DNA of 64,000 nt from Armatimonadota bacterium (GTDB lineage: Bacteria > Armatimonadota > UBA5829). Position 1 is the stretch's first letter. Every line of letters begins with the position of its first letter. Where the stretch lies: positions 1 to 64,000 of the forward strand of contig JBDKUO010000053.1 of the NCBI GenBank assembly GCA_039679645.1. Reading direction: 5' to 3'. The position numbers and the translations under genes were made by a program. Positions 1 to 64,000 of this stretch are shown one piece after another. The notes below the pieces were generated by a model. The model worked only from the letters and a program-made list of their open reading frames with translations, did not search any database and was not told the origin of the DNA.

Positions 1-139
1 AAAGCTGAGAATCGGTTTTTTGAGGACTGTTTACAGTAGAGGCATACTGCTACAAGCGAGATATCAGTTATTTGCAGCGATTCTGCGCCTAAAATGAACG
101 CAATATTCGTCTATCGCAATTGCCTCTGATACACACTAT

Positions 140-168
140 TTGACATGCAATATGGCGTCGAATATACT
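140..168 (+). promoter_or_regulatory. sigma-70 promoter of the CDF exporter
   Basis: The -35 box TTGACA (140-145) is followed by a 17-bp spacer and the -10 box TATACT (163-168), which predicts a start near 175, just before the structured leader. This rules out the longer reading frame that begins at 145, because that start lies inside the promoter. Seen directly in sequence; the function is inferred. Confidence 0.8.
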
Positions 169-174
169 GGTAAT

Positions 175-265
175 CAAGAACAGGCGACTCCGAGCAAGGA
201 GTGCGGCTGGGCCTATGCTGGCAGCAGGTTTATGCCCTGTGGGACTAAGTCCCATAGGGCTTTTT
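175..265 (+). ncRNA. candidate NiCo-type metal riboswitch with terminator
   Basis: The leader between the promoter and the metal exporter can form two exclusive structures. ACAGG (180-184) can pair with CCTGT (236-240) to close a junction that contains the hairpin ACTCC/GGAGT (187-191/198-202) and a second arm at about 205-225. The same CCTGT belongs to the 5' arm of a strong intrinsic terminator (234-246 with 248-260, one G-U pair, then five T). Closing the junction would therefore prevent termination, the logic of the known NiCo (czcD) riboswitch family found upstream of CDF exporters. The family assignment rests on context and architecture, because the full consensus could not be checked. 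A protein-independent attenuator of another class is the alternative. Confidence 0.55.
234..265 (+). terminator. intrinsic terminator in the CDF leader
   Basis: The arms 234-246 and 248-260 pair over about 12 bp with one G-U wobble and are followed by TTTTT at 261-265. It lies 23 bp before the CDF start codon, so it acts as an attenuator and not as a gene-end terminator. The G-U pair works only in the plus-strand RNA. Confidence 0.8.
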
Positions 266-288
266 GCACAGTTGTGAAGGAACATGCA

Positions 289-1233
289 GTGGACAATGCG
301 GCACGAAAATCCAACGTAGCCTTGCTCTCGGTTATTTCAAATTCAACCCTGGTCATAATGAAGCTCGCCATCGGTCTGGTGATCGGGTCGGTGTCTGTGA
401 TATCCGAAGCGATCCATTCGGGTGTGGATCTGCTCGCGGCTATAATCGCACTCTTTGCCGTTAGGACGTCCGGCCAGCCCGCCGATAGGGAGCATCCATT
501 CGGCCACGGCAAGATAGAGAATATATCGGGCACAGTCGAGGCGCTGTTGATATTCCTTGCGGCGGGGTGGATTATCTGGGAGGCAGTGAACAAGCTCCTG
601 CATCCTCATCCGCTGAAATCGTTGGGCTGGGGCGTTGGAGTAATGCTCATTTCGGCGCTGGCCAATTTGTTTGTATCGCATATGCTCTTTAAGGTGGGCA
701 GGCAGACAGACTCCGTGGCTCTGCAGGCCGACGCCTGGCATCTGCGCACCGATGTATATACTTCAGCCGGAGTCATGACAGGCCTTGCGCTGATATGGCT
801 TGCCGAGGCGGCTTTTCCCGGCGAACATTTTCACTGGATAGACCCGGTCGCCGCCATATTGGTAGCGATGCTGATAATCAGGGCGGCATATGAGCTTACA
901 ATCAAGTCCGGCCGTGACCTGCTGGATGTGAGTCTGCCGGATGATGAGGAGCAGTGGATACGCGATTACCTCGCCAAGGTCGATTCGGTAAAGGGTTTTC
1001 ACTGCCTGTGCACCCGCAAGGCAGGCTCCGAAAGGTTCATTGAGTTCCATCTGCTAGTGGACCCGAATATGTCCGTGCAGGAGTCACATCGCATTACCGA
1101 CGAGGTCACGCAAGGCATTCGCGAGCAATATGAAGGCTCTGCCGTTACAATTCATATTGAGCCCTGTGACGGCAAGTGCGGCTCGGACTGCTCTCAGTCC
1201 CGAGAGTGTTCCGGCAGAATTTCCAAAGACTGA
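289..1233 (+). CDS. cation diffusion facilitator (CDF) family metal exporter
   Basis: Predicted inner-membrane divalent metal/proton antiporter that exports metal from the cytoplasm; 314 aa from the GTG at 289, which has GAAGGA upstream. The protein has the CDF layout: about six membrane segments, the paired metal-site motifs HSGVD in helix 2 and HLRTD in helix 5, and a cytoplasmic C-terminal domain. A short cysteine-rich tail (CDGKCGSDC) ends the protein and is unusual; it may bind metal. A longer frame to 145 exists but runs through the promoter and riboswitch-like leader, so it is rejected. The candidate NiCo-type leader suggests nickel or cobalt as substrate, which is inference; CDF proteins also carry Zn, Fe or Mn. 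NikR and CobO elsewhere in the window fit Ni/Co handling. Confidence 0.9.
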   Translation: MDNAARKSNVALLSVISNSTLVIMKLAIGLVIGSVSVISEAIHSGVDLLAAIIALFAVRTSGQPADREHPFGHGKIENISGTVEALLIFLAAGWIIWEAVNKLLHPHPLKSLGWGVGVMLISALANLFVSHMLFKVGRQTDSVALQADAWHLRTDVYTSAGVMTGLALIWLAEAAFPGEHFHWIDPVAAILVAMLIIRAAYELTIKSGRDLLDVSLPDDEEQWIRDYLAKVDSVKGFHCLCTRKAGSERFIEFHLLVDPNMSVQESHRITDEVTQGIREQYEGSAVTIHIEPCDGKCGSDCSQSRECSGRISKD

Positions 1234-1340
1234 TGCGCAATACGTGAAACAATTGACGTGATTTTAGCGTATAACAATCAGTTTGATGTTTCGATAGTGA
1301 AAGCCTGTTTGGTGACAATTATGTGGCGACCGCACACATC

Positions 1341-1369
1341 TTGACCACATCTGTCTGATGTGGTACCAT
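1341..1369 (+). promoter_or_regulatory. promoter with operator-like palindrome in its spacer
   Basis: TTGACC (1341-1346), a 17-bp spacer and TACCAT (1364-1369) form a promoter for the S55 peptidase gene. The inverted repeat CCACATC-N5-GATGTGG (1345-1363) fills the spacer between the two boxes, where a bound repressor would block polymerase. The repeat is perfect; its function is inferred. Confidence 0.6.
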
Positions 1370-1397
1370 TTGAACAGCACACCTGGAGGATTCCCCT

Positions 1398-4300
1398 TTG
1401 ATAAAAAATCGTGGATTAAGCCTGTTGCTTTTAACGATGAGTGTTTTTCTCTCGTCACTCGCTTGCGTTGCAAGTGCCTTGCCCGCGCCTGGGGTAAAGA
1501 CCGATGACGCAAAGTCGTTTATGCCCGTATCCCAGATAAAGCGGGGTATGCGCGGTTACGGACTGACCGTTTTCCAGGGCACCAAGATCGAGAAATTCGA
1601 TGTTGAAGTCCTGGGCGTACTTAAAAAGACCAACACCGGCAAGGACCTGATACTGGTCAGAGTCGGCGGCGGACCGATCACGACTCGTCAGACCGAGATC
1701 ATCGCCGGAATGAGCGGTAGTCCTTGTTATATAGATGGTAAGCTCATCGGAGCGATATCTTACGGCCAGGGCTTCAGCAAAGAGCCGGTCGGTATGATTA
1801 CGCCTATAGAAGATATGGTCGAGGCATGGGATGATAATCTGCCCAAGCAGGCCAGCGGCTACAGCGCCGGCACGCTCTCCGAACCTGTGCAGGTAGACGG
1901 CAAGTCCGTGAGCAGCGTAATGATAGACCCATTCGGCGCGGACACAAAGGCGATAGACAACGGGGTCCTCCATATGCAGCCCCTGATGACTCCGATGATG
2001 GTAAGTGGTCTTTCTCCGCGCAGCCTTGCTAAGCTTACCGAAATCTTGCAGCCGTTCGGCATCTCGCCCATGGCCGGTCCCGGCAGCGGCGGACGAAAGG
2101 CCGAGGAGGCCAAAGCCGAGTTAGTGCCCGGAGCGGCAATAGGTATGTCTTTGGCCAGTGGCGATATAGATATGACCGGTGTCGGCACCGTGACCTATCG
2201 CCGGGGAAATAGAATCGTTGCCTTCGGCCATCCTATGCTTGGTATCGGATCAGTCGATGCTCCTATGACCACAGCATATGTCGAGGATGTGCTGTCGAAT
2301 TACCAGATATCCACCAAGATGGCTTCTCCAATGAAAACGGTAGGCCGGATATTCCAGGATAGACCGTGGTCCATTGCGGGTTCGATAGGCAATATGCCCA
2401 AGACCATTCCCGTCAAAGTTGCGATCGATGATGAGTCGGCAAAGCGCAGTCGCACCTATAATGTGAATGTGATCAATCATCCGCTTCTGGCTTCCAGGCT
2501 GATCACGATGATCGTGGGCGAAGCGATCTACGAGACACATCCGGCTCCCGGTGATGCAACTGCGGAGCTTAGCTATACAGTTAATGCCGATCAGGTCGGA
2601 ACTATCAAGCGAAGCAATATCTTCTTCGATCCTATGACCATAGACTCGGCTGCAATCAGTGACATCGGCTCGCTCCTGCAGATTCTAGGCAGCAATAAAT
2701 TTTATCCGATAGATATCAAGTCGGTGAATGTCAACGTGCGTATAATCGACAAGCGCAATACCGCGACCGTCGACAGAATATTCGTCAAAAAGAGCGAATA
2801 TGAGCCCGGTGAGACGGTGGATGTGGGTATCGTATTGCGACCATATAAGAAAGACCGCATCACCAAGACCTATAAGATTAAGATTCCAGCCACCGCGGGC
2901 AGCGGTAAGCTCGTTTTGCAGGTGCGCGGCGGAGCTACTCCCACAATCGCGCAGCTTGGAGCAAGCCTTTCATCTTCTGACGACAGTGGTGACGACGGCG
3001 CTCTGATTATGCCGAGCGCGTCACCCGCGGCAAATGTAGACAACGTAAAACAGCTCATCAACAAATATCTCGAGCGCGAGAAGAACAATCAGGTTGTGGT
3101 GCAGATACTCCTGCGCAACACTGCGATCAATGTGGCCGGCGAGAAGCTCAGCGGGCTCCCGAGCACCATTGCCGATATAATGAAGTCTTCTAGAAATTCC
3201 GGCCTCAAGCTGGAGAGAGAAGAGGTCAAGGAACTCTACGACGAAGACATGATTGTCGTCGGAATGGCCCGCCTGACTCTCAATGTCAAGAAGAAGACCC
3301 TTAACGATGGCAAGCAGACTCCAAAGAGCGCTCCTGCCATTTCACCTGAAGATATGCAGGCCGATCCCGGTTCAATGTCTCCGGACGATTCGGCTTCACC
3401 GGCCTGTGATGACGGCTCGATGGATTATTCGACAATGGGCTCCGGTCCGTCCGTGGACGTGACCGAAGCTCCTGCCGATGGTTCCGGCAGCGCTGCGGAT
3501 GATGATTCCGATAATCCAGTCGATGACACTGCCACTGATGACGCTGCGCCGGATCAGCCTGCCGATGTCCAGCCCAAGGTTGAGTCCCCCGCTCCTCCGA
3601 CTGCAGCGCCGAGCGCGGCCAAGACTAATGTAAAGAGTGTAGTCCGTCAGACAAAGACCTGGACGCAGAGCACTCAGGCCGACTTTGCCAAGGGCACATT
3701 CTCCGGTGTTTCAGCTTCCAGTAAGAACAAGCTCGAACTCGTCCCGACGTTGAAGAAACTGGCGGAGACACCTGAGCAGTTCGTGTGGTGCGTTGCGCCG
3801 ACCAAGGACGGCATCTATGCAGGCACGGGCAACTCAGGCATGATCTACCATATTTCCGAGTCTGGAGATATGAAGGTCTTCTATGAGACCGGCGAACTGG
3901 AGGTCCAATCCCTCGTTCGCGATGCAAACGGCAACATCTATGCCGGAACTTCGCCCAATGGCAAGATATTCAAAATATCCCCGGACGGCAAGGGCAAACT
4001 GCTCTTTAAGACCGATGAGAAATATGTGCTTGCGCTGGCAACAGACGGCCAGGGCAACATCTACGCGGGCGTCGGCGATGCGGGCAAAATATATCGCATA
4101 TCCGCCGACGGCACAGGTAAAGTATTTGCCACTCTGGGTGAGCAGCAGGTTCTCAGTCTTACCTGGGATTCTCGCGGCTATCTGGCCGCCGGGACAGGCA
4201 CCAACGGTGTGGTCTATAAGATCGGTCCTCAGGGCAACGCCGAGCCGATCTTTGACGCCGATGAAGATTCGATAGCATCTGTCGCAACGGACGGCAAAGG

Positions 4301-5675
4301 CAATATATATGCCGGAACATCTCCCAAGGGGATTGTATACAAGATAAGCGCTGATCTGCGCTCGAAGAAGGTATTTACTAATGCCAGTCGTGTCCTTTCG
4401 ATGACTGCCGATCCGAGCGGCAACATCTATGCCGTATCCGACGGGACCCTCGTCAAGATTACACCTGATGAGAGTGTGATTCAGCTCGACTCGTCGCAGG
4501 ACAAGGTCCAGTTCCTAGCTACGGTCTACAACACCGATACCGGCGCGCTGTATGCATCCACCGGAAATATCGGGTCGATATATGTGAGCAAGTGCTGTGA
4601 CATCTCAGGCTCGTTTGAGTCTGCCGTGCATGACACCAAGATGGTCTCGCGCTGGGGCAGGATCAAATGGACTGCCGATACTCCGGCAGGCACATCAATT
4701 GAACTGCAGAGCCGCACGGGCAACGTAGAGACGCCGGATGCCACATGGACTTCCTGGTCTCCGGTTTATACTAACAGCACCGGCGAGCAGATATCAGGCG
4801 GCAGTTCTCGCTATATTCAATATAGAGTGACCCTTAAGACATCCAAGCCGAATATGTCTCCCAGAGTCTCCAGCGTCATGCTCTCCTATCTGACGCCGAA
4901 CCAGGCTCCGACAATCAAGCTCACGGCTCCGTCTGTCGGCAGTGTGTGGGCGGGCAGCCAGACCATCAAGTGGGTCGGTTCGGACCCAGACAAAGACACA
5001 CTCACTTATGATGTCTACTATTCCAAGAACGGCGGCAAGGATTGGACTGCGCTCGTCGGTGGAGTAGGGGGCAGCGCCGGTGATAATCAGCAGTCGGCGA
5101 AGGCAATAGTCGAAAAGGTAAAGACCGAGCTGGGCAAGTCGCCGGACGTGCCCGAGGACATGAAGAAGCAAGTTCTAAACGGCACCGAGAATATTGGGAC
5201 ATCGCCGGCTCTCTCGCCTGTGGCATCCGACAGCTCATTGAGCAAGAGTTCGTATACTTGGGATACCAAGAAGGTCGAAGACGGTAACTATGTCCTTAAG
5301 GTGATTGCAAGCGACCGCACAAGCAACGCGGGCGATCCGCTCACAGACGAAGTCACATCCGATCCATTCGTGGTGTGCAACACTGCGCCCAAACTGGTGC
5401 TCTATCAGAGGGCTGTAACGCAAAAAGGCGCAGGACCTGTTACGATAGCCGGTTCGGCTGCCAGCAAGATGATCGAGATCACAGGCGTGCAGTTCCGGGT
5501 TGACGGTGGCGCGTGGATGGCTGCTGCGGCTGATGATGGAATGTACGACTCGTCGTATGAGATGTTCAAGGCCACTACAGGCCCTCTGTCTGCCGGCAGC
5601 CACAAGGTCGAAATCCAGGCAATCGACTCCGCAGGCAATGCCTCCACCGAGACAGTGGACGTGACGATCTCGTAG
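1398..5675 (+). CDS. secreted S55 (SpoIVB-type) serine peptidase with beta-propeller and Ig-like domains
   Basis: A 1425-aa protein with a TTG start placed 8 nt after CTGGAGGA. Residues 1-27 form a signal peptide. Residues about 40-400 are an S55 peptidase domain: GMSGSPC at 104-110 holds the presumed catalytic serine, followed by the family-typical stretch IVAFGHPMLGIGS. A low-complexity Asp/Ala/Pro/Ser linker spans about 655-765. Residues about 780-1065 carry repeats of the type GNIYAGTSPNGKIFKIS, a beta-propeller of the NHL/SMP-30 kind. The C-terminus (about 1100-1425) resembles Ig/Fn3-like modules with GSVWAGSQTIKW and SAGNAS-type endings. SpoIVB itself is a sporulation signalling protease of about 430 aa. 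This protein is three times longer and no sporulation genes are nearby, so an envelope or extracellular role is more likely. Confidence 0.85.
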   Translation: MIKNRGLSLLLLTMSVFLSSLACVASALPAPGVKTDDAKSFMPVSQIKRGMRGYGLTVFQGTKIEKFDVEVLGVLKKTNTGKDLILVRVGGGPITTRQTEIIAGMSGSPCYIDGKLIGAISYGQGFSKEPVGMITPIEDMVEAWDDNLPKQASGYSAGTLSEPVQVDGKSVSSVMIDPFGADTKAIDNGVLHMQPLMTPMMVSGLSPRSLAKLTEILQPFGISPMAGPGSGGRKAEEAKAELVPGAAIGMSLASGDIDMTGVGTVTYRRGNRIVAFGHPMLGIGSVDAPMTTAYVEDVLSNYQISTKMASPMKTVGRIFQDRPWSIAGSIGNMPKTIPVKVAIDDESAKRSRTYNVNVINHPLLASRLITMIVGEAIYETHPAPGDATAELSYTVNADQVGTIKRSNIFFDPMTIDSAAISDIGSLLQILGSNKFYPIDIKSVNVNVRIIDKRNTATVDRIFVKKSEYEPGETVDVGIVLRPYKKDRITKTYKIKIPATAGSGKLVLQVRGGATPTIAQLGASLSSSDDSGDDGALIMPSASPAANVDNVKQLINKYLEREKNNQVVVQILLRNTAINVAGEKLSGLPSTIADIMKSSRNSGLKLEREEVKELYDEDMIVVGMARLTLNVKKKTLNDGKQTPKSAPAISPEDMQADPGSMSPDDSASPACDDGSMDYSTMGSGPSVDVTEAPADGSGSAADDDSDNPVDDTATDDAAPDQPADVQPKVESPAPPTAAPSAAKTNVKSVVRQTKTWTQSTQADFAKGTFSGVSASSKNKLELVPTLKKLAETPEQFVWCVAPTKDGIYAGTGNSGMIYHISESGDMKVFYETGELEVQSLVRDANGNIYAGTSPNGKIFKISPDGKGKLLFKTDEKYVLALATDGQGNIYAGVGDAGKIYRISADGTGKVFATLGEQQVLSLTWDSRGYLAAGTGTNGVVYKIGPQGNAEPIFDADEDSIASVATDGKGNIYAGTSPKGIVYKISADLRSKKVFTNASRVLSMTADPSGNIYAVSDGTLVKITPDESVIQLDSSQDKVQFLATVYNTDTGALYASTGNIGSIYVSKCCDISGSFESAVHDTKMVSRWGRIKWTADTPAGTSIELQSRTGNVETPDATWTSWSPVYTNSTGEQISGGSSRYIQYRVTLKTSKPNMSPRVSSVMLSYLTPNQAPTIKLTAPSVGSVWAGSQTIKWVGSDPDKDTLTYDVYYSKNGGKDWTALVGGVGGSAGDNQQSAKAIVEKVKTELGKSPDVPEDMKKQVLNGTENIGTSPALSPVASDSSLSKSSYTWDTKKVEDGNYVLKVIASDRTSNAGDPLTDEVTSDPFVVCNTAPKLVLYQRAVTQKGAGPVTIAGSAASKMIEITGVQFRVDGGAWMAAAADDGMYDSSYEMFKATTGPLSAGSHKVEIQAIDSAGNASTETVDVTIS

Positions 5676-5709
5676 ATGATCTGATGGCTAGATAGTCTGA
5701 TAGTTGAAT

Positions 5710-5740
5710 ATCCCTCCAGGTATCTTACCTGGAGGGATTC
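5710..5740 (+). terminator. terminator after the S55 peptidase gene
   Basis: A 13-bp perfect stem (5710-5722 with 5726-5738, loop TCT) lies 35 bp past the stop codon. The following T-run is weak (TCTTGTAATT). It could also serve the decayed gene that ends at 5747 on the other strand. Confidence 0.7.
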
Positions 5741-5746
5741 TTGTAA

Positions 5747-6225
5747 TTATCCCTGTGCAGTCTTTGTTTCCTTTGACTTATCTTCAGCCGGAGGAGTATA
5801 TAGAGGGCAAGTGATTTTCCACGGCAATCCGGTAACATCACCGGAAGATGCTAGGTCATTATAACTGGTAATGGAATTCAAATTGAGCCTTGCTTTTCCC
5901 AGTTATAACGGTAGTCATTCTCCAGCGTATCGCGCACAGCGCGCACATCCCACTCACTTGGGAATGTGAGATCTTCCATGTATTGATCCATTTCACTTGA
6001 ACCGTTGGCATAAAATTTTGCTTCAATCTTTGCCGATTCATGTGCCGGGTCGGATAACATTCCGGACAAAAACAGCTCTGCTTCTCATTACCCACACCTA
6101 ACATGACTTTGCCGATCGAATGAAAAGTATTGGTGATGTCATCGACTCCGCTGGCCATACAGTCCTTATATACTTGACAGACTCGTTCATCAGTCGCATT
6201 GTTCGACTCATCTGGTTTTTTGACC
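5747..6225 (-). pseudogene. decayed, frameshifted hypothetical gene
   Basis: On the minus strand three frames carry protein-like segments that join end to end. The first runs from about 6225 to 6085 (KPDESNNATDERVCQVYKDC...). The second runs from about 6080 to 5878 (LSGMLSDPAHESAKIEAKF...WEKQG). The third runs from about 5880 to the stop at 5747 (LNLNSITSYNDLASSGD...). At least two frameshifts separate them, one near a run of five T around 6070. No intact start codon was found, since the first frame has an upstream stop next to an AT-rich stretch. The family is not recognised. Sequencing errors are the alternative to real decay. Confidence 0.45.
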
Positions 6226-6289
6226 TAAATAAAAATTTATAAAAACAATTTTTACGGTAATATTCCTGCCCGGCAGCCGTCTTAGCGTA

Positions 6290-6318
6290 TTGACATGGAG
6301 TTTAGCTCGTGCTAATAT
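6290..6318 (+). promoter_or_regulatory. strong promoter of the SLH porin
   Basis: A consensus -35 TTGACA (6290-6295), exactly 17 bp, and TAATAT (6313-6318). The predicted transcript starts near 6325, giving a leader of about 205 nt before the porin. A near-perfect promoter fits an abundant envelope protein. Confidence 0.8.
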
Positions 6319-6378
6319 TCCGTGGGCTAAGCTGGCTATCACACTAATAACAGCGCAGGCAAGAAAGGAGGTGCATCC

Positions 6379-6435
6379 TTGAAGCCGCCTGTGAGTGCTG
6401 TAAGTGATAGTATAGGCAGAGAAGGATTGTATTAA
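6379..6435 (+). CDS. possible 18-residue leader peptide upstream of the porin
   Basis: The leader holds AGAAAGGAGGTG (6362-6373), a 12-nt perfect complement to the usual 3' end of 16S rRNA, followed at good spacing by TTG and an 18-codon frame (MKPPVSAVSDSIGREGLY) that ends at TAA 6433. It may be translated as a leader peptide, or the site may be a ribosome-loading or mRNA-stabilising element as in some highly expressed S-layer and ribosomal genes. No other evidence for translation can be seen. Confidence 0.35.
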   Translation: MKPPVSAVSDSIGREGLY

Positions 6436-6529
6436 GGGCAGCGGACCGGCCAGGCAACATGGATACTGACAAGTCCAAGCCCAAAGTTAAAATCCTCCTG
6501 CCGTTGTTTCAAATTCAAGGAGGAATATC

Positions 6530-8455
6530 ATGAAAAAAATGACATTCGTTTTAGTGGCACTGCTTTGTGCGTGCTCGATTCCTGTCTTTGCGCAGGGGCC
6601 GTTCACCGATGTGCCGACGGATCACTGGGCATATGACGCAGTGAACCAGTTGCAGCAGGACGGTATTCTTATCGGCTATCCGGACGGAACGTTCGGTGGC
6701 AAGAAGACTATCACCCGCTACGAGTTCGCGGTTGCAATCGCTAGAGTCGTCGACTACGTCGGCGGCAATGTGACTCCACCCGGCGCAGGCGTAAACCAGG
6801 CTCAGTTGGACAAGGCTCTTGAGGGCTATGCCAAGAAGAGTGAGATCCCTACGGTTCCCACTTTGGCCAACCTCGCCAGCAAGTCCGATCTGGACCAGGT
6901 TCGCAAACTCGTCGATGAGTTCCGTGACGAACTCGCGGCTCTCGGTGTTGACGTGGACGCTCTGAAGAGAGACGTAGCCGCTTTGGCTTGCCGCGTTGAT
7001 ATTCTCGAAGCTGAAGTCAATCGTGTCAAGGTTACCGGCGATCTCAACGTTGCTGCATTCACAGAAATGAACCGCAGCGCAAACAATGTCCAGTCGGCTG
7101 CAAACGCTGTTGATTTGGACAATCGCCAGGTTCCTACGACCAGCAACCTTGCCAATTCAATTGGCGTGGTTCGCGACCTTGATCTCAACATCGTTGGCCG
7201 CGTAAGCTGCTCAACGACAGTGAATGCTACGATCGACTACGGCAACTATCTGAACTATGTCAGATACGTTGATGACTATGTCAACGTTGAAAGACCGACT
7301 GCAAAGACCAATATTCAGGATGGCAAGCAGTTTGTGGATGCGTTCTTCCCGTATTACGCATACATCAATGCCGCTATGTGCAAGGGTAGTCTCAATGTTG
7401 GTCGTTTCCCGATCGCATTCACTCCTTACACACTGAAGAAGATCGATGTTGATGCATACACCAACATCCTCAAGACTGATGACGGTTACTATCCGATGGA
7501 CGGTATCAGCCTCGTCAACAACTTCGGCGGCGTGGACGTAACACTCTTCGCAGCAAAGAACGACGAGAACGACTACCTGAAGAACGGTCTCACCGGTCAG
7601 CCCAGCAATGCTATGGGCGTTTTTAACGTCAATGGCGGTAACGCTGTCGGTGGTATCGACTCTCAGATCACCCAGACTGCTGGCGGTCGCTTCACAGTAG
7701 GTATACCTTGGAGCGGCAAGCTCAGTGGAACATTCTACCAGGCCTGGGCCAACGATGCGACTCTTGATCGCGATCAGGCCAAAGTCTACGGTGGCGATTT
7801 GGCCATTCCTTACAAAGCTTACAACTTTACTGGAAGCTGGACAAGGAGTGATACCAGGGCCAGAAGAAATTCCGGCTTTACTCACACCGATGATGACAAT
7901 GTTGCATGGGATGCCAAAGTCGGCACAATGATCGGAAAACTCGATGTCAATGCCGGTTACAAGGACATCGGCCGCAACTTTGCAGCCGCCGGTTCTTGGG
8001 ACAAGATCGGCAACTGGACCAATCCTGTAGACATCAATGGTCCGTATGTCGGCGTCACTTATCCGATCTTGAGCAACGTGAAGGCTGTCTTGAACGGTGA
8101 ATTCCTTACCGTTAAGGACACTGTCACGACAGTACCAACCCCGGGATTCAGTGCTGTTACACTGAACAAGGACGACAGCATACTCAAGGCCGAAGGTGGA
8201 GTGCAGTGGGGTATCTCCAAGGCTAACTCCCTTGCCCTCGGTTATCAGTATGTCCAGTTCGATCCGGATAACACACTGCAGGACAAAGGAACTCAGACCT
8301 ACCTGACCATCGGTTGGGCTCACCAGGTCAATCCTGATGCCGCACTGAAGATCGGCTACCAGTTCATTAACTGGGACGGTGGCAACAATGCTATCGTTTA
8401 CGGCAAAGACTATCAGGCGGGACTGGGCGTTGTCCAGTTTGGCGTGAACTTCTAA
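6530..8455 (+). CDS. SLH-domain outer-membrane porin
   Basis: A 641-aa protein starting at ATG 6530 after CAAGGAGGAA. It has a signal peptide (1-21), one S-layer homology domain (about 24-78: FTDVPTDHWAYDAV...GYPDGTFGGKKTITRYEFA), a coiled-coil stalk (about 95-165) and a long beta-rich region that ends in VQFGVNF. A terminal phenylalanine is the usual outer-membrane insertion signal. The SLH domain should anchor to the cell-wall side while the barrel sits in the outer membrane, as in the SLH porins of Deinococcus-Thermus, cyanobacteria and other diderm terrabacteria. It is probably a major outer-membrane protein, which its strong promoter and long leader support. Substrate specificity cannot be read from sequence. 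Confidence 0.9.
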   Translation: MKKMTFVLVALLCACSIPVFAQGPFTDVPTDHWAYDAVNQLQQDGILIGYPDGTFGGKKTITRYEFAVAIARVVDYVGGNVTPPGAGVNQAQLDKALEGYAKKSEIPTVPTLANLASKSDLDQVRKLVDEFRDELAALGVDVDALKRDVAALACRVDILEAEVNRVKVTGDLNVAAFTEMNRSANNVQSAANAVDLDNRQVPTTSNLANSIGVVRDLDLNIVGRVSCSTTVNATIDYGNYLNYVRYVDDYVNVERPTAKTNIQDGKQFVDAFFPYYAYINAAMCKGSLNVGRFPIAFTPYTLKKIDVDAYTNILKTDDGYYPMDGISLVNNFGGVDVTLFAAKNDENDYLKNGLTGQPSNAMGVFNVNGGNAVGGIDSQITQTAGGRFTVGIPWSGKLSGTFYQAWANDATLDRDQAKVYGGDLAIPYKAYNFTGSWTRSDTRARRNSGFTHTDDDNVAWDAKVGTMIGKLDVNAGYKDIGRNFAAAGSWDKIGNWTNPVDINGPYVGVTYPILSNVKAVLNGEFLTVKDTVTTVPTPGFSAVTLNKDDSILKAEGGVQWGISKANSLALGYQYVQFDPDNTLQDKGTQTYLTIGWAHQVNPDAALKIGYQFINWDGGNNAIVYGKDYQAGLGVVQFGVNF

Positions 8456-8474
8456 GTTCAGTCTAAGCTAAAAC

Positions 8475-8504
8475 AAAGGCTCTCGGAGTAATCCGAGAGC
8501 CTTT
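8475..8504 (+). terminator. terminator after the porin gene
   Basis: A 13-bp perfect stem (8475-8487 with 8492-8504, loop GTAA) lies 19 bp past the porin stop and ends in CTTTGCATTT. Confidence 0.8.
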
Positions 8505-8569
8505 GCATTTAGTATTTAGTATTTTTGATTTTATATTTGTCTGTATATTTGGCACGCTGGGGGGAGATC

Positions 8570-9262
8570 ATGAAAAAGTCGACAGTTTTGATAATAGCAG
8601 CAGTGATCCTTTTTACATGCAGTGGATGTTTTGGCGCGGCTCCCAGCGCTAATGGAGGCTTAATTCCACCGCCTGCAATCAACATTCCATATGGCGGCGC
8701 GATTATAGCCGAGATCAATCTGAGCGATAATGACATACTTGGCATAATCAAGCAGGCAATCCCTGCAATTGCGGCTACTTCCGACGATATGCTCGTGCAA
8801 GCTAAGCAGAGCAATTCCGAGCCTGCGGCACCGATAGCGCTGATCAGCGGTCTTCAACTGCAAAAGTTTGGTGAAGTAATCAATGGCGTCAAAGGCGTAA
8901 GGCTCATTGTTGCGCAATATGGCAAAAACATCAAATCGTCGGACGTAATCAACGATTTTGAAAAGGGCCTGGTAAAGACCGGCACTTTTTCGAAAGTTGC
9001 AAGCGGGTTGGGCCTTGTGCCAGGAGTTGTCGGGTTTTATGCTGAGGCAGACAATGCCGGATATGTCGCCTTTATGTATGATTCTCATGAACGCAATCTT
9101 TATGCTGCGCGAGTAGTCGGGTCTTTGGATATTCCAAAGCTCACCGAATGGACAATACGTGCCTTGGGTACGCTAAAAATCCATGGTGGGGAATTAGGTG
9201 ATTTATTAGGTGTGCCGGTTCCCGCGACACAAGATGACGGAGCATCGGCACCGAATCAGTAA
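8570..9262 (+). CDS. hypothetical exported protein, possibly a lipoprotein
   Basis: A 230-aa protein. The ATG at 8570 is chosen because GGGGGGAG sits 6-7 nt upstream and the next residues form a signal peptide (MKKSTVLIIAAVILF). A cysteine follows in the context TCSGC, an imperfect lipobox. The mature part is mixed alpha/beta with no recognised domain, and ends in a polar tail. Its last 7 bp overlap the end of the convergent cobO-type gene. No function is proposed. Confidence 0.7.
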   Translation: MKKSTVLIIAAVILFTCSGCFGAAPSANGGLIPPPAINIPYGGAIIAEINLSDNDILGIIKQAIPAIAATSDDMLVQAKQSNSEPAAPIALISGLQLQKFGEVINGVKGVRLIVAQYGKNIKSSDVINDFEKGLVKTGTFSKVASGLGLVPGVVGFYAEADNAGYVAFMYDSHERNLYAARVVGSLDIPKLTEWTIRALGTLKIHGGELGDLLGVPVPATQDDGASAPNQ

Positions 9263-9798
9263 TCTATGCCTTTTCTGGCCTGAATGCCCTGCTCATATGG
9301 GTGTTTGATCATTTTCATTTCCGTGACATAGTCGGCGGCCTCGATGATTTCTTGCGGCGCGTCACGGCCGGTGAGTATCAGTTCCAGATGTTCGGGCTTG
9401 TTTTGTATCATTTGCAGAATACGGTCCGTCTCAATTAGATTAAAATGAGCGGCGTTATTAATCTCGTCTAGTATGATCAGGTCATAATTATTGTTCCGGA
9501 CGGCCTGTTCGGCGTATGCCATAGCCTCTTGGGATACGCGCTTTCTCTGCGATACCTTTTTTTCGTCAATGCTCCGCGAGCAGTCGGTCGTAAACTGCTT
9601 GATTGTCAGGTTCTCGGGGAAACGTTTGGCAAAGAGCGCCTCTCCTATATCGGCATAACCCTTTATGAACTGAATGACGCAGACTTTCAATCCCCAGCCG
9701 ACAGCCCGCATAGCTGTTCCAAGAGCCGCGGTTGTTTTGCCTTTGCCCTCGCCTGTATAGACATGGACCAGCCCCTTTGTGTTTATTATTTCTCCCAT
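9256..9798 (-). CDS. cobO: cob(I)yrinic acid a,c-diamide adenosyltransferase
   Basis: A 180-aa enzyme of the CobO/BtuR/CobA family that transfers the adenosyl group of ATP to cob(I)yrinic acid or cobinamide, making the coenzyme B12 form. The N-terminus has the family P-loop in YTGEGKGKTTAALG, followed by CVIQFIKG, LIILDEI and LILTGRDAP, all typical, and the length is normal. The ATG at 9798 is preferred to an upstream in-frame start because GGAGG lies 6 nt before it. No other cobalamin genes are in view, so it may act in de novo synthesis or salvage. It overlaps the convergent upstream gene by 7 bp. Confidence 0.93.
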   Translation of the reverse strand: MGEIINTKGLVHVYTGEGKGKTTAALGTAMRAVGWGLKVCVIQFIKGYADIGEALFAKRFPENLTIKQFTTDCSRSIDEKKVSQRKRVSQEAMAYAEQAVRNNNYDLIILDEINNAAHFNLIETDRILQMIQNKPEHLELILTGRDAPQEIIEAADYVTEMKMIKHPYEQGIQARKGIDY

Positions 9799-10007
9799 TG
9801 CAACCTCCGATGTGCATAGAATGGTATCACGCCGCAAAATTGACCGTCAAGAAAAAAAGCAGGCTATTACGGTTCAGCTAATCGATATTTGGGTATTTAG
9901 CTCAAGAAGGGCAGTCATTCCTAAATTCGCTGTTCAGCGTCAGGGGGAAGTCAGCCATAAGACCAAGGAGCATTAGATTTAGGCTAATACTGGTTTTTCT
10001 GTTAGCG

Positions 10008-12161
10008 GTGGGACCTTTGGTGTGCATTCAGATATGTGTAAATGCGCAGATGTATCTGATAGCACATGAGGCCATCGCGCGTCACCGGATCGCTGTTATG
10101 TCCGGTGATCGAATGATAATTGGACCGGGGCATTATATATGGCTTGAGAGCACGGCGGCTGCGACTATTTGGGGGTTGATTGTGGCCTGTGCGTTCGGAA
10201 GGCGTATTTCTCGTCCTGCCATAAAGTTAGCACGTGCTGCGACAGCGATGGCGGCGGGCGACTTTCGAAGAAGGGTCGATATCACTACCGGCGATGAGAT
10301 GCAGACGTTGGGCGAAGCATTTAACTGCCTGGGTGAGAGCCTGATCGAGCATGAAATATTGTTGAAACGGCAGTCTGAAATGATGGCCGGTATGATGGAA
10401 GCGGCGCGATCGGCGTCTAATTTATTGGATGTAAAGACGTGCGGCAAATCAATCGCTAGTGCCGCATGCGCACATTTGGGAGCGGCTGATGCGGCTGTTT
10501 TCATGAAAAACAATGTCGATGGCGGTCTAAAGGTGCTGGGGTCTTGCGGACACGCTCAAAAGGCCGCCTGGAAACGGCTGGCCGGCCATGCCGCGAACTC
10601 AGGCGGATATCTGGTCATGACCGAACAGAATAATGATCAGCCGAATGCAGAAGCATTATTAGTAGGCGTGCCTCTTTCTGCCGGATCCGGCACTATAGGC
10701 GCGATAGTGGCGAGGTTTGAAAGCGAGACCAACCGTGATGACTTGAAGTTGGGAAGCATCAAGAGCGATCTGCTGATAACATTCGGCATCAATGCCGCCG
10801 CCGCTATCGTCAATGCCCAGATGCACTCCGAGACCGAGAAATACTCAGGGATTCTTGAAGATTGGGTCGAGCATCTTTCTGCTGTGATGAAGGTGACCAA
10901 TGCGATATCGCCGTCACTGAACCTGAGGGAGATATTGACTGCACTGGCGAGAGCTACGTCTGCTGTAGTGGATGCAGACGATTGCGCGATATATCTTCTC
11001 GACGACAGCGGGAAACTGAAACTAAAAAGCTTCTGCACAAAGCAGCAAGCAAAAGTATCATCAGAATCGTCGTCCGGCATAAAACCTGGAGAGCTTATTA
11101 CAGGCAGAGCTTTCACACTGCGACATCACGCAGTCTGTCACGATATGACAAAAAGTATGGACCCGAAGATAAGAAAGGTCTCGGAACGCATAGGAATTCA
11201 GTCGACTTTGAGCGCGCCGCTAATCGCTAATAATCAAGCTCTCGGGGCGATTACTTTGTATAACAAAAAGCCTCATCATTTCACGGCCAGAGAAATCAGG
11301 CTTCTGACCTCGATAGCGCTGCACGCGGCGGTGATAGTGCGCAATGCCGGGCTTTACACGCGCCAGTCGTCCATAGCCGAACAATTGCAGAGCACCTTGA
11401 TTTCCGAAGCGCCTGAATCGTGCATGGGTTTGAGTTTCGCCAGTCGCTATATTCCAGCTTTGGACGAAGCGCGGATTGGTGGGGATTTCTATGATGTATT
11501 TTTGCTGCCGGACGGCAATGTCGCCGTAGTGATCGCGGATGTTTCAGGCAAGGGTCTTATGGCGGCGATTCATCTGGCTGCATGCAAACATATGCTGAAG
11601 GCAATGCTGTTCGAATACCCGGATAATCCGGCGCGAGCGTTTTATGAGCTAAACAATGCCATGAACCACTTTTTTGAATTGAGCTTCTTTATGACGGCGT
11701 TTTGCGGAGTTATAGATCCTGCCAGGAAGACACTTGTCTATGCTAACGCAGGTCATCCGCCTGCGCTGCTGATAACTGAAAATGGAAAGATGCAGCATCT
11801 GCTGGCAGGCACGGGGATGCCGGCAGGTTCTGGGCAGCATTGTGAATACGACATGATCCGCGTCGGATTCGATTCATCCGATGCGCTTTTGCTGTATACG
11901 GACGGAGTTACCGACGCGCTAAAGGATGGTAACTTGCTTGGGGTAGAAGGCATTCAAAAAATGGTTTTCGAGGCGATGCCCTGTTCGCCGCAGGATATGA
12001 TAGAATACATTTGCGGCCAACTGCGCAATGAAATCGGTTCCACGAAAAAAGATGACATAGCCCTGCTCGCGGTCGCGCATGGCAGCGCCATGCAAAGCCG
12101 GGATGCTGCATTTGGAGGTTCACGTGAACAGAGATGCTCTATCGCAACCCACACTTTTTAA
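10008..12161 (+). CDS. membrane HAMP-GAF-GAF PP2C-type (RsbU/SpoIIE) phosphatase
   Basis: At least 717 aa: a first membrane segment, a short external loop, a second membrane segment (about 48-64), HAMP (about 66-115), two GAF domains (about 130-270 and 285-460) and a C-terminal SpoIIE/PP2C phosphatase (about 465-690). The metal-site motifs are present: GGDFYDV, ADVSGKGL and YTDGVTDAL. It should dephosphorylate an anti-sigma antagonist in response to a signal at the membrane or GAF domains. The start is unsure. From the GTG at 10008 the first helix is cut short, and the open frame extends back to 9882 with a good hydrophobic sequence (RFRLILVFLLAVGPLVCI), but offers only rare start codons there (CTG, ATT, ATA). 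It overlaps the next gene by 38 bp, so the two are coupled. Confidence 0.88.
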   Translation: MGPLVCIQICVNAQMYLIAHEAIARHRIAVMSGDRMIIGPGHYIWLESTAAATIWGLIVACAFGRRISRPAIKLARAATAMAAGDFRRRVDITTGDEMQTLGEAFNCLGESLIEHEILLKRQSEMMAGMMEAARSASNLLDVKTCGKSIASAACAHLGAADAAVFMKNNVDGGLKVLGSCGHAQKAAWKRLAGHAANSGGYLVMTEQNNDQPNAEALLVGVPLSAGSGTIGAIVARFESETNRDDLKLGSIKSDLLITFGINAAAAIVNAQMHSETEKYSGILEDWVEHLSAVMKVTNAISPSLNLREILTALARATSAVVDADDCAIYLLDDSGKLKLKSFCTKQQAKVSSESSSGIKPGELITGRAFTLRHHAVCHDMTKSMDPKIRKVSERIGIQSTLSAPLIANNQALGAITLYNKKPHHFTAREIRLLTSIALHAAVIVRNAGLYTRQSSIAEQLQSTLISEAPESCMGLSFASRYIPALDEARIGGDFYDVFLLPDGNVAVVIADVSGKGLMAAIHLAACKHMLKAMLFEYPDNPARAFYELNNAMNHFFELSFFMTAFCGVIDPARKTLVYANAGHPPALLITENGKMQHLLAGTGMPAGSGQHCEYDMIRVGFDSSDALLLYTDGVTDALKDGNLLGVEGIQKMVFEAMPCSPQDMIEYICGQLRNEIGSTKKDDIALLAVAHGSAMQSRDAAFGGSREQRCSIATHTF

Positions 12162-12924
12162 GCATGATACGCATGACGGCGATGAGGCTCTGACTCTAAT
12201 CATCTCGAGTGACTTGTGCTACGAAAATGCAGCAGATGTGCTCCAAACGATAGCCTCGTCGCTCATATCAAAGCCATGCGAGATCAGGCTGGACATGAGC
12301 CGTGTCAACCTGATCGACAGCAGCGGGTTAAGGGCGCTTTTGCAAAGCCGCAGGCTGTGCGAAGAATCAAACGTGAATTTCAGCCTCATGTGTGTCTGTG
12401 CCGCTGTGGAGCGAGTGATAGCGATGAGCGGTTTTGCCGGAGTTTTTGGTCTGCGGCAGATTGAGCAGGTCGCCAGCCGGTTTGGTGCCGACGGCGCTGT
12501 TGTGCCCGAGTCCGATGTGTGGAAGGTGATGGAATTTCAATCGGTAAGCGAATCTTTAATGGTATCCGTGCTCAGAGGCCGGGTGATGGATGCGGCATCT
12601 GATGCCGGCGCATCCGGCGATATTTTCTGCGATATTCAGATTGCCGTCGGTGAAGCTCTAACAAATGCCTTCAGACACGGTTCACCCAACAAGGGTGTCG
12701 ACAAGATCAAATTGCGCTGTATGACCTGTTCAAGAGCTATTGTTATTGAGATCGAGGACGAGGGCGATCCATTTGATCCTGATGCAATTCATGAGCCTGA
12801 TCCTTCGCATTTGCGCGATCATGGCATGGGCATATTTCTTATGCGCCGCGCCATGGATGTGGTGGAGTTTAGCATAAACTGCCCTGGGAATCGGGTCAGG
12901 ATGATTAAATGGCTTAGTCGCTGA
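12124..12924 (+). CDS. STAS anti-sigma antagonist fused to RsbW-type kinase
   Basis: A 266-aa protein from GTG 12124, with TTTGGAGG just upstream; a longer frame to 12079 lacks that signal. Residues 1-115 are a STAS domain with the phosphorylation motif DSSG at 65-68. Residues about 125-266 are a GHKL ATPase of the anti-sigma kinase type, with the N-box EALTNAFRHG (177-186), the G1 box DEGDPFDP and the lid HGMGIFLM. In Bacillus these parts are separate proteins (RsbV/SpoIIAA and RsbW/SpoIIAB). Here antagonist and kinase are one chain, directly downstream of and overlapping a PP2C phosphatase gene, so the three partner-switching activities are encoded by two genes. The target sigma factor or effector is not adjacent. 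Confidence 0.9.
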   Translation: MNRDALSQPTLFKHDTHDGDEALTLIISSDLCYENAADVLQTIASSLISKPCEIRLDMSRVNLIDSSGLRALLQSRRLCEESNVNFSLMCVCAAVERVIAMSGFAGVFGLRQIEQVASRFGADGAVVPESDVWKVMEFQSVSESLMVSVLRGRVMDAASDAGASGDIFCDIQIAVGEALTNAFRHGSPNKGVDKIKLRCMTCSRAIVIEIEDEGDPFDPDAIHEPDPSHLRDHGMGIFLMRRAMDVVEFSINCPGNRVRMIKWLSR

Positions 12925-13014
12925 CTCCTCCAGCACTAAACCGCATATCTTATCGTTTAATCGCATACTCAGCGATAAACGATCAAACCTCCACGATTTT
13001 CGATGCACCCTCTG

Positions 13015-13062
13015 TTGACGCGATTGTTTTTCGGTAGTAGAATGGCATGTAAGCGGTTACAT
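13015..13062 (+). promoter_or_regulatory. promoter and LacI-type operator
   Basis: TTGACG (13015-13020), a 17-bp spacer and TAGAAT (13038-13043) form a promoter. The palindrome ATGTAAGCGGTTACAT (13047-13062) covers the expected start site. It matches the general LacI/GalR operator form TGTAANCGNTTACA and lies 25 bp before a LacI-family gene, which suggests autorepression. Confidence 0.8.
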
Positions 13063-13087
13063 TCAGCCTCATAAAACGGCGAAAGAC

Positions 13088-14149
13088 ATGTCTAGGCAAA
13101 GTCATACAATTACAATACGCGAGGTTGCATCCGATGCTCGTGTGAGCACAGCCACGGTCTCCAGGGCGCTCAATGAGCCATGGCGGGTAAGCGCGGATGC
13201 ACGCAATAAGGTCAACGCCAGTGTCGCGAAACTCGGCTACACGCCGAATCCGCGTGCACGGCTTCTGGCACGAGGCAGTTCCGGCACAATTTGCTTCTTG
13301 TTGTGCAACAGGCCGTTTATCCACTCGGTTCATGCTGAAATTTTGCAGGGAGCGTCACGTGAGGCCGATGCGATGAGTGTGCAGATAGTCTACGCGAACT
13401 GCTCGTATTCTCCTTCTACTCGGCCTTCGGATATTGAGATGCCAAGGATTATTGCGGCTCGCGGGCTTGTTGACGGTATGATCCTGGCCGGGACAAACTA
13501 TCCCAACATGCTGGCTGCGATAGATGAGCTCGGTTTGCCCTACGTGGTATTCGGCACGAACCTTGTATCTGAAAACGACGTCAAAGCCGACAACGGAATT
13601 TATGTAGATGACGAGGATGGTGGTTATCAGGCGACAGTGCACCTGCTTTCCCTTGGTCATCGCAAGATCAGGTTTATCGGTGACACGTCGCTTCCGTGGT
13701 ATCGCCGGAGATATACAGGCTTCGCCATGGCTATGGCCGAAGCCGGACTCAATAGTCCCCCTCCAATCGGCTCTGCTGCCGAAAGTGAACTGGTGATGGG
13801 CTTTAATGCGGTCAATGATCTCTATGAAAGCGGTGAGGAGTTTACCGCTCTCTTTGTCGGTGGTGATATGGGCGCATACGGGGCGATGAGAGCTTTGCGA
13901 AACAGGGGGATACAAGTGCCGGAAGAGGTGAGTGTCGTCGGGTTCAATGATGAAGATGTTGCCCAACTTGCCGAGCCGCCGCTCACTACGATCCGGGCGC
14001 CTAAGGAAGAGGTCGGCGCTCATTGCATAAACACTCTCAATGATATCATTTGTGCAGGATCGATTCCAAAGCGCCCCGAGGTGCTGTCTGTTCAATTAGT
14101 ATTGAGACTATCGACCGCCAGATTGGGAGACCTTGGGATTAAGAGTTAA
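13088..14149 (+). CDS. LacI-family transcriptional regulator
   Basis: A 353-aa repressor. The N-terminal helix-turn-helix is typical (TIREVASDARVSTATVSRAL, about 8-27), followed by the hinge (GYTPNPRARLLARG) and a periplasmic-binding-protein-like sensor domain with HRKIRFIGD and VSVVGFNDEDVAQLAEPPLTTI. It sits at the head of a plus-strand catabolic run and has its own operator over its promoter. By family analogy it is released by a sugar or sugar derivative. The next gene begins 71 bp downstream and no second copy of the operator was found there, so control of the cluster may come from read-through from this promoter. Confidence 0.92.
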   Translation: MSRQSHTITIREVASDARVSTATVSRALNEPWRVSADARNKVNASVAKLGYTPNPRARLLARGSSGTICFLLCNRPFIHSVHAEILQGASREADAMSVQIVYANCSYSPSTRPSDIEMPRIIAARGLVDGMILAGTNYPNMLAAIDELGLPYVVFGTNLVSENDVKADNGIYVDDEDGGYQATVHLLSLGHRKIRFIGDTSLPWYRRRYTGFAMAMAEAGLNSPPPIGSAAESELVMGFNAVNDLYESGEEFTALFVGGDMGAYGAMRALRNRGIQVPEEVSVVGFNDEDVAQLAEPPLTTIRAPKEEVGAHCINTLNDIICAGSIPKRPEVLSVQLVLRLSTARLGDLGIKS

Positions 14150-14220
14150 TAACTAAAAATTGGAGATATACAGCACAATTGGATTTGTAATATCACGCAA
14201 TTGTAAAGGGGAAAGAAACA

Positions 14221-16209
14221 GTGACAAAGTCAACAAGCGCCGAGGTGATCCTGAACCTCGTGATGGATGCAGATGAGCGAACTGAGGGTATGATGCCCGG
14301 CTGGGATATCGAGCTTGCCCGGCAAAAGATGCTCTTTTTTACTACGCCTGCCGAGTTCTCGGCCGTATACGAGGGTGTAGCCAGGCCGCTGAACGCCAAG
14401 TTTCCGGCGAGCGGATCGGCTTTGAAGACCCGCGCAATTTCATTTATGCTAGGCATAGCTGAGTCACTGCTTTCACCAATTGAACTGCACCACAATCTGC
14501 AGAGTGACAAGCTCTTCTGCTGCTGTTCCAAGATGAGCAATGAGGATGTCGCCAGGTATCAAAAAGCCGCCGCAGACATGGTCCGCGACTGGGCCGCGCA
14601 GGACAATAACGCATTTCTGAGTGTGACCAAGCTAATCAAAATCGAAGACATGGCTGCCAATAAGGGCGACAATCTTTTTGCCGCATGGGCGCGGAAGTGG
14701 CAGGATGAGAACGGCCGCGACCCTTATGCAAGTGTCGATGATTACCTGGCATGTTTTGGCGCGCTCTATCAGCGCGGCATGTATTATCCCGATCTTTATT
14801 TTGCACGCGAAGAGGGCAAGACCAAGACCCAGTTCTTCAATGACTACGGTCTTCAGGCGTCGCGCTGCCGCAGAATGGGGAGCCTGGGGGGGACCACAAA
14901 TCCTGCAATCGCTCTCGGCGGTGAGGACGACATGTCCGGCGTATCCAATATCTGGGGCAAAGAGACGACCGACTTTATCTGCAGCGTGCCCAACAAGTGG
15001 CACGAAGTCCGCAAACTCATTGCGGCGGAGCAGGCGGAAAAGGGTGAAGCCGACGACTGGGGCGCCACCAAGTTTACCGAATGGGTCGTGGTGGACGCAA
15101 TGCTCGGTCTGAGGTCGATCTTCCTGCTCAAGGGCCTTGGGCGAGTTGCCTTCCAGCTTAGGCCGGACTGGCACAACGATGAGAAGAAACTTACCTACGC
15201 AGGCGGCAAGATATTCGATATTCTCTGCGCGCGCGTAAAGATTTTCGACGACATTCTGCTCGAAGGCGCAAACGATATATATAAGCAGGCCGCCAAGCCG
15301 AGAGTAGGCGTTTCCAACAATCACTTTAAGATCGCATGCACAGGCCAGGCTTGTTTGAATGTGGTCAGGAGCTTTAATGCAGGCCGCAGCGAGAACTATC
15401 CCGACGCCTTGAAGCATCGTATGTTTACCAATGTAACACTTTCATACGAAGTCCCGCAGATGTATGCAGCATCTATGGCTACCGAAAACGGCATCCGCGA
15501 CTACGAGAAGCGCACCAGCGAAAAAGTGGATGACGGCGAGGGCGGGTCGGTCGTAACCAGTATGATCGGGCGGTTCAATGATGCCATCCGCGCTTATCGT
15601 GTGAAGGCCATCTTTGACGCTCTTCCTGCATCGAGCAAGTTCAAGAGCATAGATCCATCATCAGTCAAGAAACTTACCGACGCTTCAGTCAATAATGCCG
15701 AGTTCGTAGCTGAAGTTAAGGCTGCCGGAATCGATTTTGATCCGGCTGCGGAAGAAGACGCAATCGACCGCGCAGGCACGCTTTGCACTAAGCGTGTTGT
15801 CATGCTTCTTGAGAAGAACGAGGGACTTGGCAGGACCAGAATCCTCACAGCCTCCAAGCGCAACTTCTTCCAGAATACCGAGCTACTGGATGTGCCTTTC
15901 TCGACAGACTTCGGCAACATCCAGCGTATGTATCTGAGTGTGATGCCTCTTGAGATCACCAACTGGAAGACACTTTATGAGGACATGGACGCTAGCGGAT
16001 ATCCTAAGCCGGGCAGTATCTGGGCAAAGCGCAGTGAGACACTGGCAAAGATTTGGCCGGACTGGACCAAAGTCTTTGAAGTCGGCACAGTTAAACCCGA
16101 AGAATACGAAGGCGCAATCTACGTCCAGCCGACACTGAAGCAGTTTATCGGCATGTGGAACGAGAACATCGCCCGCGCAAAGAAATTCGCCGACGCTGCG
16201 AGAAGCTGA
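14221..16209 (+). CDS. large transaldolase-like protein
   Basis: A 662-aa protein from GTG 14221 (GGGGAAAG upstream). Within residues about 220-455 the landmarks of the transaldolase / fructose-6-phosphate aldolase fold appear in order. They are GGTTNPAI (223-230, like the usual TTNPS/TSNPAI), a strand ending VAFQLRPD (309-316), NHFKIACTG with K370 as the candidate Schiff-base lysine, TNVTLSYE (403-410) and SVVTSMIGRFND (443-454). Ordinary transaldolases have about 215-380 residues. This one adds roughly 200 residues at each end that are not recognised. The reaction is therefore unknown; aldol cleavage or transfer on a sugar phosphate or keto sugar is inferred. It is the first enzyme gene after the LacI regulator and precedes an aminotransferase. 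Confidence 0.65.
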   Translation: MTKSTSAEVILNLVMDADERTEGMMPGWDIELARQKMLFFTTPAEFSAVYEGVARPLNAKFPASGSALKTRAISFMLGIAESLLSPIELHHNLQSDKLFCCCSKMSNEDVARYQKAAADMVRDWAAQDNNAFLSVTKLIKIEDMAANKGDNLFAAWARKWQDENGRDPYASVDDYLACFGALYQRGMYYPDLYFAREEGKTKTQFFNDYGLQASRCRRMGSLGGTTNPAIALGGEDDMSGVSNIWGKETTDFICSVPNKWHEVRKLIAAEQAEKGEADDWGATKFTEWVVVDAMLGLRSIFLLKGLGRVAFQLRPDWHNDEKKLTYAGGKIFDILCARVKIFDDILLEGANDIYKQAAKPRVGVSNNHFKIACTGQACLNVVRSFNAGRSENYPDALKHRMFTNVTLSYEVPQMYAASMATENGIRDYEKRTSEKVDDGEGGSVVTSMIGRFNDAIRAYRVKAIFDALPASSKFKSIDPSSVKKLTDASVNNAEFVAEVKAAGIDFDPAAEEDAIDRAGTLCTKRVVMLLEKNEGLGRTRILTASKRNFFQNTELLDVPFSTDFGNIQRMYLSVMPLEITNWKTLYEDMDASGYPKPGSIWAKRSETLAKIWPDWTKVFEVGTVKPEEYEGAIYVQPTLKQFIGMWNENIARAKKFADAARS

Positions 16210-16333
16210 GTATCTTCTCGGTATAACTGAGTGGCAGTAGTTCCGGGCTCTTGGGTCTCCACTCTCCGCTCTCAGCTATGAATACGGGGCCTTCAATCAG
16301 GCTTCGGCCCCATCTGAACTGAAGCAACTGAAC

Positions 16334-16368
16334 GGTGACTGTCGACTGACGACAGTCACCGATGACTT
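16334..16368 (+). terminator. strong hairpin between the transaldolase-like and aminotransferase genes
   Basis: A perfect 11-bp stem (GGTGACTGTCG at 16334-16344 with its complement at 16350-16360, loop ACTGA), then GATGACTTTTAAT. A second, weaker stem (GGGGCC/GGCCCC) lies upstream at 16286-16312. They may end or attenuate the first transcript, or protect an mRNA end inside the cluster. Confidence 0.5.
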
Positions 16369-16390
16369 TTAATCTAAGGAGAAGTTATAG

Positions 16391-17548
16391 ATGCCAAAAC
16401 TAATGATTCCCGGGCCCACTGAGGTCAGTGAACAGGCCAGACAAAAAATGGCTCTGCCGACCAAGCCGCACTATGGAACGGAGTGGTCAGGCTTTTATTT
16501 CCAGGTTGTAGACAAGCTCAAAAAAGTATTCCAGACCAAAAACGATCTGTTCGTGCTTGCCGCCACATCGTCGGGTGCGATGGAGCTGTCGGTCAGCCAT
16601 GCCGTGGAGCCCGGCGACAAGCTCCTCATCTGCAACAACGGTTTCTTCGGCGACCGCTTTGAAGATATGGCTAAGCAATATGGCATAGTTACGGTTACTA
16701 CCCGCAGCGAATACGGCCAGCCGATCAGAGGCGAGCAGGTCCGCGAAGCCCTCAAGAAAGACCCGGACATTAAGGCTCTGGCGATAGTTCACAACGAGTC
16801 TTCGACAGCAGTCGAGTCTCCGCTTGCAGAGATAACTGCTGTGGCCAAAGAGTTTGGCATCTTGAGCATAGTGGACTGCGTTTCCAGTATGGGCGGCGTA
16901 GATATTCGCACCGACGAACTCGGCATCGATTTCTGTATCAGCGGCAGCCAGAAGTGCTTCGGCTCCCCCGCTGGGCTGGGCTTTGTTGCAGTCAGCGATA
17001 AAGCATGGAAGACAATCGACTCTCGCAAGACCCAGGTCCCGAGCTGGTATCTCAATCTGATTACCCTCAGAGAGTATCAGAAACAGTGGAAGAACTGGCA
17101 TCCGGAAGGGCCAAACACCGCGCCGGTCGCGTTGTATCTGGCGCTCAATCAGGCCCTGGACGAAATTTTTGCAGAGGGCCTGTCTGCGCGTTTCGCACGC
17201 CACACCCTGGTCCGCGATGCTTTCCGCGAAGCCATCAAGGCTATGGGCCTCAAGCTCTTTGTCAGTGACGAATGGGGCAGCAGGACTCTTACCGGCCTCT
17301 GCCTGCCGGACGGCATCGACGGAGAAGCAGTCAGAAACAAGATAGAGAGCAAGCATGATATACTGCTTGCGGGCGGCCTGGGAGCTACTGCCAATTCCAT
17401 CATTCGTGTCGGTCACCTCTCTATGACTGCTACACCTGAGTATATAGTGCCTACGCTGATGGCGTTGGAGACTGAACTGGCGGCAGCCGGAGCAAAGATC
17501 AACCGCGGCGCAGCAGTTGAGGCGTTCATAAGGAAATACACGGCATGA
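16391..17548 (+). CDS. class V aminotransferase (alanine-glyoxylate / phosphonate type)
   Basis: A 385-aa PLP enzyme starting at ATG 16391 with TAAGGAG upstream. It has the fold-type I features of the serine/alanine-glyoxylate and 2-aminoethylphosphonate transaminase group: IPGPTEVS at the N-terminus, ATSSGAMELS, the cofactor-binding D162 in IVDCVSSMGG, and K188 in SGSQKCFGSPAGL as the PLP lysine. The true substrate pair cannot be read. In a LacI-controlled sugar-type locus it probably removes or adds an amino group on a keto acid or aldehyde intermediate. Its TGA overlaps the ATG of the next gene (ATGA), showing translational coupling to the dehydrogenase. Confidence 0.88.
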   Translation: MPKLMIPGPTEVSEQARQKMALPTKPHYGTEWSGFYFQVVDKLKKVFQTKNDLFVLAATSSGAMELSVSHAVEPGDKLLICNNGFFGDRFEDMAKQYGIVTVTTRSEYGQPIRGEQVREALKKDPDIKALAIVHNESSTAVESPLAEITAVAKEFGILSIVDCVSSMGGVDIRTDELGIDFCISGSQKCFGSPAGLGFVAVSDKAWKTIDSRKTQVPSWYLNLITLREYQKQWKNWHPEGPNTAPVALYLALNQALDEIFAEGLSARFARHTLVRDAFREAIKAMGLKLFVSDEWGSRTLTGLCLPDGIDGEAVRNKIESKHDILLAGGLGATANSIIRVGHLSMTATPEYIVPTLMALETELAAAGAKINRGAAVEAFIRKYTA

Positions 17549-18519
17549 AAAAACTGCGAGTAGGCATAGTTGGGCTTGGCGAGTTTGGTGAGTTGCATGT
17601 TACGGCTTTCTCGCAAATTCCGTATGTCGAGATCACACGTGTCTGCTCGCGCACAGCCTCACGTGCAAAGGAGATTGCCGACAAATACCATGTTCCGGCG
17701 ATCAGCACGGATTATGAGGAGTTTGCATGCTCTGATGACGTGGATGTAGTAAGTGTGGCGACACTGAGCCGGGACCACCGGGTGGTCAGTGTCGCCGCGC
17801 TCGAATCCGGCAAGCATGTTCTGCTTGAAAAGCCTATCGCCGACAGCCTTGATGATGCCGAGGCGATAGCTGCTGCTGCAAAGCGCAGCGCGGGTAAGTT
17901 TATGACTGCTCACATCTGCCGGTTTATGCCGCCATATGCGCATGCCAAGTCTATGATCGATTTGGGCAAGCTTGGCGAGATATCCATGATCCAAGCGTAT
18001 AGGAACAATCACTACACAACCCTTTCGCCGGGTCGAAAGCTGAACCCAATGCGCGAGACAGCCATACACGATATCGACCTTGCGCTGTGGTTTACCGGCA
18101 GCGATGTCGAGGAGTGCAGCGGCTACAAGCGCTATAATCAATCGGATAAAGAGGCCGACAGCACACTTGCCGTGGTGAAACTGACGAACGGAACCCTATG
18201 TTCGTTTGCGTCATCATGGATGGGACGCGACGCTATGCCCGCAGGCCTCGACGCCATGATGAAGATCATTGGCACTAAAGGCGAGATAGAGATCAAAATG
18301 CCCCCGGACAACTTCCGGTTTATCGATGACGCGAAGCACTATAATTTCAATCCCGAGACCTCTCTGGACCCGATAATCCTGAGGCAGTCGGCCCTGGCTA
18401 CAGAGATCGAATACTTCCTGCGCTGCGTGCTGGAAGATAAAGAACCTGAAGTAGTCACGCCCGAGGATGCTTTGAAGACTCTGAGGGCCTCGATCGAGAT
18501 AGACAAAAACTGCACCTGA
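17545..18519 (+). CDS. Gfo/Idh/MocA-family oxidoreductase
   Basis: A 324-aa NAD(P)-dependent dehydrogenase. The N-terminal Rossmann motif is GIVGLGEFGELH, followed by the family EKP motif (LLEKPIADS) and a C-terminal alpha/beta domain with the dyad region ETAIHDIDLALW, whose histidine is the usual catalytic residue. Members oxidise or reduce sugars, inositols and related hydroxyl compounds. It is coupled to the aminotransferase by a 4-bp ATGA overlap, so oxidation of a hydroxyl to a ketone followed by transamination, or the reverse, is a reasonable guess. The substrate is unknown. Confidence 0.9.
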   Translation: MKKLRVGIVGLGEFGELHVTAFSQIPYVEITRVCSRTASRAKEIADKYHVPAISTDYEEFACSDDVDVVSVATLSRDHRVVSVAALESGKHVLLEKPIADSLDDAEAIAAAAKRSAGKFMTAHICRFMPPYAHAKSMIDLGKLGEISMIQAYRNNHYTTLSPGRKLNPMRETAIHDIDLALWFTGSDVEECSGYKRYNQSDKEADSTLAVVKLTNGTLCSFASSWMGRDAMPAGLDAMMKIIGTKGEIEIKMPPDNFRFIDDAKHYNFNPETSLDPIILRQSALATEIEYFLRCVLEDKEPEVVTPEDALKTLRASIEIDKNCT

Positions 18520-18872
18520 TTTAGTATTTTATATTTAATATTGAGTATTGTTCCAGATCGCAGATCGTCGGGGATTTAAATCCCCGACGCACGTATTTGG
18601 GACTTTAGTCCCACGACTGATTTGCTATTTAGTATATTGTATTGATTGTTGACGTCTGATGCGGATTAATTTACGATTCTAGTCCCCGTAGGGGGACTTT
18701 GTGTAGTTGTAGCCGCGGTTTTAACCGCCAGGCGACTGAAGTCGCGGCAACAAAGACACGAAGTCGGCCTACGCCGACTGAAAAAGGAGCTATTTACGCT
18801 CAATCTAATTCGCATCACGCGTGATTATTGAATCTCGTGTGTGGAATCGAATTGCCGTTATGGGGTGATTAA
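18520..18872. repeat. intergenic block of paired hairpin repeats
   Basis: This 353-bp gap has no gene. It contains a 22-bp perfect palindrome around GGGGATTTAAATCCCC (18567-18588) and a hairpin TGGGACT/AGTCCCA near 18598-18613. A two-hairpin element follows (AGTCCCC-GTA-GGGGGACT at 18681-18698, spacer, GCGGTT/AACCGC at 18715-18728), and then the same element in inverted orientation (GCGACT/AGTCGC at 18732-18746, spacer, AGTCGGC/GCCGACT at 18762-18779). Related copies lie at 39535 and 41074. Confidence 0.75.
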
Positions 18873-19712
18873 ATGAGCGTATACGATACGCACATACATC
18901 TGTTTGAAAAACCGTATTGCGATCTGTTTGACAACTCGCATATAAAGAACGGCATCGACGGCAATCTCCACCTCTATGAGCAGTATCGGGCAAGTTTCGG
19001 CATTGACGGCGCCTTTGTCATCTGCTATGAAGATGGCGACTGCCCACAAAACAACTCTTTTGTTGAGTCTATAAAGCAGGGCCGCGGTTGGATATACTCA
19101 TTCGCCCACACCAGGCCCGACCCCTCGACCATGCTCGATGACGCAAAGCGTTTTCATAAACACGGCCACTTCGGCCTTAGCTGCTACCTTGAGAGGGATG
19201 ACGATGCGGTCTGGCTTGCCTCTCCCGAGATGGCTAGCTTCTGGGACTACCTGCAAGAAACCTATATGCCCATCAGCTTTAACCTGAGCGCATTCCAGTG
19301 CGCGCCTATAGCCGATGCTTTGAAGAAGAGACCTGATGTCACGGTGCTGATAAGCCATATGGCTAGGCCGAAAGTAACAGACGGCAAGCTGGATGAGAAT
19401 GATTATGCGCCGCTCCTGCGCTTGGCGGAGTGTAACGGCGCATATGTGAAGCTCTCGGGCTTCTATGCGTTTGTAGTAGACGGCTGGAGATACCCGCAGA
19501 GCGAGTTGTTTAGAGCCGTGGATAAACTGAAAGATACGTTCGGTGTAAATAAGCTCGTCTTTGCATCAGATTTTTCGCCTGTGCTTGAATATAACACATA
19601 CCGCCAGGCGTTGGAGCTGCTGAGAGTCGAGTATAAGGGTTTCACGCCGGATCAGTTAGAAGATATATATTGCAATAATGCGCGCAGGATAATTGCGCAG
19701 CGAGGAGAATGA
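18873..19712 (+). CDS. amidohydrolase-family (COG2159-type) metal hydrolase
   Basis: A 279-aa TIM-barrel metallo-hydrolase. The N-terminal HxH motif is in YDTHIHLF, a mid-chain histidine is in VTVLISHMARP, and the catalytic aspartate is in LVFASDFSP near the C-terminus, as expected for the Amidohydro_2 group. That group includes lactonases and decarboxylases that act on small cyclic or aromatic acids. It shares the cluster with a cyclase-type hydrolase and an M20 hydrolase, and the next gene begins right after its stop with a GAGGAG site inside its own 3' end. The substrate is unknown; a sugar lactone or related acid is plausible. Confidence 0.85.
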   Translation: MSVYDTHIHLFEKPYCDLFDNSHIKNGIDGNLHLYEQYRASFGIDGAFVICYEDGDCPQNNSFVESIKQGRGWIYSFAHTRPDPSTMLDDAKRFHKHGHFGLSCYLERDDDAVWLASPEMASFWDYLQETYMPISFNLSAFQCAPIADALKKRPDVTVLISHMARPKVTDGKLDENDYAPLLRLAECNGAYVKLSGFYAFVVDGWRYPQSELFRAVDKLKDTFGVNKLVFASDFSPVLEYNTYRQALELLRVEYKGFTPDQLEDIYCNNARRIIAQRGE

Positions 19713-19713
19713 A

Positions 19714-20388
19714 ATGGCAATTGTAGAGCAGATCGGTCCATATCGCATCGTGGACCTGAGCAAGCATTTATACCCTGAAAAAGAGACCAGAAGGTGCCAC
19801 CTCAGGCGGTTCTATCAGGACTGGACCAAGGACTATCACACTGATATGGACCTCGAGTCGCACCTTGGCACGCATGTCGAAACTCCCGTCCACTACAAGG
19901 ACGGCTGGAAAGACATTCTCGATCTTCCTCTGACCGCATTTATAGGCCGCACGGTAGTTCTGGACCTGGATATAGAGCCGAAAGCGCCTGTCACAGCAGC
20001 GGTGCTGGACAAGGCCGACAAGGGCCGCATACGTGAGGGCGACGCCGTGATAGTAAAGAGCCCATACCACTGTGTGCCTTTCTCGGACGATCCCAACGAC
20101 GAGCGCCCTTACCTGTGCCGCGAGTCGGGTGACTGGTTCGCCGATAAGAAAGTCAAATGCATAGGTTTCGGAGACTCGGTTGCCATAGAGCACTCCGTCA
20201 AGGATGCATGCGATGTGCATGAAGCCGTTATGCCTCACGATATCACGTTCCTGGAGGTCATGCAGAACCTGGACGAGCTCAAGTCTGATGTGTTCCTGAT
20301 GGTCTTTATGCCCATGCCGATCAAGGGACTGGACTCCTGCTGCGTTCGTCCCGTCGCAATAGAGGGCGTGCCGGGGTTCACCGAATGA
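19714..20388 (+). CDS. cyclase-family (kynurenine formamidase-like) metal hydrolase
   Basis: A 224-aa protein; ATG 19714 is chosen because GAGGAG lies 6-7 nt upstream. It carries the family signature HxGTHxDxPxH as HLGTHVETPVH, with Glu in place of the usual Asp. Relatives hydrolyse amides or lactones (N-formylkynurenine, isatin, cyclic polyketides). The E-for-D change is conservative and probably keeps metal binding. The stop codon overlaps the start of the next gene (ATGA), so it is coupled to the M20 hydrolase and probably acts on the same substrate chain. Confidence 0.85.
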   Translation: MAIVEQIGPYRIVDLSKHLYPEKETRRCHLRRFYQDWTKDYHTDMDLESHLGTHVETPVHYKDGWKDILDLPLTAFIGRTVVLDLDIEPKAPVTAAVLDKADKGRIREGDAVIVKSPYHCVPFSDDPNDERPYLCRESGDWFADKKVKCIGFGDSVAIEHSVKDACDVHEAVMPHDITFLEVMQNLDELKSDVFLMVFMPMPIKGLDSCCVRPVAIEGVPGFTE

Positions 20389-21527
20389 TCGACGCAAAGT
20401 CCATATTAAAAGACCTGATCGCCATCCCCAGCGTGAACCCTGCGGGCAAATGCGACCTGCCGACTGATATCGTTGGCGAAGCGCGGGTGGCCGATTACGT
20501 CGAGGACTTCATACGCAAGCTCGGTGTCGACCTGATAGTGCAGGAGACCGGCAGCAACGGCGAGCGCAATGCCGGCGGCATGCTCTTTCGGGGCAAAGAC
20601 CGCAAGACCGTAATATTGCAGTCGCATATGGACACTGTCGGCATTGGTGAGAATAGAAGCCTGCTGGTCCCCAGAGAGGAAAACGGACGGATATATGGCC
20701 GGGGAGCCTGTGACGACAAGGGCAGCCTTGCCGCGATGCTCTCAGCCCTGGCTATTGCTGCAGATAAACCGGCGGGTGAATATAATATAGCTGTGGTCGG
20801 CGTGACGGACGAGGAATACAGTTGGCGTGGCAGCAAAACTCTTGTCTCCCAGTCCCCGACTGCCGATGCCTATTTCGGCATTGTAGGCGAGCCGACCGGC
20901 TGCAAGCTGGTGCACGGCTATAAAGGCGTTGCCCGCTGGAGCATCGCCACCACCGGCGTCAGCGCCCACAGCTCGCAGCCTGAGAAAGGCAAAAATGCCA
21001 TCTATCGCATGGCTAAGGTCCTAACTGCGCTGGAAGAATATGGGCGCGAGCTTGCAAACGTAGTAGACGATAAACTGGGCACTGAGACCCTTTCAGTTGG
21101 TGTCATCAGGGGCGGCAGCGCAGTGAATGTCGTGCCTGATCGCTGCGAGATAGAGCTCGACAGGCGCCTTACCCGAAAGATGACTCCCCAGCAGGCCAAG
21201 CAGCTTATAGGCGAGTATTTGAATAAGCACGGCATTACGCAGGATTATATCATGTCGGATTTTACCGATGCGCAGTTCGCAGCGGTTGTCGATGAGGGTC
21301 ATGCAATGTTAGAATTGCTCAGGCGTATTTGTCGCGACCAAGGTCTTGATGACGGTCTGCACACTGTTAGCTTTGGCTCGGACGCATATCGAATGAACGA
21401 TGCGGGCATCCCGACCATAGTCTGGGGACCGGGCAGCATAGATCTGGCTCATGGCGACAACGAATACGTGGATTTGCGTGAGATAGAACAGGCCACTGCC
21501 TTTTATGCTGAGGTGATGTCGGCCTGA
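20385..21527 (+). CDS. M20-family metallo-hydrolase (ArgE/DapE type)
   Basis: A 380-aa di-zinc hydrolase. The catalytic motifs are clear: VILQSHMDTVG (HxD), GRGACDDKGSLAAML, VTDEEYSWRGS (the general-base EE pair), GIVGEPTGCKLVHGYKG, and a C-terminal histidine in DLAHGDNEYV. The small dimerisation domain lies about residues 180-290. Relatives remove acetyl or succinyl groups from amino acids or cleave dipeptides. It is coupled to the upstream cyclase gene by a 4-bp overlap. Together with the aminotransferase it suggests that the pathway substrate carries an amide-linked nitrogen, which is inference. Confidence 0.9.
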   Translation: MIDAKSILKDLIAIPSVNPAGKCDLPTDIVGEARVADYVEDFIRKLGVDLIVQETGSNGERNAGGMLFRGKDRKTVILQSHMDTVGIGENRSLLVPREENGRIYGRGACDDKGSLAAMLSALAIAADKPAGEYNIAVVGVTDEEYSWRGSKTLVSQSPTADAYFGIVGEPTGCKLVHGYKGVARWSIATTGVSAHSSQPEKGKNAIYRMAKVLTALEEYGRELANVVDDKLGTETLSVGVIRGGSAVNVVPDRCEIELDRRLTRKMTPQQAKQLIGEYLNKHGITQDYIMSDFTDAQFAAVVDEGHAMLELLRRICRDQGLDDGLHTVSFGSDAYRMNDAGIPTIVWGPGSIDLAHGDNEYVDLREIEQATAFYAEVMSA

Positions 21528-21549
21528 TATCAAGCAGTAGGTGATAAAA

Positions 21550-23856
21550 ATGGCTGACAGACAACGCACCAGGATTAGTTCAGACTGGATGTTTTACAAA
21601 GGCTGCATCCAGGACGCAAACGAGCGCGACTTCAACGATAAAGACTGGCAGAGTGTAGACCTGCCTCACGACTACAGCATCGAAGGCCCCCCAGATAGTA
21701 ACAACTACTCCTGGGGCGGCTATCTTTCCAAAGGTCCCGGCTGGTATCGCAAATATCTTCCCTCCATCCCCGATGACGGCCGTAGGGTCTATGTAGAGTT
21801 CGAGGGTGTCTTCAAAAACAGCACCGTCTGGGTCAACGGCGCCAGAGTCCATACGCATCCTTGGGGCTACACCGGTTTTGTGATTGATATTACTGATGCC
21901 CTAAAGCATGACGGCAAGCCGGAAGTTGTCAGTGTCTTTATCGATGTCGATAATACAAAAATTGTGACTGATCCGGGCAATGAGGGCTGGTGGTATGAGG
22001 GCTGCGGGATATACCGCCACGTCTGGCTGATATCCACCAATCCCGTGCATGTGGACAAATGGGGCACGTTCGTCACCACACCCAAGGTCGATAAGCAACA
22101 TGCGCTTGTAAATGCAAAGACCACTCTTAGAAATGACACTCAATCCGAACAGCGTGTGACCCTTCAGACAACCCTGCTCGATCCTAGCGGCAGCACGATC
22201 ACGATAATGTCGAGTGACGGCGTCATATCTTCCGGGTCGACAATAGACATCGACCAGAACGCAGATATAGACAGTCCGACTCTGTGGTCAGTAAATGACC
22301 CGACGTTATATTCAGTCCAGTCAAAGGTGATTCTCTCCGGTGAAGAGGTAGATACCTATACCACCGAGTTCGGTATCCGCTGGTTCGAGTTTACACCGGA
22401 CAAGGGCTTCTTCCTAAATGGCGAGCACATCCAGCTCAGGGGAATGGACATCCATGCCGACTGCGGCGGCCTCGGTATGGCTCTGCCGGACCGGGTCAAC
22501 TACAAGACAATCGAGATAATGAAACAGATGGGGTGCAACTTCCTGCGCTCGTCGCATCACGATGCCTCTCCGTCACTTATGGAGGCGTGCGACAGGCTTG
22601 GAATGCTCGTGTGGGCTGAGACCAGATACCTCGAAGAATCCAAGACACCCGTCCCGGCGCTCATAGACCTTATCCACCGTAACCGCAACCACTCGAGCAT
22701 AATCTGCTGGGGCCTGGCCAATACGGCTGGCAGCGAAGATGACACCCTCACCAACTGCCTGAAAGTCCTGAACGAGGTTGCTCACGCGCAGGACCCGACC
22801 CGTCCCACGGCATTCGGCTGTGAGGGTAACACAGACGCCAATGCGAACGGCTTTGCGTTTGTAACTGATATTATGGGCTACAACGGCGGGGGCATGGGTA
22901 TCGATGACCGTGACCATCAGCTCTACCCGGATCGTAAGATGCTTATCAGCGAATTTTCTTCCGGTCATGGCGCGCGCGGAGTCTATGAAGAGATTCCATC
23001 CGGCATAGTCAGCAAGGTCACATATGGAGATGGCCGGGTTGTCGAATGCGACGGCAAATACACCAGCATCTATGATCTCTGCACGCAGTTCGAAAAAGAA
23101 TGGACTCACATAGCCGAGCGCCCTTGGCTTGCCGGAGGCGCAATGTGGTCGGGCTTCGAGTATTACGGTGAGACAATAGGCTGGCCGACAATCACCAGCC
23201 AGTTCGGCGTCCTCGACATATGCCGCTTCCCCAAGGACACATACTATTATTTCCTGCAAGAGTGGACTGATGAGCCTATGGTGCATATTTTTCCACACTG
23301 GACATGGCCGGGCAAAGAGGGTCAGGTTATCGATGTCTGGGGCTACACTAACTGCGACAGCGTCCGCCTTTCCTTAAACGGCAAGCCCCTGGGTGAAATT
23401 CCGCGCAAGCCTCTCAGCCATATAGAGTGGAAAGTGCCGTATGAGCCTGGAGTGCTTATGGCTGAGGGTATCATCGATGGCAAAGTGGCCTGCACACAGG
23501 AGACAAGAACGGCGAGCGAGCCTGCACAGATTCATATGAGCGTCGACCGCACGAGCATCTCCGCCGACGGCATGGACGTAAGCTTCGTTACCATAAGCAT
23601 TTATGACCGCGACGACATCTTTGTCCCGACTGCCGGCAGTCTTATAGATATACAGGTCACCGGTCAAGGCAGGCTTATAGGTCTGAGTTCAGGTGATCCC
23701 GGCAGCCATGAGAGCCCGAAAGGCTCCAGAGCAAAAGTATTCAACGGCTTGCTGCTCGCTATTGTTCAAAGTAATGTCGAGTCTGGTTCTATAAATGTAA
23801 CTGCGACTTCAAACGGACTGGAGTCTGGGCGCATTGTTATAACTGCTGAGCCATAA
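21550..23856 (+). CDS. glycoside hydrolase family 2-like protein, acid/base residue replaced
   Basis: A 768-aa protein with the GH2 order: sugar-binding jelly roll (about 5-175: WMFYKG..., YRKYL, VYVEFEGVF), Ig-like sandwich (about 180-275), TIM barrel (about 280-590: FFLNGEHIQLRGMDIHAD, NFLRSSHHDASP) and C-terminal Ig-like domains. The nucleophile is probably E468 in LISEFSSG. At the acid/base site the usual WSLGNE reads WGLANT (N391-T392), so the catalytic glutamate is missing. There is no signal peptide, so it is cytoplasmic. It may have lost hydrolysis, may use another acid, or may act on a substrate with a good leaving group. It is the last gene of the catabolic run. ATG 21550 is preferred over the GTG at 21541. 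Confidence 0.85.
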   Translation: MADRQRTRISSDWMFYKGCIQDANERDFNDKDWQSVDLPHDYSIEGPPDSNNYSWGGYLSKGPGWYRKYLPSIPDDGRRVYVEFEGVFKNSTVWVNGARVHTHPWGYTGFVIDITDALKHDGKPEVVSVFIDVDNTKIVTDPGNEGWWYEGCGIYRHVWLISTNPVHVDKWGTFVTTPKVDKQHALVNAKTTLRNDTQSEQRVTLQTTLLDPSGSTITIMSSDGVISSGSTIDIDQNADIDSPTLWSVNDPTLYSVQSKVILSGEEVDTYTTEFGIRWFEFTPDKGFFLNGEHIQLRGMDIHADCGGLGMALPDRVNYKTIEIMKQMGCNFLRSSHHDASPSLMEACDRLGMLVWAETRYLEESKTPVPALIDLIHRNRNHSSIICWGLANTAGSEDDTLTNCLKVLNEVAHAQDPTRPTAFGCEGNTDANANGFAFVTDIMGYNGGGMGIDDRDHQLYPDRKMLISEFSSGHGARGVYEEIPSGIVSKVTYGDGRVVECDGKYTSIYDLCTQFEKEWTHIAERPWLAGGAMWSGFEYYGETIGWPTITSQFGVLDICRFPKDTYYYFLQEWTDEPMVHIFPHWTWPGKEGQVIDVWGYTNCDSVRLSLNGKPLGEIPRKPLSHIEWKVPYEPGVLMAEGIIDGKVACTQETRTASEPAQIHMSVDRTSISADGMDVSFVTISIYDRDDIFVPTAGSLIDIQVTGQGRLIGLSSGDPGSHESPKGSRAKVFNGLLLAIVQSNVESGSINVTATSNGLESGRIVITAEP

Positions 23857-23931
23857 AGAAGGAATACAGACCCATTTGCTGTAAGAATCACTCATGATAT
23901 TTATCAAAATAGGATTTGGGAGGGTCTGTAT

Positions 23932-24771
23932 ATGAACGTTTCGGCAAATCTGATCGATAAACTGCGTGATCCAAAAGAAAAGTCGGCATTTACGTGGCTG
24001 ATGGTATGTTCCATTCCGATTTGGGTATTGTTTATTGCTTGGACCATTATCAGCTTCGGCGGGTTTTTGCTGATAGTCGGATTTATTGTGCTGATCCGCT
24101 TTCTGGCTGAATTATTCGCGGTGGCGTATATTAAGTCAAACGCGATAGAGGTAAGTGAGAACCAGATTCCGGGTGTATATGAGGCTGCCCGTGCATGCTG
24201 TGAAAAACTTGGCTGTAATCAACCTGTCGTTTATGTAATGCAAGATAGTTTGTGGAACGCCTTTGCCATGAAGCTGGCAGGCAGGCGAATGGTTGTATTG
24301 CTCTCAGGAGCTATTGATTCGCTGCTGCTTAAGGGCGATATGCGTCAGGTGACATGGCTTGTCGGTCATGAGATCGGCCACCATGCAGCAGGGCACCTGG
24401 ATTTCTGGTCAAAAACTGCGGAGTTCGGCGCATGGCTGCCATGGTTGTTGTTGTGGTATAAACGCCGCTGCGAGCTCACATGCGACAGAATCGGCCTGTA
24501 TTGCACTGGTGATCCGACAGCATGCCTTACGGCTTTGGCTAATCTGTCTGTCGGCGCTCAGCTTGCTCCTTGTGTGAACATCAATGAAGCAATAGCTCAA
24601 TGGCATCGCCATCAGCATGAGGTATATGTTCGGTATCGTACAATATACTCCACTCATCCGCCTCATCTTTGGCGTATGGAAGAAATGGCGAAGGCAGCAG
24701 CGGTGATGGGTATGTTTGCAAGCGCGTCAAACAACTCACCTGCTTCTGAGCCGCAACCACCTACAGCCTAA
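23932..24771 (+). CDS. M48-like membrane zinc metallopeptidase
   Basis: A 279-aa protein with ATG 23932 after GGGAGGG. Two hydrophobic segments (about 22-43 and 44-67) precede a peptidase domain with the zinc motif HEIGHH (H146, E147, H150) and the probable third ligand E181 in RRCELTCDRIG, the M48 ExxxD pattern. HtpX and related enzymes degrade misfolded membrane proteins. This one lacks the C-terminal membrane pair of HtpX and ends in a proline-rich tail. It stands alone between the GH2 gene and two tandem hairpins at 24792-24841. Confidence 0.85.
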   Translation: MNVSANLIDKLRDPKEKSAFTWLMVCSIPIWVLFIAWTIISFGGFLLIVGFIVLIRFLAELFAVAYIKSNAIEVSENQIPGVYEAARACCEKLGCNQPVVYVMQDSLWNAFAMKLAGRRMVVLLSGAIDSLLLKGDMRQVTWLVGHEIGHHAAGHLDFWSKTAEFGAWLPWLLLWYKRRCELTCDRIGLYCTGDPTACLTALANLSVGAQLAPCVNINEAIAQWHRHQHEVYVRYRTIYSTHPPHLWRMEEMAKAAAVMGMFASASNNSPASEPQPPTA

Positions 24772-24791
24772 AAACCGCTATCTTTGATTTG

Positions 24792-24841
24792 ATGGGCCGG
24801 GGAATCTTTCTCCGGTCCCCATTGGCCGGAATCCTTCCGGC
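24792..24841. repeat. two tandem hairpins after the M48 gene
   Basis: The first hairpin pairs ATGGG-CCGG (24792 onward) with CCGG-CCCAT (to about 24822). The second is the perfect 7-bp stem GCCGGAA-TCC-TTCCGGC (24825-24841). They may serve as a terminator, though no T-run follows. Confidence 0.5.
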
Positions 24842-24896
24842 ATAGCGCCGCCAACTGAATGAGTTCACTACACAAACGCATATCGGAGTCACAAGT

Positions 24897-25757
24897 ATGC
24901 AAACAGATTTCAATAGAGAAATATCCTGGTGGGATGCTAAAGCATCTAAAGAAGAATCAGATATGGCGGATGAATCGATCAATCGAGTGTTGCGCTGGCG
25001 CGAGATTGAGCGTCATCTTGATGGAGTGAAAAGCATTCTCGATATTGGAGCAGCTACGGGTGTATTTTCAATTCCCCTTGCGAGGCGAGGGTTCAAGGTT
25101 ACTCATCTTGATTTCTCGCCGGCAATGCTTGAGATAGCAAGATTGAAAGCCGATGGCATCAAGAACATTGAGTTTGTTGAAGCCAATTCAAATAATCTAC
25201 CATATGCAGATCGATCATTTGATCTGGTTATCAACATGGACGGTGCGATTTCTTTTTGCGGTTCAGATGCGAATAGAGCTTTAGCAGAAGCATGTCGGGT
25301 AACAGGAAAAGTACTTATTATATCCGTGTCGAATCGCGCAGCTATGATACCGGGTTGGATCAGAACAAGTATCAATTCGTTCAGCCGCTTTATACCGGCA
25401 GTAAAAGAGATGCTTGAAAACGGATTATGGCATCAGGATCAATTTCCTGAAAATGCAATATTGTCGAAAGGCTGCACAATGGGCTATCTCGGAACCATGA
25501 AAGCATTTCTGCCTGATGAATTAAGAACCGTCCTAGAATCACAGCATATGGAAATCACCAGGCTCGGAGGAATCGGTTCACTTGCCTGCCTATGTGGCGA
25601 TGAAGCTGTAAAACGTATTACTTCTGACCATAATCTCCTGTCAGAGTTCGCCGATATGTGCGAGTATTATGATAAGTATATTATGCCGGAAGGCCCAGGC
25701 ACATGGCAGCGTGCGGGACTTATTGCAGTCGCCACACCTTCAGCACGAAGCCACTAA
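24897..25757 (+). CDS. class I SAM-dependent methyltransferase
   Basis: A 286-aa protein of the Methyltransf_11 type with ATG 24897 after CGGAG. Motif I is ILDIGAATGVFSIPLA, motif II THLDFSPAMLEIA, and motif III region FDLVINMDGAISFCG. The C-terminal part contains several Cys and His residues and is not recognised. The substrate cannot be inferred. It lies 113 bp upstream of hydF on the same strand without an obvious terminator between, so co-transcription is possible. Confidence 0.85.
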   Translation: MQTDFNREISWWDAKASKEESDMADESINRVLRWREIERHLDGVKSILDIGAATGVFSIPLARRGFKVTHLDFSPAMLEIARLKADGIKNIEFVEANSNNLPYADRSFDLVINMDGAISFCGSDANRALAEACRVTGKVLIISVSNRAAMIPGWIRTSINSFSRFIPAVKEMLENGLWHQDQFPENAILSKGCTMGYLGTMKAFLPDELRTVLESQHMEITRLGGIGSLACLCGDEAVKRITSDHNLLSEFADMCEYYDKYIMPEGPGTWQRAGLIAVATPSARSH

Positions 25758-25870
25758 TGAAAGTGCAAAAATTGGAATACTATCAGGTCTTGTTAGTTCT
25801 CGACTTGGCCGATCCCGAAATCGCAAACGTGCTACAATAGAATGTAGTAAAGGTATTTCGAGGACAAGCC

Positions 25871-27139
25871 ATGACCAGTCTAAACCAGACCCCTTCAGGC
25901 GAGAGGGTCCACATATCCATATTCGGCAGGCGCAACTCAGGCAAATCCAGCCTGATAAACGCTCTTACCAACCAGTCTCTGGCGATTGTATCCGATGTCG
26001 CAGGTACCACGACCGATCCCGTCTCCAAGTCTATGGAGATACTTCCAATAGGTCCTGTGGTTGTGACCGACACAGCCGGTATAGACGATGTCGGTGACCT
26101 GGGCAAAAAGCGTGTCGAAAAGACCCTTCGCGTGCTCGAAAATACTGATCTAGCCGTGCTGATTATCGAGAGTGGCACCCAGCCCGGAGAGTGGGAAGAG
26201 GATATAGTCCGGCGTATCAAAGATCGCGACGTCCCGCTGGTCATCTGCGCCAACAAGACAGATATCACCCCAGACTTTTCCTCCGTAAAGAAATGGGCGA
26301 CTGGCCGCAGCGCCATGTTTGTGCCCGTCAGCGCAGCCACACGCGAGGGTATCGAGCAGCTAAAGGGCGCACTGGTGCAAATCTCGCCAATCGCGATTTC
26401 CGAACCGACTATAATCGGCGACCTGATCACCGGTGGGGACATAGTCGTGCTGGTGGTCCCGATAGACAAGGCTGCGCCAAAGGGTAGGCTGATATTGCCG
26501 CAGGTGATGACCATCCGTGACGCTCTCGATCATGACGCCATAGCTGTCACGGTGAAAGAACGCGAGCTGTACGAGTGCCTGCGGAGCCTCGGGCGCAAAC
26601 CCAAGCTTGTTATTACCGACTCCCAGGTATTCCTCAAAGTGGACGCCGATACACCCAAGGATATCTGGATGACCAGTTTTTCTATCCTCATGGCCAGGTA
26701 TAAGGGTGATTTGGCTGGTTTTGTCGAGGGTGCTCGTGCGATAGATTATCTCAAGATTGGCAGCCGCGTGCTTATATCCGAGGGCTGCACCCATCACCAG
26801 CAGGCTGACGATATCGGCAAAGTGCAGATCCCAAGGTGGCTGAGGCAGATGGTAGGCGGTGAGCTGGACTTCGGCTTTGCTTCGGGCAAAGACTTTCCGC
26901 CTGATGTGGACAGCTATGACCTTATCGTCCACTGTGGCGGCTGCATGCTAAACCCCCGCGAGATGCGATATCGCCAACGGGTAGCCTCCGAAGCCGGAGT
27001 GCCAATGACCAACTACGGCGTGCTCCTCGCCAAAGTCCACGGCATATTAGAGCGCGCCCTGCAGCCGTTTCCACTTGCTCGACTTGCCCTGGAAGAGTCC
27101 GATGACGGCCATGATTTCAGGATGGAACGGACGATCTGA
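25871..27139 (+). CDS. hydF: [FeFe]-hydrogenase maturation GTPase HydF
   Basis: A 422-aa protein that serves as scaffold for assembly of the 2Fe subcluster of [FeFe]-hydrogenase and delivers it to HydA. The N-terminal GTPase has the P-loop GRRNSGKSSL (19-28), VAGTTTDP, DTAG and NKTD. The C-terminal cluster-binding domain has C306-T-H308 and H354-C355-x-x-C358, the CxH...HCxxC pattern that binds the 4Fe-4S cluster. The length is normal. HydE, HydG and a hydrogenase are not in the window, so the rest of the system lies elsewhere. It indicates hydrogen metabolism and anaerobic growth. Confidence 0.93.
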   Translation: MTSLNQTPSGERVHISIFGRRNSGKSSLINALTNQSLAIVSDVAGTTTDPVSKSMEILPIGPVVVTDTAGIDDVGDLGKKRVEKTLRVLENTDLAVLIIESGTQPGEWEEDIVRRIKDRDVPLVICANKTDITPDFSSVKKWATGRSAMFVPVSAATREGIEQLKGALVQISPIAISEPTIIGDLITGGDIVVLVVPIDKAAPKGRLILPQVMTIRDALDHDAIAVTVKERELYECLRSLGRKPKLVITDSQVFLKVDADTPKDIWMTSFSILMARYKGDLAGFVEGARAIDYLKIGSRVLISEGCTHHQQADDIGKVQIPRWLRQMVGGELDFGFASGKDFPPDVDSYDLIVHCGGCMLNPREMRYRQRVASEAGVPMTNYGVLLAKVHGILERALQPFPLARLALEESDDGHDFRMERTI

Positions 27140-27221
27140 CACGTTTCAAGCGGCGCTTATATAGGTAAGAAGTACGTGTTAGCGGCCTGCATATCGCTGA
27201 TCGATTGGAGGGCATGCGGAG

Positions 27222-27755
27222 ATGAAAGGGTGGCTTTACTTGGCGCTGTGTGCGGGGATGTTCGCCGCGCCGGGTATGATATGTGCTCAGATTATCACGC
27301 CCGAGTCGCTTGGTTTTGAGTACTCGCTGACAGTAGGCGCGTCGTTTTCGGTCAATGGCGATGTGGAAAATTCAACCAGCCCTATGGTCGGCATAGCATG
27401 GTATGGACCTGCATCGGACGCATTCGGCGACAATGCTGCGTTTGGGCTCTCCGGCGATTGGATCGGTATCAAGACTAACGCCGACAAGGACGTTTCACTC
27501 GTGCCGGTGATGTTCAATTATAAGCGATACGGGCACTTTGGTCCTTATAGAATATTCACGAACCTGGGCGTCGGGGTTCTGGCTGCTACGGACGATATCC
27601 CCGAGATGCTCATTGATGAGGGAGCAAATTTCGGATGGACTGGAGGGTTTGGGATCGATCTCACGAACCAGTTGTTTGGTCAGTTCAGGTTCATCGCGGG
27701 CAGTCATACCGGCCAGGATGGCCTGTCTACTGTCCAACTCGGGTATCGGTTCTAA
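27222..27755 (+). CDS. small outer-membrane beta-barrel protein
   Basis: A 177-aa protein with a signal peptide (MKGWLYLALCAGMFAAPGMICAQ) and alternating hydrophobic strands that end in VQLGYRF. The final phenylalanine fits insertion by the BAM machinery. Glycine- and aromatic-rich strand pairs suggest an eight-stranded OmpX/OmpW-like barrel, but the exact family is not recognised. ATG 27222 has GGAGGGC upstream. A strong bidirectional terminator follows. Confidence 0.7.
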   Translation: MKGWLYLALCAGMFAAPGMICAQIITPESLGFEYSLTVGASFSVNGDVENSTSPMVGIAWYGPASDAFGDNAAFGLSGDWIGIKTNADKDVSLVPVMFNYKRYGHFGPYRIFTNLGVGVLAATDDIPEMLIDEGANFGWTGGFGIDLTNQLFGQFRFIAGSHTGQDGLSTVQLGYRF

Positions 27756-27794
27756 AACTTAATAGCGTGCACCGTTATTGCCAACAATAAGACG

Positions 27795-27824
27795 GGGCGC
27801 CGTCAGTGCCGGCGCCCTGTTGTT
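27795..27824. terminator. bidirectional terminator between barrel and sigma genes
   Basis: GGGCGCCG (27795-27802) pairs with CGGCGCCC (27810-27817), followed by TGTTGTTTATT on the plus strand. It separates two convergent genes. Confidence 0.75.
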
Positions 27825-28384
27825 TATTCCGCTATATCCAGTACATGCCTTATTCTCTCAATTCCAAGTCGATATCTGGCATATATAGTGTTGGCCGACA
27901 CTCCCACCATCTCGGCTATCTCTTTGAACGTCATCTGATGAAGGATCCTCAGCACAATGACCTCGCGCTGCTCCACACTCAAGTCAGAGAACGCATCACG
28001 AATTGATATGATAGTGGCTGATGTGCGCCTGTCCTGTGGCACGCATGCAGTCGCCAGGTCTGTGCAAATAGCATCGTGCAGCGATTCAGAGCGTTTCCTT
28101 CGCCTGAGAATGCTGTATGCGGCGTTGCGTGTGGCGGAGAAGAGATATGCGTTCACATTGCGTACCTCTCCAAAGCGCTTCCAGCCTTTTGCGATCCGTG
28201 CGAAAACTTCCTGCACGGCGTCCTGCGCGTCTTCAATTGAGCCGGTAAGAGCCAGCGCATAGCGAAACAGCGACTGGGCGTATTTATCATGCACTGCCCG
28301 CAGCCATATTTCAATGGCGTCATCTTTCTTGCGCAGCCTGCCCGTCCTGTTCAAATCAAAAATTTGTGTCATTCGGTCGTTCAC
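27824..28384 (-). CDS. ECF sigma factor
   Basis: A 186-aa RNA polymerase sigma factor of the extracytoplasmic-function type. Region 2 is at about 30-100 (YAQSLFRYALALTGSIEDAQDAVQEVFARI, NAYLFSATRNAAYSILRR), and region 4 at about 125-180 (LSVEQREVIVLRILHQMTFKEIAEMVGVSANTI). The GTG at 28384 is chosen for the GGGAGA five bases upstream; ATG 28372 is an alternative. No anti-sigma gene lies next to it, unlike the second ECF factor at 51845-52417. The nearest neighbour downstream is the convergent barrel gene. Confidence 0.9.
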   Translation of the reverse strand: MNDRMTQIFDLNRTGRLRKKDDAIEIWLRAVHDKYAQSLFRYALALTGSIEDAQDAVQEVFARIAKGWKRFGEVRNVNAYLFSATRNAAYSILRRRKRSESLHDAICTDLATACVPQDRRTSATIISIRDAFSDLSVEQREVIVLRILHQMTFKEIAEMVGVSANTIYARYRLGIERIRHVLDIAE

Positions 28385-28593
28385 AGCTATCTCCCATAAT
28401 ATATGACGCCATAAATAGCAGTTTTGTTGTTTACTTGGAGCTTTTTTTTATGTCATGTGCTATATTACGCTATGCAGCAATTCAAAAAATATATAATAAT
28501 TAGTCGTATATAGGCAAGATAACGCCTTGTTGTTGGTTAATATGAGGTATAATAACGTAATATTTATGTCTGTCGTCTAAGGAGGTATTAATT

Positions 28594-29571
28594 ATGCGTT
28601 GTGCCTGCCATATTGTAGTTGTTGCGTTTTGTCTGATCACAGCCCTGAGTTCGTCTTCTTGTGCGCTCTTGGCTGCGCAGGATGGTGATCTGAACTACAC
28701 ACCGGATGATATTCAAAGCACACCAGCGGAGAATTTTCTGGAATGGATGGCGAACCCTGAGCCGGGATATCAGAGATTTGCCGCGATGAATGCTCTCGCC
28801 AAGAAGGCAAAGCTGAGCGATCAAAAGAATCGCTGGAACATACTCAGTCTTGTCACATCAGCTATGTATGACACCACCCGCTCTATAAATCAGCGATTTC
28901 AATGCTGCTATGTGATCAGCCTCAGCGGTGATGAAGCCTGGGTGCCGAACCTGGCGTATGTTTTACTCAAAGACTTATCGCCTACTATGCGCTCAGTGGC
29001 GGCTGAAGCTCTGGGGAGCTTTCGGCATAACACGGCAGCTCGAAATGCTTTAACTCAAGCCTCCAGGCAGGAAACTGACAAAAATGCACTTGAGGTGATT
29101 AATCGCTGTCTGGCCGAAGGCGATGCTGAGTATACATCTGAGCAGATAAAGAGCACATCGGTGGAGACATTCCTGGAGCGGATAGAGAAACCCGAACCCG
29201 GATATCAAAAATTCTCCGCTATGCGCGCCCTTGGCCGGAAAGCCAAAGAGAGCGATTCCAATGCCCGCTGGTCTATTATCAGCCGGGCAATCTCAGTAAT
29301 TAATGATACTTCTCGCACCGTAAATCTGCGATTTCAATGCTGCTATGTAATCAGTATTAGCGGAGATGAACGCGGGGTGCCGTGCCTTATCGATATTTTA
29401 AATAAAGACCCTTTGTTTAATATGCGTACAGTGGCTGCCGAGGCATTGGGCACGTACAAAACCAGCTCCGAGGCTCGCAACGCACTGGTGCAGGCATCCA
29501 GCAAGGAGACGAACCAGAGCGTGCTGGACGTGATAAACCGTGTTCTGGGCAAGACTAACTCAACAGATTAG
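28594..29571 (+). CDS. exported HEAT-like protein made of two duplicated halves
   Basis: A 325-aa protein with ATG 28594 after TAAGGAGG. A signal peptide covers about residues 1-29. Two tandem copies of about 145 residues follow. The markers EPGYQRFAAMNALAKKAK / EPGYQKFSAMRALGRKAK, RFQCCYVISLSGDE / RFQCCYVISISGDE and SVAAEALGSF / TVAAEALGTY align along their whole length. The helical repeats with AAEALG-type turns resemble HEAT or PBS-lyase repeats used for protein binding. Function is unknown. The close similarity of the copies points to a fairly recent internal duplication. Confidence 0.75.
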   Translation: MRCACHIVVVAFCLITALSSSSCALLAAQDGDLNYTPDDIQSTPAENFLEWMANPEPGYQRFAAMNALAKKAKLSDQKNRWNILSLVTSAMYDTTRSINQRFQCCYVISLSGDEAWVPNLAYVLLKDLSPTMRSVAAEALGSFRHNTAARNALTQASRQETDKNALEVINRCLAEGDAEYTSEQIKSTSVETFLERIEKPEPGYQKFSAMRALGRKAKESDSNARWSIISRAISVINDTSRTVNLRFQCCYVISISGDERGVPCLIDILNKDPLFNMRTVAAEALGTYKTSSEARNALVQASSKETNQSVLDVINRVLGKTNSTD

Positions 29572-29594
29572 TATGCATCGTGTTATTGGGCAGG

Positions 29595-32462
29595 TTAACT
29601 CAGCTTTACAGTTACCTGCCCATATTTTGGAGTGTATACGCTGAGAATATCGCCCTCCAATTTCGCCGTGTTTTTTTCCAGCGGACGTTCGAGTATATCG
29701 GTTTCCACAGCCCGCGTGCCCTGCTTGATGATATCGCTCAGTCTGATTTTTGCCTCGGTATCTTTTCCTTCTACTTCGAAGAGTCGAATCACAAGCCCAT
29801 CTGAGTCTTCGACTTTTTTAATTGCCGAAACAAACACATTCGGAGTCAGCACTTGGGCAAAACTCTTTTCGGATGGCAGCTCACCGCCATGGACAGTCTC
29901 ACTGATAATCGACATATAAGAGTTAAACTCTTCGCTGGCGCGTGTGGCCTGCGTTACATCGCATGGCCCCTGGTGAGCAATTACGCCGAATCTTATCTTA
30001 TGGTCGCCTACTTCCGGAATCGGGTCAGGGTCATAAGTAGTTCTGATAAGAGTGAGGCGCAGTGTATCATCGACGCACGAGTGACCATATTTGCAGTCGT
30101 TGACCAGCGTGATCCCATGTTTTTCGTCGGAGAGGTCAGCCCACTTATGAGCCGGTATTTCCTGAACGCTCTGAACCCGCCTCTGGCTGCCGAATGGTAT
30201 CTCGTATGTCGGTATGCCGTCAGTCACATTCACAGGGAAGCTTGCGCGCAGCATCGTAACGCCGGTCTGTGGGGTGCATATCTCGGCCCACCTCGACTCT
30301 ATGTTAAAATCTACCATCCTGGAATCAGTATTCAGCCCGATCTCTACACTGATCCGCGAGCCGCCGTAAGTATGCTCTGTCTTCATGCACACACGGTTAG
30401 GTCCGCGCTGTGTGACTTTAGTCTGGCCGTTTGCGAGCGGAGTAATTTTCGTAAACTGTCCTATGGTCCAAGCGGACGCGCCCCTGTGAGCCTCATTGCA
30501 GATTTCCAGAAGGCCCATGAGCTTTCCCTCGGGCACGTAATCGAACCCGGTGCTCTTATCGATCATATGCTTGATCGCACCTGTAGCCAGATCGATCTCG
30601 ACCCTCAGGTGCTCGTTTTCCATAATAGTACCATCACTGAGCTCGATAATCGTGCTCTCCGTCCCCTCAGGCAAATACTTGTTAATCTTTGCCTCATCGT
30701 TAGCTGACGGTAAGTCATGAACTATCTCTTCATTACCGAGCAACATATAGTCATAAATCGCATAGGTCTTGTAACCAAGAGCAGGCACATTTGCCTTGAA
30801 CGCGATAGTCACAAAATCGTGATGGCGGAACCAGCCCCTCTCGATCACCTGCCCGCGCATCTCATTTCCGCCCGAGTCCCGCACGACCACATTCTCGTCC
30901 TTGAGCGGTTTGTCCCATACCCTTACAAAGACAACTTCCGACCGAGGCCATGGCTTTGCATTGTAGACAATAATAGGCTCAGCGCCGGGAGAACCCGCCC
31001 CGCGCGAGCTTACTCCTCCTTGTATGACCGGGTCGCCCGCTCCCGCACCCAGACCGTCGCCCAAACCAGAGCCGTCATAGCCGATATCTACAAATGATGT
31101 GTCGATCTGTTTGGCAAGCTCACGCAGAGCATTTGTCCGGGCATTGTCGGCCACAGCCCTTATATCCTGAAAGAGCCCCTGCGAATACTCATAAGTAGCA
31201 TGAATGCCGGAACCGGGCAATACGTCGTGAAACTGGTTAAAGAGTGCGTTTCGCCAAGCGGTACGCAGGTTTTCGGAAGGGTAGTCCACATCGCAAAATG
31301 CCCCGGCAATTACGGACGCAGTCTCAGCCTCAGGCAATATAATTTCGCTGATCCGGTTGGCGCGCTTGATATTACTCTGGGATGTGTAGCAGCCCTCAAA
31401 CGTAAAATTGAGATCGGCATCAACAACCGGCAGATCGGGTTTGGCGTTCTCTATCGCGCTGAAGTATGTGTCATATGTGCTCAGCTTAACCGTTGGGAAT
31501 ATAGGCCAGTCTTTAATCTCCATATATTTGCGGAGGTCGCGCCTGGTCGGCCCTCCGCCATGATCGCCCACACCGTAAACATACAGATAGTCCTTTAGTC
31601 CGGTGTCGCTTACATATTTTGCAAAGAGCGGGACAATTACAGCCGTGTCGAGGTCGCCGCTGTACGAGACATCTTTCTCATGGAATACGGTGATCTCAGA
31701 GCCATCGGGCGAGCGCCATTTGAAGAGACATGGTCCGGGGCCTGTTCGGAATATATAGCACCGGCTGATACCGCCGCGGCAGAGGATCGACGGAACGCTC
31801 CACGCCTGGCCGAATGTATCCGGCGACCAGTCGATTTTCACATGCTCAGGCTCAAAGCCGAATGTTTCTTTGAAGTAGCTGCGAGTATAGAGCAACTGCC
31901 GGCACAACGATTCACCCGAGACCAGATTCCTGTCGCTTTCTACCCAAGAGCTTGCCGTCACTTCCCACCGGCCTTCCTTTACGCGCCTCTTTATCATCTC
32001 GAATATCTTTGGGCAGTAGCGCTCCATCGCAATATATAAGGCCGCCTGGCTCTGCGAGAAATGAAAGTCGGGAAATTCATCCATCAGGGTGTTTACGGTT
32101 GTAAACGTATCGCGCGCCACACTTACAGTCTCCGGCCAGTCCCACAGGTAGTTCATATCAATGTGCGCATGACCGCACAGGTGCATAGTATAGCCTTTGG
32201 CTGTTTTGCCGATTGGAGCCATAATCTGCTCCGCTTCACCGACGACCTTGCCGGGATCGAAGCCTCCGTCTGATGCTAGAGCCTTCTCAACGTGCTCTAC
32301 GGCCTCGGCTATAAGCGCCTCCCACTCGCTTTTACCTAAAGCCTTGGCGAAAGCAGCGGCAAACTCAGTTTCCGATCTAAACCGCTCAATCGGTCCGACT
32401 GCCGCTTTCAGACTGTGGCTAAGTTTACTATTTAGAATATCCAGCTTCTTTTGAAATGACAT
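29595..32462 (-). CDS. alpha-mannosidase, glycoside hydrolase family 38
   Basis: A 955-aa enzyme with the GH38 layout: N-terminal catalytic domain with the zinc site LCGHAHIDMNYLWDWPET, the nucleophile aspartate in HVKIDWSPDTFGQA, and long C-terminal beta domains. It cleaves terminal alpha-mannosyl residues; bacterial members act on N-glycan-derived or other mannosides. There is no signal peptide, so it is cytoplasmic. The start ATG 32462 has CTGGAG upstream and lies 10 bp after the tlyA stop, so the two genes share an operon. ManC (36728) and a lyxose/mannose isomerase-like protein (54280) are other mannose-related genes in the window. Confidence 0.92.
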   Translation of the reverse strand: MSFQKKLDILNSKLSHSLKAAVGPIERFRSETEFAAAFAKALGKSEWEALIAEAVEHVEKALASDGGFDPGKVVGEAEQIMAPIGKTAKGYTMHLCGHAHIDMNYLWDWPETVSVARDTFTTVNTLMDEFPDFHFSQSQAALYIAMERYCPKIFEMIKRRVKEGRWEVTASSWVESDRNLVSGESLCRQLLYTRSYFKETFGFEPEHVKIDWSPDTFGQAWSVPSILCRGGISRCYIFRTGPGPCLFKWRSPDGSEITVFHEKDVSYSGDLDTAVIVPLFAKYVSDTGLKDYLYVYGVGDHGGGPTRRDLRKYMEIKDWPIFPTVKLSTYDTYFSAIENAKPDLPVVDADLNFTFEGCYTSQSNIKRANRISEIILPEAETASVIAGAFCDVDYPSENLRTAWRNALFNQFHDVLPGSGIHATYEYSQGLFQDIRAVADNARTNALRELAKQIDTSFVDIGYDGSGLGDGLGAGAGDPVIQGGVSSRGAGSPGAEPIIVYNAKPWPRSEVVFVRVWDKPLKDENVVVRDSGGNEMRGQVIERGWFRHHDFVTIAFKANVPALGYKTYAIYDYMLLGNEEIVHDLPSANDEAKINKYLPEGTESTIIELSDGTIMENEHLRVEIDLATGAIKHMIDKSTGFDYVPEGKLMGLLEICNEAHRGASAWTIGQFTKITPLANGQTKVTQRGPNRVCMKTEHTYGGSRISVEIGLNTDSRMVDFNIESRWAEICTPQTGVTMLRASFPVNVTDGIPTYEIPFGSQRRVQSVQEIPAHKWADLSDEKHGITLVNDCKYGHSCVDDTLRLTLIRTTYDPDPIPEVGDHKIRFGVIAHQGPCDVTQATRASEEFNSYMSIISETVHGGELPSEKSFAQVLTPNVFVSAIKKVEDSDGLVIRLFEVEGKDTEAKIRLSDIIKQGTRAVETDILERPLEKNTAKLEGDILSVYTPKYGQVTVKLS

Positions 32463-32472
32463 CGTCTCCAGC

Positions 32473-33306
32473 CTACTTACTAAATATCTCGAGCTTTAAG
32501 ACCTCGTTTACAGCGTTATCTATACTCTCATCAATCTCAGTTTCAGTCAACCGCGTGTTTTGGCATATATCAGGGTTCAGGGAGACCATAATGAAGAATT
32601 CGCGAGCACCCTTGTTGCCTGTTACATGGCTGTGAGAGATACCCGTGACGCAATAGTCCAGGCCATTTACATAGTCCGCGAGGTCTCGCAAAAGCTCTCT
32701 GTAAATATCCGGGTCATCGATTACGCCCGTTCTGCGGATATTGCTGTCCGCCACTTCAAAGAGTGGCTTTACCAGGCAGATTAGGTCTCCATGCCCATAC
32801 AAGATTTCGGCAAAGATAGGTATGGCCTTTTTGAGTGACAGGTATGACAGGTCCACTGTCGCCAGGCTCGGCCTTGGGTCAAGGTCTTTGAGCGGGGGAT
32901 CGCTGATGTTCACTTTCTCCATCGCAACCACCCTTGGGTCCACTTGCAGCTTGCCCGCAAGCCGCCCAAACCCGACATCCACCGCATAGACTTTTTGAGC
33001 TCCATGCTGGAGCAGACAATCCGTGAATCCTCCTGTAGAGGCTCCGGCGTCTATTGCTACTACGCCGCTTACATCCACATGAAAATCGCTCAAAGCCCCT
33101 TCGAGCTTAAGACCGCCCTTTCCGACGTATCTCTGGTCTATACCTTTTACAACTATATCATCTGTGATCTTAACAAGCTGGCCGGGCTTGTCTATTCTCA
33201 TTCCATTGGCATAGACATTCCCGGTCATCACCCACATCTGGGCTGTTTTTCTGTCCTCTACCAGCCCTCGTTCTATCAGCAGTGTCCAAATCGGCGCTTT
33301 CTTCAT
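32473..33306 (-). CDS. tlyA: TlyA-family rRNA 2'-O-methyltransferase
   Basis: A 277-aa protein with an N-terminal S4 RNA-binding domain (about 1-60) and an FtsJ-like methyltransferase domain (about 80-260). The SAM motif is VVAIDAGASTGGFTDCLL and the catalytic lysine region is GDLICLVKPLFE. TlyA methylates 2'-OH of cytidines in 16S and/or 23S rRNA and affects capreomycin sensitivity; some members were named haemolysins. No clear Shine-Dalgarno is seen before ATG 33306. It is followed after 10 bp by the GH38 gene. Confidence 0.9.
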   Translation of the reverse strand: MKKAPIWTLLIERGLVEDRKTAQMWVMTGNVYANGMRIDKPGQLVKITDDIVVKGIDQRYVGKGGLKLEGALSDFHVDVSGVVAIDAGASTGGFTDCLLQHGAQKVYAVDVGFGRLAGKLQVDPRVVAMEKVNISDPPLKDLDPRPSLATVDLSYLSLKKAIPIFAEILYGHGDLICLVKPLFEVADSNIRRTGVIDDPDIYRELLRDLADYVNGLDYCVTGISHSHVTGNKGAREFFIMVSLNPDICQNTRLTETEIDESIDNAVNEVLKLEIFSK

Positions 33307-33392
33307 TATTCAACTCGCATAACAATTCTTAGGGACATGTTACTCTTTTTGTGTGGTTAGTCCTCTTCAGGGAAAGGGGTTATCAGTTGAGG

Positions 33393-36300
33393 CTATCTAC
33401 ATGTTCGCACTACAACAACGACCTGATCATCGGTTTGCGCGCCTCCGGACCTTTCCTGCACAGTACCGGCTACATAGTCAAGCAATTCCTGCGCGGTTGT
33501 GCACGGCGCACGTTTTACCGCTTCAATCAGGCGATCGTAACCAAATCGATCTCCATCGTACGGAGTATCTATCAATCCGTCCGTGTAACAGAATAGAAAT
33601 TCATCGCTGCCGAGGTGTATCTGAGTGGTGTTATAATCGGCGTTGCGTTCGATGCCCAGAATGATTCCATTAGGACATATCTCGCGAATGCGGCGCGTAT
33701 TGCGGCAGAGTATCAATGGGCATTCATGCCCGGCATTTACGTATTTCATGAGGCATCTTTTTGGATCGATCAGGGCGTAGAACATGGTTACGAATGTGAA
33801 CTCGCTCATATATGTCCAGAGCGCATAGTTGAGATTTGTCATCACAAAACCGGGGTCGGGATTTTGCCTTGCGAACCCTCTGAGCATATACTTTGCCTCA
33901 GCCGTGTGTATAGCCGCATCCAGCCCTTTTCCCGACACATCACCCACGATTACGCCTACCCCTACGTCTCCAAAGTCGATAATGTCAAAGAAATCTCCCC
34001 CGACCTCTACGTCGCCCTTGGCAGGGAGATATGAGGTGGCCGTATCCTGACCGGGCATGCTGATTCCTTCCGGTATGAGGCTGCGCTGAAGTGTCTCTGC
34101 AATTCTCGTTTGTCTTTTGTAAAGCGCGGCATTGGTAAGGGCTGCCGACGCATGGCTTGCAACCTCGCTCATAAACCAGAAGTCTTCATCATCAAACGGC
34201 CTCTCAGCCTTTGTTCGGCTGCTGGCGAATACACCGAACAACTCTCCTTCAACATATATGGGGACGGACATCGGAGATTTTATGCCTGTTCTTTGCGCAA
34301 ATTCTACAGTCTTTGGTGATTTCAGCATAAGATCGGGAAAAATTTCCGGTCGAAACTCTCCTTCGCTAAATATATCACGGATTGTAATTCCGATCTCTTC
34401 AAAAGCATCGTGCACTTTGCTTTCGAGATCTTTGTCTGCGCTGTAAATCCCCAGATGATGCAAGAGCCCTGTATCATGGTCGAGTTCCAGCATTGAGCAC
34501 ACGCAATTAAGTTGACTTGCCGTTAATTTGACTGCAGTAGATATGATCTTGTTTATATCCAGCGTCGAAATGAACACCTGGCTCATGTCAACAAGAGCCG
34601 CTATGAGATGGGCATGCCTTGTTTCATACTCAACTGCTTCCACCTGTTCGGTGATATCCAGCCCTACACCATCAAAGTAGAGTAGATTGCCTTCGGCGTC
34701 AAACCTGGGTGTAATTTGTCCTCTGACCCAGCGTTCGTGACCTGCAGGATTATTTATTTTGAATTCTACGGTTTCCGAAGTCTTCTTTTCGCTTGCCTTG
34801 ATTATGGTCTTGCGCAATTTTTCCACGTCTTGCCTGGAGAGAAAGCTTGCCCATATATCACTATTGCCTATTAATTCTTCTCTGGAGAGCCCGGTCCAGT
34901 TGTTGATCTGCCCGCCAATTGTCAATATTCGCATATCGGCACTTATTCGCAGTATAACCGCGTCTATATTTTCTACAAGGTTACGGAGTTTATCTTCACT
35001 TTCTCGAAGAGCCTCTTCATCACGTTTTCTTTGTGTGATGTCTCTGAAAAGGACCAGATCGGCAGGTTTGCCTTCATAAGTTATCAGGCCTGCGTTAACT
35101 TCAAGGTCAATCTTGCTTCCATCTGCCGCCGCCAATTGCACTTCATATATTTGAGGAACGCTTTCGCCCTCCATCCTCCGCGCATATCGGTCTTGCAGAA
35201 TGGCAATGTTTTTAGAGGTAAGGCTATGGGTAAACTCTATGCCGATTAGTTCCTCCACAGAGTAGCCAAGCATCTGGGCGAACCGTTCGTTTGTAAACTT
35301 AACAACATAATCTTGAATGACAGCGATCCCGTCATTTGAGCGTTCAACCAGATTTCGGTATTTTTCTTCACTCTCCCGCAGAGCCTGCTCGTCGTGTTTT
35401 CTTTGTGTGATGTCTCTGAATATTACCAGATCGGCTGGTTTGCCTTCGTAAGTTATCAATCCGGCATTTACTTCAACATCGACTTTGCTGCCATCTGAGC
35501 TTGTCAGTTGCACTTCATATATCTGAGGGATCTTCTCGTCCGCCATCCTCCGCGCATAACGGTCTCGCAGTGTGGCAGCATCTTCGGAGGTTATGCAATG
35601 AACGAATTCGTCGCCGATTAGTTGCTCTACAGAGTAGCCAACCATCTCGGCAAAGCGTTCATTCACAAATTTATATACTAAATCCTGCACGACGACTATT
35701 CCATCACTGGAACGCTCTACCAGATTGCGGTATTTTTCTTCACTTTCGCGCAAAGCTTGCTCAGTAAGCTTTCTCTGTGTTATATCCGTAAGAACCGCAT
35801 AGAAACCTATCGGTTCGTTGTCAGACACGTAAAGAGCATTTGTAGACACACTCACATTTCTTATCTGACCATCCTTGCGCACCAGGCGCAGCTCGCCCTG
35901 CCATGGCTCGGTCATCATTTTCGGCAATATGTCCCGTTCAAACCATTCAATATCATCTTGCGGTATGATCTCTTTTATCTCAACGAGCATGGCTTCCTCT
36001 ACTGACATACACCCGATCAAAGTCGCATATGCTTGATTGCAATAGATCATCCGACCATTGGACGCGCGCAGGCTTACAGGTGTCGGAGCCTGATCAAGAA
36101 GCTGCTTATATTGCATCAGCCGTTCGGAGGGCATTTCAGCGGAGGCATCTGAGACAATGCCCATTACATGATAGAACTCTGCGTCTTTAGCCGCGACAGC
36201 CGAGACTCTGATCCATTTCATTTGCCCGGTCTTGTGGAATATGCGGTACACTTCATTGAGTGGTCTACTAACAGCCATGCGTGCAAATGCCTTTCGAACG

Positions 36301-36542
36301 CGATTATCGTCGGCAGGATGCACTATGTCCAGCCACAGTCCCGGATCGGAACTCAACTCTTCAGGATCATATCCTATGAGCGCCGCAACGCCTCTACCAA
36401 CAGATAATGAACAAATCTCGCCATCTGCAACTTGTGCAGTAAACAGATTATCAGGAAACTCATCAACAGCCTTGCGCAAAAGTATCTCGCGCTCGTTGTT
36501 TGGAAGCTTGTCCATATTATGTTGATTGCTGTGTCTATCCAT
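33393..36542 (-). CDS. multi-PAS, GAF, PP2C-type (SpoIIE/RsbU) phosphatase
   Basis: A 1049-aa soluble sensor phosphatase. Five PAS domains can be placed: about 25-130, 145-258, 269-386, 393-510 and 517-635. They are followed by GAF (about 645-805) and a SpoIIE/PP2C domain (about 820-1045) with metal motifs GGDFFDII (848-855), GDVSGKGLDAA (867-877) and CYTDGLID (985-992). PAS 3 and PAS 4 are very similar, including identical runs such as AGLITYEGKPADLV. It probably integrates small-molecule or redox signals to dephosphorylate a STAS-domain antagonist. The only STAS protein in the window is the STAS-kinase fusion at 12124, so cross-talk is possible but unproven. Confidence 0.92.
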   Translation of the reverse strand: MDRHSNQHNMDKLPNNEREILLRKAVDEFPDNLFTAQVADGEICSLSVGRGVAALIGYDPEELSSDPGLWLDIVHPADDNRVRKAFARMAVSRPLNEVYRIFHKTGQMKWIRVSAVAAKDAEFYHVMGIVSDASAEMPSERLMQYKQLLDQAPTPVSLRASNGRMIYCNQAYATLIGCMSVEEAMLVEIKEIIPQDDIEWFERDILPKMMTEPWQGELRLVRKDGQIRNVSVSTNALYVSDNEPIGFYAVLTDITQRKLTEQALRESEEKYRNLVERSSDGIVVVQDLVYKFVNERFAEMVGYSVEQLIGDEFVHCITSEDAATLRDRYARRMADEKIPQIYEVQLTSSDGSKVDVEVNAGLITYEGKPADLVIFRDITQRKHDEQALRESEEKYRNLVERSNDGIAVIQDYVVKFTNERFAQMLGYSVEELIGIEFTHSLTSKNIAILQDRYARRMEGESVPQIYEVQLAAADGSKIDLEVNAGLITYEGKPADLVLFRDITQRKRDEEALRESEDKLRNLVENIDAVILRISADMRILTIGGQINNWTGLSREELIGNSDIWASFLSRQDVEKLRKTIIKASEKKTSETVEFKINNPAGHERWVRGQITPRFDAEGNLLYFDGVGLDITEQVEAVEYETRHAHLIAALVDMSQVFISTLDINKIISTAVKLTASQLNCVCSMLELDHDTGLLHHLGIYSADKDLESKVHDAFEEIGITIRDIFSEGEFRPEIFPDLMLKSPKTVEFAQRTGIKSPMSVPIYVEGELFGVFASSRTKAERPFDDEDFWFMSEVASHASAALTNAALYKRQTRIAETLQRSLIPEGISMPGQDTATSYLPAKGDVEVGGDFFDIIDFGDVGVGVIVGDVSGKGLDAAIHTAEAKYMLRGFARQNPDPGFVMTNLNYALWTYMSEFTFVTMFYALIDPKRCLMKYVNAGHECPLILCRNTRRIREICPNGIILGIERNADYNTTQIHLGSDEFLFCYTDGLIDTPYDGDRFGYDRLIEAVKRAPCTTAQELLDYVAGTVQERSGGAQTDDQVVVVVRTCR

Positions 36543-36727
36543 AGTTCATATCTCTTTACCCAGTTGAAACGGACATGCATTGTTTAATGGGTATTTTTAG
36601 GCAAGAGGAGGATTGAGAAGAATGGCCAAAAAGTATATATATAGGGTGCGGAGGTTGGTTTTGTCGCGGGGTAAGGATTTCCTGCTAAACCTCCAACTAT
36701 TAACTTAGGTATTACCAGGAGGGAAAT

Positions 36728-37795
36728 ATGTACGCTGCAATAATAGCAGGCGGATCGGGCACGAGGTTGTGGCCGAGTTCGCGTCAGGATAAACCCAAAC
36801 AATTTCACAAGCTTTATGGTGACAATACTCTTCTGCAGGAGACCGTCAGGCGCCTGGACCCGCTCGTAGAAAAAGACAATGTCTACGTAATCGCAGGCAG
36901 ATCGCATGAGAATATCGTCAAGGAACAGTTGCCGTGGCTTGCCGAGGGCAGATATGTCGGGGAGCCTATGGGTAAGAACACCGCCCCTGCAATAGGCGTA
37001 ATCGCAACGCTCATCAGCCGCAAGGACCCTAACGCGGTAATACTGGTCACTCCTGCCGACCACATTATTACCAAGGAGAAGCATTTCCGAAGACTGCTTG
37101 AAGTGGCAGAGCAGGTGGCATCCGAAGGGCCGAACGTGGTCACAATAGGGATCAAGCCGACTTCCCCTGCGACCGGCTACGGCTATATCCAGATGGCCGA
37201 GTCAAAACGAACTATCGATGATGTGGATGTACACCCGGCAATGAGCTTCAAGGAGAAGCCGGATCTAAAGACGGCGGAAGAATATGTGTCGAGCTGGCAC
37301 TATGTCTGGAACAGCGGTATGTTCATATGGTCAGCAAAGACCATTATGGACCTCTATCGAGACCATGCCCCTGATATCTACAAGCTGCTGATCCGCTATG
37401 ACGGCGCTATTGGCACACCCGACGAATCCAAAGTCTTCGATGAGATATATGACGCATTTCCGAGCATCTCAGTCGACTATGCCATACTCGAACATGCGCC
37501 CAATATCACCGTCATACCTGCCTCCATAGGCTGGAGCGATCTGGGGAGTTGGACATCTCTTTATGAGATCACGGACAAGGACGAGGACGGCAATGCAGTA
37601 GTAGGCGATCATGTAGGTGTGGATACACACAATTGCCTGATCCATTCAGAGCGCCTGATTGCGACAGTGGGGCTGGACAATATGGTGATTGTAGATACGG
37701 GTGATGCCGTGCTTATCCTTCCCAGCGGCCGTTCTCAAGATATCAAGGCCCTGCTCGACGAGCTCAAGAAACAGGGCAAAACAAAGTATTTGTGA
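36728..37795 (+). CDS. manC: mannose-1-phosphate guanylyltransferase
   Basis: A 355-aa nucleotidyltransferase that makes GDP-mannose from mannose-1-phosphate and GTP. The N-terminal signature is AGGSGTRLWPSSRQDKPKQF, followed by NTAPAIG, TPADHII and FKEKPD...YVWNSGMF, all typical of ManC/RfbM. It lacks the C-terminal phosphomannose isomerase domain of bifunctional forms. ATG 36728 has CCAGGAGGG upstream. GDP-mannose would feed exopolysaccharide or glycan synthesis. It is a single-gene unit followed by an AT-rich and hairpin-repeat gap. Confidence 0.93.
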   Translation: MYAAIIAGGSGTRLWPSSRQDKPKQFHKLYGDNTLLQETVRRLDPLVEKDNVYVIAGRSHENIVKEQLPWLAEGRYVGEPMGKNTAPAIGVIATLISRKDPNAVILVTPADHIITKEKHFRRLLEVAEQVASEGPNVVTIGIKPTSPATGYGYIQMAESKRTIDDVDVHPAMSFKEKPDLKTAEEYVSSWHYVWNSGMFIWSAKTIMDLYRDHAPDIYKLLIRYDGAIGTPDESKVFDEIYDAFPSISVDYAILEHAPNITVIPASIGWSDLGSWTSLYEITDKDEDGNAVVGDHVGVDTHNCLIHSERLIATVGLDNMVIVDTGDAVLILPSGRSQDIKALLDELKKQGKTKYL

Positions 37796-37819
37796 TTGAG
37801 TAATTTATATTGATTATTT
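37795..37819. repeat. AT-rich dispersed repeat, copy 1
   Basis: A 25-bp AT-rich block starting ATTGAGTAATTT and ending TATTGATTATTT directly at the manC stop codon. It recurs with one mismatch at 62301-62325, again just after a stop codon. Confidence 0.6.
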
Positions 37820-37874
37820 ACTTAAGCGCGGCGTTATCTAAGTAAGTTACGGCAAACGATATGCATTATCACTT

Positions 37875-37915
37875 CTCCCTCTCCCCCTTGGCGGGAGAGG
37901 GTTGGGGTGAGGGGG
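37875..37915. repeat. CTCCCTCTCC-type hairpin repeat, copy 1
   Basis: CTCCCTCTCCC pairs with GGGAGAGGG and is followed by TTGGGGTGAGGG. The same element occurs at 54863-54896. Repeats of this form are common in intergenic regions of many unrelated bacteria. Confidence 0.8.
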
Positions 37916-38032
37916 AATACAAGCCGGTAATGTCAGATGTAAATATCAAATACAAAATACCACATACCACATAATAAATTTGTCTGATGGTCCGGGGTTT
38001 TAATCCCGTATATGCAGCATAAGGACCGAAAT

Positions 38033-38467
38033 ATGAGCCTGATTATAAGAGAATGTGAGCCTGCTGATCTGCATGCTTTGCAGCATTTGTATGAGCAGTT
38101 GATGGATGACGGCACTTCATATGATGAACTGTGCCGCGGTTTTGAGACAATGCAAAAGTGTGCTGATTGCGCGGTATATGTGGCAGCGGATGACGGCAAC
38201 GTAGTCGGCACTTTCGTGCTCTATCTTCTTCCTAATATGACCCATCACGGACGTATGGCGGCAGTGCTTGAGAATATCGTTGTCGACAGCGCATATCGGA
38301 GAAAGGGCGTTGGACGTGCCATGCTTGAGTATGCCAGGGAGCTTGCCGTCCAGAATGGCTGCTACAAGCTCTCTCTCACATCAAATGCAGCCCGGACAGG
38401 CGCACATTGTTTTTATGAAGAGTGTGGTATGATCAGGCACGGCATCAGTTTTCGCTACGTGCTGTAG
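38033..38467 (+). CDS. GNAT-family N-acetyltransferase
   Basis: A 144-aa protein from ATG 38033 (AAGGAC upstream); an in-frame ATG at 38012 is less well placed. The acetyl-CoA-binding motif A is VVDSAYRRKGVGRAML, followed by motif B residues GCYKLSLTSN and the FYEECGMI ending typical of GNAT enzymes. It should acetylate a small amine or protein N-terminus; the substrate is unknown. It converges on the QueG-like gene. Confidence 0.88.
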   Translation: MSLIIRECEPADLHALQHLYEQLMDDGTSYDELCRGFETMQKCADCAVYVAADDGNVVGTFVLYLLPNMTHHGRMAAVLENIVVDSAYRRKGVGRAMLEYARELAVQNGCYKLSLTSNAARTGAHCFYEECGMIRHGISFRYVL

Positions 38468-38477
38468 ATTTACCATC

Positions 38478-39434
38478 TCATTCGGGGTCAGGATTTCCGG
38501 ATCCTGACCCGGCAATCTTTTGCAGTGACCACTTCGCATATTCACGCAGGATTGCGCTCTCGCCATCCAAGACTTTTTCCAGAGCCGATATAGACTCTTC
38601 GCATCCAAGATTTCCTGCGGCGATTATAGCATTACGCCTGATCCGAGTGCGCCCGATCCAGCCTATTGATGATCTCTTCACTCTCTCTCGGAAGTCTCTT
38701 GAACTCATGCTGATTAGCGGAATCAGCTCAGGATTAGCTCTAGGAAACATATCTTCAGCGAATTCAGGGGCAGATGCCTTAACACCTGCATTATGCGGGC
38801 AGACCTCCTGACATCTGTCGCATCCGTAGATACTGTTGCCCATAGCCTTCCTGATCTCGACCGGTATTATCCCGCCCGACTGAGTGACCGCCGACAGACA
38901 CCTGCCTCTGTCAATCACACCCGGCGCAATTATCGCTTTCATAGGACATGCGCGCATGCACTCATTACATGAATCGCAGAGGTCGGTCTCGCAGGGCTCA
39001 GTTGTGGGCAGCGTGATATCGGTCACTATCTCACCAAGTGCGGCGTAAGAGCCACAGCCCTCGACAAACACATTTGCATTCTTAGCCCGGCTGGCTATTC
39101 CACTTAGTAATGCCAGCTTTCTTTCCGGCAGTGGAGATGTGTCAACGCATATTTGTGTTTGTGCAGCGGGATGTTCAGTCTTTATTTGATCGACCAGATA
39201 TGCAAGCTTGGTTCGCAGGACATCATGGTAGTCCGCACCTCGAGCGATCCGTGCCACCAACCCGCGAGGACCATCGTCTGAAACAGTCCTCTCCGGCGGC
39301 ATATAGCATATAGCAGTAGTCACAACCGACTTGGCCCATGCAAAAGATGTATGTACCTCATCAATTGCCGAAGCCACTCCCAAAGCCGCCAGTCCAAGCC
39401 CGCTTACCGATTTGCGCAAATCATTTATCATCAC
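38478..39434 (-). CDS. QueG-like (epoxyqueuosine reductase family) iron-sulfur protein
   Basis: A 318-aa protein related to QueG, which reduces epoxyqueuosine in tRNA using cobalamin and two 4Fe-4S clusters. It has CVDTSPLPER (matching the DTGPVLER region with the catalytic Asp), ferredoxin motifs CDSCNECMRACP and CDRCQEVCPHN, and a C-terminal HEAT-like region. The N-terminal half is diverged: SGIASRAKNANVFVEGCGSYAALGE replaces the usual GIGWIGKNT segment. A related reductase with another substrate is possible. Its last residues (GSGSGNPDPE) are encoded by a hairpin repeat. ATG 39434 has no clear Shine-Dalgarno. Confidence 0.75.
   Translation of the reverse strand: MMINDLRKSVSGLGLAALGVASAIDEVHTSFAWAKSVVTTAICYMPPERTVSDDGPRGLVARIARGADYHDVLRTKLAYLVDQIKTEHPAAQTQICVDTSPLPERKLALLSGIASRAKNANVFVEGCGSYAALGEIVTDITLPTTEPCETDLCDSCNECMRACPMKAIIAPGVIDRGRCLSAVTQSGGIIPVEIRKAMGNSIYGCDRCQEVCPHNAGVKASAPEFAEDMFPRANPELIPLISMSSRDFRERVKRSSIGWIGRTRIRRNAIIAAGNLGCEESISALEKVLDGESAILREYAKWSLQKIAGSGSGNPDPE
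38485..38510. repeat. hairpin repeat inside the end of the QueG-like gene
   Basis: GGGTCAGGAT (38485-38494) pairs with ATCCTGACCC (38501-38510) around the loop TTCCGG. It lies between convergent genes and within the last codons of the minus-strand gene, and may terminate both. The GGAT-loop-ATCC core resembles the hairpins at 40811, 48035 and 58779. Confidence 0.65.
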
Positions 39435-39534
39435 ACAACTATAATATCAAATTTTATCTACAGGAGGGGCTGCCTGTCACGGCGAATTACTAACTAAGTA
39501 AATCACGGTTAACGATTTGCTCTCCCATTTTCCT

Positions 39535-39592
39535 AGTGTCCGAAGGGACACTTCGTGTTTTTGTGGCCGTGACTTCAGTCGCATGGTGCTCA
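39535..39592. repeat. paired-hairpin repeat, family B
   Basis: AGTGTCC-GAA-GGGACACT (39535-39552) is followed by a spacer TCGTGTTTTTGTGGCC and a short second hairpin GACT/AGTC. It matches the elements at 18681-18780 and 41074-41110 in the GAA loop and spacer, but the stem bases differ with compensation. Confidence 0.65.
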
Positions 39593-39623
39593 GCATATTG
39601 GAATTGAGGAATCGGGTAGTTAT

Positions 39624-40784
39624 ATGCGCAAAACAAGACAAAGCCCGGAGGTCGTGGCGCTCAAGGTAATCTGGCCGGCCCTGCTCTTTGCAGTGGTATG
39701 GCTGCAGTTTGCCGAAACTCGCCGACATCTGCCCGTAGACAGCCGATATGGCTATATCCTCCTGGGACTGATCGCAGCAATGATGATCTACCGCGCCAAG
39801 ATCGCTCTGGCGCGTCCCAATGCTCGCGTGCTCCGATACATGCCCATATTAGACGCAGTTCTTCTCGCCCTCACGATTCGATGCACCGGAGGGGTCAAGA
39901 GCGAGTTATGGCTCTTTTACTATTTCATGCTTATCGCCGGAGCTATGGACCCGCGCATCGGCACTATCGAGCTTATCGCTCCACTTGTTTTGATCTCATA
40001 TATAGGCGCTACCATCCCTCGATTCAGCGCCTGGGATTGGCAGATAATCGAGATTGTAGGCATCAGGCTTCTGTTCTTGTTTTTGGCTAGCCTGCTCACC
40101 AGACAGATATCTATAGCCAGGGGCAGGCTATCGGATGAGATATCCAGCCTCAACGAACAGCTCACACTTTCGCAGGAGCGAAACCGTATCGCGCGTGAGA
40201 TTCACGACGGTGTCGGCCATTCTCTAGTCAACTGCATTCTGACACTGGAACTGTGCGAGAGACTGGTCCGCAAGGACCCCGAGGAGGCCGGCAAGATTAT
40301 TTCTCAAGAGATGGAGGACCTGCGCTCAGCGCTGGATGAGATGCGCGATTACGTTCATCATCTGCGCCCCGCTGAGATAGAAAACGAGCCTCTGAGCAAG
40401 CTCATTCGGAAGTATATAACCCGTTTTGCCGACCGCACAGGTCTTACGGCCAACATAAAAGAAGCAGGCAGTATAGACCTTGCGCCATCGTCTCGGCTGG
40501 TGCTCTTGCGGATCATACAGGAGGCTCTCACCAACTCGGTCAAGCATTCAGACGCTACACGGGTGGATGTAAACCTGGCGCGGACGGGCGATGGCGGGGT
40601 TCACTGCGTAATTTCAGATGACGGCTGCGGTTTCGATGAGAAAGCAGTGCTGGATGACCCGGCAAGCCGCCAGGGTTTTGGCCTGAGGACCATGAAAGAC
40701 CGCGCAGCGAGTGTGCGCGGCGACGTCCAGATAGAATCCGAACCAGGCGAGGGGACGCGCATCAGCGTATACGTGCCGGGATAG
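39624..40784 (+). CDS. membrane sensor histidine kinase, NarL/HisKA_3 class
   Basis: A 386-aa kinase with about five hydrophobic segments in the N-terminal 160 residues, a short coiled coil, and a HisKA_3 phosphoacceptor helix NRIAREIHDGVGHSLVNC with H194. The GHKL ATPase follows, with N-box EALTNSVKHS, G1 DDGCGFDE and G2 GFGLRTMKDRA. Kinases of this class normally signal to LuxR-type response regulators. None is adjacent, so it is an orphan here. The sensed signal is probably perceived within the membrane because no periplasmic domain is visible. Confidence 0.9.
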   Translation: MRKTRQSPEVVALKVIWPALLFAVVWLQFAETRRHLPVDSRYGYILLGLIAAMMIYRAKIALARPNARVLRYMPILDAVLLALTIRCTGGVKSELWLFYYFMLIAGAMDPRIGTIELIAPLVLISYIGATIPRFSAWDWQIIEIVGIRLLFLFLASLLTRQISIARGRLSDEISSLNEQLTLSQERNRIAREIHDGVGHSLVNCILTLELCERLVRKDPEEAGKIISQEMEDLRSALDEMRDYVHHLRPAEIENEPLSKLIRKYITRFADRTGLTANIKEAGSIDLAPSSRLVLLRIIQEALTNSVKHSDATRVDVNLARTGDGGVHCVISDDGCGFDEKAVLDDPASRQGFGLRTMKDRAASVRGDVQIESEPGEGTRISVYVPG

Positions 40785-41139
40785 AGAGCGATAACCGTAA
40801 TAGATTATTGTTCGGATGCGATATCTGATCGCGTCCGAAACAAAAATCCCGCAATTTCGATTGCGAAAACAGACTGCGGAACCGCGAATGATTTTGACTT
40901 AGTCATTCCGAGCCCCTAGTAGGGGTTGCCTACTTGTTTCGATTAGAAAAACATCTGTATGCGAACCGTTTGTTTGTCATTCGCACATAGTTTTCTTTGG
41001 AGCTATAATCCGAATTGCAGTTCAATTTTATTAATGTAGCTGCAATTCGGATTAGTCGAGGAATCTGCTGTTTAGTCCCCGAAGGGGACTTCGTATGTTT
41101 GTTGCCGCGAATATATTAGCAGGACGGCAGGAGATTTCG
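40785..41139. repeat. intergenic block with three kinds of hairpins
   Basis: No gene is seen in these 355 bp. It holds a family A element (TTCGGATGCGAT at 40811-40822 pairing with 40828-40839, then CGCAAT-TTCG-ATTGCG near 40850-40866), and a small hairpin AGCCCCTAGTAGGGGTT near 40911. A 15-bp perfect inverted repeat around TAATCCGAATTGCAG (41006-41020 with 41040-41054) and a family B element (AGTCCCC-GAA-GGGGACT, 41074-41090, with its spacer to about 41110) follow. Confidence 0.75.
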
Positions 41140-42234
41140 ATGATATCAGACAATCTATGCACACCATATAAAACAGGCAGGCTGGTAGTCGAGCCGTCTC
41201 TCGTTCCGGGCAGATTCGACAGCCACTTCGTTGACGCGCCGTATGTCTTCAAATGGGGCGATAAATACTATATGACATTTATCGGCTGGGACTCAATCGG
41301 CTACAGGACCGGCCTTGCCACCAGCTACGATCTTCTCAACTGGACAAACGAGGGCATGATAATCGACCGTGGCCCTGCCGGTTCGCCAACAGAGTATAAC
41401 GTCGCTCTTACGTGGATATTGCGTGACAATGATCTGTTTGGTGACGGCAGTCTGAGGCAGGTCGAGGGCAGGTTCCTGGGCACATATCATGCCTATCCTA
41501 ATCCGGGTATGGAGGAAGGCTCGGCCTCTATCGGTCTTTGCTGGAGCGATGACCTGCGAAACTGGCAGCTCGACGATCCGTTTCTTCATTGCGATGATCC
41601 TGATGCGGGTGATTGGGAGAGAGGCGGGCTGTATAAGTCGTGCATCCTCGAACATGACGGCGTCTATTATATGTTTTACAATGCCAAGCAGCGTATTCAA
41701 CATCCATGGAATGAGCAGACAGGTCTGGTCACTTCACCAGACTTGAAGCGCTGGACAAGAGCAGCAAATCACCCGGTGCTCGCCAACGGTGGCCCAGGTT
41801 CACCCGATGAGATATTTGCATCTGACCCCTGTGTGCTAAGGATGGAAGACAAGTGGGTTATGTTCTATTTCGGTCTGGCCTCAGATGGTCATGCCCGCGA
41901 GTGCGCTGCTCTTTCAGACGATCTTATTCATTGGGAGAAAATCGATAAGCCGATGATCGATATCGGATCGCCGGGTGAGATAGATTCAACTCATGCCCAC
42001 AAACCTTCTGTTATCTCGCGTAATGGTGTGCTAATCGATGTCGGCTTACCGGGTGAGGTAGACTCGACACATGCAGCCAAACCATCGATGGTTTCCTGCG
42101 ATGGCGTGCTATATCACTTCTACTGCGCCACCGCACCGGCTGAAGAGGGTTCCATGGGTGAGATAGACTACCCTGAGCGCAGAGGAATAGCCTTGGCGAC
42201 TTCAGTAGTGGTTTCGCCTATACCGTCCGACTGA
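41140..42234 (+). CDS. five-bladed beta-propeller glycosidase-like protein (GH43/GH130-type fold)
   Basis: A 364-aa protein from ATG 41140, with GGCAGGAG upstream; the longer frame runs into a repeat element. Blade-like repeats of the form DAPYVFKWGDKYYMTFIGWD, GLATSYDLLNWT, SCILEHDGVYYMFYNA and DPCVLRMEDKWVMFYFG are typical of GH43, GH32 and GH130 enzymes, with a possible base aspartate in FVDAPYV and acid glutamate in GEIDSTHAHKP. Residues about 280-333 contain a tandem repeat of about 26 residues (IDIGSPGEIDSTHAHKPSVI, then IDVGLPGEVDSTHAAKPSMV), which duplicates a possible active-site segment. The 3' end overlaps the convergent URO-D-family gene by 33 bp. Confidence 0.75.
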   Translation: MISDNLCTPYKTGRLVVEPSLVPGRFDSHFVDAPYVFKWGDKYYMTFIGWDSIGYRTGLATSYDLLNWTNEGMIIDRGPAGSPTEYNVALTWILRDNDLFGDGSLRQVEGRFLGTYHAYPNPGMEEGSASIGLCWSDDLRNWQLDDPFLHCDDPDAGDWERGGLYKSCILEHDGVYYMFYNAKQRIQHPWNEQTGLVTSPDLKRWTRAANHPVLANGGPGSPDEIFASDPCVLRMEDKWVMFYFGLASDGHARECAALSDDLIHWEKIDKPMIDIGSPGEIDSTHAHKPSVISRNGVLIDVGLPGEVDSTHAAKPSMVSCDGVLYHFYCATAPAEEGSMGEIDYPERRGIALATSVVVSPIPSD

Positions 42235-43278
42235 TTGAGCGGTTTCGTACATTGCAACCACATTATCCGTTGGCGAGTTATCCTGTAATGCGTGAGTCGG
42301 AGCGAAGCAATAGTCTCCTCCCGGCATCATAATTTCCAGTGTGTGTTTGCAATTATCTACAACATCCTCAACGCTTCCATAAGCCACCGGTCCTGCAGTG
42401 CTGATGCAGCCATGGAATGCAAGTCGAGAGCCGAATTTCTCTTTCAGATACTCGGGAGCCATATTCGCGGCCTCCGGCTGAAGTGTATCGACGACATCCA
42501 CTCCCATCTCGATAAAGTCTTCAAAAGCCCAACTGCTCGATCCGCAGCTGTGCAACATCACTTTTGCCCCATATGCCTTCGCCACATCGATAAACGGCTG
42601 GTGGCGCGGGCGAATGTGTTTGCGAAACAGCTCCAGGCTGATAAGTTGCGAGTTTTGTGTTCCGAGATCATCGCCCAGATAAATCATATCTATGTCGCCT
42701 TCGGCTGCCTCAAACGATCTACGGATTATCTCGAGATATATCTCTAATCTCCTGTCGGTATATAGAAGACCGGCCTCATCGTCTGTCATAAGGTCGACCA
42801 GAGTCTGTTCCATAGTCCGGATCATACCTGTGGAGTTGATTACGTCAGGGTGGTAACTCAATGTTACACACTTGCCTTGATGCTGTCCGCAAGCATCACG
42901 GATATACGAGTAATCGAAGTCGTCCGGCGAGGGCATCGGCCATTTCGCCACCTCTTCGACAGACGCATATTGCAGAGGGAAATCGCAGTAGTCCCAGTAT
43001 CCGCCGCTCTCGTGTTCTATCCACTTCGTGCGGATACCCAGACATGGATCGACTCTGCGCCCAGGCACTTCAGGATGCAGACGCGGCCCGATGTATGGTG
43101 CGCTCAGATATCGGAAATCCACGCTGAGCGCTTGCAATAGACCCTCTGTGTCATCTATTGAAAGGTTGAAGTGCTCTTTGAGTCTGCTGTCGATACCCGC
43201 ATTCGCCAAGTAGTCAATTGGGACTCTGTCAGGCTCATTATGAGCTATTGCCATAAGTACACGTTCTTTTGAAGTCAT
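42202..43278 (-). CDS. uroporphyrinogen decarboxylase (URO-D)-family protein
   Basis: A 358-aa TIM-barrel protein of the URO-D / MtaA-CmuA group. Features are the N-terminal VLMAIAHNEPDRVPIDYL, LGDDLGTQNSQLIS, VMLHSCGSSSWAFEDFIEMGVD and LAFHGCISTAG. HSCG and GCIST-type stretches occur in the corrinoid methyltransferase branch of the family, not in the haem enzyme. Members of this group near glycosidase genes are common and mostly uncharacterised. Zinc-dependent methyl transfer to or from a corrinoid or thiol is possible. ATG 43278 has AAGGGA upstream, and it lies 10 bp downstream of the GHL10 gene, probably in one operon. Confidence 0.8.
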   Translation of the reverse strand: MTSKERVLMAIAHNEPDRVPIDYLANAGIDSRLKEHFNLSIDDTEGLLQALSVDFRYLSAPYIGPRLHPEVPGRRVDPCLGIRTKWIEHESGGYWDYCDFPLQYASVEEVAKWPMPSPDDFDYSYIRDACGQHQGKCVTLSYHPDVINSTGMIRTMEQTLVDLMTDDEAGLLYTDRRLEIYLEIIRRSFEAAEGDIDMIYLGDDLGTQNSQLISLELFRKHIRPRHQPFIDVAKAYGAKVMLHSCGSSSWAFEDFIEMGVDVVDTLQPEAANMAPEYLKEKFGSRLAFHGCISTAGPVAYGSVEDVVDNCKHTLEIMMPGGDYCFAPTHALQDNSPTDNVVAMYETAQSVGRYRRNHY

Positions 43279-43288
43279 AACCGATCCC

Positions 43289-45187
43289 TTAGTTAAATAC
43301 TATGGTTCCGAACCTGTCAGGGCTGTGAAAAGTGCCGTAGGGCACGGCCCATGTAAGGTATTCCATTGCGCCTGACGTTGTGCGATTTCGAGTAAGGTTA
43401 AGCGCCCACTTTGTGCCCGTAACCGGAGTGCTCACTTCAAAGGTCTTGAATGGTATAACCATTTCCACGCTATATCCGTCAGCGCTGGTTTGCGCGGCTG
43501 ATTTCCATTCACCATTCCAGCCCGGGTTAAAGACCTTCTGGTCGAACTGCGTTCCCAGAGTATTTGTCGAGAGGTGATAATACGTGCGCTTCTCGTTTGT
43601 CGGGTCGACGAATACTTCCACCGAGTCATCATAAAATGTTGGGCTGTCGCGTTTGGTCACAGCCGCCTGGAGCTTGTCGATCAGCGGTTCGGCTGCCTGG
43701 AATGCTACGTAGAGATTATCGTTATCATATGTCAGCATAGCGGCCGTCTCGACTGGCGCACAATTGCCTTCATTTGTGTAATCGAGCCTGACCTTTGCCG
43801 CATTGCCCCATGCGCCATCATCGAGTTTGCCGTCTATAGTCACCGGCTTATCCGTCCTTGGGATATCGACAGTCGGCAGAGAGATGACATTTGCAGGTAT
43901 CTTCAATGGCGGGTCAGTCGGCGATATATAGGGCTTATATCTCTTTATGTAATCCGCATAGTTTGCCAGAGCAGACGCGCGCGACGAGTAATACTGCCTC
44001 AGCGCATAGTCTTTTGTGTTTGCAGCTAAATTGCACAGCAGCGCGCACTTTCCTGACGGGTCTCTAAAGGGCAGCGCCGCCGGTGATTTATACGCGCCCT
44101 GCCCAAGAGCTGAGGCGAGAGCGTCAGTATAATATGACGATGCAAACAGAGACTCGCCGCCCGCCATGAGCTGCCGAGCAATTCCGATCTGGCCAATGCT
44201 TTGCTCGGGCTTGTCCTTTTGCATGTGCAGCCCAATCCCCGGCGCAACGAGTGTTCTGTATCCGACCGCGCCCATCTGATCCGTCACCAACTGAGTAAAG
44301 GTGGTGTCATTTGTCGTGTAAGCCATTGGCGTAATGAAATCTACCCATCCGTTGTCTGCCCAGTTCTGCCAGTTCTGCATCAGGTTAAGCCTGGCTGTCA
44401 CCGGATCGGAACCGACTGCAGCAGATATCTTTACATGCGGCTTCAAGGCCCGCGTTTGCATGGCGATTCTCTGGACGTATGAGTTGACCTGCCTCTCTCT
44501 GAACTTGTTCCAGAGGATTTGATTTGTTGATAGCCGATCGATACTGATCGGGTCTATCCCGTATTGTTGCTCAAACGCACATCTTGCCGTAGGGTTGTAT
44601 CCGTATGGAGTAGGGGACTGCACCTCGTAGCGTATATAGTCCAGATGCAGCCCGTCGATGTCATACTTCGTGACCAGCTCGGCAAAAAGGCCGGCAAGAA
44701 AGTCTCTTGCGGCGGGGATATCCGGGCTGATCCACAGGCCTCCGTTAGCTGAAAGCTCCTCACTGTATTTGCTGAGCATCACCCAGTCCGGGTGAGCCGT
44801 GAGGATCGCGCCCCTGTCCTTGGTATAGCCTGCGCGAAAGACCCATACCCAGGGGTGGACCTCCATCCCAAGCCTGTGAGCCTCTTCAATCATAGGCGGC
44901 AGCGGGTCAACTGCATTTGCAAAACGCGGGTCGCGCGCCAGCAGTTTTGTAGGGTACGCCGCATAGCCCCTGGCTATCACTTCAGGAAAGAGAACATTTA
45001 TATTTGCCTTATGATATGTCCGCACAAGCTCTCTTATGCCCGAATCAGTCTTGGGTATGGCATCAGCATTGACCCAAATCCCTCTAATCTCAACTGCCGG
45101 GTCTATACACTTATAATCAGCCGCCTCTGATGCCCATACGGTGAACGGTATAATTGCGATCAGAGCAGATATAATCCATTTGAACAT
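43289..45187 (-). CDS. secreted GHL10-type glycosidase with C-terminal CBM9-like domain
   Basis: A 632-aa protein with signal peptide (MFKWIISALIAIIPFTVWA). Residues about 30-400 form a GHL10 (DUF187) TIM barrel: EIRGIWVNADAIPKT, MEVHPWVWVFRAGY, DIDGLHLDYIRYE, GWVDFITPMAYT. Residues about 440-632 match the family 9 carbohydrate-binding / DOMON-like fold: ITIDGKLDDGAW-type start, DDSVEVFVDP, YSVEMVIPF. GHL10 proteins are predicted to cut glycans, some in peptidoglycan or bacterial polysaccharides. The CBM9-like domain should hold it on polysaccharide. It is followed by the URO-D gene 10 bp later. Confidence 0.85.
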   Translation of the reverse strand: MFKWIISALIAIIPFTVWASEAADYKCIDPAVEIRGIWVNADAIPKTDSGIRELVRTYHKANINVLFPEVIARGYAAYPTKLLARDPRFANAVDPLPPMIEEAHRLGMEVHPWVWVFRAGYTKDRGAILTAHPDWVMLSKYSEELSANGGLWISPDIPAARDFLAGLFAELVTKYDIDGLHLDYIRYEVQSPTPYGYNPTARCAFEQQYGIDPISIDRLSTNQILWNKFRERQVNSYVQRIAMQTRALKPHVKISAAVGSDPVTARLNLMQNWQNWADNGWVDFITPMAYTTNDTTFTQLVTDQMGAVGYRTLVAPGIGLHMQKDKPEQSIGQIGIARQLMAGGESLFASSYYTDALASALGQGAYKSPAALPFRDPSGKCALLCNLAANTKDYALRQYYSSRASALANYADYIKRYKPYISPTDPPLKIPANVISLPTVDIPRTDKPVTIDGKLDDGAWGNAAKVRLDYTNEGNCAPVETAAMLTYDNDNLYVAFQAAEPLIDKLQAAVTKRDSPTFYDDSVEVFVDPTNEKRTYYHLSTNTLGTQFDQKVFNPGWNGEWKSAAQTSADGYSVEMVIPFKTFEVSTPVTGTKWALNLTRNRTTSGAMEYLTWAVPYGTFHSPDRFGTIVFN

Positions 45188-45277
45188 AACATAACCTCCG
45201 TGCTTGCAGCCAATATATCAACATTGAGTCGAGTAGTCAATGAGTCTGGAGGCACATATTATACTGGAGATTCCGGG

Positions 45278-45306
45278 TTGTCAAGCTGCTTTTGCCGTGA
45301 TATCAT
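45278..45306 (+). promoter_or_regulatory. promoter upstream of the TPP riboswitch
   Basis: TTGTCA (45278-45283), 17 bp, TATCAT (45301-45306). The start would fall near 45313, directly before the riboswitch. Confidence 0.65.
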
Positions 45307-45315
45307 AGTCCCGTA

Positions 45316-45416
45316 AACCGCTGGGGGTGCTGGTAGAGCAGCTGAGAGAAGCGGCGTAATGACGCTTCATCCCTTTGAACCTGATCCGGGTAATGCCGGC
45401 GTAGGAAACGCGGAAG
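45316..45416 (+). ncRNA. TPP (THI-box) riboswitch
   Basis: The conserved segments of the thiamine pyrophosphate aptamer appear in order: CTGGGGGTGC, then CTGAGA, then CCCTTTGAACCTGATCCGGG and TAATGCCGGCGTAGGAA. P1 closes by CCGC (45318-45321) with GCGG (45410-45413). It lies 103 bp before thi4. No intrinsic terminator is obvious between them, so control is probably at translation; a small hairpin (CCGTC/GACGG near 45487-45500) sits just before the GGGGGT site. Confidence 0.95.
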
Positions 45417-45518
45417 TCTCCTTTGGAAGACCTCACGTTAGCGCGTAATCGCGCATGCTCACCTTCTGCCGCCCAAGTATATCATCCGTCGTTTGACGGA
45501 CCATTGGGGGTAACTCAA

Positions 45519-46301
45519 ATGATCGAAAACATCTCAGACCTGGAAGTATCGCGGCTGATTATGCGCGACTACTTCGCCATGCTCGAAGACTCTCTCGAGT
45601 CAGACGTGATAATAGTCGGCGGCGGGCCGAGCGGCCTTGTAGCGGCCTATACGCTTGCCGAGCAGGGCAAGAAAGTCACCATTATGGAGAAGCGCCTCTC
45701 GCCGGGCGGCGGAATCTGGGGAGGCGGTAAAGGTTTCAACAGAGTCATTCTCGAACCGGACGTGCGTGACATTCTCCGTGAAATCGACGTTGAAGCAAAA
45801 GAACATGACGGCTACCTGGTGGTCTCATCAGTCCTGCTCGCTTCAGCTCTCATTAAGAAGGCCATCGAGAGCGGCGTAACGCTTCTCAATCTTTTTACGA
45901 TAGAGGATGTCTACTTTGATGAGGACCGTGCTCTGGCGGGGGTCGTCGCAAATGATACGGGGTATAAGATGATGAATCTTCCCGTCGATCCCCTCACCTT
46001 TAGGAGCAAGCTCGTGATGGACAGCACTGGGCACGAAGCGATTGTGCTCAATTTCCTAGCCAAGCGGGGAATAGTCCAGATCAAGGGTGAGGACACAATG
46101 AACGCTCAGATGGGCGAAAACGGCGTCGTCGATGGCACGCGTGAAGTTTATCCAGGCTTGATTATCACAGGCATGGCCTGCGCGCAGTTCTTCGGCACAT
46201 CCCGAATGGGCCCGATCTTCGGCGGCATGCTGCTCTCTGGTAAGAAAGCAGCGGATATCGCTATGAAGAAACTTGCCGGTGAGGGAGTAGGTGTGAATTA
46301 G
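45519..46301 (+). CDS. thi4: Thi4-type thiazole synthase, non-cysteine form
   Basis: A 260-aa FAD/NAD-binding enzyme that makes the ADP-thiazole precursor of thiamine from NAD, glycine and a sulfur source. ATG 45519 (GGGGGT upstream) is chosen; a longer frame starts inside the region just after the riboswitch. The FAD motif is VIIVGGGPSGLVAAYTLA and IMEKRLSPGGGIWGGG follows. Yeast THI4 donates sulfur from a cysteine just before a MDP motif. Here the matching stretch reads NLPVDPL, with no cysteine, so the enzyme should use free sulfide as archaeal and anaerobic bacterial forms do. Those usually have His at this place, and a Pro is unusual. Regulated by the TPP riboswitch. Confidence 0.9.
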   Translation: MIENISDLEVSRLIMRDYFAMLEDSLESDVIIVGGGPSGLVAAYTLAEQGKKVTIMEKRLSPGGGIWGGGKGFNRVILEPDVRDILREIDVEAKEHDGYLVVSSVLLASALIKKAIESGVTLLNLFTIEDVYFDEDRALAGVVANDTGYKMMNLPVDPLTFRSKLVMDSTGHEAIVLNFLAKRGIVQIKGEDTMNAQMGENGVVDGTREVYPGLIITGMACAQFFGTSRMGPIFGGMLLSGKKAADIAMKKLAGEGVGVN

Positions 46302-46317
46302 TTACCGTCTCTAAAAA

Positions 46318-46346
46318 TTGACATTCGCCCTCTGCTGTGCTAGCAT
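46318..46346 (+). promoter_or_regulatory. promoter of the dihydrolipoamide dehydrogenase gene
   Basis: TTGACA (46318-46323), exactly 17 bp, TAGCAT (46341-46346), with a predicted start near 46353. Confidence 0.7.
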
Positions 46347-46382
46347 AAATCGACTTTTTCATGCGTACAGCAGGGGGTTGTT

Positions 46383-47921
46383 TTGGTTAATAATATGTCC
46401 CGCACAGAATCGCTTGTGCTCCCCAAACTGAGTGATCTTTCTTCGCTCCTGTCGGATAAATCCACATTCGAGGGAACCGACCCATCCGGTATGGTCTTTC
46501 CCGGTATTAAGGAACAACTTATGCAATCATCTAACTACGAGACCGACATCATAGTGATAGGCACCGGACCGGGCGGATATGTCGCTGCCATCAGAGCCGC
46601 ACAGCTCGGCGCTCGTGTTGTAGTGGTCGAGAAGAACTCCGTCGGAGGCACATGTCTCAACGTGGGATGCATTCCCACCAAGGTGCTGCTCTCCAGCGTG
46701 GCTGTTCTGGACCATGTAAAACATGGAGCCGAGTTCGGCGTTGAGACATCTGAGCCCAAGCTCAACGTATCTACAATGATGAAGCGCAAGGCCAACATCG
46801 TCAAGCAGCTTACAGGCGGTGTCGAAGGCCTGTTCAGAAAGAATAAGATCAAGCTTGTCAGAGGTCACGGCAAGATAGTCGATACGCACACTGTCGCAGT
46901 AGAGACTGCAAAGGGTGTTGAGACCCTTAAGGCCGAGAAAATTCTGATTGCAACAGGTTCCGTCTCAGCTCGGCTGCCTATGGCAGGTTTCGAGATCGGC
47001 AAAGATGTCTGGACAAGCAATGAAGCGCTCGAGTTTACCGAAGCTCCCAAGAAGATGCTCATCGTGGGCGCCGGAGCCATCGGCCTTGAGTTTGGCTACA
47101 CATTCGCCCGACTGGGGACTGAGGTCCTCGTGGTCGAGATGATGAGCCAGATTATGCCTGCAGCCGACACCGAGATCGCCAACACTCTCCAGAAGTCGCT
47201 GGAGAAGGCCGGCATGAAGTTTATGCTCGGCGCTGGTGTCACTCGCGCGGAGGACATCAAGGGCGGCAAGAGAGTTTACATCAAGTCCAATGGCAAAGAA
47301 GAAGCTATGGACTTCAATAAGATCCTGGTCGCTGTCGGCAGGCGCGCAGTTATGGACAATATCGGCCTGGATGAGGTCGGCATTGAGCACGACAAGCGCA
47401 AGATTATTGTCAACGAGCACATGCAGACCAACATCCCCAACATCTACGCAATCGGTGATGTAATAGGCGAACCTATGCTGGCGCATGTAGGCTGGACAGA
47501 GGGCATAGTCGCAGTCGAGCACGCGATGGGTATGAACTCAAAAATGAGCTACAAGGCCTTCCCGGCCTGTGTCTACACCACTCCCGAGTGCGCATCAGTC
47601 GGACTAACCGAAGCTCAAGCCAGAGAGCGATACAAGGACGTGCGCGTAGGCAAGTTCGACTTCAGCCACAACGGCAAGGCTATGGGTATCGGCGAGACCG
47701 AAGGTTTCGTGAAGTTCATCGTCGACGGCAAGTACGGCGGTATACTGGGCGTGCACATTGTAGGTCCGCATGCTACCGACTTGATCGCCGAAGCGGCCCT
47801 TGCGATCACCAATGAGCTGACGGTCGATGAGGTGATGGCGACCATCCACTCTCACCCGACCTTGAGCGAAGTTATGCAGGAAGCCGCATACGATTCTATG
47901 GGCAGGGCAATACATAAGTGA
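46383..47921 (+). CDS. lpdA: dihydrolipoamide dehydrogenase
   Basis: A 512-aa flavoprotein disulfide reductase, the E3 component of 2-oxo-acid dehydrogenase or glycine cleavage complexes. The FAD motif is DIIVIGTGPGGYVAAIRAAQ, the redox pair C91/C96 lies in GGTCLNVGCIPTK, the NAD motif is IVGAGAIGLEFGYTFA, and the active-site HSHPTLSE is near the C-terminus. The TTG at 46383 has GGGGG five bases upstream. It gives a 46-residue N-terminal extension not typical of the family. ATG 46521, with AAGGA upstream, gives a normal-length protein and is a real alternative. No complex subunits are adjacent. Confidence 0.92.
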   Translation: MVNNMSRTESLVLPKLSDLSSLLSDKSTFEGTDPSGMVFPGIKEQLMQSSNYETDIIVIGTGPGGYVAAIRAAQLGARVVVVEKNSVGGTCLNVGCIPTKVLLSSVAVLDHVKHGAEFGVETSEPKLNVSTMMKRKANIVKQLTGGVEGLFRKNKIKLVRGHGKIVDTHTVAVETAKGVETLKAEKILIATGSVSARLPMAGFEIGKDVWTSNEALEFTEAPKKMLIVGAGAIGLEFGYTFARLGTEVLVVEMMSQIMPAADTEIANTLQKSLEKAGMKFMLGAGVTRAEDIKGGKRVYIKSNGKEEAMDFNKILVAVGRRAVMDNIGLDEVGIEHDKRKIIVNEHMQTNIPNIYAIGDVIGEPMLAHVGWTEGIVAVEHAMGMNSKMSYKAFPACVYTTPECASVGLTEAQARERYKDVRVGKFDFSHNGKAMGIGETEGFVKFIVDGKYGGILGVHIVGPHATDLIAEAALAITNELTVDEVMATIHSHPTLSEVMQEAAYDSMGRAIHK

Positions 47922-47961
47922 TTTTATATTGCATATTCTATATTAATTATTGATTGAGATG

Positions 47962-47993
47962 GCCCGGTGAGGATTGCTTGCCGGGCTTTTTAT
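47962..47993 (+). terminator. terminator after lpdA
   Basis: GCCCGG (47962-47967) pairs with CCGGGC (47981-47986), followed by TTTTTATTT. Confidence 0.75.
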
Positions 47994-48034
47994 TTCCAGG
48001 CTTAACACGAACCTTTCAGTGCAGTTCCACTATG

Positions 48035-48092
48035 TTCGGGCTGGATATCCGATCCAGCCCGAAACAGAACTTCGCGATTTCAGATCGCGGAA
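48035..48092. repeat. family A hairpin repeat, best copy
   Basis: TTCGGGCTGGAT (48035-48046), loop ATCCG, ATCCAGCCCGAA (48052-48063): a perfect 12-bp stem. ACAGAAC follows, then a second hairpin CGCGAT-TTCAG-ATCGCG (about 48073-48089). Copies occur at 40811, 49090, 50253, 54244 and 56721. Confidence 0.8.
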
Positions 48093-48213
48093 ATTCCTTT
48101 TCGCACTCGATCACATGCAACTCTAGTCTGTGCAACCATTAAGTCCGCACGAACAATCAAGTATCCAGTGCAAAGTGCATGGTTAAATTGATAATAAACC
48201 AAGGGGAGGCTCG

Positions 48214-49083
48214 ATGGAACAGGACTACTACAAGTGGGTTTACGATGCGATCGTTCATATCGAGGCGAACCTCGGTGAAGCGATTAATCTATCACAAGTG
48301 GCCGAGCAGGCGGGATATTCCGTCTTCCATTTCAGTCGAATATTTCAGGGTGTGACGGGTGAGACGGTGATGGATTATGTGCGTAAACGCCGGCTGACCG
48401 AGGCGGCGAGGGCACTAGTGCAGACAGATCGGCGCATCTTGGACATTGCGCTCGACTGGCAGTACGATTCACACGAGGCTTTCACCCGGGCATTCAAACG
48501 AGCTTGCGGACTAACACCCGTCGAATATCGAAGTCGTGGTATTTTCATACCACTTCGCGAAGCTCTTTCCCTTGCAGACATTGAACCTCTGGGTATGAAA
48601 GGAGCAGCAATGGAAACTCGTATTATTAATCTGCCCGCCATGCGCGTGGTTGGTCTGGGCTATATCGGTAAAAACGAAAATGCAGAAATTTCCTCGATGT
48701 GGGGTGACTTCATTCCGCGTATCCATGAAATACAAGGCAAGATACAACCTGGAGTTATGCTTGGCGTATGTGGTGACTCGCATGAAGATGGCTCATTTCG
48801 ATATGTAGCCGGATACGAAGTCGATGATGATGCTCCAGTGCCCGATGGAATGACAATATTCGATGTTCCTGCCGCCACCTATGCTGTCGTCACCCAGCAC
48901 GGAGAGCTCTCTGATGAAAAAAGCGGCTTGGGTGCGGCTCTTAACTTTGTGTATCGTGAATGGTTGCCGACAAGTGGCTATCAACGTGCTGACACACCGG
49001 ACCTTGAATGGTATGACGAGCGTTTCCGTCCAGGCCAAGAGGACTCGGAGATGGATGTTTATACGCCTATCGTGCCTGAATAA
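48214..49083 (+). CDS. AraC-family regulator with GyrI-like effector domain
   Basis: A 289-aa protein with ATG 48214 after AAGGGGAGG. The N-terminal AraC/MarA DNA-binding domain holds both helix-turn-helices (INLSQVAEQAGYSVFHFSRIFQ and ILDIALDWQYDSHEAFTRAFK), about residues 8-108. Residues about 130-289 form a GyrI-like / Rob-type ligand-binding domain (METRIINLPAMRVVGLGY, YVAGYEVDDDAPVPDGM, EWYDERF). This arrangement matches Rob and BltR-type multidrug or stress regulators that bind hydrophobic cations. No transporter gene is next to it, so the target is unknown. Confidence 0.9.
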   Translation: MEQDYYKWVYDAIVHIEANLGEAINLSQVAEQAGYSVFHFSRIFQGVTGETVMDYVRKRRLTEAARALVQTDRRILDIALDWQYDSHEAFTRAFKRACGLTPVEYRSRGIFIPLREALSLADIEPLGMKGAAMETRIINLPAMRVVGLGYIGKNENAEISSMWGDFIPRIHEIQGKIQPGVMLGVCGDSHEDGSFRYVAGYEVDDDAPVPDGMTIFDVPAATYAVVTQHGELSDEKSGLGAALNFVYREWLPTSGYQRADTPDLEWYDERFRPGQEDSEMDVYTPIVPE

Positions 49084-49089
49084 AATTCT

Positions 49090-49126
49090 TTGTCCGGGCT
49101 GGATATCCGATCCAGATCGAGACAAA
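49090..49126. repeat. family A hairpin repeat copy after the AraC gene
   Basis: TTTGTC and GACAAA enclose CTGGAT-ATCCG-ATCCAG. The inner six pairs and the loop match the other copies, while the outer stem is different but still paired. It may act as the terminator of the AraC gene. Confidence 0.65.
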
Positions 49127-49176
49127 GCACCCAGTCAAACCCAAGCAGTGTGTGTTGAGCATGCACAAACAAACAG

Positions 49177-49204
49177 ACCGCCTAAGTTTTGAATTCGGGC
49201 GGCC
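49177..49204 (-). terminator. probable terminator of the PEP-CTERM gene
   Basis: On the minus strand a GCCGCC/GGCGGT stem, with an inner GAATTC/CTTA part, is followed by TGTTTGTTT, 35 bp past the stop. Confidence 0.5.
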
Positions 49205-49237
49205 TGCTTCATCTTCTTGGAGTTTAAACTGGAGACA

Positions 49238-49897
49238 TCATTTCTTTCGTCGAATGATCATTTTGCCAAGAACTCCCAGCCCTCCAAGCAAAACGACAAT
49301 ACTCGATGGTTCGGGTGTGCACAAAGTGCTGACGCAGAACCTGTCCAGGTAAGCAGTCTGTCCTGCTGCAACATTGAAGTGCCAGACAAACTCTTCCCAG
49401 TCCGGGTTCGGCATGATTGTGCCTGTGAGGTTGTCGGTTAACCAATTACCCGAGTTTACCTTGTTGATTATTTGCCAACTGGTTTCGTAGCCTGCCGGTG
49501 CGACCAGATTGAACGAGTCTGCATTCGGAAACGCATAAACGGCTTCATCCCACACATATTTTATGGGATTGTTGTTGTCGTAGTTGTTGACATGGAAGAT
49601 CAGGTCAACGACTACATTGCCGGTGCCGTTTGTGTTATCCACACCAATGTAGCCTGCTTCATACCAGTGCAGTGAATTCACATCACCTGTGGTTCTTATG
49701 TCGTCACATATCCATTCTCCCTCATCCCAGATTGGGCCTATGACGGTTTCAGGTTTCTGCCAATTCGAGCTATTGAAGTTCCAGCACAGCGTTCTTTGAG
49801 GATTGAACGGCGGATTGTTTGTGTATGCCTGGGCGGTCGACATTGCAATTATGCCGATCAGGCAGCACAACACAACAATAAAGCAAAACCTATTCAT
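49238..49897 (-). CDS. exported PEP-CTERM sorting-domain protein
   Basis: A 219-aa protein with a signal peptide (MNRFCFIVVLCCLIGIIAMSTAQA), a beta-rich extracellular domain, and the C-terminal signal TPEPSSIVVLLGGLGVLGKM followed by RRKK. That pattern marks it for the exosortase/archaeosortase system, which usually works together with exopolysaccharide export in diderm bacteria. No exosortase gene lies in this window. ATG 49897 has AGGAGAGG upstream; a GTG one codon earlier is possible. The mature domain is not recognised. Confidence 0.85.
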   Translation of the reverse strand: MNRFCFIVVLCCLIGIIAMSTAQAYTNNPPFNPQRTLCWNFNSSNWQKPETVIGPIWDEGEWICDDIRTTGDVNSLHWYEAGYIGVDNTNGTGNVVVDLIFHVNNYDNNNPIKYVWDEAVYAFPNADSFNLVAPAGYETSWQIINKVNSGNWLTDNLTGTIMPNPDWEEFVWHFNVAAGQTAYLDRFCVSTLCTPEPSSIVVLLGGLGVLGKMIIRRKK

Positions 49898-50324
49898 CAC
49901 TTTCCTCTCCTTTCTTGTGTAATGCGCAATTCGTTTATTGCAGCGATATCTTTTGCCTGGACCACCCCCTTAAGCATTTTTTGCGTGTTTGTAATAAGCT
50001 GCAGAGAGTCGTAAATGATAAATATATAATCATTACTGTGACACATATGGTTGAGCATGGCGTATTATCACACAGATAATGAGGCTTGTCAAGGGGTAAG
50101 TCGAAAGAAAGTGTGTGCAAAGGTGTTGTAAATGGTATGCAACTACCTTATGATCTTAAGGTTGCTGTGAAATAATGTTTTTGTGGATGAGGGTCTTTTT
50201 CTTCGATAGACTGCCCTAGAGTGGAACAAATTCTGCGGGGATGACGCTTATGTTCGGGCTGGATATCCGATCCAGCCCGAAACAGAACTGTGCGATTTTA
50301 ATAGTCGAGATTACTGCTCATCTA
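49898..50324. other. long intergenic region
   Basis: No gene of recognisable type is seen in these bases. A family A hairpin (TTCGGGCTGGAT at 50253-50264 pairing with 50270-50281, followed by ACAGAAC) is the only clear structure; its second hairpin is degraded. The promoter for the PEP-CTERM gene should lie in the first 150 bases. Confidence 0.6.
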
Positions 50325-50432
50325 CTATTCCGTCTCCGCATGCTTAGCCTTATGCACTTCGCGCCGGATAAGTGAGTGCTGCAGCCAATCCATCATTAAG
50401 CGCCATATTGAAGACTCAAGTTCGTAAATCAA
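50325..50432 (-). CDS. possible 35-residue small protein downstream of the GspE-type gene
   Basis: A TTG at 50432 is preceded at 6 nt by AGGAGG and opens a 35-codon frame to TAG at 50325. The peptide (MIYELESSIWRLMMDWLQHS...) reads as an amphipathic helix with an acidic start and a basic end. It lies 78 bp after the stop of the anti-sigma/GspE gene on the same strand and may be the third gene of that operon. It is too short for any family call; the strong ribosome site is the main evidence. Confidence 0.4.
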   Translation of the reverse strand: MIYELESSIWRLMMDWLQHSLIRREVHKAKHAETE

Positions 50433-50510
50433 CACACACCTCCTGCGAAATGATTAAGTCATCAGACTACATATCTCTATAGCCCGGCAGTGGGTTTGTG
50501 CTAAATTCAC

Positions 50511-51842
50511 TCACTCAGTTAAAGCCAATACTCTTAGCGCCTCTTCTGCTGTAGTCAGCCCATCGAGCACCTTACGGCGCGCATCTTCTTTGATGGGCAT
50601 AAAACCATTTGAAATTGCAGTTCGAAGCAGTTCATCGATTGGAGCGCCTTCTCCAATCATCTCGCGAAGATGCCTGTCGATGACCAGCAGTTCATATATC
50701 GCCGCTCTGCCTCTGTAGCCCGTTCCATGGCATTTTTCACATCCTTTACCCTTGAAGACTTCATGCGCTTTCATATCATCTTCAGTGATTTTCAAAGCCT
50801 TGAGAGCCGGGATCACTTCAAGCACACGCTCTTTGCAGTCAGGGCACACACGCCTAATAAGCCGCTGGTTCATTGCGCCGAGTAGGGCTGCAGATATTAA
50901 AAAGTCCTCGATGCCCATATCTCGCAGCCGCTGGATCGCACCGATGCTATCATTCGTATGCAATTGTGTAAGGATCAAATGACCGCAGATTGCCGCTTCG
51001 ATAGAAATCTCGGCGGTTTCTTTATCCCTGATCTCGCCGACCATTATTATGTCTGGATCATGACGCAGGAAAGACCTCATCGCGGCAGCAAATGTATACC
51101 CCACTTTCTTGTGCACCTGAGTCTGGTTCACACCATTCATAAGATATTCAACAGGATCTTCAATGGTCAAAATTTTCCTGTCCGGATTATTAATTTCAAG
51201 GAGCACTGAATAAAGAGTCGTGGTCTTACCTGAACCAGTCGGACCACCGGTAAGAAATATTCCGCCTGGCTGATGAATCAAATCTCTGATTGCTTGGAGG
51301 TGATCAGGATACATATATATCTTGTCGAGGCCGATCAGCGGCACGCTTTTATCCAGTATGCGCATCACAATCCCTTCGCCATAGACAAACGGGCAAAAGG
51401 CTACTCGGATATCATAGTCCTGACCGTCGAGTTTCCACGGCATCCTGCCGTCCTGTGGAAGCCTTGTCTCCGACGTGTCCACATCAGCCATCATCTTAAT
51501 CCGCGTAACAATGCCTATGCGCTCAGCAGAATCGATCGACATTACATCGTGCATCACTCCGTCGATTCGATATCGCACTCTCAGCATATTATCTCTCTGC
51601 CCTTCCAGGTGGATATCCGAAGCCTTGCTTTTGATGGCATTGTCGATGATATCATCGACTTTCTTTACAATGGCCTGCTCGGATGCGGCCTCTGTCCACG
51701 ATAGGAGCCTGCGCGCACCCTCGAGTTCGTGGCGGCATGCAGGGCATCTGGCAAGATGCTCCTCGAGCTTGATTTTCTGATCCTCTGAAAGCTCGCCTTT
51801 CAGATAAGCGATAATCTCTGTCCTTGCCTGTTCGCAGTTCAT
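50511..51842 (-). CDS. zinc-finger anti-sigma domain fused to GspE/PilB-type secretion ATPase
   Basis: A 443-aa fusion. Residues 1-45 are a zf-HC2 anti-sigma zinc domain with C3 and H29-x3-C33-x2-C36 (HLARCPAC). Residues about 58-443 are a type II secretion / type IV pilus ATPase that lacks the usual large N-terminal N1 domain: SKASDIHLEG, Walker A GGPTGSGKT (199-207), the Asp box ILTIEDPVEY, Walker B DIIMVGEIRD (264-273), the His box QLHTND, and the tetracysteine site CPDC...CEKCHGTGYRGR. All ATPase motifs appear intact. The gene starts 2 bp after the stop of an ECF sigma gene, with GGGAGGAA as its ribosome site, so the two are made together. The zinc domain should bind and hold that sigma factor. 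Other pilus or secretion genes are absent here. Confidence 0.9.
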   Translation of the reverse strand: MNCEQARTEIIAYLKGELSEDQKIKLEEHLARCPACRHELEGARRLLSWTEAASEQAIVKKVDDIIDNAIKSKASDIHLEGQRDNMLRVRYRIDGVMHDVMSIDSAERIGIVTRIKMMADVDTSETRLPQDGRMPWKLDGQDYDIRVAFCPFVYGEGIVMRILDKSVPLIGLDKIYMYPDHLQAIRDLIHQPGGIFLTGGPTGSGKTTTLYSVLLEINNPDRKILTIEDPVEYLMNGVNQTQVHKKVGYTFAAAMRSFLRHDPDIIMVGEIRDKETAEISIEAAICGHLILTQLHTNDSIGAIQRLRDMGIEDFLISAALLGAMNQRLIRRVCPDCKERVLEVIPALKALKITEDDMKAHEVFKGKGCEKCHGTGYRGRAAIYELLVIDRHLREMIGEGAPIDELLRTAISNGFMPIKEDARRKVLDGLTTAEEALRVLALTE

Positions 51843-51844
51843 GG

Positions 51845-52417
51845 TTATTCCTCCCGTAATAGGATTTTGAGCGTATTTACAGCAGCATGCATTCTCGACT
51901 TCACCGTCCCCACAGGAATCTCAAGCAGTTCGGCAATCTCGACATATTTGAGACCCTCAAAGTGCGAGAGAGTAAAGACCATCTTCTGACCCTCCGGCAG
52001 CATGGTTATAGCCCGGCGCATCCGAAACCTGCGATACTCCTCCATCAGGTGCACCTCAGGTTCTATGCGCTCATTTGCACGGATGTTTTCAAAGGGCTTT
52101 CGCCCCAGGCTGTTCTGATGGGCCAGTGATATTTCCTCGGAACGGCTATTTGCTTTGCGGCGCTGCGAGAGGTAATAGTTCTTGGCGATCTGGAAGATGA
52201 ATGTGGAGAACTTTCCGGTAGGCTCGTAGCGGTCGCGCGCCCGGTAGAGCCGCAAGAAAGTCTCCTGCAGATAGTCCTCCGCCGTGTCCTGGTCCCAAGT
52301 GAGTTGGAACAGGAACCTGCGGATAGGCTCCGAGTACCGGTTGTAGAGTTCGTCAAAGGCGCAATAGTCACCGGTCTTGACAAGCTCCATCAACTCTGCG
52401 TCCGTCAGTACTTCCAT
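51845..52417 (-). CDS. ECF sigma factor coupled to the anti-sigma/GspE fusion
   Basis: A 190-aa ECF sigma factor. Region 2 (about 15-90: FDELYNRYSEPIRRFLFQLT, DYLQETFLRLYRARDRY, FIFQIAKNYYLSQRRK) and region 4 (about 130-188: LPEGQKMVFTLSHFEGLKYVEIAELLEIPVGTVKSRMH) are complete. ATG 52417 has GGGAGGAC upstream. The stop codon is 2 bp before the start of the zf-HC2/GspE gene, the standard sigma/anti-sigma gene order. Its regulon is unknown. The divergent secreted protein gene at 52596 shares the 178-bp upstream region and is one candidate target. Confidence 0.92.
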   Translation of the reverse strand: MEVLTDAELMELVKTGDYCAFDELYNRYSEPIRRFLFQLTWDQDTAEDYLQETFLRLYRARDRYEPTGKFSTFIFQIAKNYYLSQRRKANSRSEEISLAHQNSLGRKPFENIRANERIEPEVHLMEEYRRFRMRRAITMLPEGQKMVFTLSHFEGLKYVEIAELLEIPVGTVKSRMHAAVNTLKILLREE

Positions 52418-52560
52418 TCGTCCTCCCGACAGCGTTTACATATGATAGAACGCTTTGGAAGCAAAAATGTTCGATCCACAGCCTTTTATACTTCGCGGGC
52501 GAATGCCCCGAAGGTTGAATATATTCGCGCGCAGAGAACCGTACCGTTTCCTCAGTCATT

Positions 52561-52589
52561 TTGCACCGGATCGCTTTTGGTGGTAGAGT
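52561..52589 (+). promoter_or_regulatory. promoter giving a leaderless transcript
   Basis: TTGCAC (52561-52566), 17 bp, TAGAGT (52584-52589), then 6 bases and the ATG at 52596. A start at the normal distance falls on or next to the A of ATG, and no Shine-Dalgarno is present. Confidence 0.6.
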
Positions 52590-52595
52590 ATAAGT

Positions 52596-54149
52596 ATGAA
52601 AAGAGCACTCATATTTGTCGCACTTATAACCATTGCTTTGGCCTCATGCGCTTTTGCCGATTCGCCTGCCGACTGCGCGGGTGTTATCCGTGTATTCGGG
52701 GACCAGTCCAACTGGATGAGCATGTGTTTTATGGTAGGTGACGGCAGTTGGGTCGTGACGACTCTCGACTCGATAAGCGAGAAAGTCGGTACAACTGCCA
52801 CTCATCTGATCCGTTATCCGGTCTTCGTTAGTGCGTATACCGGCGCGGCATATCAGTGCGAACTCAAGGCTTACGATAAAGACCTCAATATAGCCCTGCT
52901 CAAACTCCCGATAAGCGGATTTCCCGCAGTCACATTCGCTCAATCGAGTGACTTTTCCAAGGCTGCTATGGGCACTATGGGTGAGCTTATGAGCGGCGAT
53001 CCTATCGGCAATCGCTGGCCCACTGATATCTACGGTGTGACTCGTGAGAAGTCGGGCGATTCATATAAGCTTGCAGTCGGTAGTTGGAGCGCAAACAAAA
53101 TATTCGTCACTGAGATCGGCAAATATTACTGGGCGTTTTTAATCGATATAAGTCCGGCTCAGCCTATCCCAAACGGCTCGATTGTCACGCGCGGGCCGCT
53201 TGTTGTCGGCATGTATCTGAACCGCATGGTAATCACAGGCGGCAAGGATGATCAGATATTCGGCAGATGTTCCATCTCCACCGCAATCGCGCGCTGGCTC
53301 GGCGAGCATGGCGTTGACTCTGCAATGCTTTACTCGTCGCCTTCTGCAACAGTCAAACGCGATGCCGATGCGGATACGGTCTTTCAACTCCAGGCGCGCA
53401 TATATTCCATGATCGGCGCATCGAAACCGGACCTTGCGCAATCGAGCGCTCAGTCTCTTGTCAAGCTGCGTCCGTCAGATGCCCAGCCGCACCTTGTCCT
53501 TGGAATCGCGCTTACCGGGCTCGGCAAATTCGATGAGGCCATAAGTGAGTTCGACGCAGCCGCGAAGATCGATCCCAAGCTGCCGACCCTGCGCACCAAT
53601 CGAGCGCTCGCACTGCTCAGGCAGAAGAAAACCGATGAGGCCGAAAAGGAACTGATAAAGGCCGTCGAGGAAGCGCCGGGTGATGTCCGCCCGGTGGCAG
53701 CTCTTGCCGATTTTTATCTTGCAGACGAGAAAAACTACGAGTCATCTCTCACTTATGCGAAGAAGGCAGTCACAATGGCGTCGGACAGCCCGGCCGCTTA
53801 TTTGCTGCTGGCTCGCGTGCAGAAACGTCAGAAAAACTATCAGGACTCAGTCGACTCTATCGGCAAAGTTCTCCAGATGGCCAGAGACTGGCCCGATGCA
53901 TGGTATGCTCTCGGCTCCACATATGAAGAAGCAGGAGATTACGAAAAGGCCGAAAAGGCCTATCGCACACTCGTTGAAAAACAGCCCCAAAACCCAGACT
54001 CGCTGCTGACCCTTGCCTCATTCCTAGTCGATCGCGGCAAGAAAGATGAAGCATCCGAAGTTATTGATAAAATTCGGGCGCTCAACCCATCCAAGGAAAT
54101 ACTTGAATCAGTCCAGACTATAGAAAAAAAGGCCGGCAGCAACAAGTAA
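52596..54149 (+). CDS. exported protease-like protein with TPR repeats
   Basis: A 517-aa protein with a signal peptide (MKRALIFVALITIALASCAFA). Residues about 22-240 resemble a trypsin-fold domain (GVIRVFGDQSNWMSMCFMVG, WVVTTLDSI, YDKDLNIALLKLPISGFPAV), but the catalytic serine motif GNSGGP is replaced by PNGSIVTRGPLVVGMY and the histidine region reads VVTTLD. It is probably inactive. Residues about 260-505 carry six or more tetratricopeptide repeats (LVLGIALTGLGKFDEAISEF, AWYALGSTYEEAGDYEKAEKAY). A periplasmic scaffold role is likely. It is divergent from the ECF sigma operon. Confidence 0.82.
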   Translation: MKRALIFVALITIALASCAFADSPADCAGVIRVFGDQSNWMSMCFMVGDGSWVVTTLDSISEKVGTTATHLIRYPVFVSAYTGAAYQCELKAYDKDLNIALLKLPISGFPAVTFAQSSDFSKAAMGTMGELMSGDPIGNRWPTDIYGVTREKSGDSYKLAVGSWSANKIFVTEIGKYYWAFLIDISPAQPIPNGSIVTRGPLVVGMYLNRMVITGGKDDQIFGRCSISTAIARWLGEHGVDSAMLYSSPSATVKRDADADTVFQLQARIYSMIGASKPDLAQSSAQSLVKLRPSDAQPHLVLGIALTGLGKFDEAISEFDAAAKIDPKLPTLRTNRALALLRQKKTDEAEKELIKAVEEAPGDVRPVAALADFYLADEKNYESSLTYAKKAVTMASDSPAAYLLLARVQKRQKNYQDSVDSIGKVLQMARDWPDAWYALGSTYEEAGDYEKAEKAYRTLVEKQPQNPDSLLTLASFLVDRGKKDEASEVIDKIRALNPSKEILESVQTIEKKAGSNK

Positions 54150-54243
54150 ACAACTCGGTTTATATAGAGAAGATCCCGTAGCCACAGAGTGTTTTTTCGG
54201 AGTTTTACTGCCCCGGACGAGTCATATTAACGGCTTTTCAAGA

Positions 54244-54271
54244 TCGGGCTGAATATCTGGTCCAGCCCGAA
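54244..54271. repeat. family A hairpin repeat, diverged copy
   Basis: TCGGGCTG (54244-54251) pairs with the complementary arm ending CAGCCCGA (54271) around a changed centre. It stands between convergent genes and is followed by AAAAAGATTTTT, so it could terminate either one. Confidence 0.6.
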
Positions 54272-54279
54272 AAAGATTT

Positions 54280-54813
54280 TTAATCTTCTACAACAGGTAT
54301 CCGCTTGATATTAAGATCGGTGAAGATATCTGCCTCGTCTACGCTTGGCGATGAGAACTCGGATACTATGGCACCTTCGGGTCCTGCCTGGAACCAGTGC
54401 AGTGTCTCCGGCACTATCGTATACTGCTCTCCCGGTTTGAGGACTATCTCATGGAAGACAGTGTAATACTCGCTTGGCGCTTTTGCTTTTGGGGATGATA
54501 CAGGTCCACCCGATACATAAAGATACACTTCCCCCTTGCGGCATCTGAATGTCTCCTGCTTGCCTGGTCTGTCCGCTATCGGCGGATGCTTGTGCTCGGG
54601 GCATGTCTGATATGGGAAGATCAGCATTTCCTTGGCGCAGTAGCGGTCATTATTTACGTAGACCACGATCTCAAGTCCTTCAGACTCAAGCCTGCCCAGA
54701 CCAAAGTCCGCTACCTCTATATTTGCCGATTCCTCTGCCGTGATGGCTATACCGGCCTCTCCTAACATCTTGCGCGCTCTTTCCTGAGCCGCAATTAACT
54801 CTGAACGCTTCAT
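54280..54813 (-). CDS. D-lyxose/mannose isomerase-like cupin
   Basis: A 177-aa cupin of the D-lyxose isomerase (YdaE) family. The metal site motifs are CPEHKHPP and GKQETFRCRKGEVYLYV (two His and a Glu), with the later histidine in VPETLHWFQAG. Relatives interconvert D-lyxose and D-xylulose or D-mannose and D-fructose. ATG 54813 has AAGGAGAT upstream. Next to a mannosidase and GDP-mannose pathway in the same window, mannose use is plausible. It is separated from nikR by a CTCCCTCTCC repeat, so it may be its own unit. Confidence 0.82.
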   Translation of the reverse strand: MKRSELIAAQERARKMLGEAGIAITAEESANIEVADFGLGRLESEGLEIVVYVNNDRYCAKEMLIFPYQTCPEHKHPPIADRPGKQETFRCRKGEVYLYVSGGPVSSPKAKAPSEYYTVFHEIVLKPGEQYTIVPETLHWFQAGPEGAIVSEFSSPSVDEADIFTDLNIKRIPVVED

Positions 54814-54862
54814 TATGATCTCCTTGACAATAATTTGAGGTGAGAGATGTCAGCTAAACCCA

Positions 54863-54896
54863 CTCCCTCTCCTGGGGGAGAGGGCTGGGGTGAGGG
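54863..54896. repeat. CTCCCTCTCC-type hairpin repeat, copy 2
   Basis: CTCCCTCTCC pairs with GGGGGAGAGGG and is followed by CTGGGGTGAGGG, matching the copy at 37875-37915. Confidence 0.8.
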
Positions 54897-54968
54897 CGCA
54901 ACCTCTTCATCTTCATTGCTTCATGAGCTAACTTAAAAACTACTTATTCAAGAGATTCCGGGCAACCT

Positions 54969-55388
54969 TCATGAAACCGCTTTTCCTGTGGTAGTCGAAA
55001 CCAGTTGACCGTGTTTAACACCTCGTGTGCTGATAAGCGTGTTAGCGATATATTTCACCTTCGCGCTCGCGCCCTTTAGTATAATGACTTCGAGGCAGTT
55101 ATGCGGGTCAAGATGAATATGCGTGCTGCATAAGACGTACGAGTGGTATTGATGCTGAAGTTCAGTCAGCACGTTGGACAGTTCGTGCTCATGATGCTCA
55201 TAGACGATTGTGAGCGTGCCGACGACTTCAGCCTCCGGGTCTGTCCATTCTTCCTTTACCAGTTCCTGCCGGACGAGGTCTCGTATGGCTTCGGACCTAG
55301 ACTGGTAACCTCGCTCACCTATAAGAACATCGAACTGCCTGAGCAACTCGTCTTCCATGGATACGCCGAATCGTTCGAGTGTGGTCAT
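54969..55388 (-). CDS. nikR: nickel-responsive transcriptional regulator NikR
   Basis: A 139-aa ribbon-helix-helix regulator. The N-terminal DNA-binding part is RFGVSMEDELLRQFDVLI...SRSEAIRDLVR. The C-terminal ACT-like domain has all four high-affinity nickel ligands at the positions of E. coli H76, H87, H89 and C95: H79, H90, H92 and C98 in the stretch LQHQYHSYVLCSTHIHLDPHNC. Nickel-loaded NikR represses nickel uptake or other genes. It lies 12 bp downstream of hemL on the same strand and is probably co-transcribed with it. No nickel transporter is adjacent. Confidence 0.93.
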   Translation of the reverse strand: MTTLERFGVSMEDELLRQFDVLIGERGYQSRSEAIRDLVRQELVKEEWTDPEAEVVGTLTIVYEHHEHELSNVLTELQHQYHSYVLCSTHIHLDPHNCLEVIILKGASAKVKYIANTLISTRGVKHGQLVSTTTGKAVS

Positions 55389-55400
55389 ATGATCCTCCGG

Positions 55401-56687
55401 TCAAACCAGTGCCTGAAAAGCCTGGGCACTGATCTTAATTGTATATTTTATGTCATCCAGTCCATGCGCAGCCGATATAAACGCCGCCTCAAACTGGGAC
55501 GGCGCAAGGTATACTCCGCGCTCAAGCATCGCGTGAAAGAACCGCGCATACAAAGCCGTGTCGCTCTTTTTTGCCGAAGCGTAGTCATATACAGGGTCCT
55601 TGGTGAAGAAAATAGTCATCATGGACCCGACGTTGTTTATGCGCACCCTAACGCCTGCGTCCGCTGCAGCCTTAGTGATACCTTGCTTGAGTTTATCGGA
55701 CTTCCGGTTCAGATCGTCATACAATCCAGGCTGCCTGAGCACTTCCAGGACTGCAATCCCGGCGCTTACTGCAAGCGGGTTGCCAGAGAGAGTTCCCGCC
55801 TGGTACACAGGCCCGACAGGCGCCACCTGTTCCATTATCTCACGCCTGCCGCCGTATGCGCCGACCGGCAGCCCGCCGCCAATGATCTTGCCGAGCGTGG
55901 TGATGTCTGGTGTGACACCATAAAGCTCCTGCGCTCCGCCGTATGATACTCGAAAACCTGTAATCACTTCGTCGAATATCAGCAAGACTCCATTGTTGCT
56001 GCATATCTCGCGCAGGCCGCTCAAGAATCCAGGCTTTGGAGGCACGACACCCATATTCCCCGCCACAGGCTCAACGATGATGCATGCGATCTGATCTTTC
56101 ATAGCATGCACTGCATCCGCAGCCGCATCTATATCGTTATATGGCAGCACTATAGTGTCAGATGCGATACTTGCAGGCACGCCCGCGCTGTCCGGCAGCC
56201 CGAGTGTGGCGACCCCAGAGCCTGCTTTGGCAAGCATATAATCCGCATGGCCATGATAGCCGCCCTCAAATTTGATGACCTTATCCCGACCGGTGTAGCC
56301 GCGCGCGAGCCTGATCGCGCTCATGACTGCCTCAGTGCCCGAGCTTACCAGCCGCACCATCTCAATCGACGGCACAGCGTCAACGATCATCTCAGCCAGC
56401 TTTACTTCCAGGGCAGTCGGAGCGCCGAAGGTAGTGCCGTCCTCCGCAGTTCGCTTAATCGCATCGACTATGCTCGGATATGCATGTCCCAGAATGAGCG
56501 GTCCCCATGAGCAGACGTAATCGATATATGAGTTGCCGTCTTCATCGAAGACACGGCAGCCCTCGCCTCGCTTGATAAAGACGGGCTGCCCGCCGACAGA
56601 CCTAAATGCTCGCACAGGGCTATTTACCCCACCAGGCATTACTATCTGCGCTTTAGTGAAGAGTTCGTTCGACCTCGAAAATATCAT
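55401..56687 (-). CDS. hemL: glutamate-1-semialdehyde 2,1-aminomutase
   Basis: A 428-aa PLP enzyme that converts glutamate-1-semialdehyde to 5-aminolevulinate, the C5 route to tetrapyrroles. [35 protein letters not shown], the cofactor aspartate D239 in [12 protein letters not shown], and K267 in [18 protein letters not shown] are all in place, and the length is normal. Tetrapyrrole supply would serve haem and corrinoids, matching CobO at 9256. It lies between selB and nikR on the minus strand. Confidence 0.95.
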
Positions 56688-56720
56688 ATTAAGTCCTCGA
56701 AAAATAGCTGAGAGCCTTTG

Positions 56721-56749
56721 TTCGGGCGCGATATCCGATCGCGACCGAA
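56721..56749. repeat. family A hairpin repeat, GCGAT-stem copy
   Basis: TTCGGGCGCGAT (56721-56732), loop ATCCG, ATCGCGACCGAA (56738-56749). The inner pairs are GCGAT/ATCGC instead of CTGGAT/ATCCAG as at 48035, a compensated change. It sits between selB and hemL. Confidence 0.7.
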
Positions 56750-56777
56750 ATAGAACGCCAGGTTTTCAAAACCCCAC

Positions 56778-58685
56778 CTATCGCCCAAAAAGTGCTCTCT
56801 GGTCACCCATCCTCCGCGTAATACGCTTGGAGTCAAAATATTCAAGCAGTGGCACAACATATTTTCTGCTCGAATTGATCAGGTCTCTAAACTGCGCCAC
56901 CGTAATTTGTCCGTTTTCCTCGAGATATTTCTTGAGCATATCGGCTGCGCTATCTATGGCATACTTATGGAAATATAAATCGGTGTCAACTTTAGCCAGC
57001 CCGCCGCGCGTCGTAAGCAGAGTCACTATCTCGCGCGTATCCGCTCCATATTTGCGTTCCAGTTCGGTCAGCAGAGGCGGATTAACGCCTGCATCAAGGT
57101 AGGCAGTCTCGATTTTTAACAGCAGTTCTTCCTGTTGAGAATCCAGAGTCATAATATGACCCGGCAGTTTTATAACACTTTCCGATACCTCTACTTCTCC
57201 GTCCGCTGCCATTGACGAGAGTATCGCCTGGAAACCTTTCTGCTCAATCCGCTGCCCCAAAGCAGCCTTAAGCTCATGGATGGGCATTCCGGGTTTTATC
57301 GGATTGGCTTTATGATATGCTGCCAAAGTCGATTTTATCCTGGATGCAATCATATCATACCCGGGCTTATGCACAAACCTGCCGTGCAGTTCGAGCGCGC
57401 GGCCGCCGCTTACCAGTTCTTCCAAAACCGAGTTTACTTCCTGATCACTCAGGCCTGTTCGCTGGATTATATCTTTTCTTGCAAGTCCGGTTTCGCTGGC
57501 AGCAAGCGCGTCCTCAATTATATCCGCCGGGTTGCCGCTGAGCGTGCGTTCGAGCTTTTTTATTATGTCTGCATCGTTTTTTCGGTGTTTAGTTGCGTTC
57601 GGCTCGAGTATTATCCCGCCGCCCATTACGCGAGCAGGAGAGTAGAATCGAAGCACGAACCTGTCTGACCGCGCGGCCACTATTTTGGTCTCAAGCCTGA
57701 GTTGAACCAGCCCTTTTTCTCCGGGGGCTATCTCTTCGCCGCCTAATATCATCACGCGGCCGATCGCTTCAAGCGTGCCTATGTGCATCCTGATGCGCAT
57801 TCTGCTTCTGAGAGGGCGGGGAGAGTCTTTGAGCACCGATACGCTTGCATCGAGCATGTTCGTCGCGCCAAGGTATCCCGGCGGCAGGAGCACGCTTCCA
57901 CGCCCGATATCCGGCACTTCGACCCCCACCAGGTTTAGTGCAACGCGGCTTCCGGCGTAAGCTGAGTCCTGTTTCTTGCCATGGACCTGGATTTGACGGA
58001 CGCGCGAGTCGATCCCCTGGGGCAGTATGGTGACGGCATCGCCGAGCCTGATTGTGCCTGAGACCAGCGTACCCGTCACGACAGTCCCGAAACCCGTCAT
58101 CGTGAACACTCTGTCTATCGGGAGCCTGAACGGTCCCTGCGTTGTGCGCTGAGCCGCCATGTCCGCGAGCCTGTCTATCTCTCTTATGAGGTCATCGACA
58201 CCTTCGCCTGTGGTTCCCGATACCCGAATGATCTTTGCATTTCCGAACGAGGTGTCCTTGAGGTATTGCTCAAGGTCTTCCTGTACGATATCGAGCCAGT
58301 CATCCTCCACCATATCGCACTTGGTGAGAGCGACTACCCCAAGCTTTGTTTCCAACAGCTCAAGTATTTCGAGGTGCTCGCGCGTCTGAGGCATCACGCC
58401 CTCGTCAGCAGCCACTACCAGCAGCGCGATATCGACGCCGCTTGCACCTGCGAGCATATTTTTGAGGAATCTCTCATGCCCCGGCACATCGACAATACCT
58501 ATCTGCTTCCCGCTCGGAAGCATCAGTGATGCAAACCCCAAGTCTATTGTAAGGCCCCGTTCCTGTTCTTCCTTCAGGCGGTCGGTATTGATCCCGGTCA
58601 TGGCTTTAATAAGCGTGGTCTTGCCATGATCGACGTGGCCGGCGGTGCCGAGTATCAGGTGCTTTGTGCTCTCTTGTGAGTCCAT
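56778..58685 (-). CDS. selB: selenocysteine-specific elongation factor
   Basis: A 635-aa GTPase that brings Sec-tRNA to UGA codons marked by a SECIS element. The P-loop is [10 protein letters not shown], then [23 protein letters not shown] and TKCD; domains 2 and 3 follow. The C-terminus (about 390-635) holds four winged-helix repeats that bind SECIS RNA. Its presence shows that the organism reads UGA as selenocysteine. selA, selC and selD are not in the window. A promoter with -10 only six bases upstream of ATG and no Shine-Dalgarno suggests a leaderless mRNA. Confidence 0.95.
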
Positions 58686-58691
58686 CGCTTA

Positions 58692-58720
58692 ATTGTAGTT
58701 AGCAGCGCCCTCTGGGTCAA
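58692..58720 (-). promoter_or_regulatory. selB promoter, leaderless geometry
   Basis: On the minus strand TTGACC (58715-58720), a 17-bp spacer and TACAAT (58692-58697), then TAAGCG and ATG at 58685. The start site should coincide with the start codon. Confidence 0.7.
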
Positions 58721-58778
58721 GTTGCAGGGCGAACGGGCGAACGCACGAATAACCGTTTTGTGACGAAGTCCAAACGAT

Positions 58779-58903
58779 GGGTAAGGATCTCCGAATCCTT
58801 ACCCAAGAACCAATGCCGGATCTCCGAATCCGGCTATTCCAGCATAGGTTGCGGGGTTCGGAGATCCCAATTGGCATTAAAGTGACGATTCGGAGATCGC
58901 CAC
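58779..58903. repeat. cluster of four hairpins with a conserved CTCCGA loop, family C
   Basis: Two hairpins read in one orientation: GGGTAAGGAT-CTCCGA-ATCCTTACCC (58779-58804) and GCCGGAT-CTCCGA-ATCCGGC (58815-58834). Two read in the other: the loop TCGGAGA within GGG/CCC at 58853-58868 and GTGACGAT-TCGGAG-ATCGCCAC (58882-58903). The loop and inner AT pair are constant while stems differ but stay paired. Confidence 0.75.
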
Positions 58904-58947
58904 CTATCAGGAAATGAGGAGATGTCTTTGCACTTACAGAAGCGTGT

Positions 58948-58989
58948 GTAATACTAACGTATTACATCGTGCTAGTGCGGAGGTAGCAT
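58948..58989 (+). promoter_or_regulatory. palindrome and promoter upstream of the structured RNA
   Basis: GTAATAC-TAAC-GTATTAC (58948-58965) is a perfect 7-4-7 palindrome overlapping a possible -35 box TTACAT (58962-58967). A 16-bp spacer leads to TAGCAT (58984-58989), with a start near 58996. The promoter is of moderate quality; the palindrome suggests a repressor site. Confidence 0.45.
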
Positions 58990-58995
58990 ACAAAA

Positions 58996-59317
58996 ATAGA
59001 GCATAAAGCTAATTGTGAGGGTTAGGTAATAAGGGTATCATCTATATAGCCGGTGACTGAACAGTATGGCCGAAGGACGTAAGGCGGAATACCTGAGAAC
59101 ATACAGTCAGCCGGGAACGACTTTCCAATCTGCCCGCCCGCAGAGTTGTTCCCGAACCCAGGTAAGTCCAAGCGACTAAGTGACCTGCCAGCACGAAACG
59201 CAATTATGTGGACGAACCGGGCGCCGGCTTGCAATTATAACCTAATATGTAATTCATCTTCTCTCCTTCCTTTCAGTATGGATGGTTGCGGTCTCCCCCG
59301 CAACCATCAATTTTTTT
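58996..59317 (+). ncRNA. structured RNA of unrecognised class ending in an intrinsic terminator
   Basis: The gap between selB and the methyltransferase has no reading frame of interest but folds well. A closing helix may form from TTAGGT (59022-59027) with ACCTAA (59240-59245). Inside are three stems. CCGG-TGACT-GTATG (59050-59068) pairs with CATAC-AGTCA-CCGG (59100-59114). GAACGACT (59115-59122) pairs with AGTTGTTC (59144-59151), capped by CTGC/GCAG. CAGGT-AGTC (59159-59168) pairs with GACT-ACCTG (59174-59187). The G-U pair in the second stem works only on plus-strand RNA. A perfect terminator closes the unit. I do not recognise tmRNA, RNase P, SRP, 6S or tRNA-Sec in it. Confidence 0.55.
59281..59317 (+). 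terminator. strong intrinsic terminator after the structured RNA
   Basis: GATGGTTGCGG (59281-59291) pairs perfectly with CCGCAACCATC (59298-59308), loop TCTCCC, followed by AATTTTTTT. It lies 52 bp before the next start codon. Confidence 0.85.
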
Positions 59318-59369
59318 GTGATCCTGCAACTGAAGGGATTCCAAGGCACGCTCACGAATCAACCAGCGT

Positions 59370-60125
59370 ATGAATAATTGTATGACACAAACACAGTTCA
59401 AACAGATAGCTGCGTACTATGATGACCTGATGGCCGGCGTCCCGTATAATCTTTGGGTCAGATATATAGAGGATATACTGGCGCGCATTGAGTATCGTCC
59501 CAAAAGCGTGCTCGATGTAGCGTGCGGCACAGGCAATGTCAGCGAGATACTAGCGGATAAGGGATACAAAGTAGTAGGTGCCGACATAGCTCCGGATATG
59601 ATCGATGCAGCCAAGTCCAAGCACAGCAGCGTGGAATATTTTGTGCAGGATATGGCAGACCTCGATCTGGACGGGCGCAAGTTCGATCTATCTATCAGCC
59701 TGTTCGATTCTCTGAACTATATTACCGACCCGTCTCGTCTTGCGCGCGCAATCAAGCGGGTGGGGGAGCATTTAGTCGAGGGCGGCATCTTCATATTCGA
59801 CGTGAACACTGAGTATGCCCTGGCGCATCATTTCTTCGATCAAGCCAACATCGCATCGAATATTTATCCGCACTATATCTGGAACAGCACGTACGACCAC
59901 TCCACTCGAATCTGCACAGTGAATATGACCTTTGAGGTAATGGAAGACGGCGAAAAGCGCCAGTTCAAAGAGGTCCACATACAGCGCGCGCATAGCCTCG
60001 AGGAGCTTTCGATGATGCTGAGCGACGCAGGCTTTGATGTGGTCGATATTTTCCATGCCTATAAATTTCGCCGACCGACAAGGCGGTCGGACAGAGTATT
60101 TTATGTAGCTAGAAAGGTGAGATAA
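59370..60125 (+). CDS. class I SAM-dependent methyltransferase
   Basis: A 251-aa methyltransferase: motif I SVLDVACGTGNVSEILA, motif II VVGADIAPDMIDAAK, DLDLDGRKFDLSISLFDSLNYI, and a C-terminal beta-rich cap. The fold and the FDSLNYI stretch place it with small-molecule methyltransferases of the YpjQ/Methyltransf_25 kind; the substrate is unknown. ATG 59370 has no clear Shine-Dalgarno and ATG 59382 is an alternative. The stop overlaps the next start (TAATG), so it is coupled to the GH65-like gene. Confidence 0.85.
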   Translation: MNNCMTQTQFKQIAAYYDDLMAGVPYNLWVRYIEDILARIEYRPKSVLDVACGTGNVSEILADKGYKVVGADIAPDMIDAAKSKHSSVEYFVQDMADLDLDGRKFDLSISLFDSLNYITDPSRLARAIKRVGEHLVEGGIFIFDVNTEYALAHHFFDQANIASNIYPHYIWNSTYDHSTRICTVNMTFEVMEDGEKRQFKEVHIQRAHSLEELSMMLSDAGFDVVDIFHAYKFRRPTRRSDRVFYVARKVR

Positions 60126-62299
60126 TGAATCGCAGTGTCATGCGCGGTGTCGCGCTGATTATCCTTGCCGCAGCCGCAATAATCGGTCTGCTTCTAATTC
60201 CGAACAAGTCAAGCAAAAACGCAAACCATCCACCAAATGACGACCCCTGGCTCCTGGTCTCATACGACCCCGATAATCTTTACGGCACATATCTGGGCAA
60301 CGGCTTCATCGGCTGCCGGATTATGGGCGAAGGTGTGGGCAATCATAACGGCCAGCCTCTGCCCTGCTTCATGGCCGGTCTCTATGACAATGAGAAACTC
60401 ATCCCCACACCTACCTGGAGTGATCTACGTTTCTATGACGGCAAGACCGAGTTCAAGATAGATAAAGATGCCGACTACAAACAGGTCCTCAATATGAAGA
60501 CCGGCATCCTTACGACGTACGCCACATGGCGCGCCGGTCGCAAGACTCTTAAGGGTAAAGTCGAGGTTATAGTTTCAAGGGCGGAGCCGAATGTGGGGGT
60601 TGTGCGTGCGGAATTGCGCCCAAACTTTTCAAGTAGAATTGATGCACAGTCTTACAGCCGCAATACTGAAAATTTCGCGTTGTCTCCGACACCCAAAGAT
60701 GGGGATACTGGGTGGCGATTGAATGGTAGCGAGCGTATTAGGGCCTGCGCTTTCGGCACAAAACAGAGCGGCATCAAGTTTGCGCTTGCTTCACTTTTGG
60801 TGTCGAGTGCAGAAGGCGATCCCCCCTCATGGGGAGGCAGTAGTGTTGAGTCCGTTCTCGCTCTGGAACCCAAGAGAGGTGTTAAGTTTTCAGTGAGCAA
60901 TTACAGCTCGGTGTTTATTGGTGGCGACCCGGAGAATAACGCCTGCATGAATGTGCTATTTGCCGCAGGAGCACATGACATTACAATGAAGTCTAAACTC
61001 TGGGAACTGCGCAAATACGACGACAGCAGGTTTATCTCTCTGCACAAACGCGCAATGTCCGACCTCTGGAAGCACGACATAATAATAGACGGCCCCAAGC
61101 GCGACCAGCAGGCTCTCCACTCCTGCATGTTCTATTTACTTCAGAGCGTGCGTAAAGGCAGCCAGTGGAGCATACCGCCGATGGGCCTGTCAAACAATGC
61201 CTTCAGCGGGCATGTCTTCTGGGACGCCGATTTGTGGATGTTCCCTGCTCTGATATTGCAGCACCCCGAGCTTGCTCGCTCGATAGTGGATTATCGATAT
61301 AACACACTGCTCGGAGCAATGGCTAATGCAAAAGAGCACGGTTTTGCCGGAGCGGAATATGCCTGGGAGAGCGGATATACGGGCAAAGAAGACACTCCCG
61401 AGGGGCTTGTCTATAGAAATGAGAGGCACATTGACGGAGACGTGGCTCTTTGCCAGTGGCAGTATTATTTAGCTACGGGCGACAAGACATGGCTCAAGAC
61501 CCGAGGCTACCCCGTAATAAAAGCGACAGCAGACTACTGGGCCAGCCGGGTGAAGTGGGTTCCTGCAAAGGACCATTATGAGATATTGCAGGTAGTTCCG
61601 CCGGATGAAAATGCCGAGCTTATCAACAATAGCGCGTATACAAATATCATCGCTCAGATGAATCTGCGTATCGCCGAGCAGGCTGCTAAGCGTATCGGTG
61701 CAGCGCCTGATCTTAAGTGGGCGCAGGTCGCCGAGAAGATGTATATTCCTTTTGATCCGACTAATAAGCGTTTCTCAGCGTTCGACGGTCACAAGCCGAA
61801 CTGGAAAGCAAAGCAGGCCGATACTGAGCTTATAGTATATCCGCTGCAGTATAAGTTTGCCGGTCAAGATATGACAGCTATATACAAAAATACGTTTGAG
61901 TATTATTCCAGCCGACTCTATCCGAACGGGCCTGCCATGAGCACATCAGCTCATTGTGTCATTGCCGCGCGCCTGGGTGATTGCGACAGGGCATATAATG
62001 AGTTTATGAAGAGCTACAAGCCCTACTTCCGCGGGCCTTTCAATTACTTCAATGAGAAGTCCTCCACCACATACGAAAATATGTGCTTCCTCACCGGAGC
62101 CGCCGGGCCGATCCAATCGACCATATTCGGTCTTGCAGGCGCAAACATGGACTACTTTGCTCAAGATCAAAGCAAAATCTTGAACTGGTCGCCATGTCTG
62201 CCGAAGCGCTGGAAGTCCATAAAGCTCACGCGAGTCCAATGGCAGGGTAAGCAGTTCGATGTCACAGTAACCAAGGGTAATAAAGTCAGCATAAATTAG
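60125..62299 (+). CDS. exported GH65-like glycosidase or phosphorylase
   Basis: A 724-aa protein with an N-terminal hydrophobic segment (about 8-26) that is a signal peptide or anchor. The body has an N-terminal beta-sandwich and an (alpha/alpha)6 barrel of the GH65 type: NNAFSGHVFWDADLWMFPAL, AEYAWESGYTGKEDTPEG, and VVPPDENAELINNSAYTNI. The last matches the GPDEYHE...NNAYTN region whose Glu is the general acid. The overall pattern is closest to acid trehalase / glucosyl-galactosyl-hydroxylysine glucosidase members, so an alpha-glucosidase acting outside the cytoplasm is likely. The TAATG overlap couples it to the methyltransferase gene. Confidence 0.82.
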   Translation: MNRSVMRGVALIILAAAAIIGLLLIPNKSSKNANHPPNDDPWLLVSYDPDNLYGTYLGNGFIGCRIMGEGVGNHNGQPLPCFMAGLYDNEKLIPTPTWSDLRFYDGKTEFKIDKDADYKQVLNMKTGILTTYATWRAGRKTLKGKVEVIVSRAEPNVGVVRAELRPNFSSRIDAQSYSRNTENFALSPTPKDGDTGWRLNGSERIRACAFGTKQSGIKFALASLLVSSAEGDPPSWGGSSVESVLALEPKRGVKFSVSNYSSVFIGGDPENNACMNVLFAAGAHDITMKSKLWELRKYDDSRFISLHKRAMSDLWKHDIIIDGPKRDQQALHSCMFYLLQSVRKGSQWSIPPMGLSNNAFSGHVFWDADLWMFPALILQHPELARSIVDYRYNTLLGAMANAKEHGFAGAEYAWESGYTGKEDTPEGLVYRNERHIDGDVALCQWQYYLATGDKTWLKTRGYPVIKATADYWASRVKWVPAKDHYEILQVVPPDENAELINNSAYTNIIAQMNLRIAEQAAKRIGAAPDLKWAQVAEKMYIPFDPTNKRFSAFDGHKPNWKAKQADTELIVYPLQYKFAGQDMTAIYKNTFEYYSSRLYPNGPAMSTSAHCVIAARLGDCDRAYNEFMKSYKPYFRGPFNYFNEKSSTTYENMCFLTGAAGPIQSTIFGLAGANMDYFAQDQSKILNWSPCLPKRWKSIKLTRVQWQGKQFDVTVTKGNKVSIN

Positions 62300-62300
62300 T

Positions 62301-62325
62301 ATTGAGTAATTTGTATTGATTATTT
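62301..62325. repeat. AT-rich dispersed repeat, copy 2
   Basis: The same 25-bp AT-rich block as at 37795-37819 with one mismatch, again just after a stop codon. GAGTAAT here also pairs with ATTACTC at about 62332-62338. Confidence 0.6.
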
Positions 62326-62500
62326 TTCTATATTACTCAGTATGCTGCTGTTTACAAGACAACTTGCGTGTGTTCGTCATGCCCCGACACCCGGCACCCG
62401 ACACCCATTACCCCTCTTCACGGCGTTTAGATAAATTTTGACGCGGGAAAATTGATTAGGGTCTTAATTGACCTCGATCTACGAGTATGGAGGGGTTCAC

Positions 62501-63082
62501 ATGGACGAGCATGAGAGTGAAAGAATTGCGGGTCAAAAGGGTGGAGCCTCCGAAGCCTTTATACACGGACACCATTACTATGAACCTACCGTGACTGCAA
62601 TCACCGACATAATTGTGCCTGCCACGAGAATACAGTGGGGACCGACATTTGCAGGCCTACTGGTTGCGTTGTCGGTGACTTTTCTGCTCACTGCTTTGGG
62701 CATAGCGCTTGGAATAGGGATCGGAGGCATGGGCTACTGGGTAGTCGGTTTCGGTTCACTGGGGTTGTTTTTAGGCAGCTTGCTGGCTGCCCGTACCGCT
62801 AGGGCTGATGTCGTGCCCGCGATAATGCATGGCGTTATCGTATGGTGTCTGGTCACCGTGCTGCATGTCGTCACTTTCGGTGGGATAATAGGCGCGGTCG
62901 TCGCATCGATTATGGGTTCACGTGGAGCCGCTGCGGGCGCGCCACTCAGTGCGACTGTCAGCAGTGCGGCTTGGTGGTTCTTCGGAGGATTTTTGATCTT
63001 TCTGGTGGCATCAATTTTGGGTGGGCTTGCCGGCATTAACCCGCCTGAACATGAAGAGACCCATGAAACCACCACCACATAG
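62501..63082 (+). CDS. hypothetical four-helix membrane protein
   Basis: A 193-aa protein. ATG 62501 has GGAGGGG upstream; a longer frame to 62468 is less likely. After a polar N-terminus, four membrane helices can be placed at about 48-80, 83-103, 110-140 and 158-182, rich in Gly and Ala (GIALGIGIGGMGYWVVGFG, FGGIIGAVVASIMGS), and a short acidic His/Thr tail follows. The pattern resembles small glycine-zipper membrane proteins of unknown function found in several phyla. No catalytic motif is seen. Confidence 0.75.
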   Translation: MDEHESERIAGQKGGASEAFIHGHHYYEPTVTAITDIIVPATRIQWGPTFAGLLVALSVTFLLTALGIALGIGIGGMGYWVVGFGSLGLFLGSLLAARTARADVVPAIMHGVIVWCLVTVLHVVTFGGIIGAVVASIMGSRGAAAGAPLSATVSSAAWWFFGGFLIFLVASILGGLAGINPPEHEETHETTTT

Positions 63083-63102
63083 CAGCATAAAGACGAGGCA
63101 AG

Positions 63103-63132
63103 ATAGTCGGGGGTATTTCTGCCCCCGACTAT
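63103..63132. terminator. bidirectional terminator
   Basis: ATAGTCGGGGG (63103-63113) pairs with CCCCCGACTAT (63122-63132) between two convergent stop codons, with TTTATAG on the plus-strand side. Confidence 0.8.
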
Positions 63133-64000
63133 TTATAGTATCAGGTCCATCTGATCAGGCTCATTCGAGTATAGGCGGCTGACTACAGTTTCGACCGCCG
63201 CGCGCGTTGATTCCAGCCGGGCTGTCAAATCCGGGCTGGGCGATGTGCGGTCGGCTTGTGTCAGGTCTATCACCAGGTTCCCCAAATATACAAGCATGTC
63301 ATGCGCTACATCCGAGCGCTCAGTGCACTGCGCTATGAAGTTTGACAACCTTGGGAATGACGCCCCCCGCAAAGACTCACTCTCGAAAATTTCAATGCCG
63401 CAGGCGAGACCTGCCTTACGTTCATCCGGCGGTGTAGTGAAGCTTATTTGTCGAATAGGCAGTGCGCGAATGTCTTCGATCTCTATCTGCGGCTGCACAA
63501 ATTTGTAGCCTGTAACAGCCCTCCGGACATATTCATTCATAACCCGCGAATTGAGTATGCACAGCAGATATACCTCGTCAATTCCGGGTTTACACAGTTC
63601 GATCCCATATACCGACTGTGGGAAAACGTAGCCGATATGATTTTTGCTTACTCTATCCAGAGCGGCAACAAGTCTGGCCGAACTCTTTTGCAGCATTATC
63701 TTCGTGCTGTGATATCTTTCGACGGACTTCTTGACCCACGACCTGCTGGTCTTGACCCCTTCCCACAAGATTTCATATGGCCTTATGCTCTGGCCGCCCA
63801 TGATGACCGGCATGTCGCCGCTTTCCCGTCTTATATTTGATTTGCCGACCTCTTCCCCGCGATATATGGCTTTTACGTTCAAGTCTTTTAGCGGGACAAA
63901 TGGAGCCTGGTAATTGCTCAGCGCCGCGCTCTCGCCGTGTATTTTCCTGATGATCTCGCCGAATCGCCCGTCTTCGAGCAGATATAAAAACTCATATCGC
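63133..64000 (-). CDS. C-terminal part of a type II/IIG-like DNA modification methylase (partial)
   Basis: The frame is open to the end of the window, so only about the last 289 residues are seen. They look like the target-recognition half of Eco57I/TaqI-type enzymes: NYQAPFVPLKDLNVKAIYRG, GGQSIRPYEI, LQKSSARLVAALD, VYGIELCK, YLLCILNSRVMNEYVRR and KFVQPQIEIEDIRALPI, then a helical tail. The conserved methylase motifs (NPPY) would lie beyond 64000. It may be a solitary methylase, a combined restriction-modification enzyme, or part of a larger defence system. Confidence 0.75.
   Translation of the reverse strand, partial: RYEFLYLLEDGRFGEIIRKIHGESAALSNYQAPFVPLKDLNVKAIYRGEEVGKSNIRRESGDMPVIMGGQSIRPYEILWEGVKTSRSWVKKSVERYHSTKIMLQKSSARLVAALDRVSKNHIGYVFPQSVYGIELCKPGIDEVYLLCILNSRVMNEYVRRAVTGYKFVQPQIEIEDIRALPIRQISFTTPPDERKAGLACGIEIFESESLRGASFPRLSNFIAQCTERSDVAHDMLVYLGNLVIDLTQADRTSPSPDLTARLESTRAAVETVVSRLYSNEPDQMDLIL

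Follow-up and report, generated by a model that had tools for sequence, protein, structure and literature searches.

A sigma factor gene is followed by an anti-sigma/ATPase fusion

The window, by which we mean the entire 64,000-nucleotide stretch analyzed here (positions 1 to 64,000 of contig JBDKUO010000053.1), comes from an Armatimonadota bacterium whose genome is 3.41 Mb and 99.7% complete. Its reverse strand carries a cassette with the following features, listed in the order in which they are read:

52446-52472 (-): predicted autoregulatory ECF promoter, GAACATTTT-N10-GCGTTCTA, about 28 bp before the sigma start codon
51845-52417 (-): ECF sigma factor gene, 190 aa (Sigma70_r2 3.2e-15, Sigma70_r4_2 1.2e-16)
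50511-51842 (-): fusion gene, 443 aa, anti-sigma domain joined to an N1-less GspE/PilB-type ATPase core (Pfam)
51708-51842 (-): anti-sigma domain of the fusion, residues 1-45, at the place of N1 in GspE/PilB; ligands C3, H29, C33 and C36
50532-51689 (-): T2SSE ATPase core of the fusion, residues 52-437, with N2 and catalytic domains and CxxC...CxxC (Pfam, Foldseek)
50325-50435 (-): small ORF, 36 codons, GTG start, AGGAGGTGT ribosome-binding site; conserved in genome G003

The 190-aa protein is short, contains regions 2 and 4 and scores above the cut-off for TIGR02937, which identifies it as an ECF sigma factor. The sigma gene comes first and is separated by 2 bases from the fusion gene, whose GGGAGG ribosome-binding site lies within the last codons of the sigma gene. 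In the 443-aa fusion, Pfam places zf-HC2 at residues 3-37 (3.8e-10, 40.1 bits against a cut-off of 22.2) and T2SSE at residues 52-437 (1.2e-121). Open reading frames, strands, coordinates and Pfam domains agree with the original prediction, made from the DNA letters and their translations, of an ECF sigma gene followed after 2 bp by an anti-sigma/ATPase fusion. They also agree with its view that the fusion lacks N1, since similarity to GspE/PilB starts only at residue 46-52. The HxxxCxxC motif on which that prediction had based its anti-sigma domain does belong to one, but the pattern is better described as CHCC, made up of C3, H29, C33 and C36.

The fusion and its sigma partner recur across Armatimonadota

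A first search of 40 relatives found the fusion in three congeners and in one genome each from the same order, the same class and the same phylum. Across 291 Armatimonadota genomes, a scan with a profile of the first 115 fusion residues, followed by ORF checks, revealed 23 fusion loci, and the 22 genomes that carry them span 13 family codes; this and the other phylum scans scored at most 23 candidates per genome. An ECF-like sigma frame lies immediately upstream of the fusion, with a gap of 0-135 bp, in all 22 loci where this could be assessed, and the 23rd locus is at a contig end. The question raised by the original prediction, whether an ECF gene always adjoins the fusion, can thus be answered in the affirmative for every assessable locus. 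The fusion is neither an assembly artifact nor confined to a single genome, being present in 22, and the domain does not sit at unrelated positions; the original prediction had named both outcomes as counting against it.

The fusion locus of G044 is present likewise in Armatimonadetes bacterium CG2_30_59_28 (G325), a member of the same phylum set, which shows this set to be Armatimonadota. Apparent frameshifts in the fusion of G264, G057 and G242, and in the sigma gene of G266, may reflect assembly error or decay. One locus that looked fusion-like at first (L073, in G241) encodes an ordinary N1-bearing ATPase. Congener G001, which is 98% complete, has no fusion-type match. The same profile, which does detect the Armatimonadota fusions (control), found no fusion among at most 23 candidates per genome in 880 genomes of three other phyla, those to which an Acidobacteria MAG (297 genomes), a Planctomycetota MAG (294) and a Verrucomicrobia MAG (289) belong, nor was the fusion found in about 33 further genomes from several phyla.

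The N-terminal domain resembles zinc anti-sigma factors

The profile of the N-terminal domain retrieves the anti-sigma factors RslA (4.3e-05) and RsiW (4.4e-04), with DdvA, ChrR and RsrA as weaker matches. AlphaFold2 models residues 1-72 with a pLDDT of 87, and the nine best structural matches to this model are all anti-sigma domains, with Z from 7.0 to 3.4 (RslA 7.0, RsiW 6.7, MucA 6.5, RskA 6.0, ChrR 4.2, RseA 4.0, DdvA 3.4). The first unrelated match has a Z of 3.2, and the absolute values are modest, as tends to be the case with small helical domains. By both profile and fold, the nearest solved structures are the anti-sigma domains of the membrane zinc anti-sigma factors RsiW and RslA; the fusion, in contrast, lacks any transmembrane or extracytoplasmic sensor (hydropathy maximum 1.34).

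The overall arrangement is that of the soluble zinc anti-sigma factors ChrR, RsrA and RshA, which likewise have an N-terminal zinc helical domain and no membrane segment and are encoded directly after an ECF gene. The fusion differs from them in its C-terminal module, which is an ATPase core where theirs is a cupin or nothing, and in that the zinc ligands are dispensable in one fusion family. Three features by which zinc anti-sigma (ZAS) proteins are recognized are present: the zf-HC2 domain with its Hx3Cx2C motif, the anti-sigma helical fold and the ECF neighbor. C3, H29, C33 and C36 are found in 18/19 aligned fusions; none of the four remains in G245, nor in G242 from the same family (both have family code f36). 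The f36 fusions without zinc ligands (L189:9902-11227 and L193:2163-3472, both on the reverse strand) retain an ECF-like partner.

We also found that distances among the sigma factors track distances among the anti-sigma domains once the ATPase signal is removed (partial r 0.53, permutation p 0.002, 18 pairs), a co-variation that is in part due to shared linkage. From sequence comparison and structural models, we consider it very likely that the fusion is the cognate anti-sigma factor of the neighboring sigma.

Catalytic residues are relaxed in about half of the fusions

The full fusion is modeled by AlphaFold2 with a pLDDT of 91 and a pTM of 0.79, and its core is 45-47% identical to the PilF/PilB crystal structures (Foldseek E 1e-51 to 1e-48). 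Like the extension ATPases PilB, PilF and GspE, it has N2 and a catalytic core, Walker, Asp and His boxes, and CxxC pairs. Unlike them, it has an anti-sigma domain in place of N1 and a sigma gene as partner, about half of its family has lost catalytic residues, and it stays below the NCBIfam equivalog cut-offs (494.8 against 630.25 for GspE; 450.3 against 675.65 for PilB). An N1 domain is not universal among GspE/PilB ATPases (PMC10191384). The host encodes four further full-length GspE/PilB-type proteins (frames of 579-609 codons) in addition to several PilT-like matches, and the fusion is 42-50% identical to the resident PilB/GspE proteins.

The T2SSE core of the window copy is complete, with Walker A and B, Asp box and His box, whereas 10/19 fusions fall short of this set. 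K206, E228, G269, E270, R272, D273 and H295 do not vary among 78 ordinary ATPases, PilT included; among the 19 aligned fusions, 10 have at least one catalytic change, and the window copy has none. E270 is kept in 14/19 fusions, and R272 and D273 in 15/19 each. Loss of E270 (5/19 fusions) has no counterpart among the ordinary ATPases (0/78; Fisher p 1.8e-4). The N2 arginines R133 and R146, together with R305, R327 and R330, are unchanged in 19/19 fusions. Because these arginines are kept throughout while the catalytic residues are lost in part, selection may still maintain ring formation and nucleotide binding where it no longer maintains hydrolysis. The window copy itself could be an active motor, since all of its catalytic residues are intact.

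Some cassettes carry additional ATPase and platform-like genes

In G022, the fusion is followed by a second N1-less T2SSE protein, which in the ATPase tree is sister to the G022 fusion ATPase. In G045 and in the second copy in G236, the third gene encodes T2SSF cytoplasmic domains fused to a T2SSE domain with a degraded Walker A:

L190:1-1593 (-): third gene, T2SSF without helices plus T2SSE
L192:8373-10226 (+): third gene, T2SSF without helices plus T2SSE

Pfam finds two T2SSF stretches in the G045 protein and one in the G236 protein. Their T2SSF domains are those of GspF/PilC platform proteins, but unlike these they lack membrane helices (hydropathy maxima of 1.49 in G045 and 1.94 in G236, against 3.24 for a real PilC control) and are fused to an ATPase. 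We know of no protein like these, with helix-less T2SSF domains fused to T2SSE.

In a published AlphaFold-Multimer model, the N-terminal domain of the ATPase contacts the Cyt domains of the platform (PMC10191384), and in the fusion the corresponding domain is the direct neighbor of the anti-sigma domain. The sigma/fusion pair of G002 and a complete type IV pilus operon (genes named by eye) are transcribed away from each other; the window copy has neither a pilus operon nor other machine genes beside it, and G002 alone among the contexts read has such an operon. The G002 operon, the T2SSF third genes of G045 and G236 and the published contact are the only hints of a platform-linked signal, such as the original prediction had suggested in proposing that docking or activity of the ATPase on a type II secretion or type IV pilus platform might control sigma release.

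The ATPase parts are compatible with a single origin

A tree of 78 ATPase domains unites 18/19 fusions with three third-gene ATPases in a single group (SH-aLRT 99), which lies beside ordinary Armatimonadota PilB/GspE. The remaining fusion, G236a, falls just outside the 18-fusion clade in the free quick tree. Multiple independent fusions were considered and set aside: a tree constrained to unite all 19 fusions and the three third genes has a likelihood higher by 13.6 (p-AU 0.71), so a single origin is not rejected. One origin of the ATPase parts followed by many losses is the simplest reading, although several long branches call for caution.

The sigma operon is likely autoregulated

The motif GAACMTTTT-N10-GCRTTCTA lies upstream of the sigma gene in the window, G002, G003, G004 and G016, 24-45 bp before the start codon. 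Each of these five fusion-bearing genomes has one exact match, located before sigma, and the promoter match was never equaled in 100 shuffles of the upstream region. The motif is not matched in congener G001 even when one mismatch is allowed. Several of the more distant members, but not all, have a -35 element of the GAACC type at a comparable distance. An ECF-type promoter before a sigma factor's own gene is the usual sign of autoregulation; because the window and four relatives share such a promoter, the operon is likely autoregulated.

The promoter search revealed no convincing target besides the cassette itself. An ECF-like site, GAACATTTT-N10-GCGTCTTA, precedes a 5'-nucleotidase-C-like gene (domain by eye) at G000:C44:13852-13878 (L173:1501-1527) and is conserved in three genomes of the genus, with a related site in a fourth (G000, G003, G004 and G002). 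We rejected this gene as a regulon member. It is probably the target of a different sigma factor, because its -10 element differs and G005, a genome in which we found no fusion, has a similar site ahead of the orthologue.

The ATPase core may act as the input module of an anti-sigma switch

We propose that the cassette encodes a switch made of an ECF sigma factor and a soluble anti-sigma factor in which a recycled GspE/PilB-type hexameric ATPase core serves as the input module, and we assign this statement as a whole a probability of about 0.68. From homology, operon pairing and co-variation, we infer that the N-terminal zinc helical domain binds the neighboring sigma and withholds it from RNA polymerase. 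N2 and the catalytic core would probably still form a nucleotide-dependent ring. The anti-sigma domain occupies the place of N1, directly before the first N2 helix, and a change in the state of the core would therefore shift or mask the sigma-binding helices. The trigger could be the nucleotide state, ring assembly or contact with GspF/PilC-type cytoplasmic domains; by moving or masking these helices it would free the sigma, which is predicted to transcribe its own operon from GAACMTTTT-N10-GCRTTCTA. Such an arrangement suggests that a component of a molecular machine was recruited as a sensor for switching genes. More tentatively, the motor core and, in some lineages, the helix-stripped platform copies could make up a soluble complex, with the anti-sigma domain replacing N1, that couples ECF transcription to the assembly or activity of a pilus or secretion machine; we regard this extension as possible but somewhat doubtful.

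Information could also flow in the opposite direction, from transcription to the machine, if the fusion were a working pilus or secretion motor that free sigma, or its absence, gates or sets in amount. The intact catalytic motifs of the window copy and several relatives fit such a motor, as does the position of the G002 pair opposite a complete type IV pilus operon. However, the host already has its four full-length GspE/PilB proteins, and most contexts are without pilus genes. Gating of the motor by sigma, which the original prediction had also entertained, is further disfavored because 10/19 fusions have lost residues that are invariant in the 78 ordinary ATPases while the zinc ligands stay in 18/19, and we judge it quite improbable. 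A different possibility is that the zinc anti-sigma domain is itself the sensor, through thiol oxidation and zinc loss as in RsrA and RshA, with the ATPase ring as a scaffold that multiplies and localizes anti-sigma domains. Conservation of the ligands in 18/19 fusions points this way, and oxidative stress is the usual input of soluble zinc anti-sigma factors (PMC8999054). Yet G245 and G242 have kept both fusion and sigma without the ligands, and the ATPase core and its arginines are conserved beyond the needs of a plain scaffold, which makes this reading unlikely. We give a similarly small chance to the idea that the fusion joins mixed hexamers with ordinary PilB/GspE and so reports whether the motor is free or engaged; it draws on the 42-50% identity to the resident proteins, on arginines that are invariant where the catalytic Glu can be lost, and on third genes that are more T2SSE copies.

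The soluble anti-sigma factors described in a review (PMC8999054) take their input from redox chemistry, from partner switching or from a mechanosensing complex. If the switch proposed here is correct, its conserved anti-sigma factor, with a hexameric AAA-type motor core as its base, would represent an input module of a new kind and would physically and directly connect a pilus or secretion motor with RNA polymerase. The literature searched holds no description of an anti-sigma/ATPase fusion, in keeping with the original prediction, which knew of no such architecture; a mention in some supplementary table is possible. The lineages in which catalytic residues have decayed and the anti-sigma domain persists provide a natural experiment, in which binding would therefore be separable from hydrolysis.

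A small ORF and the genes flanking the cassette

The small ORF at 50325-50435 corresponds to the possible third gene of 35 residues in the original prediction, although it has 36 codons. Its counterpart in congener G003 shares 68% identity over 31 aa (E 5e-9) and an identical AGGAGGTGT ribosome-binding site, with third-position changes in excess. G003 is the sole congener with it, and the other relatives searched lack it.

Downstream of the cassette, 49238-49900 (-) of the window encodes a PEP-CTERM-like exported protein (by eye). Upstream of sigma and divergent from it, 52596-54149 (+) encodes a secreted, tetratricopeptide-repeat-like protein (by eye). A homologue of this gene is not so placed in G003 and in G004 again lies divergent from the cassette.
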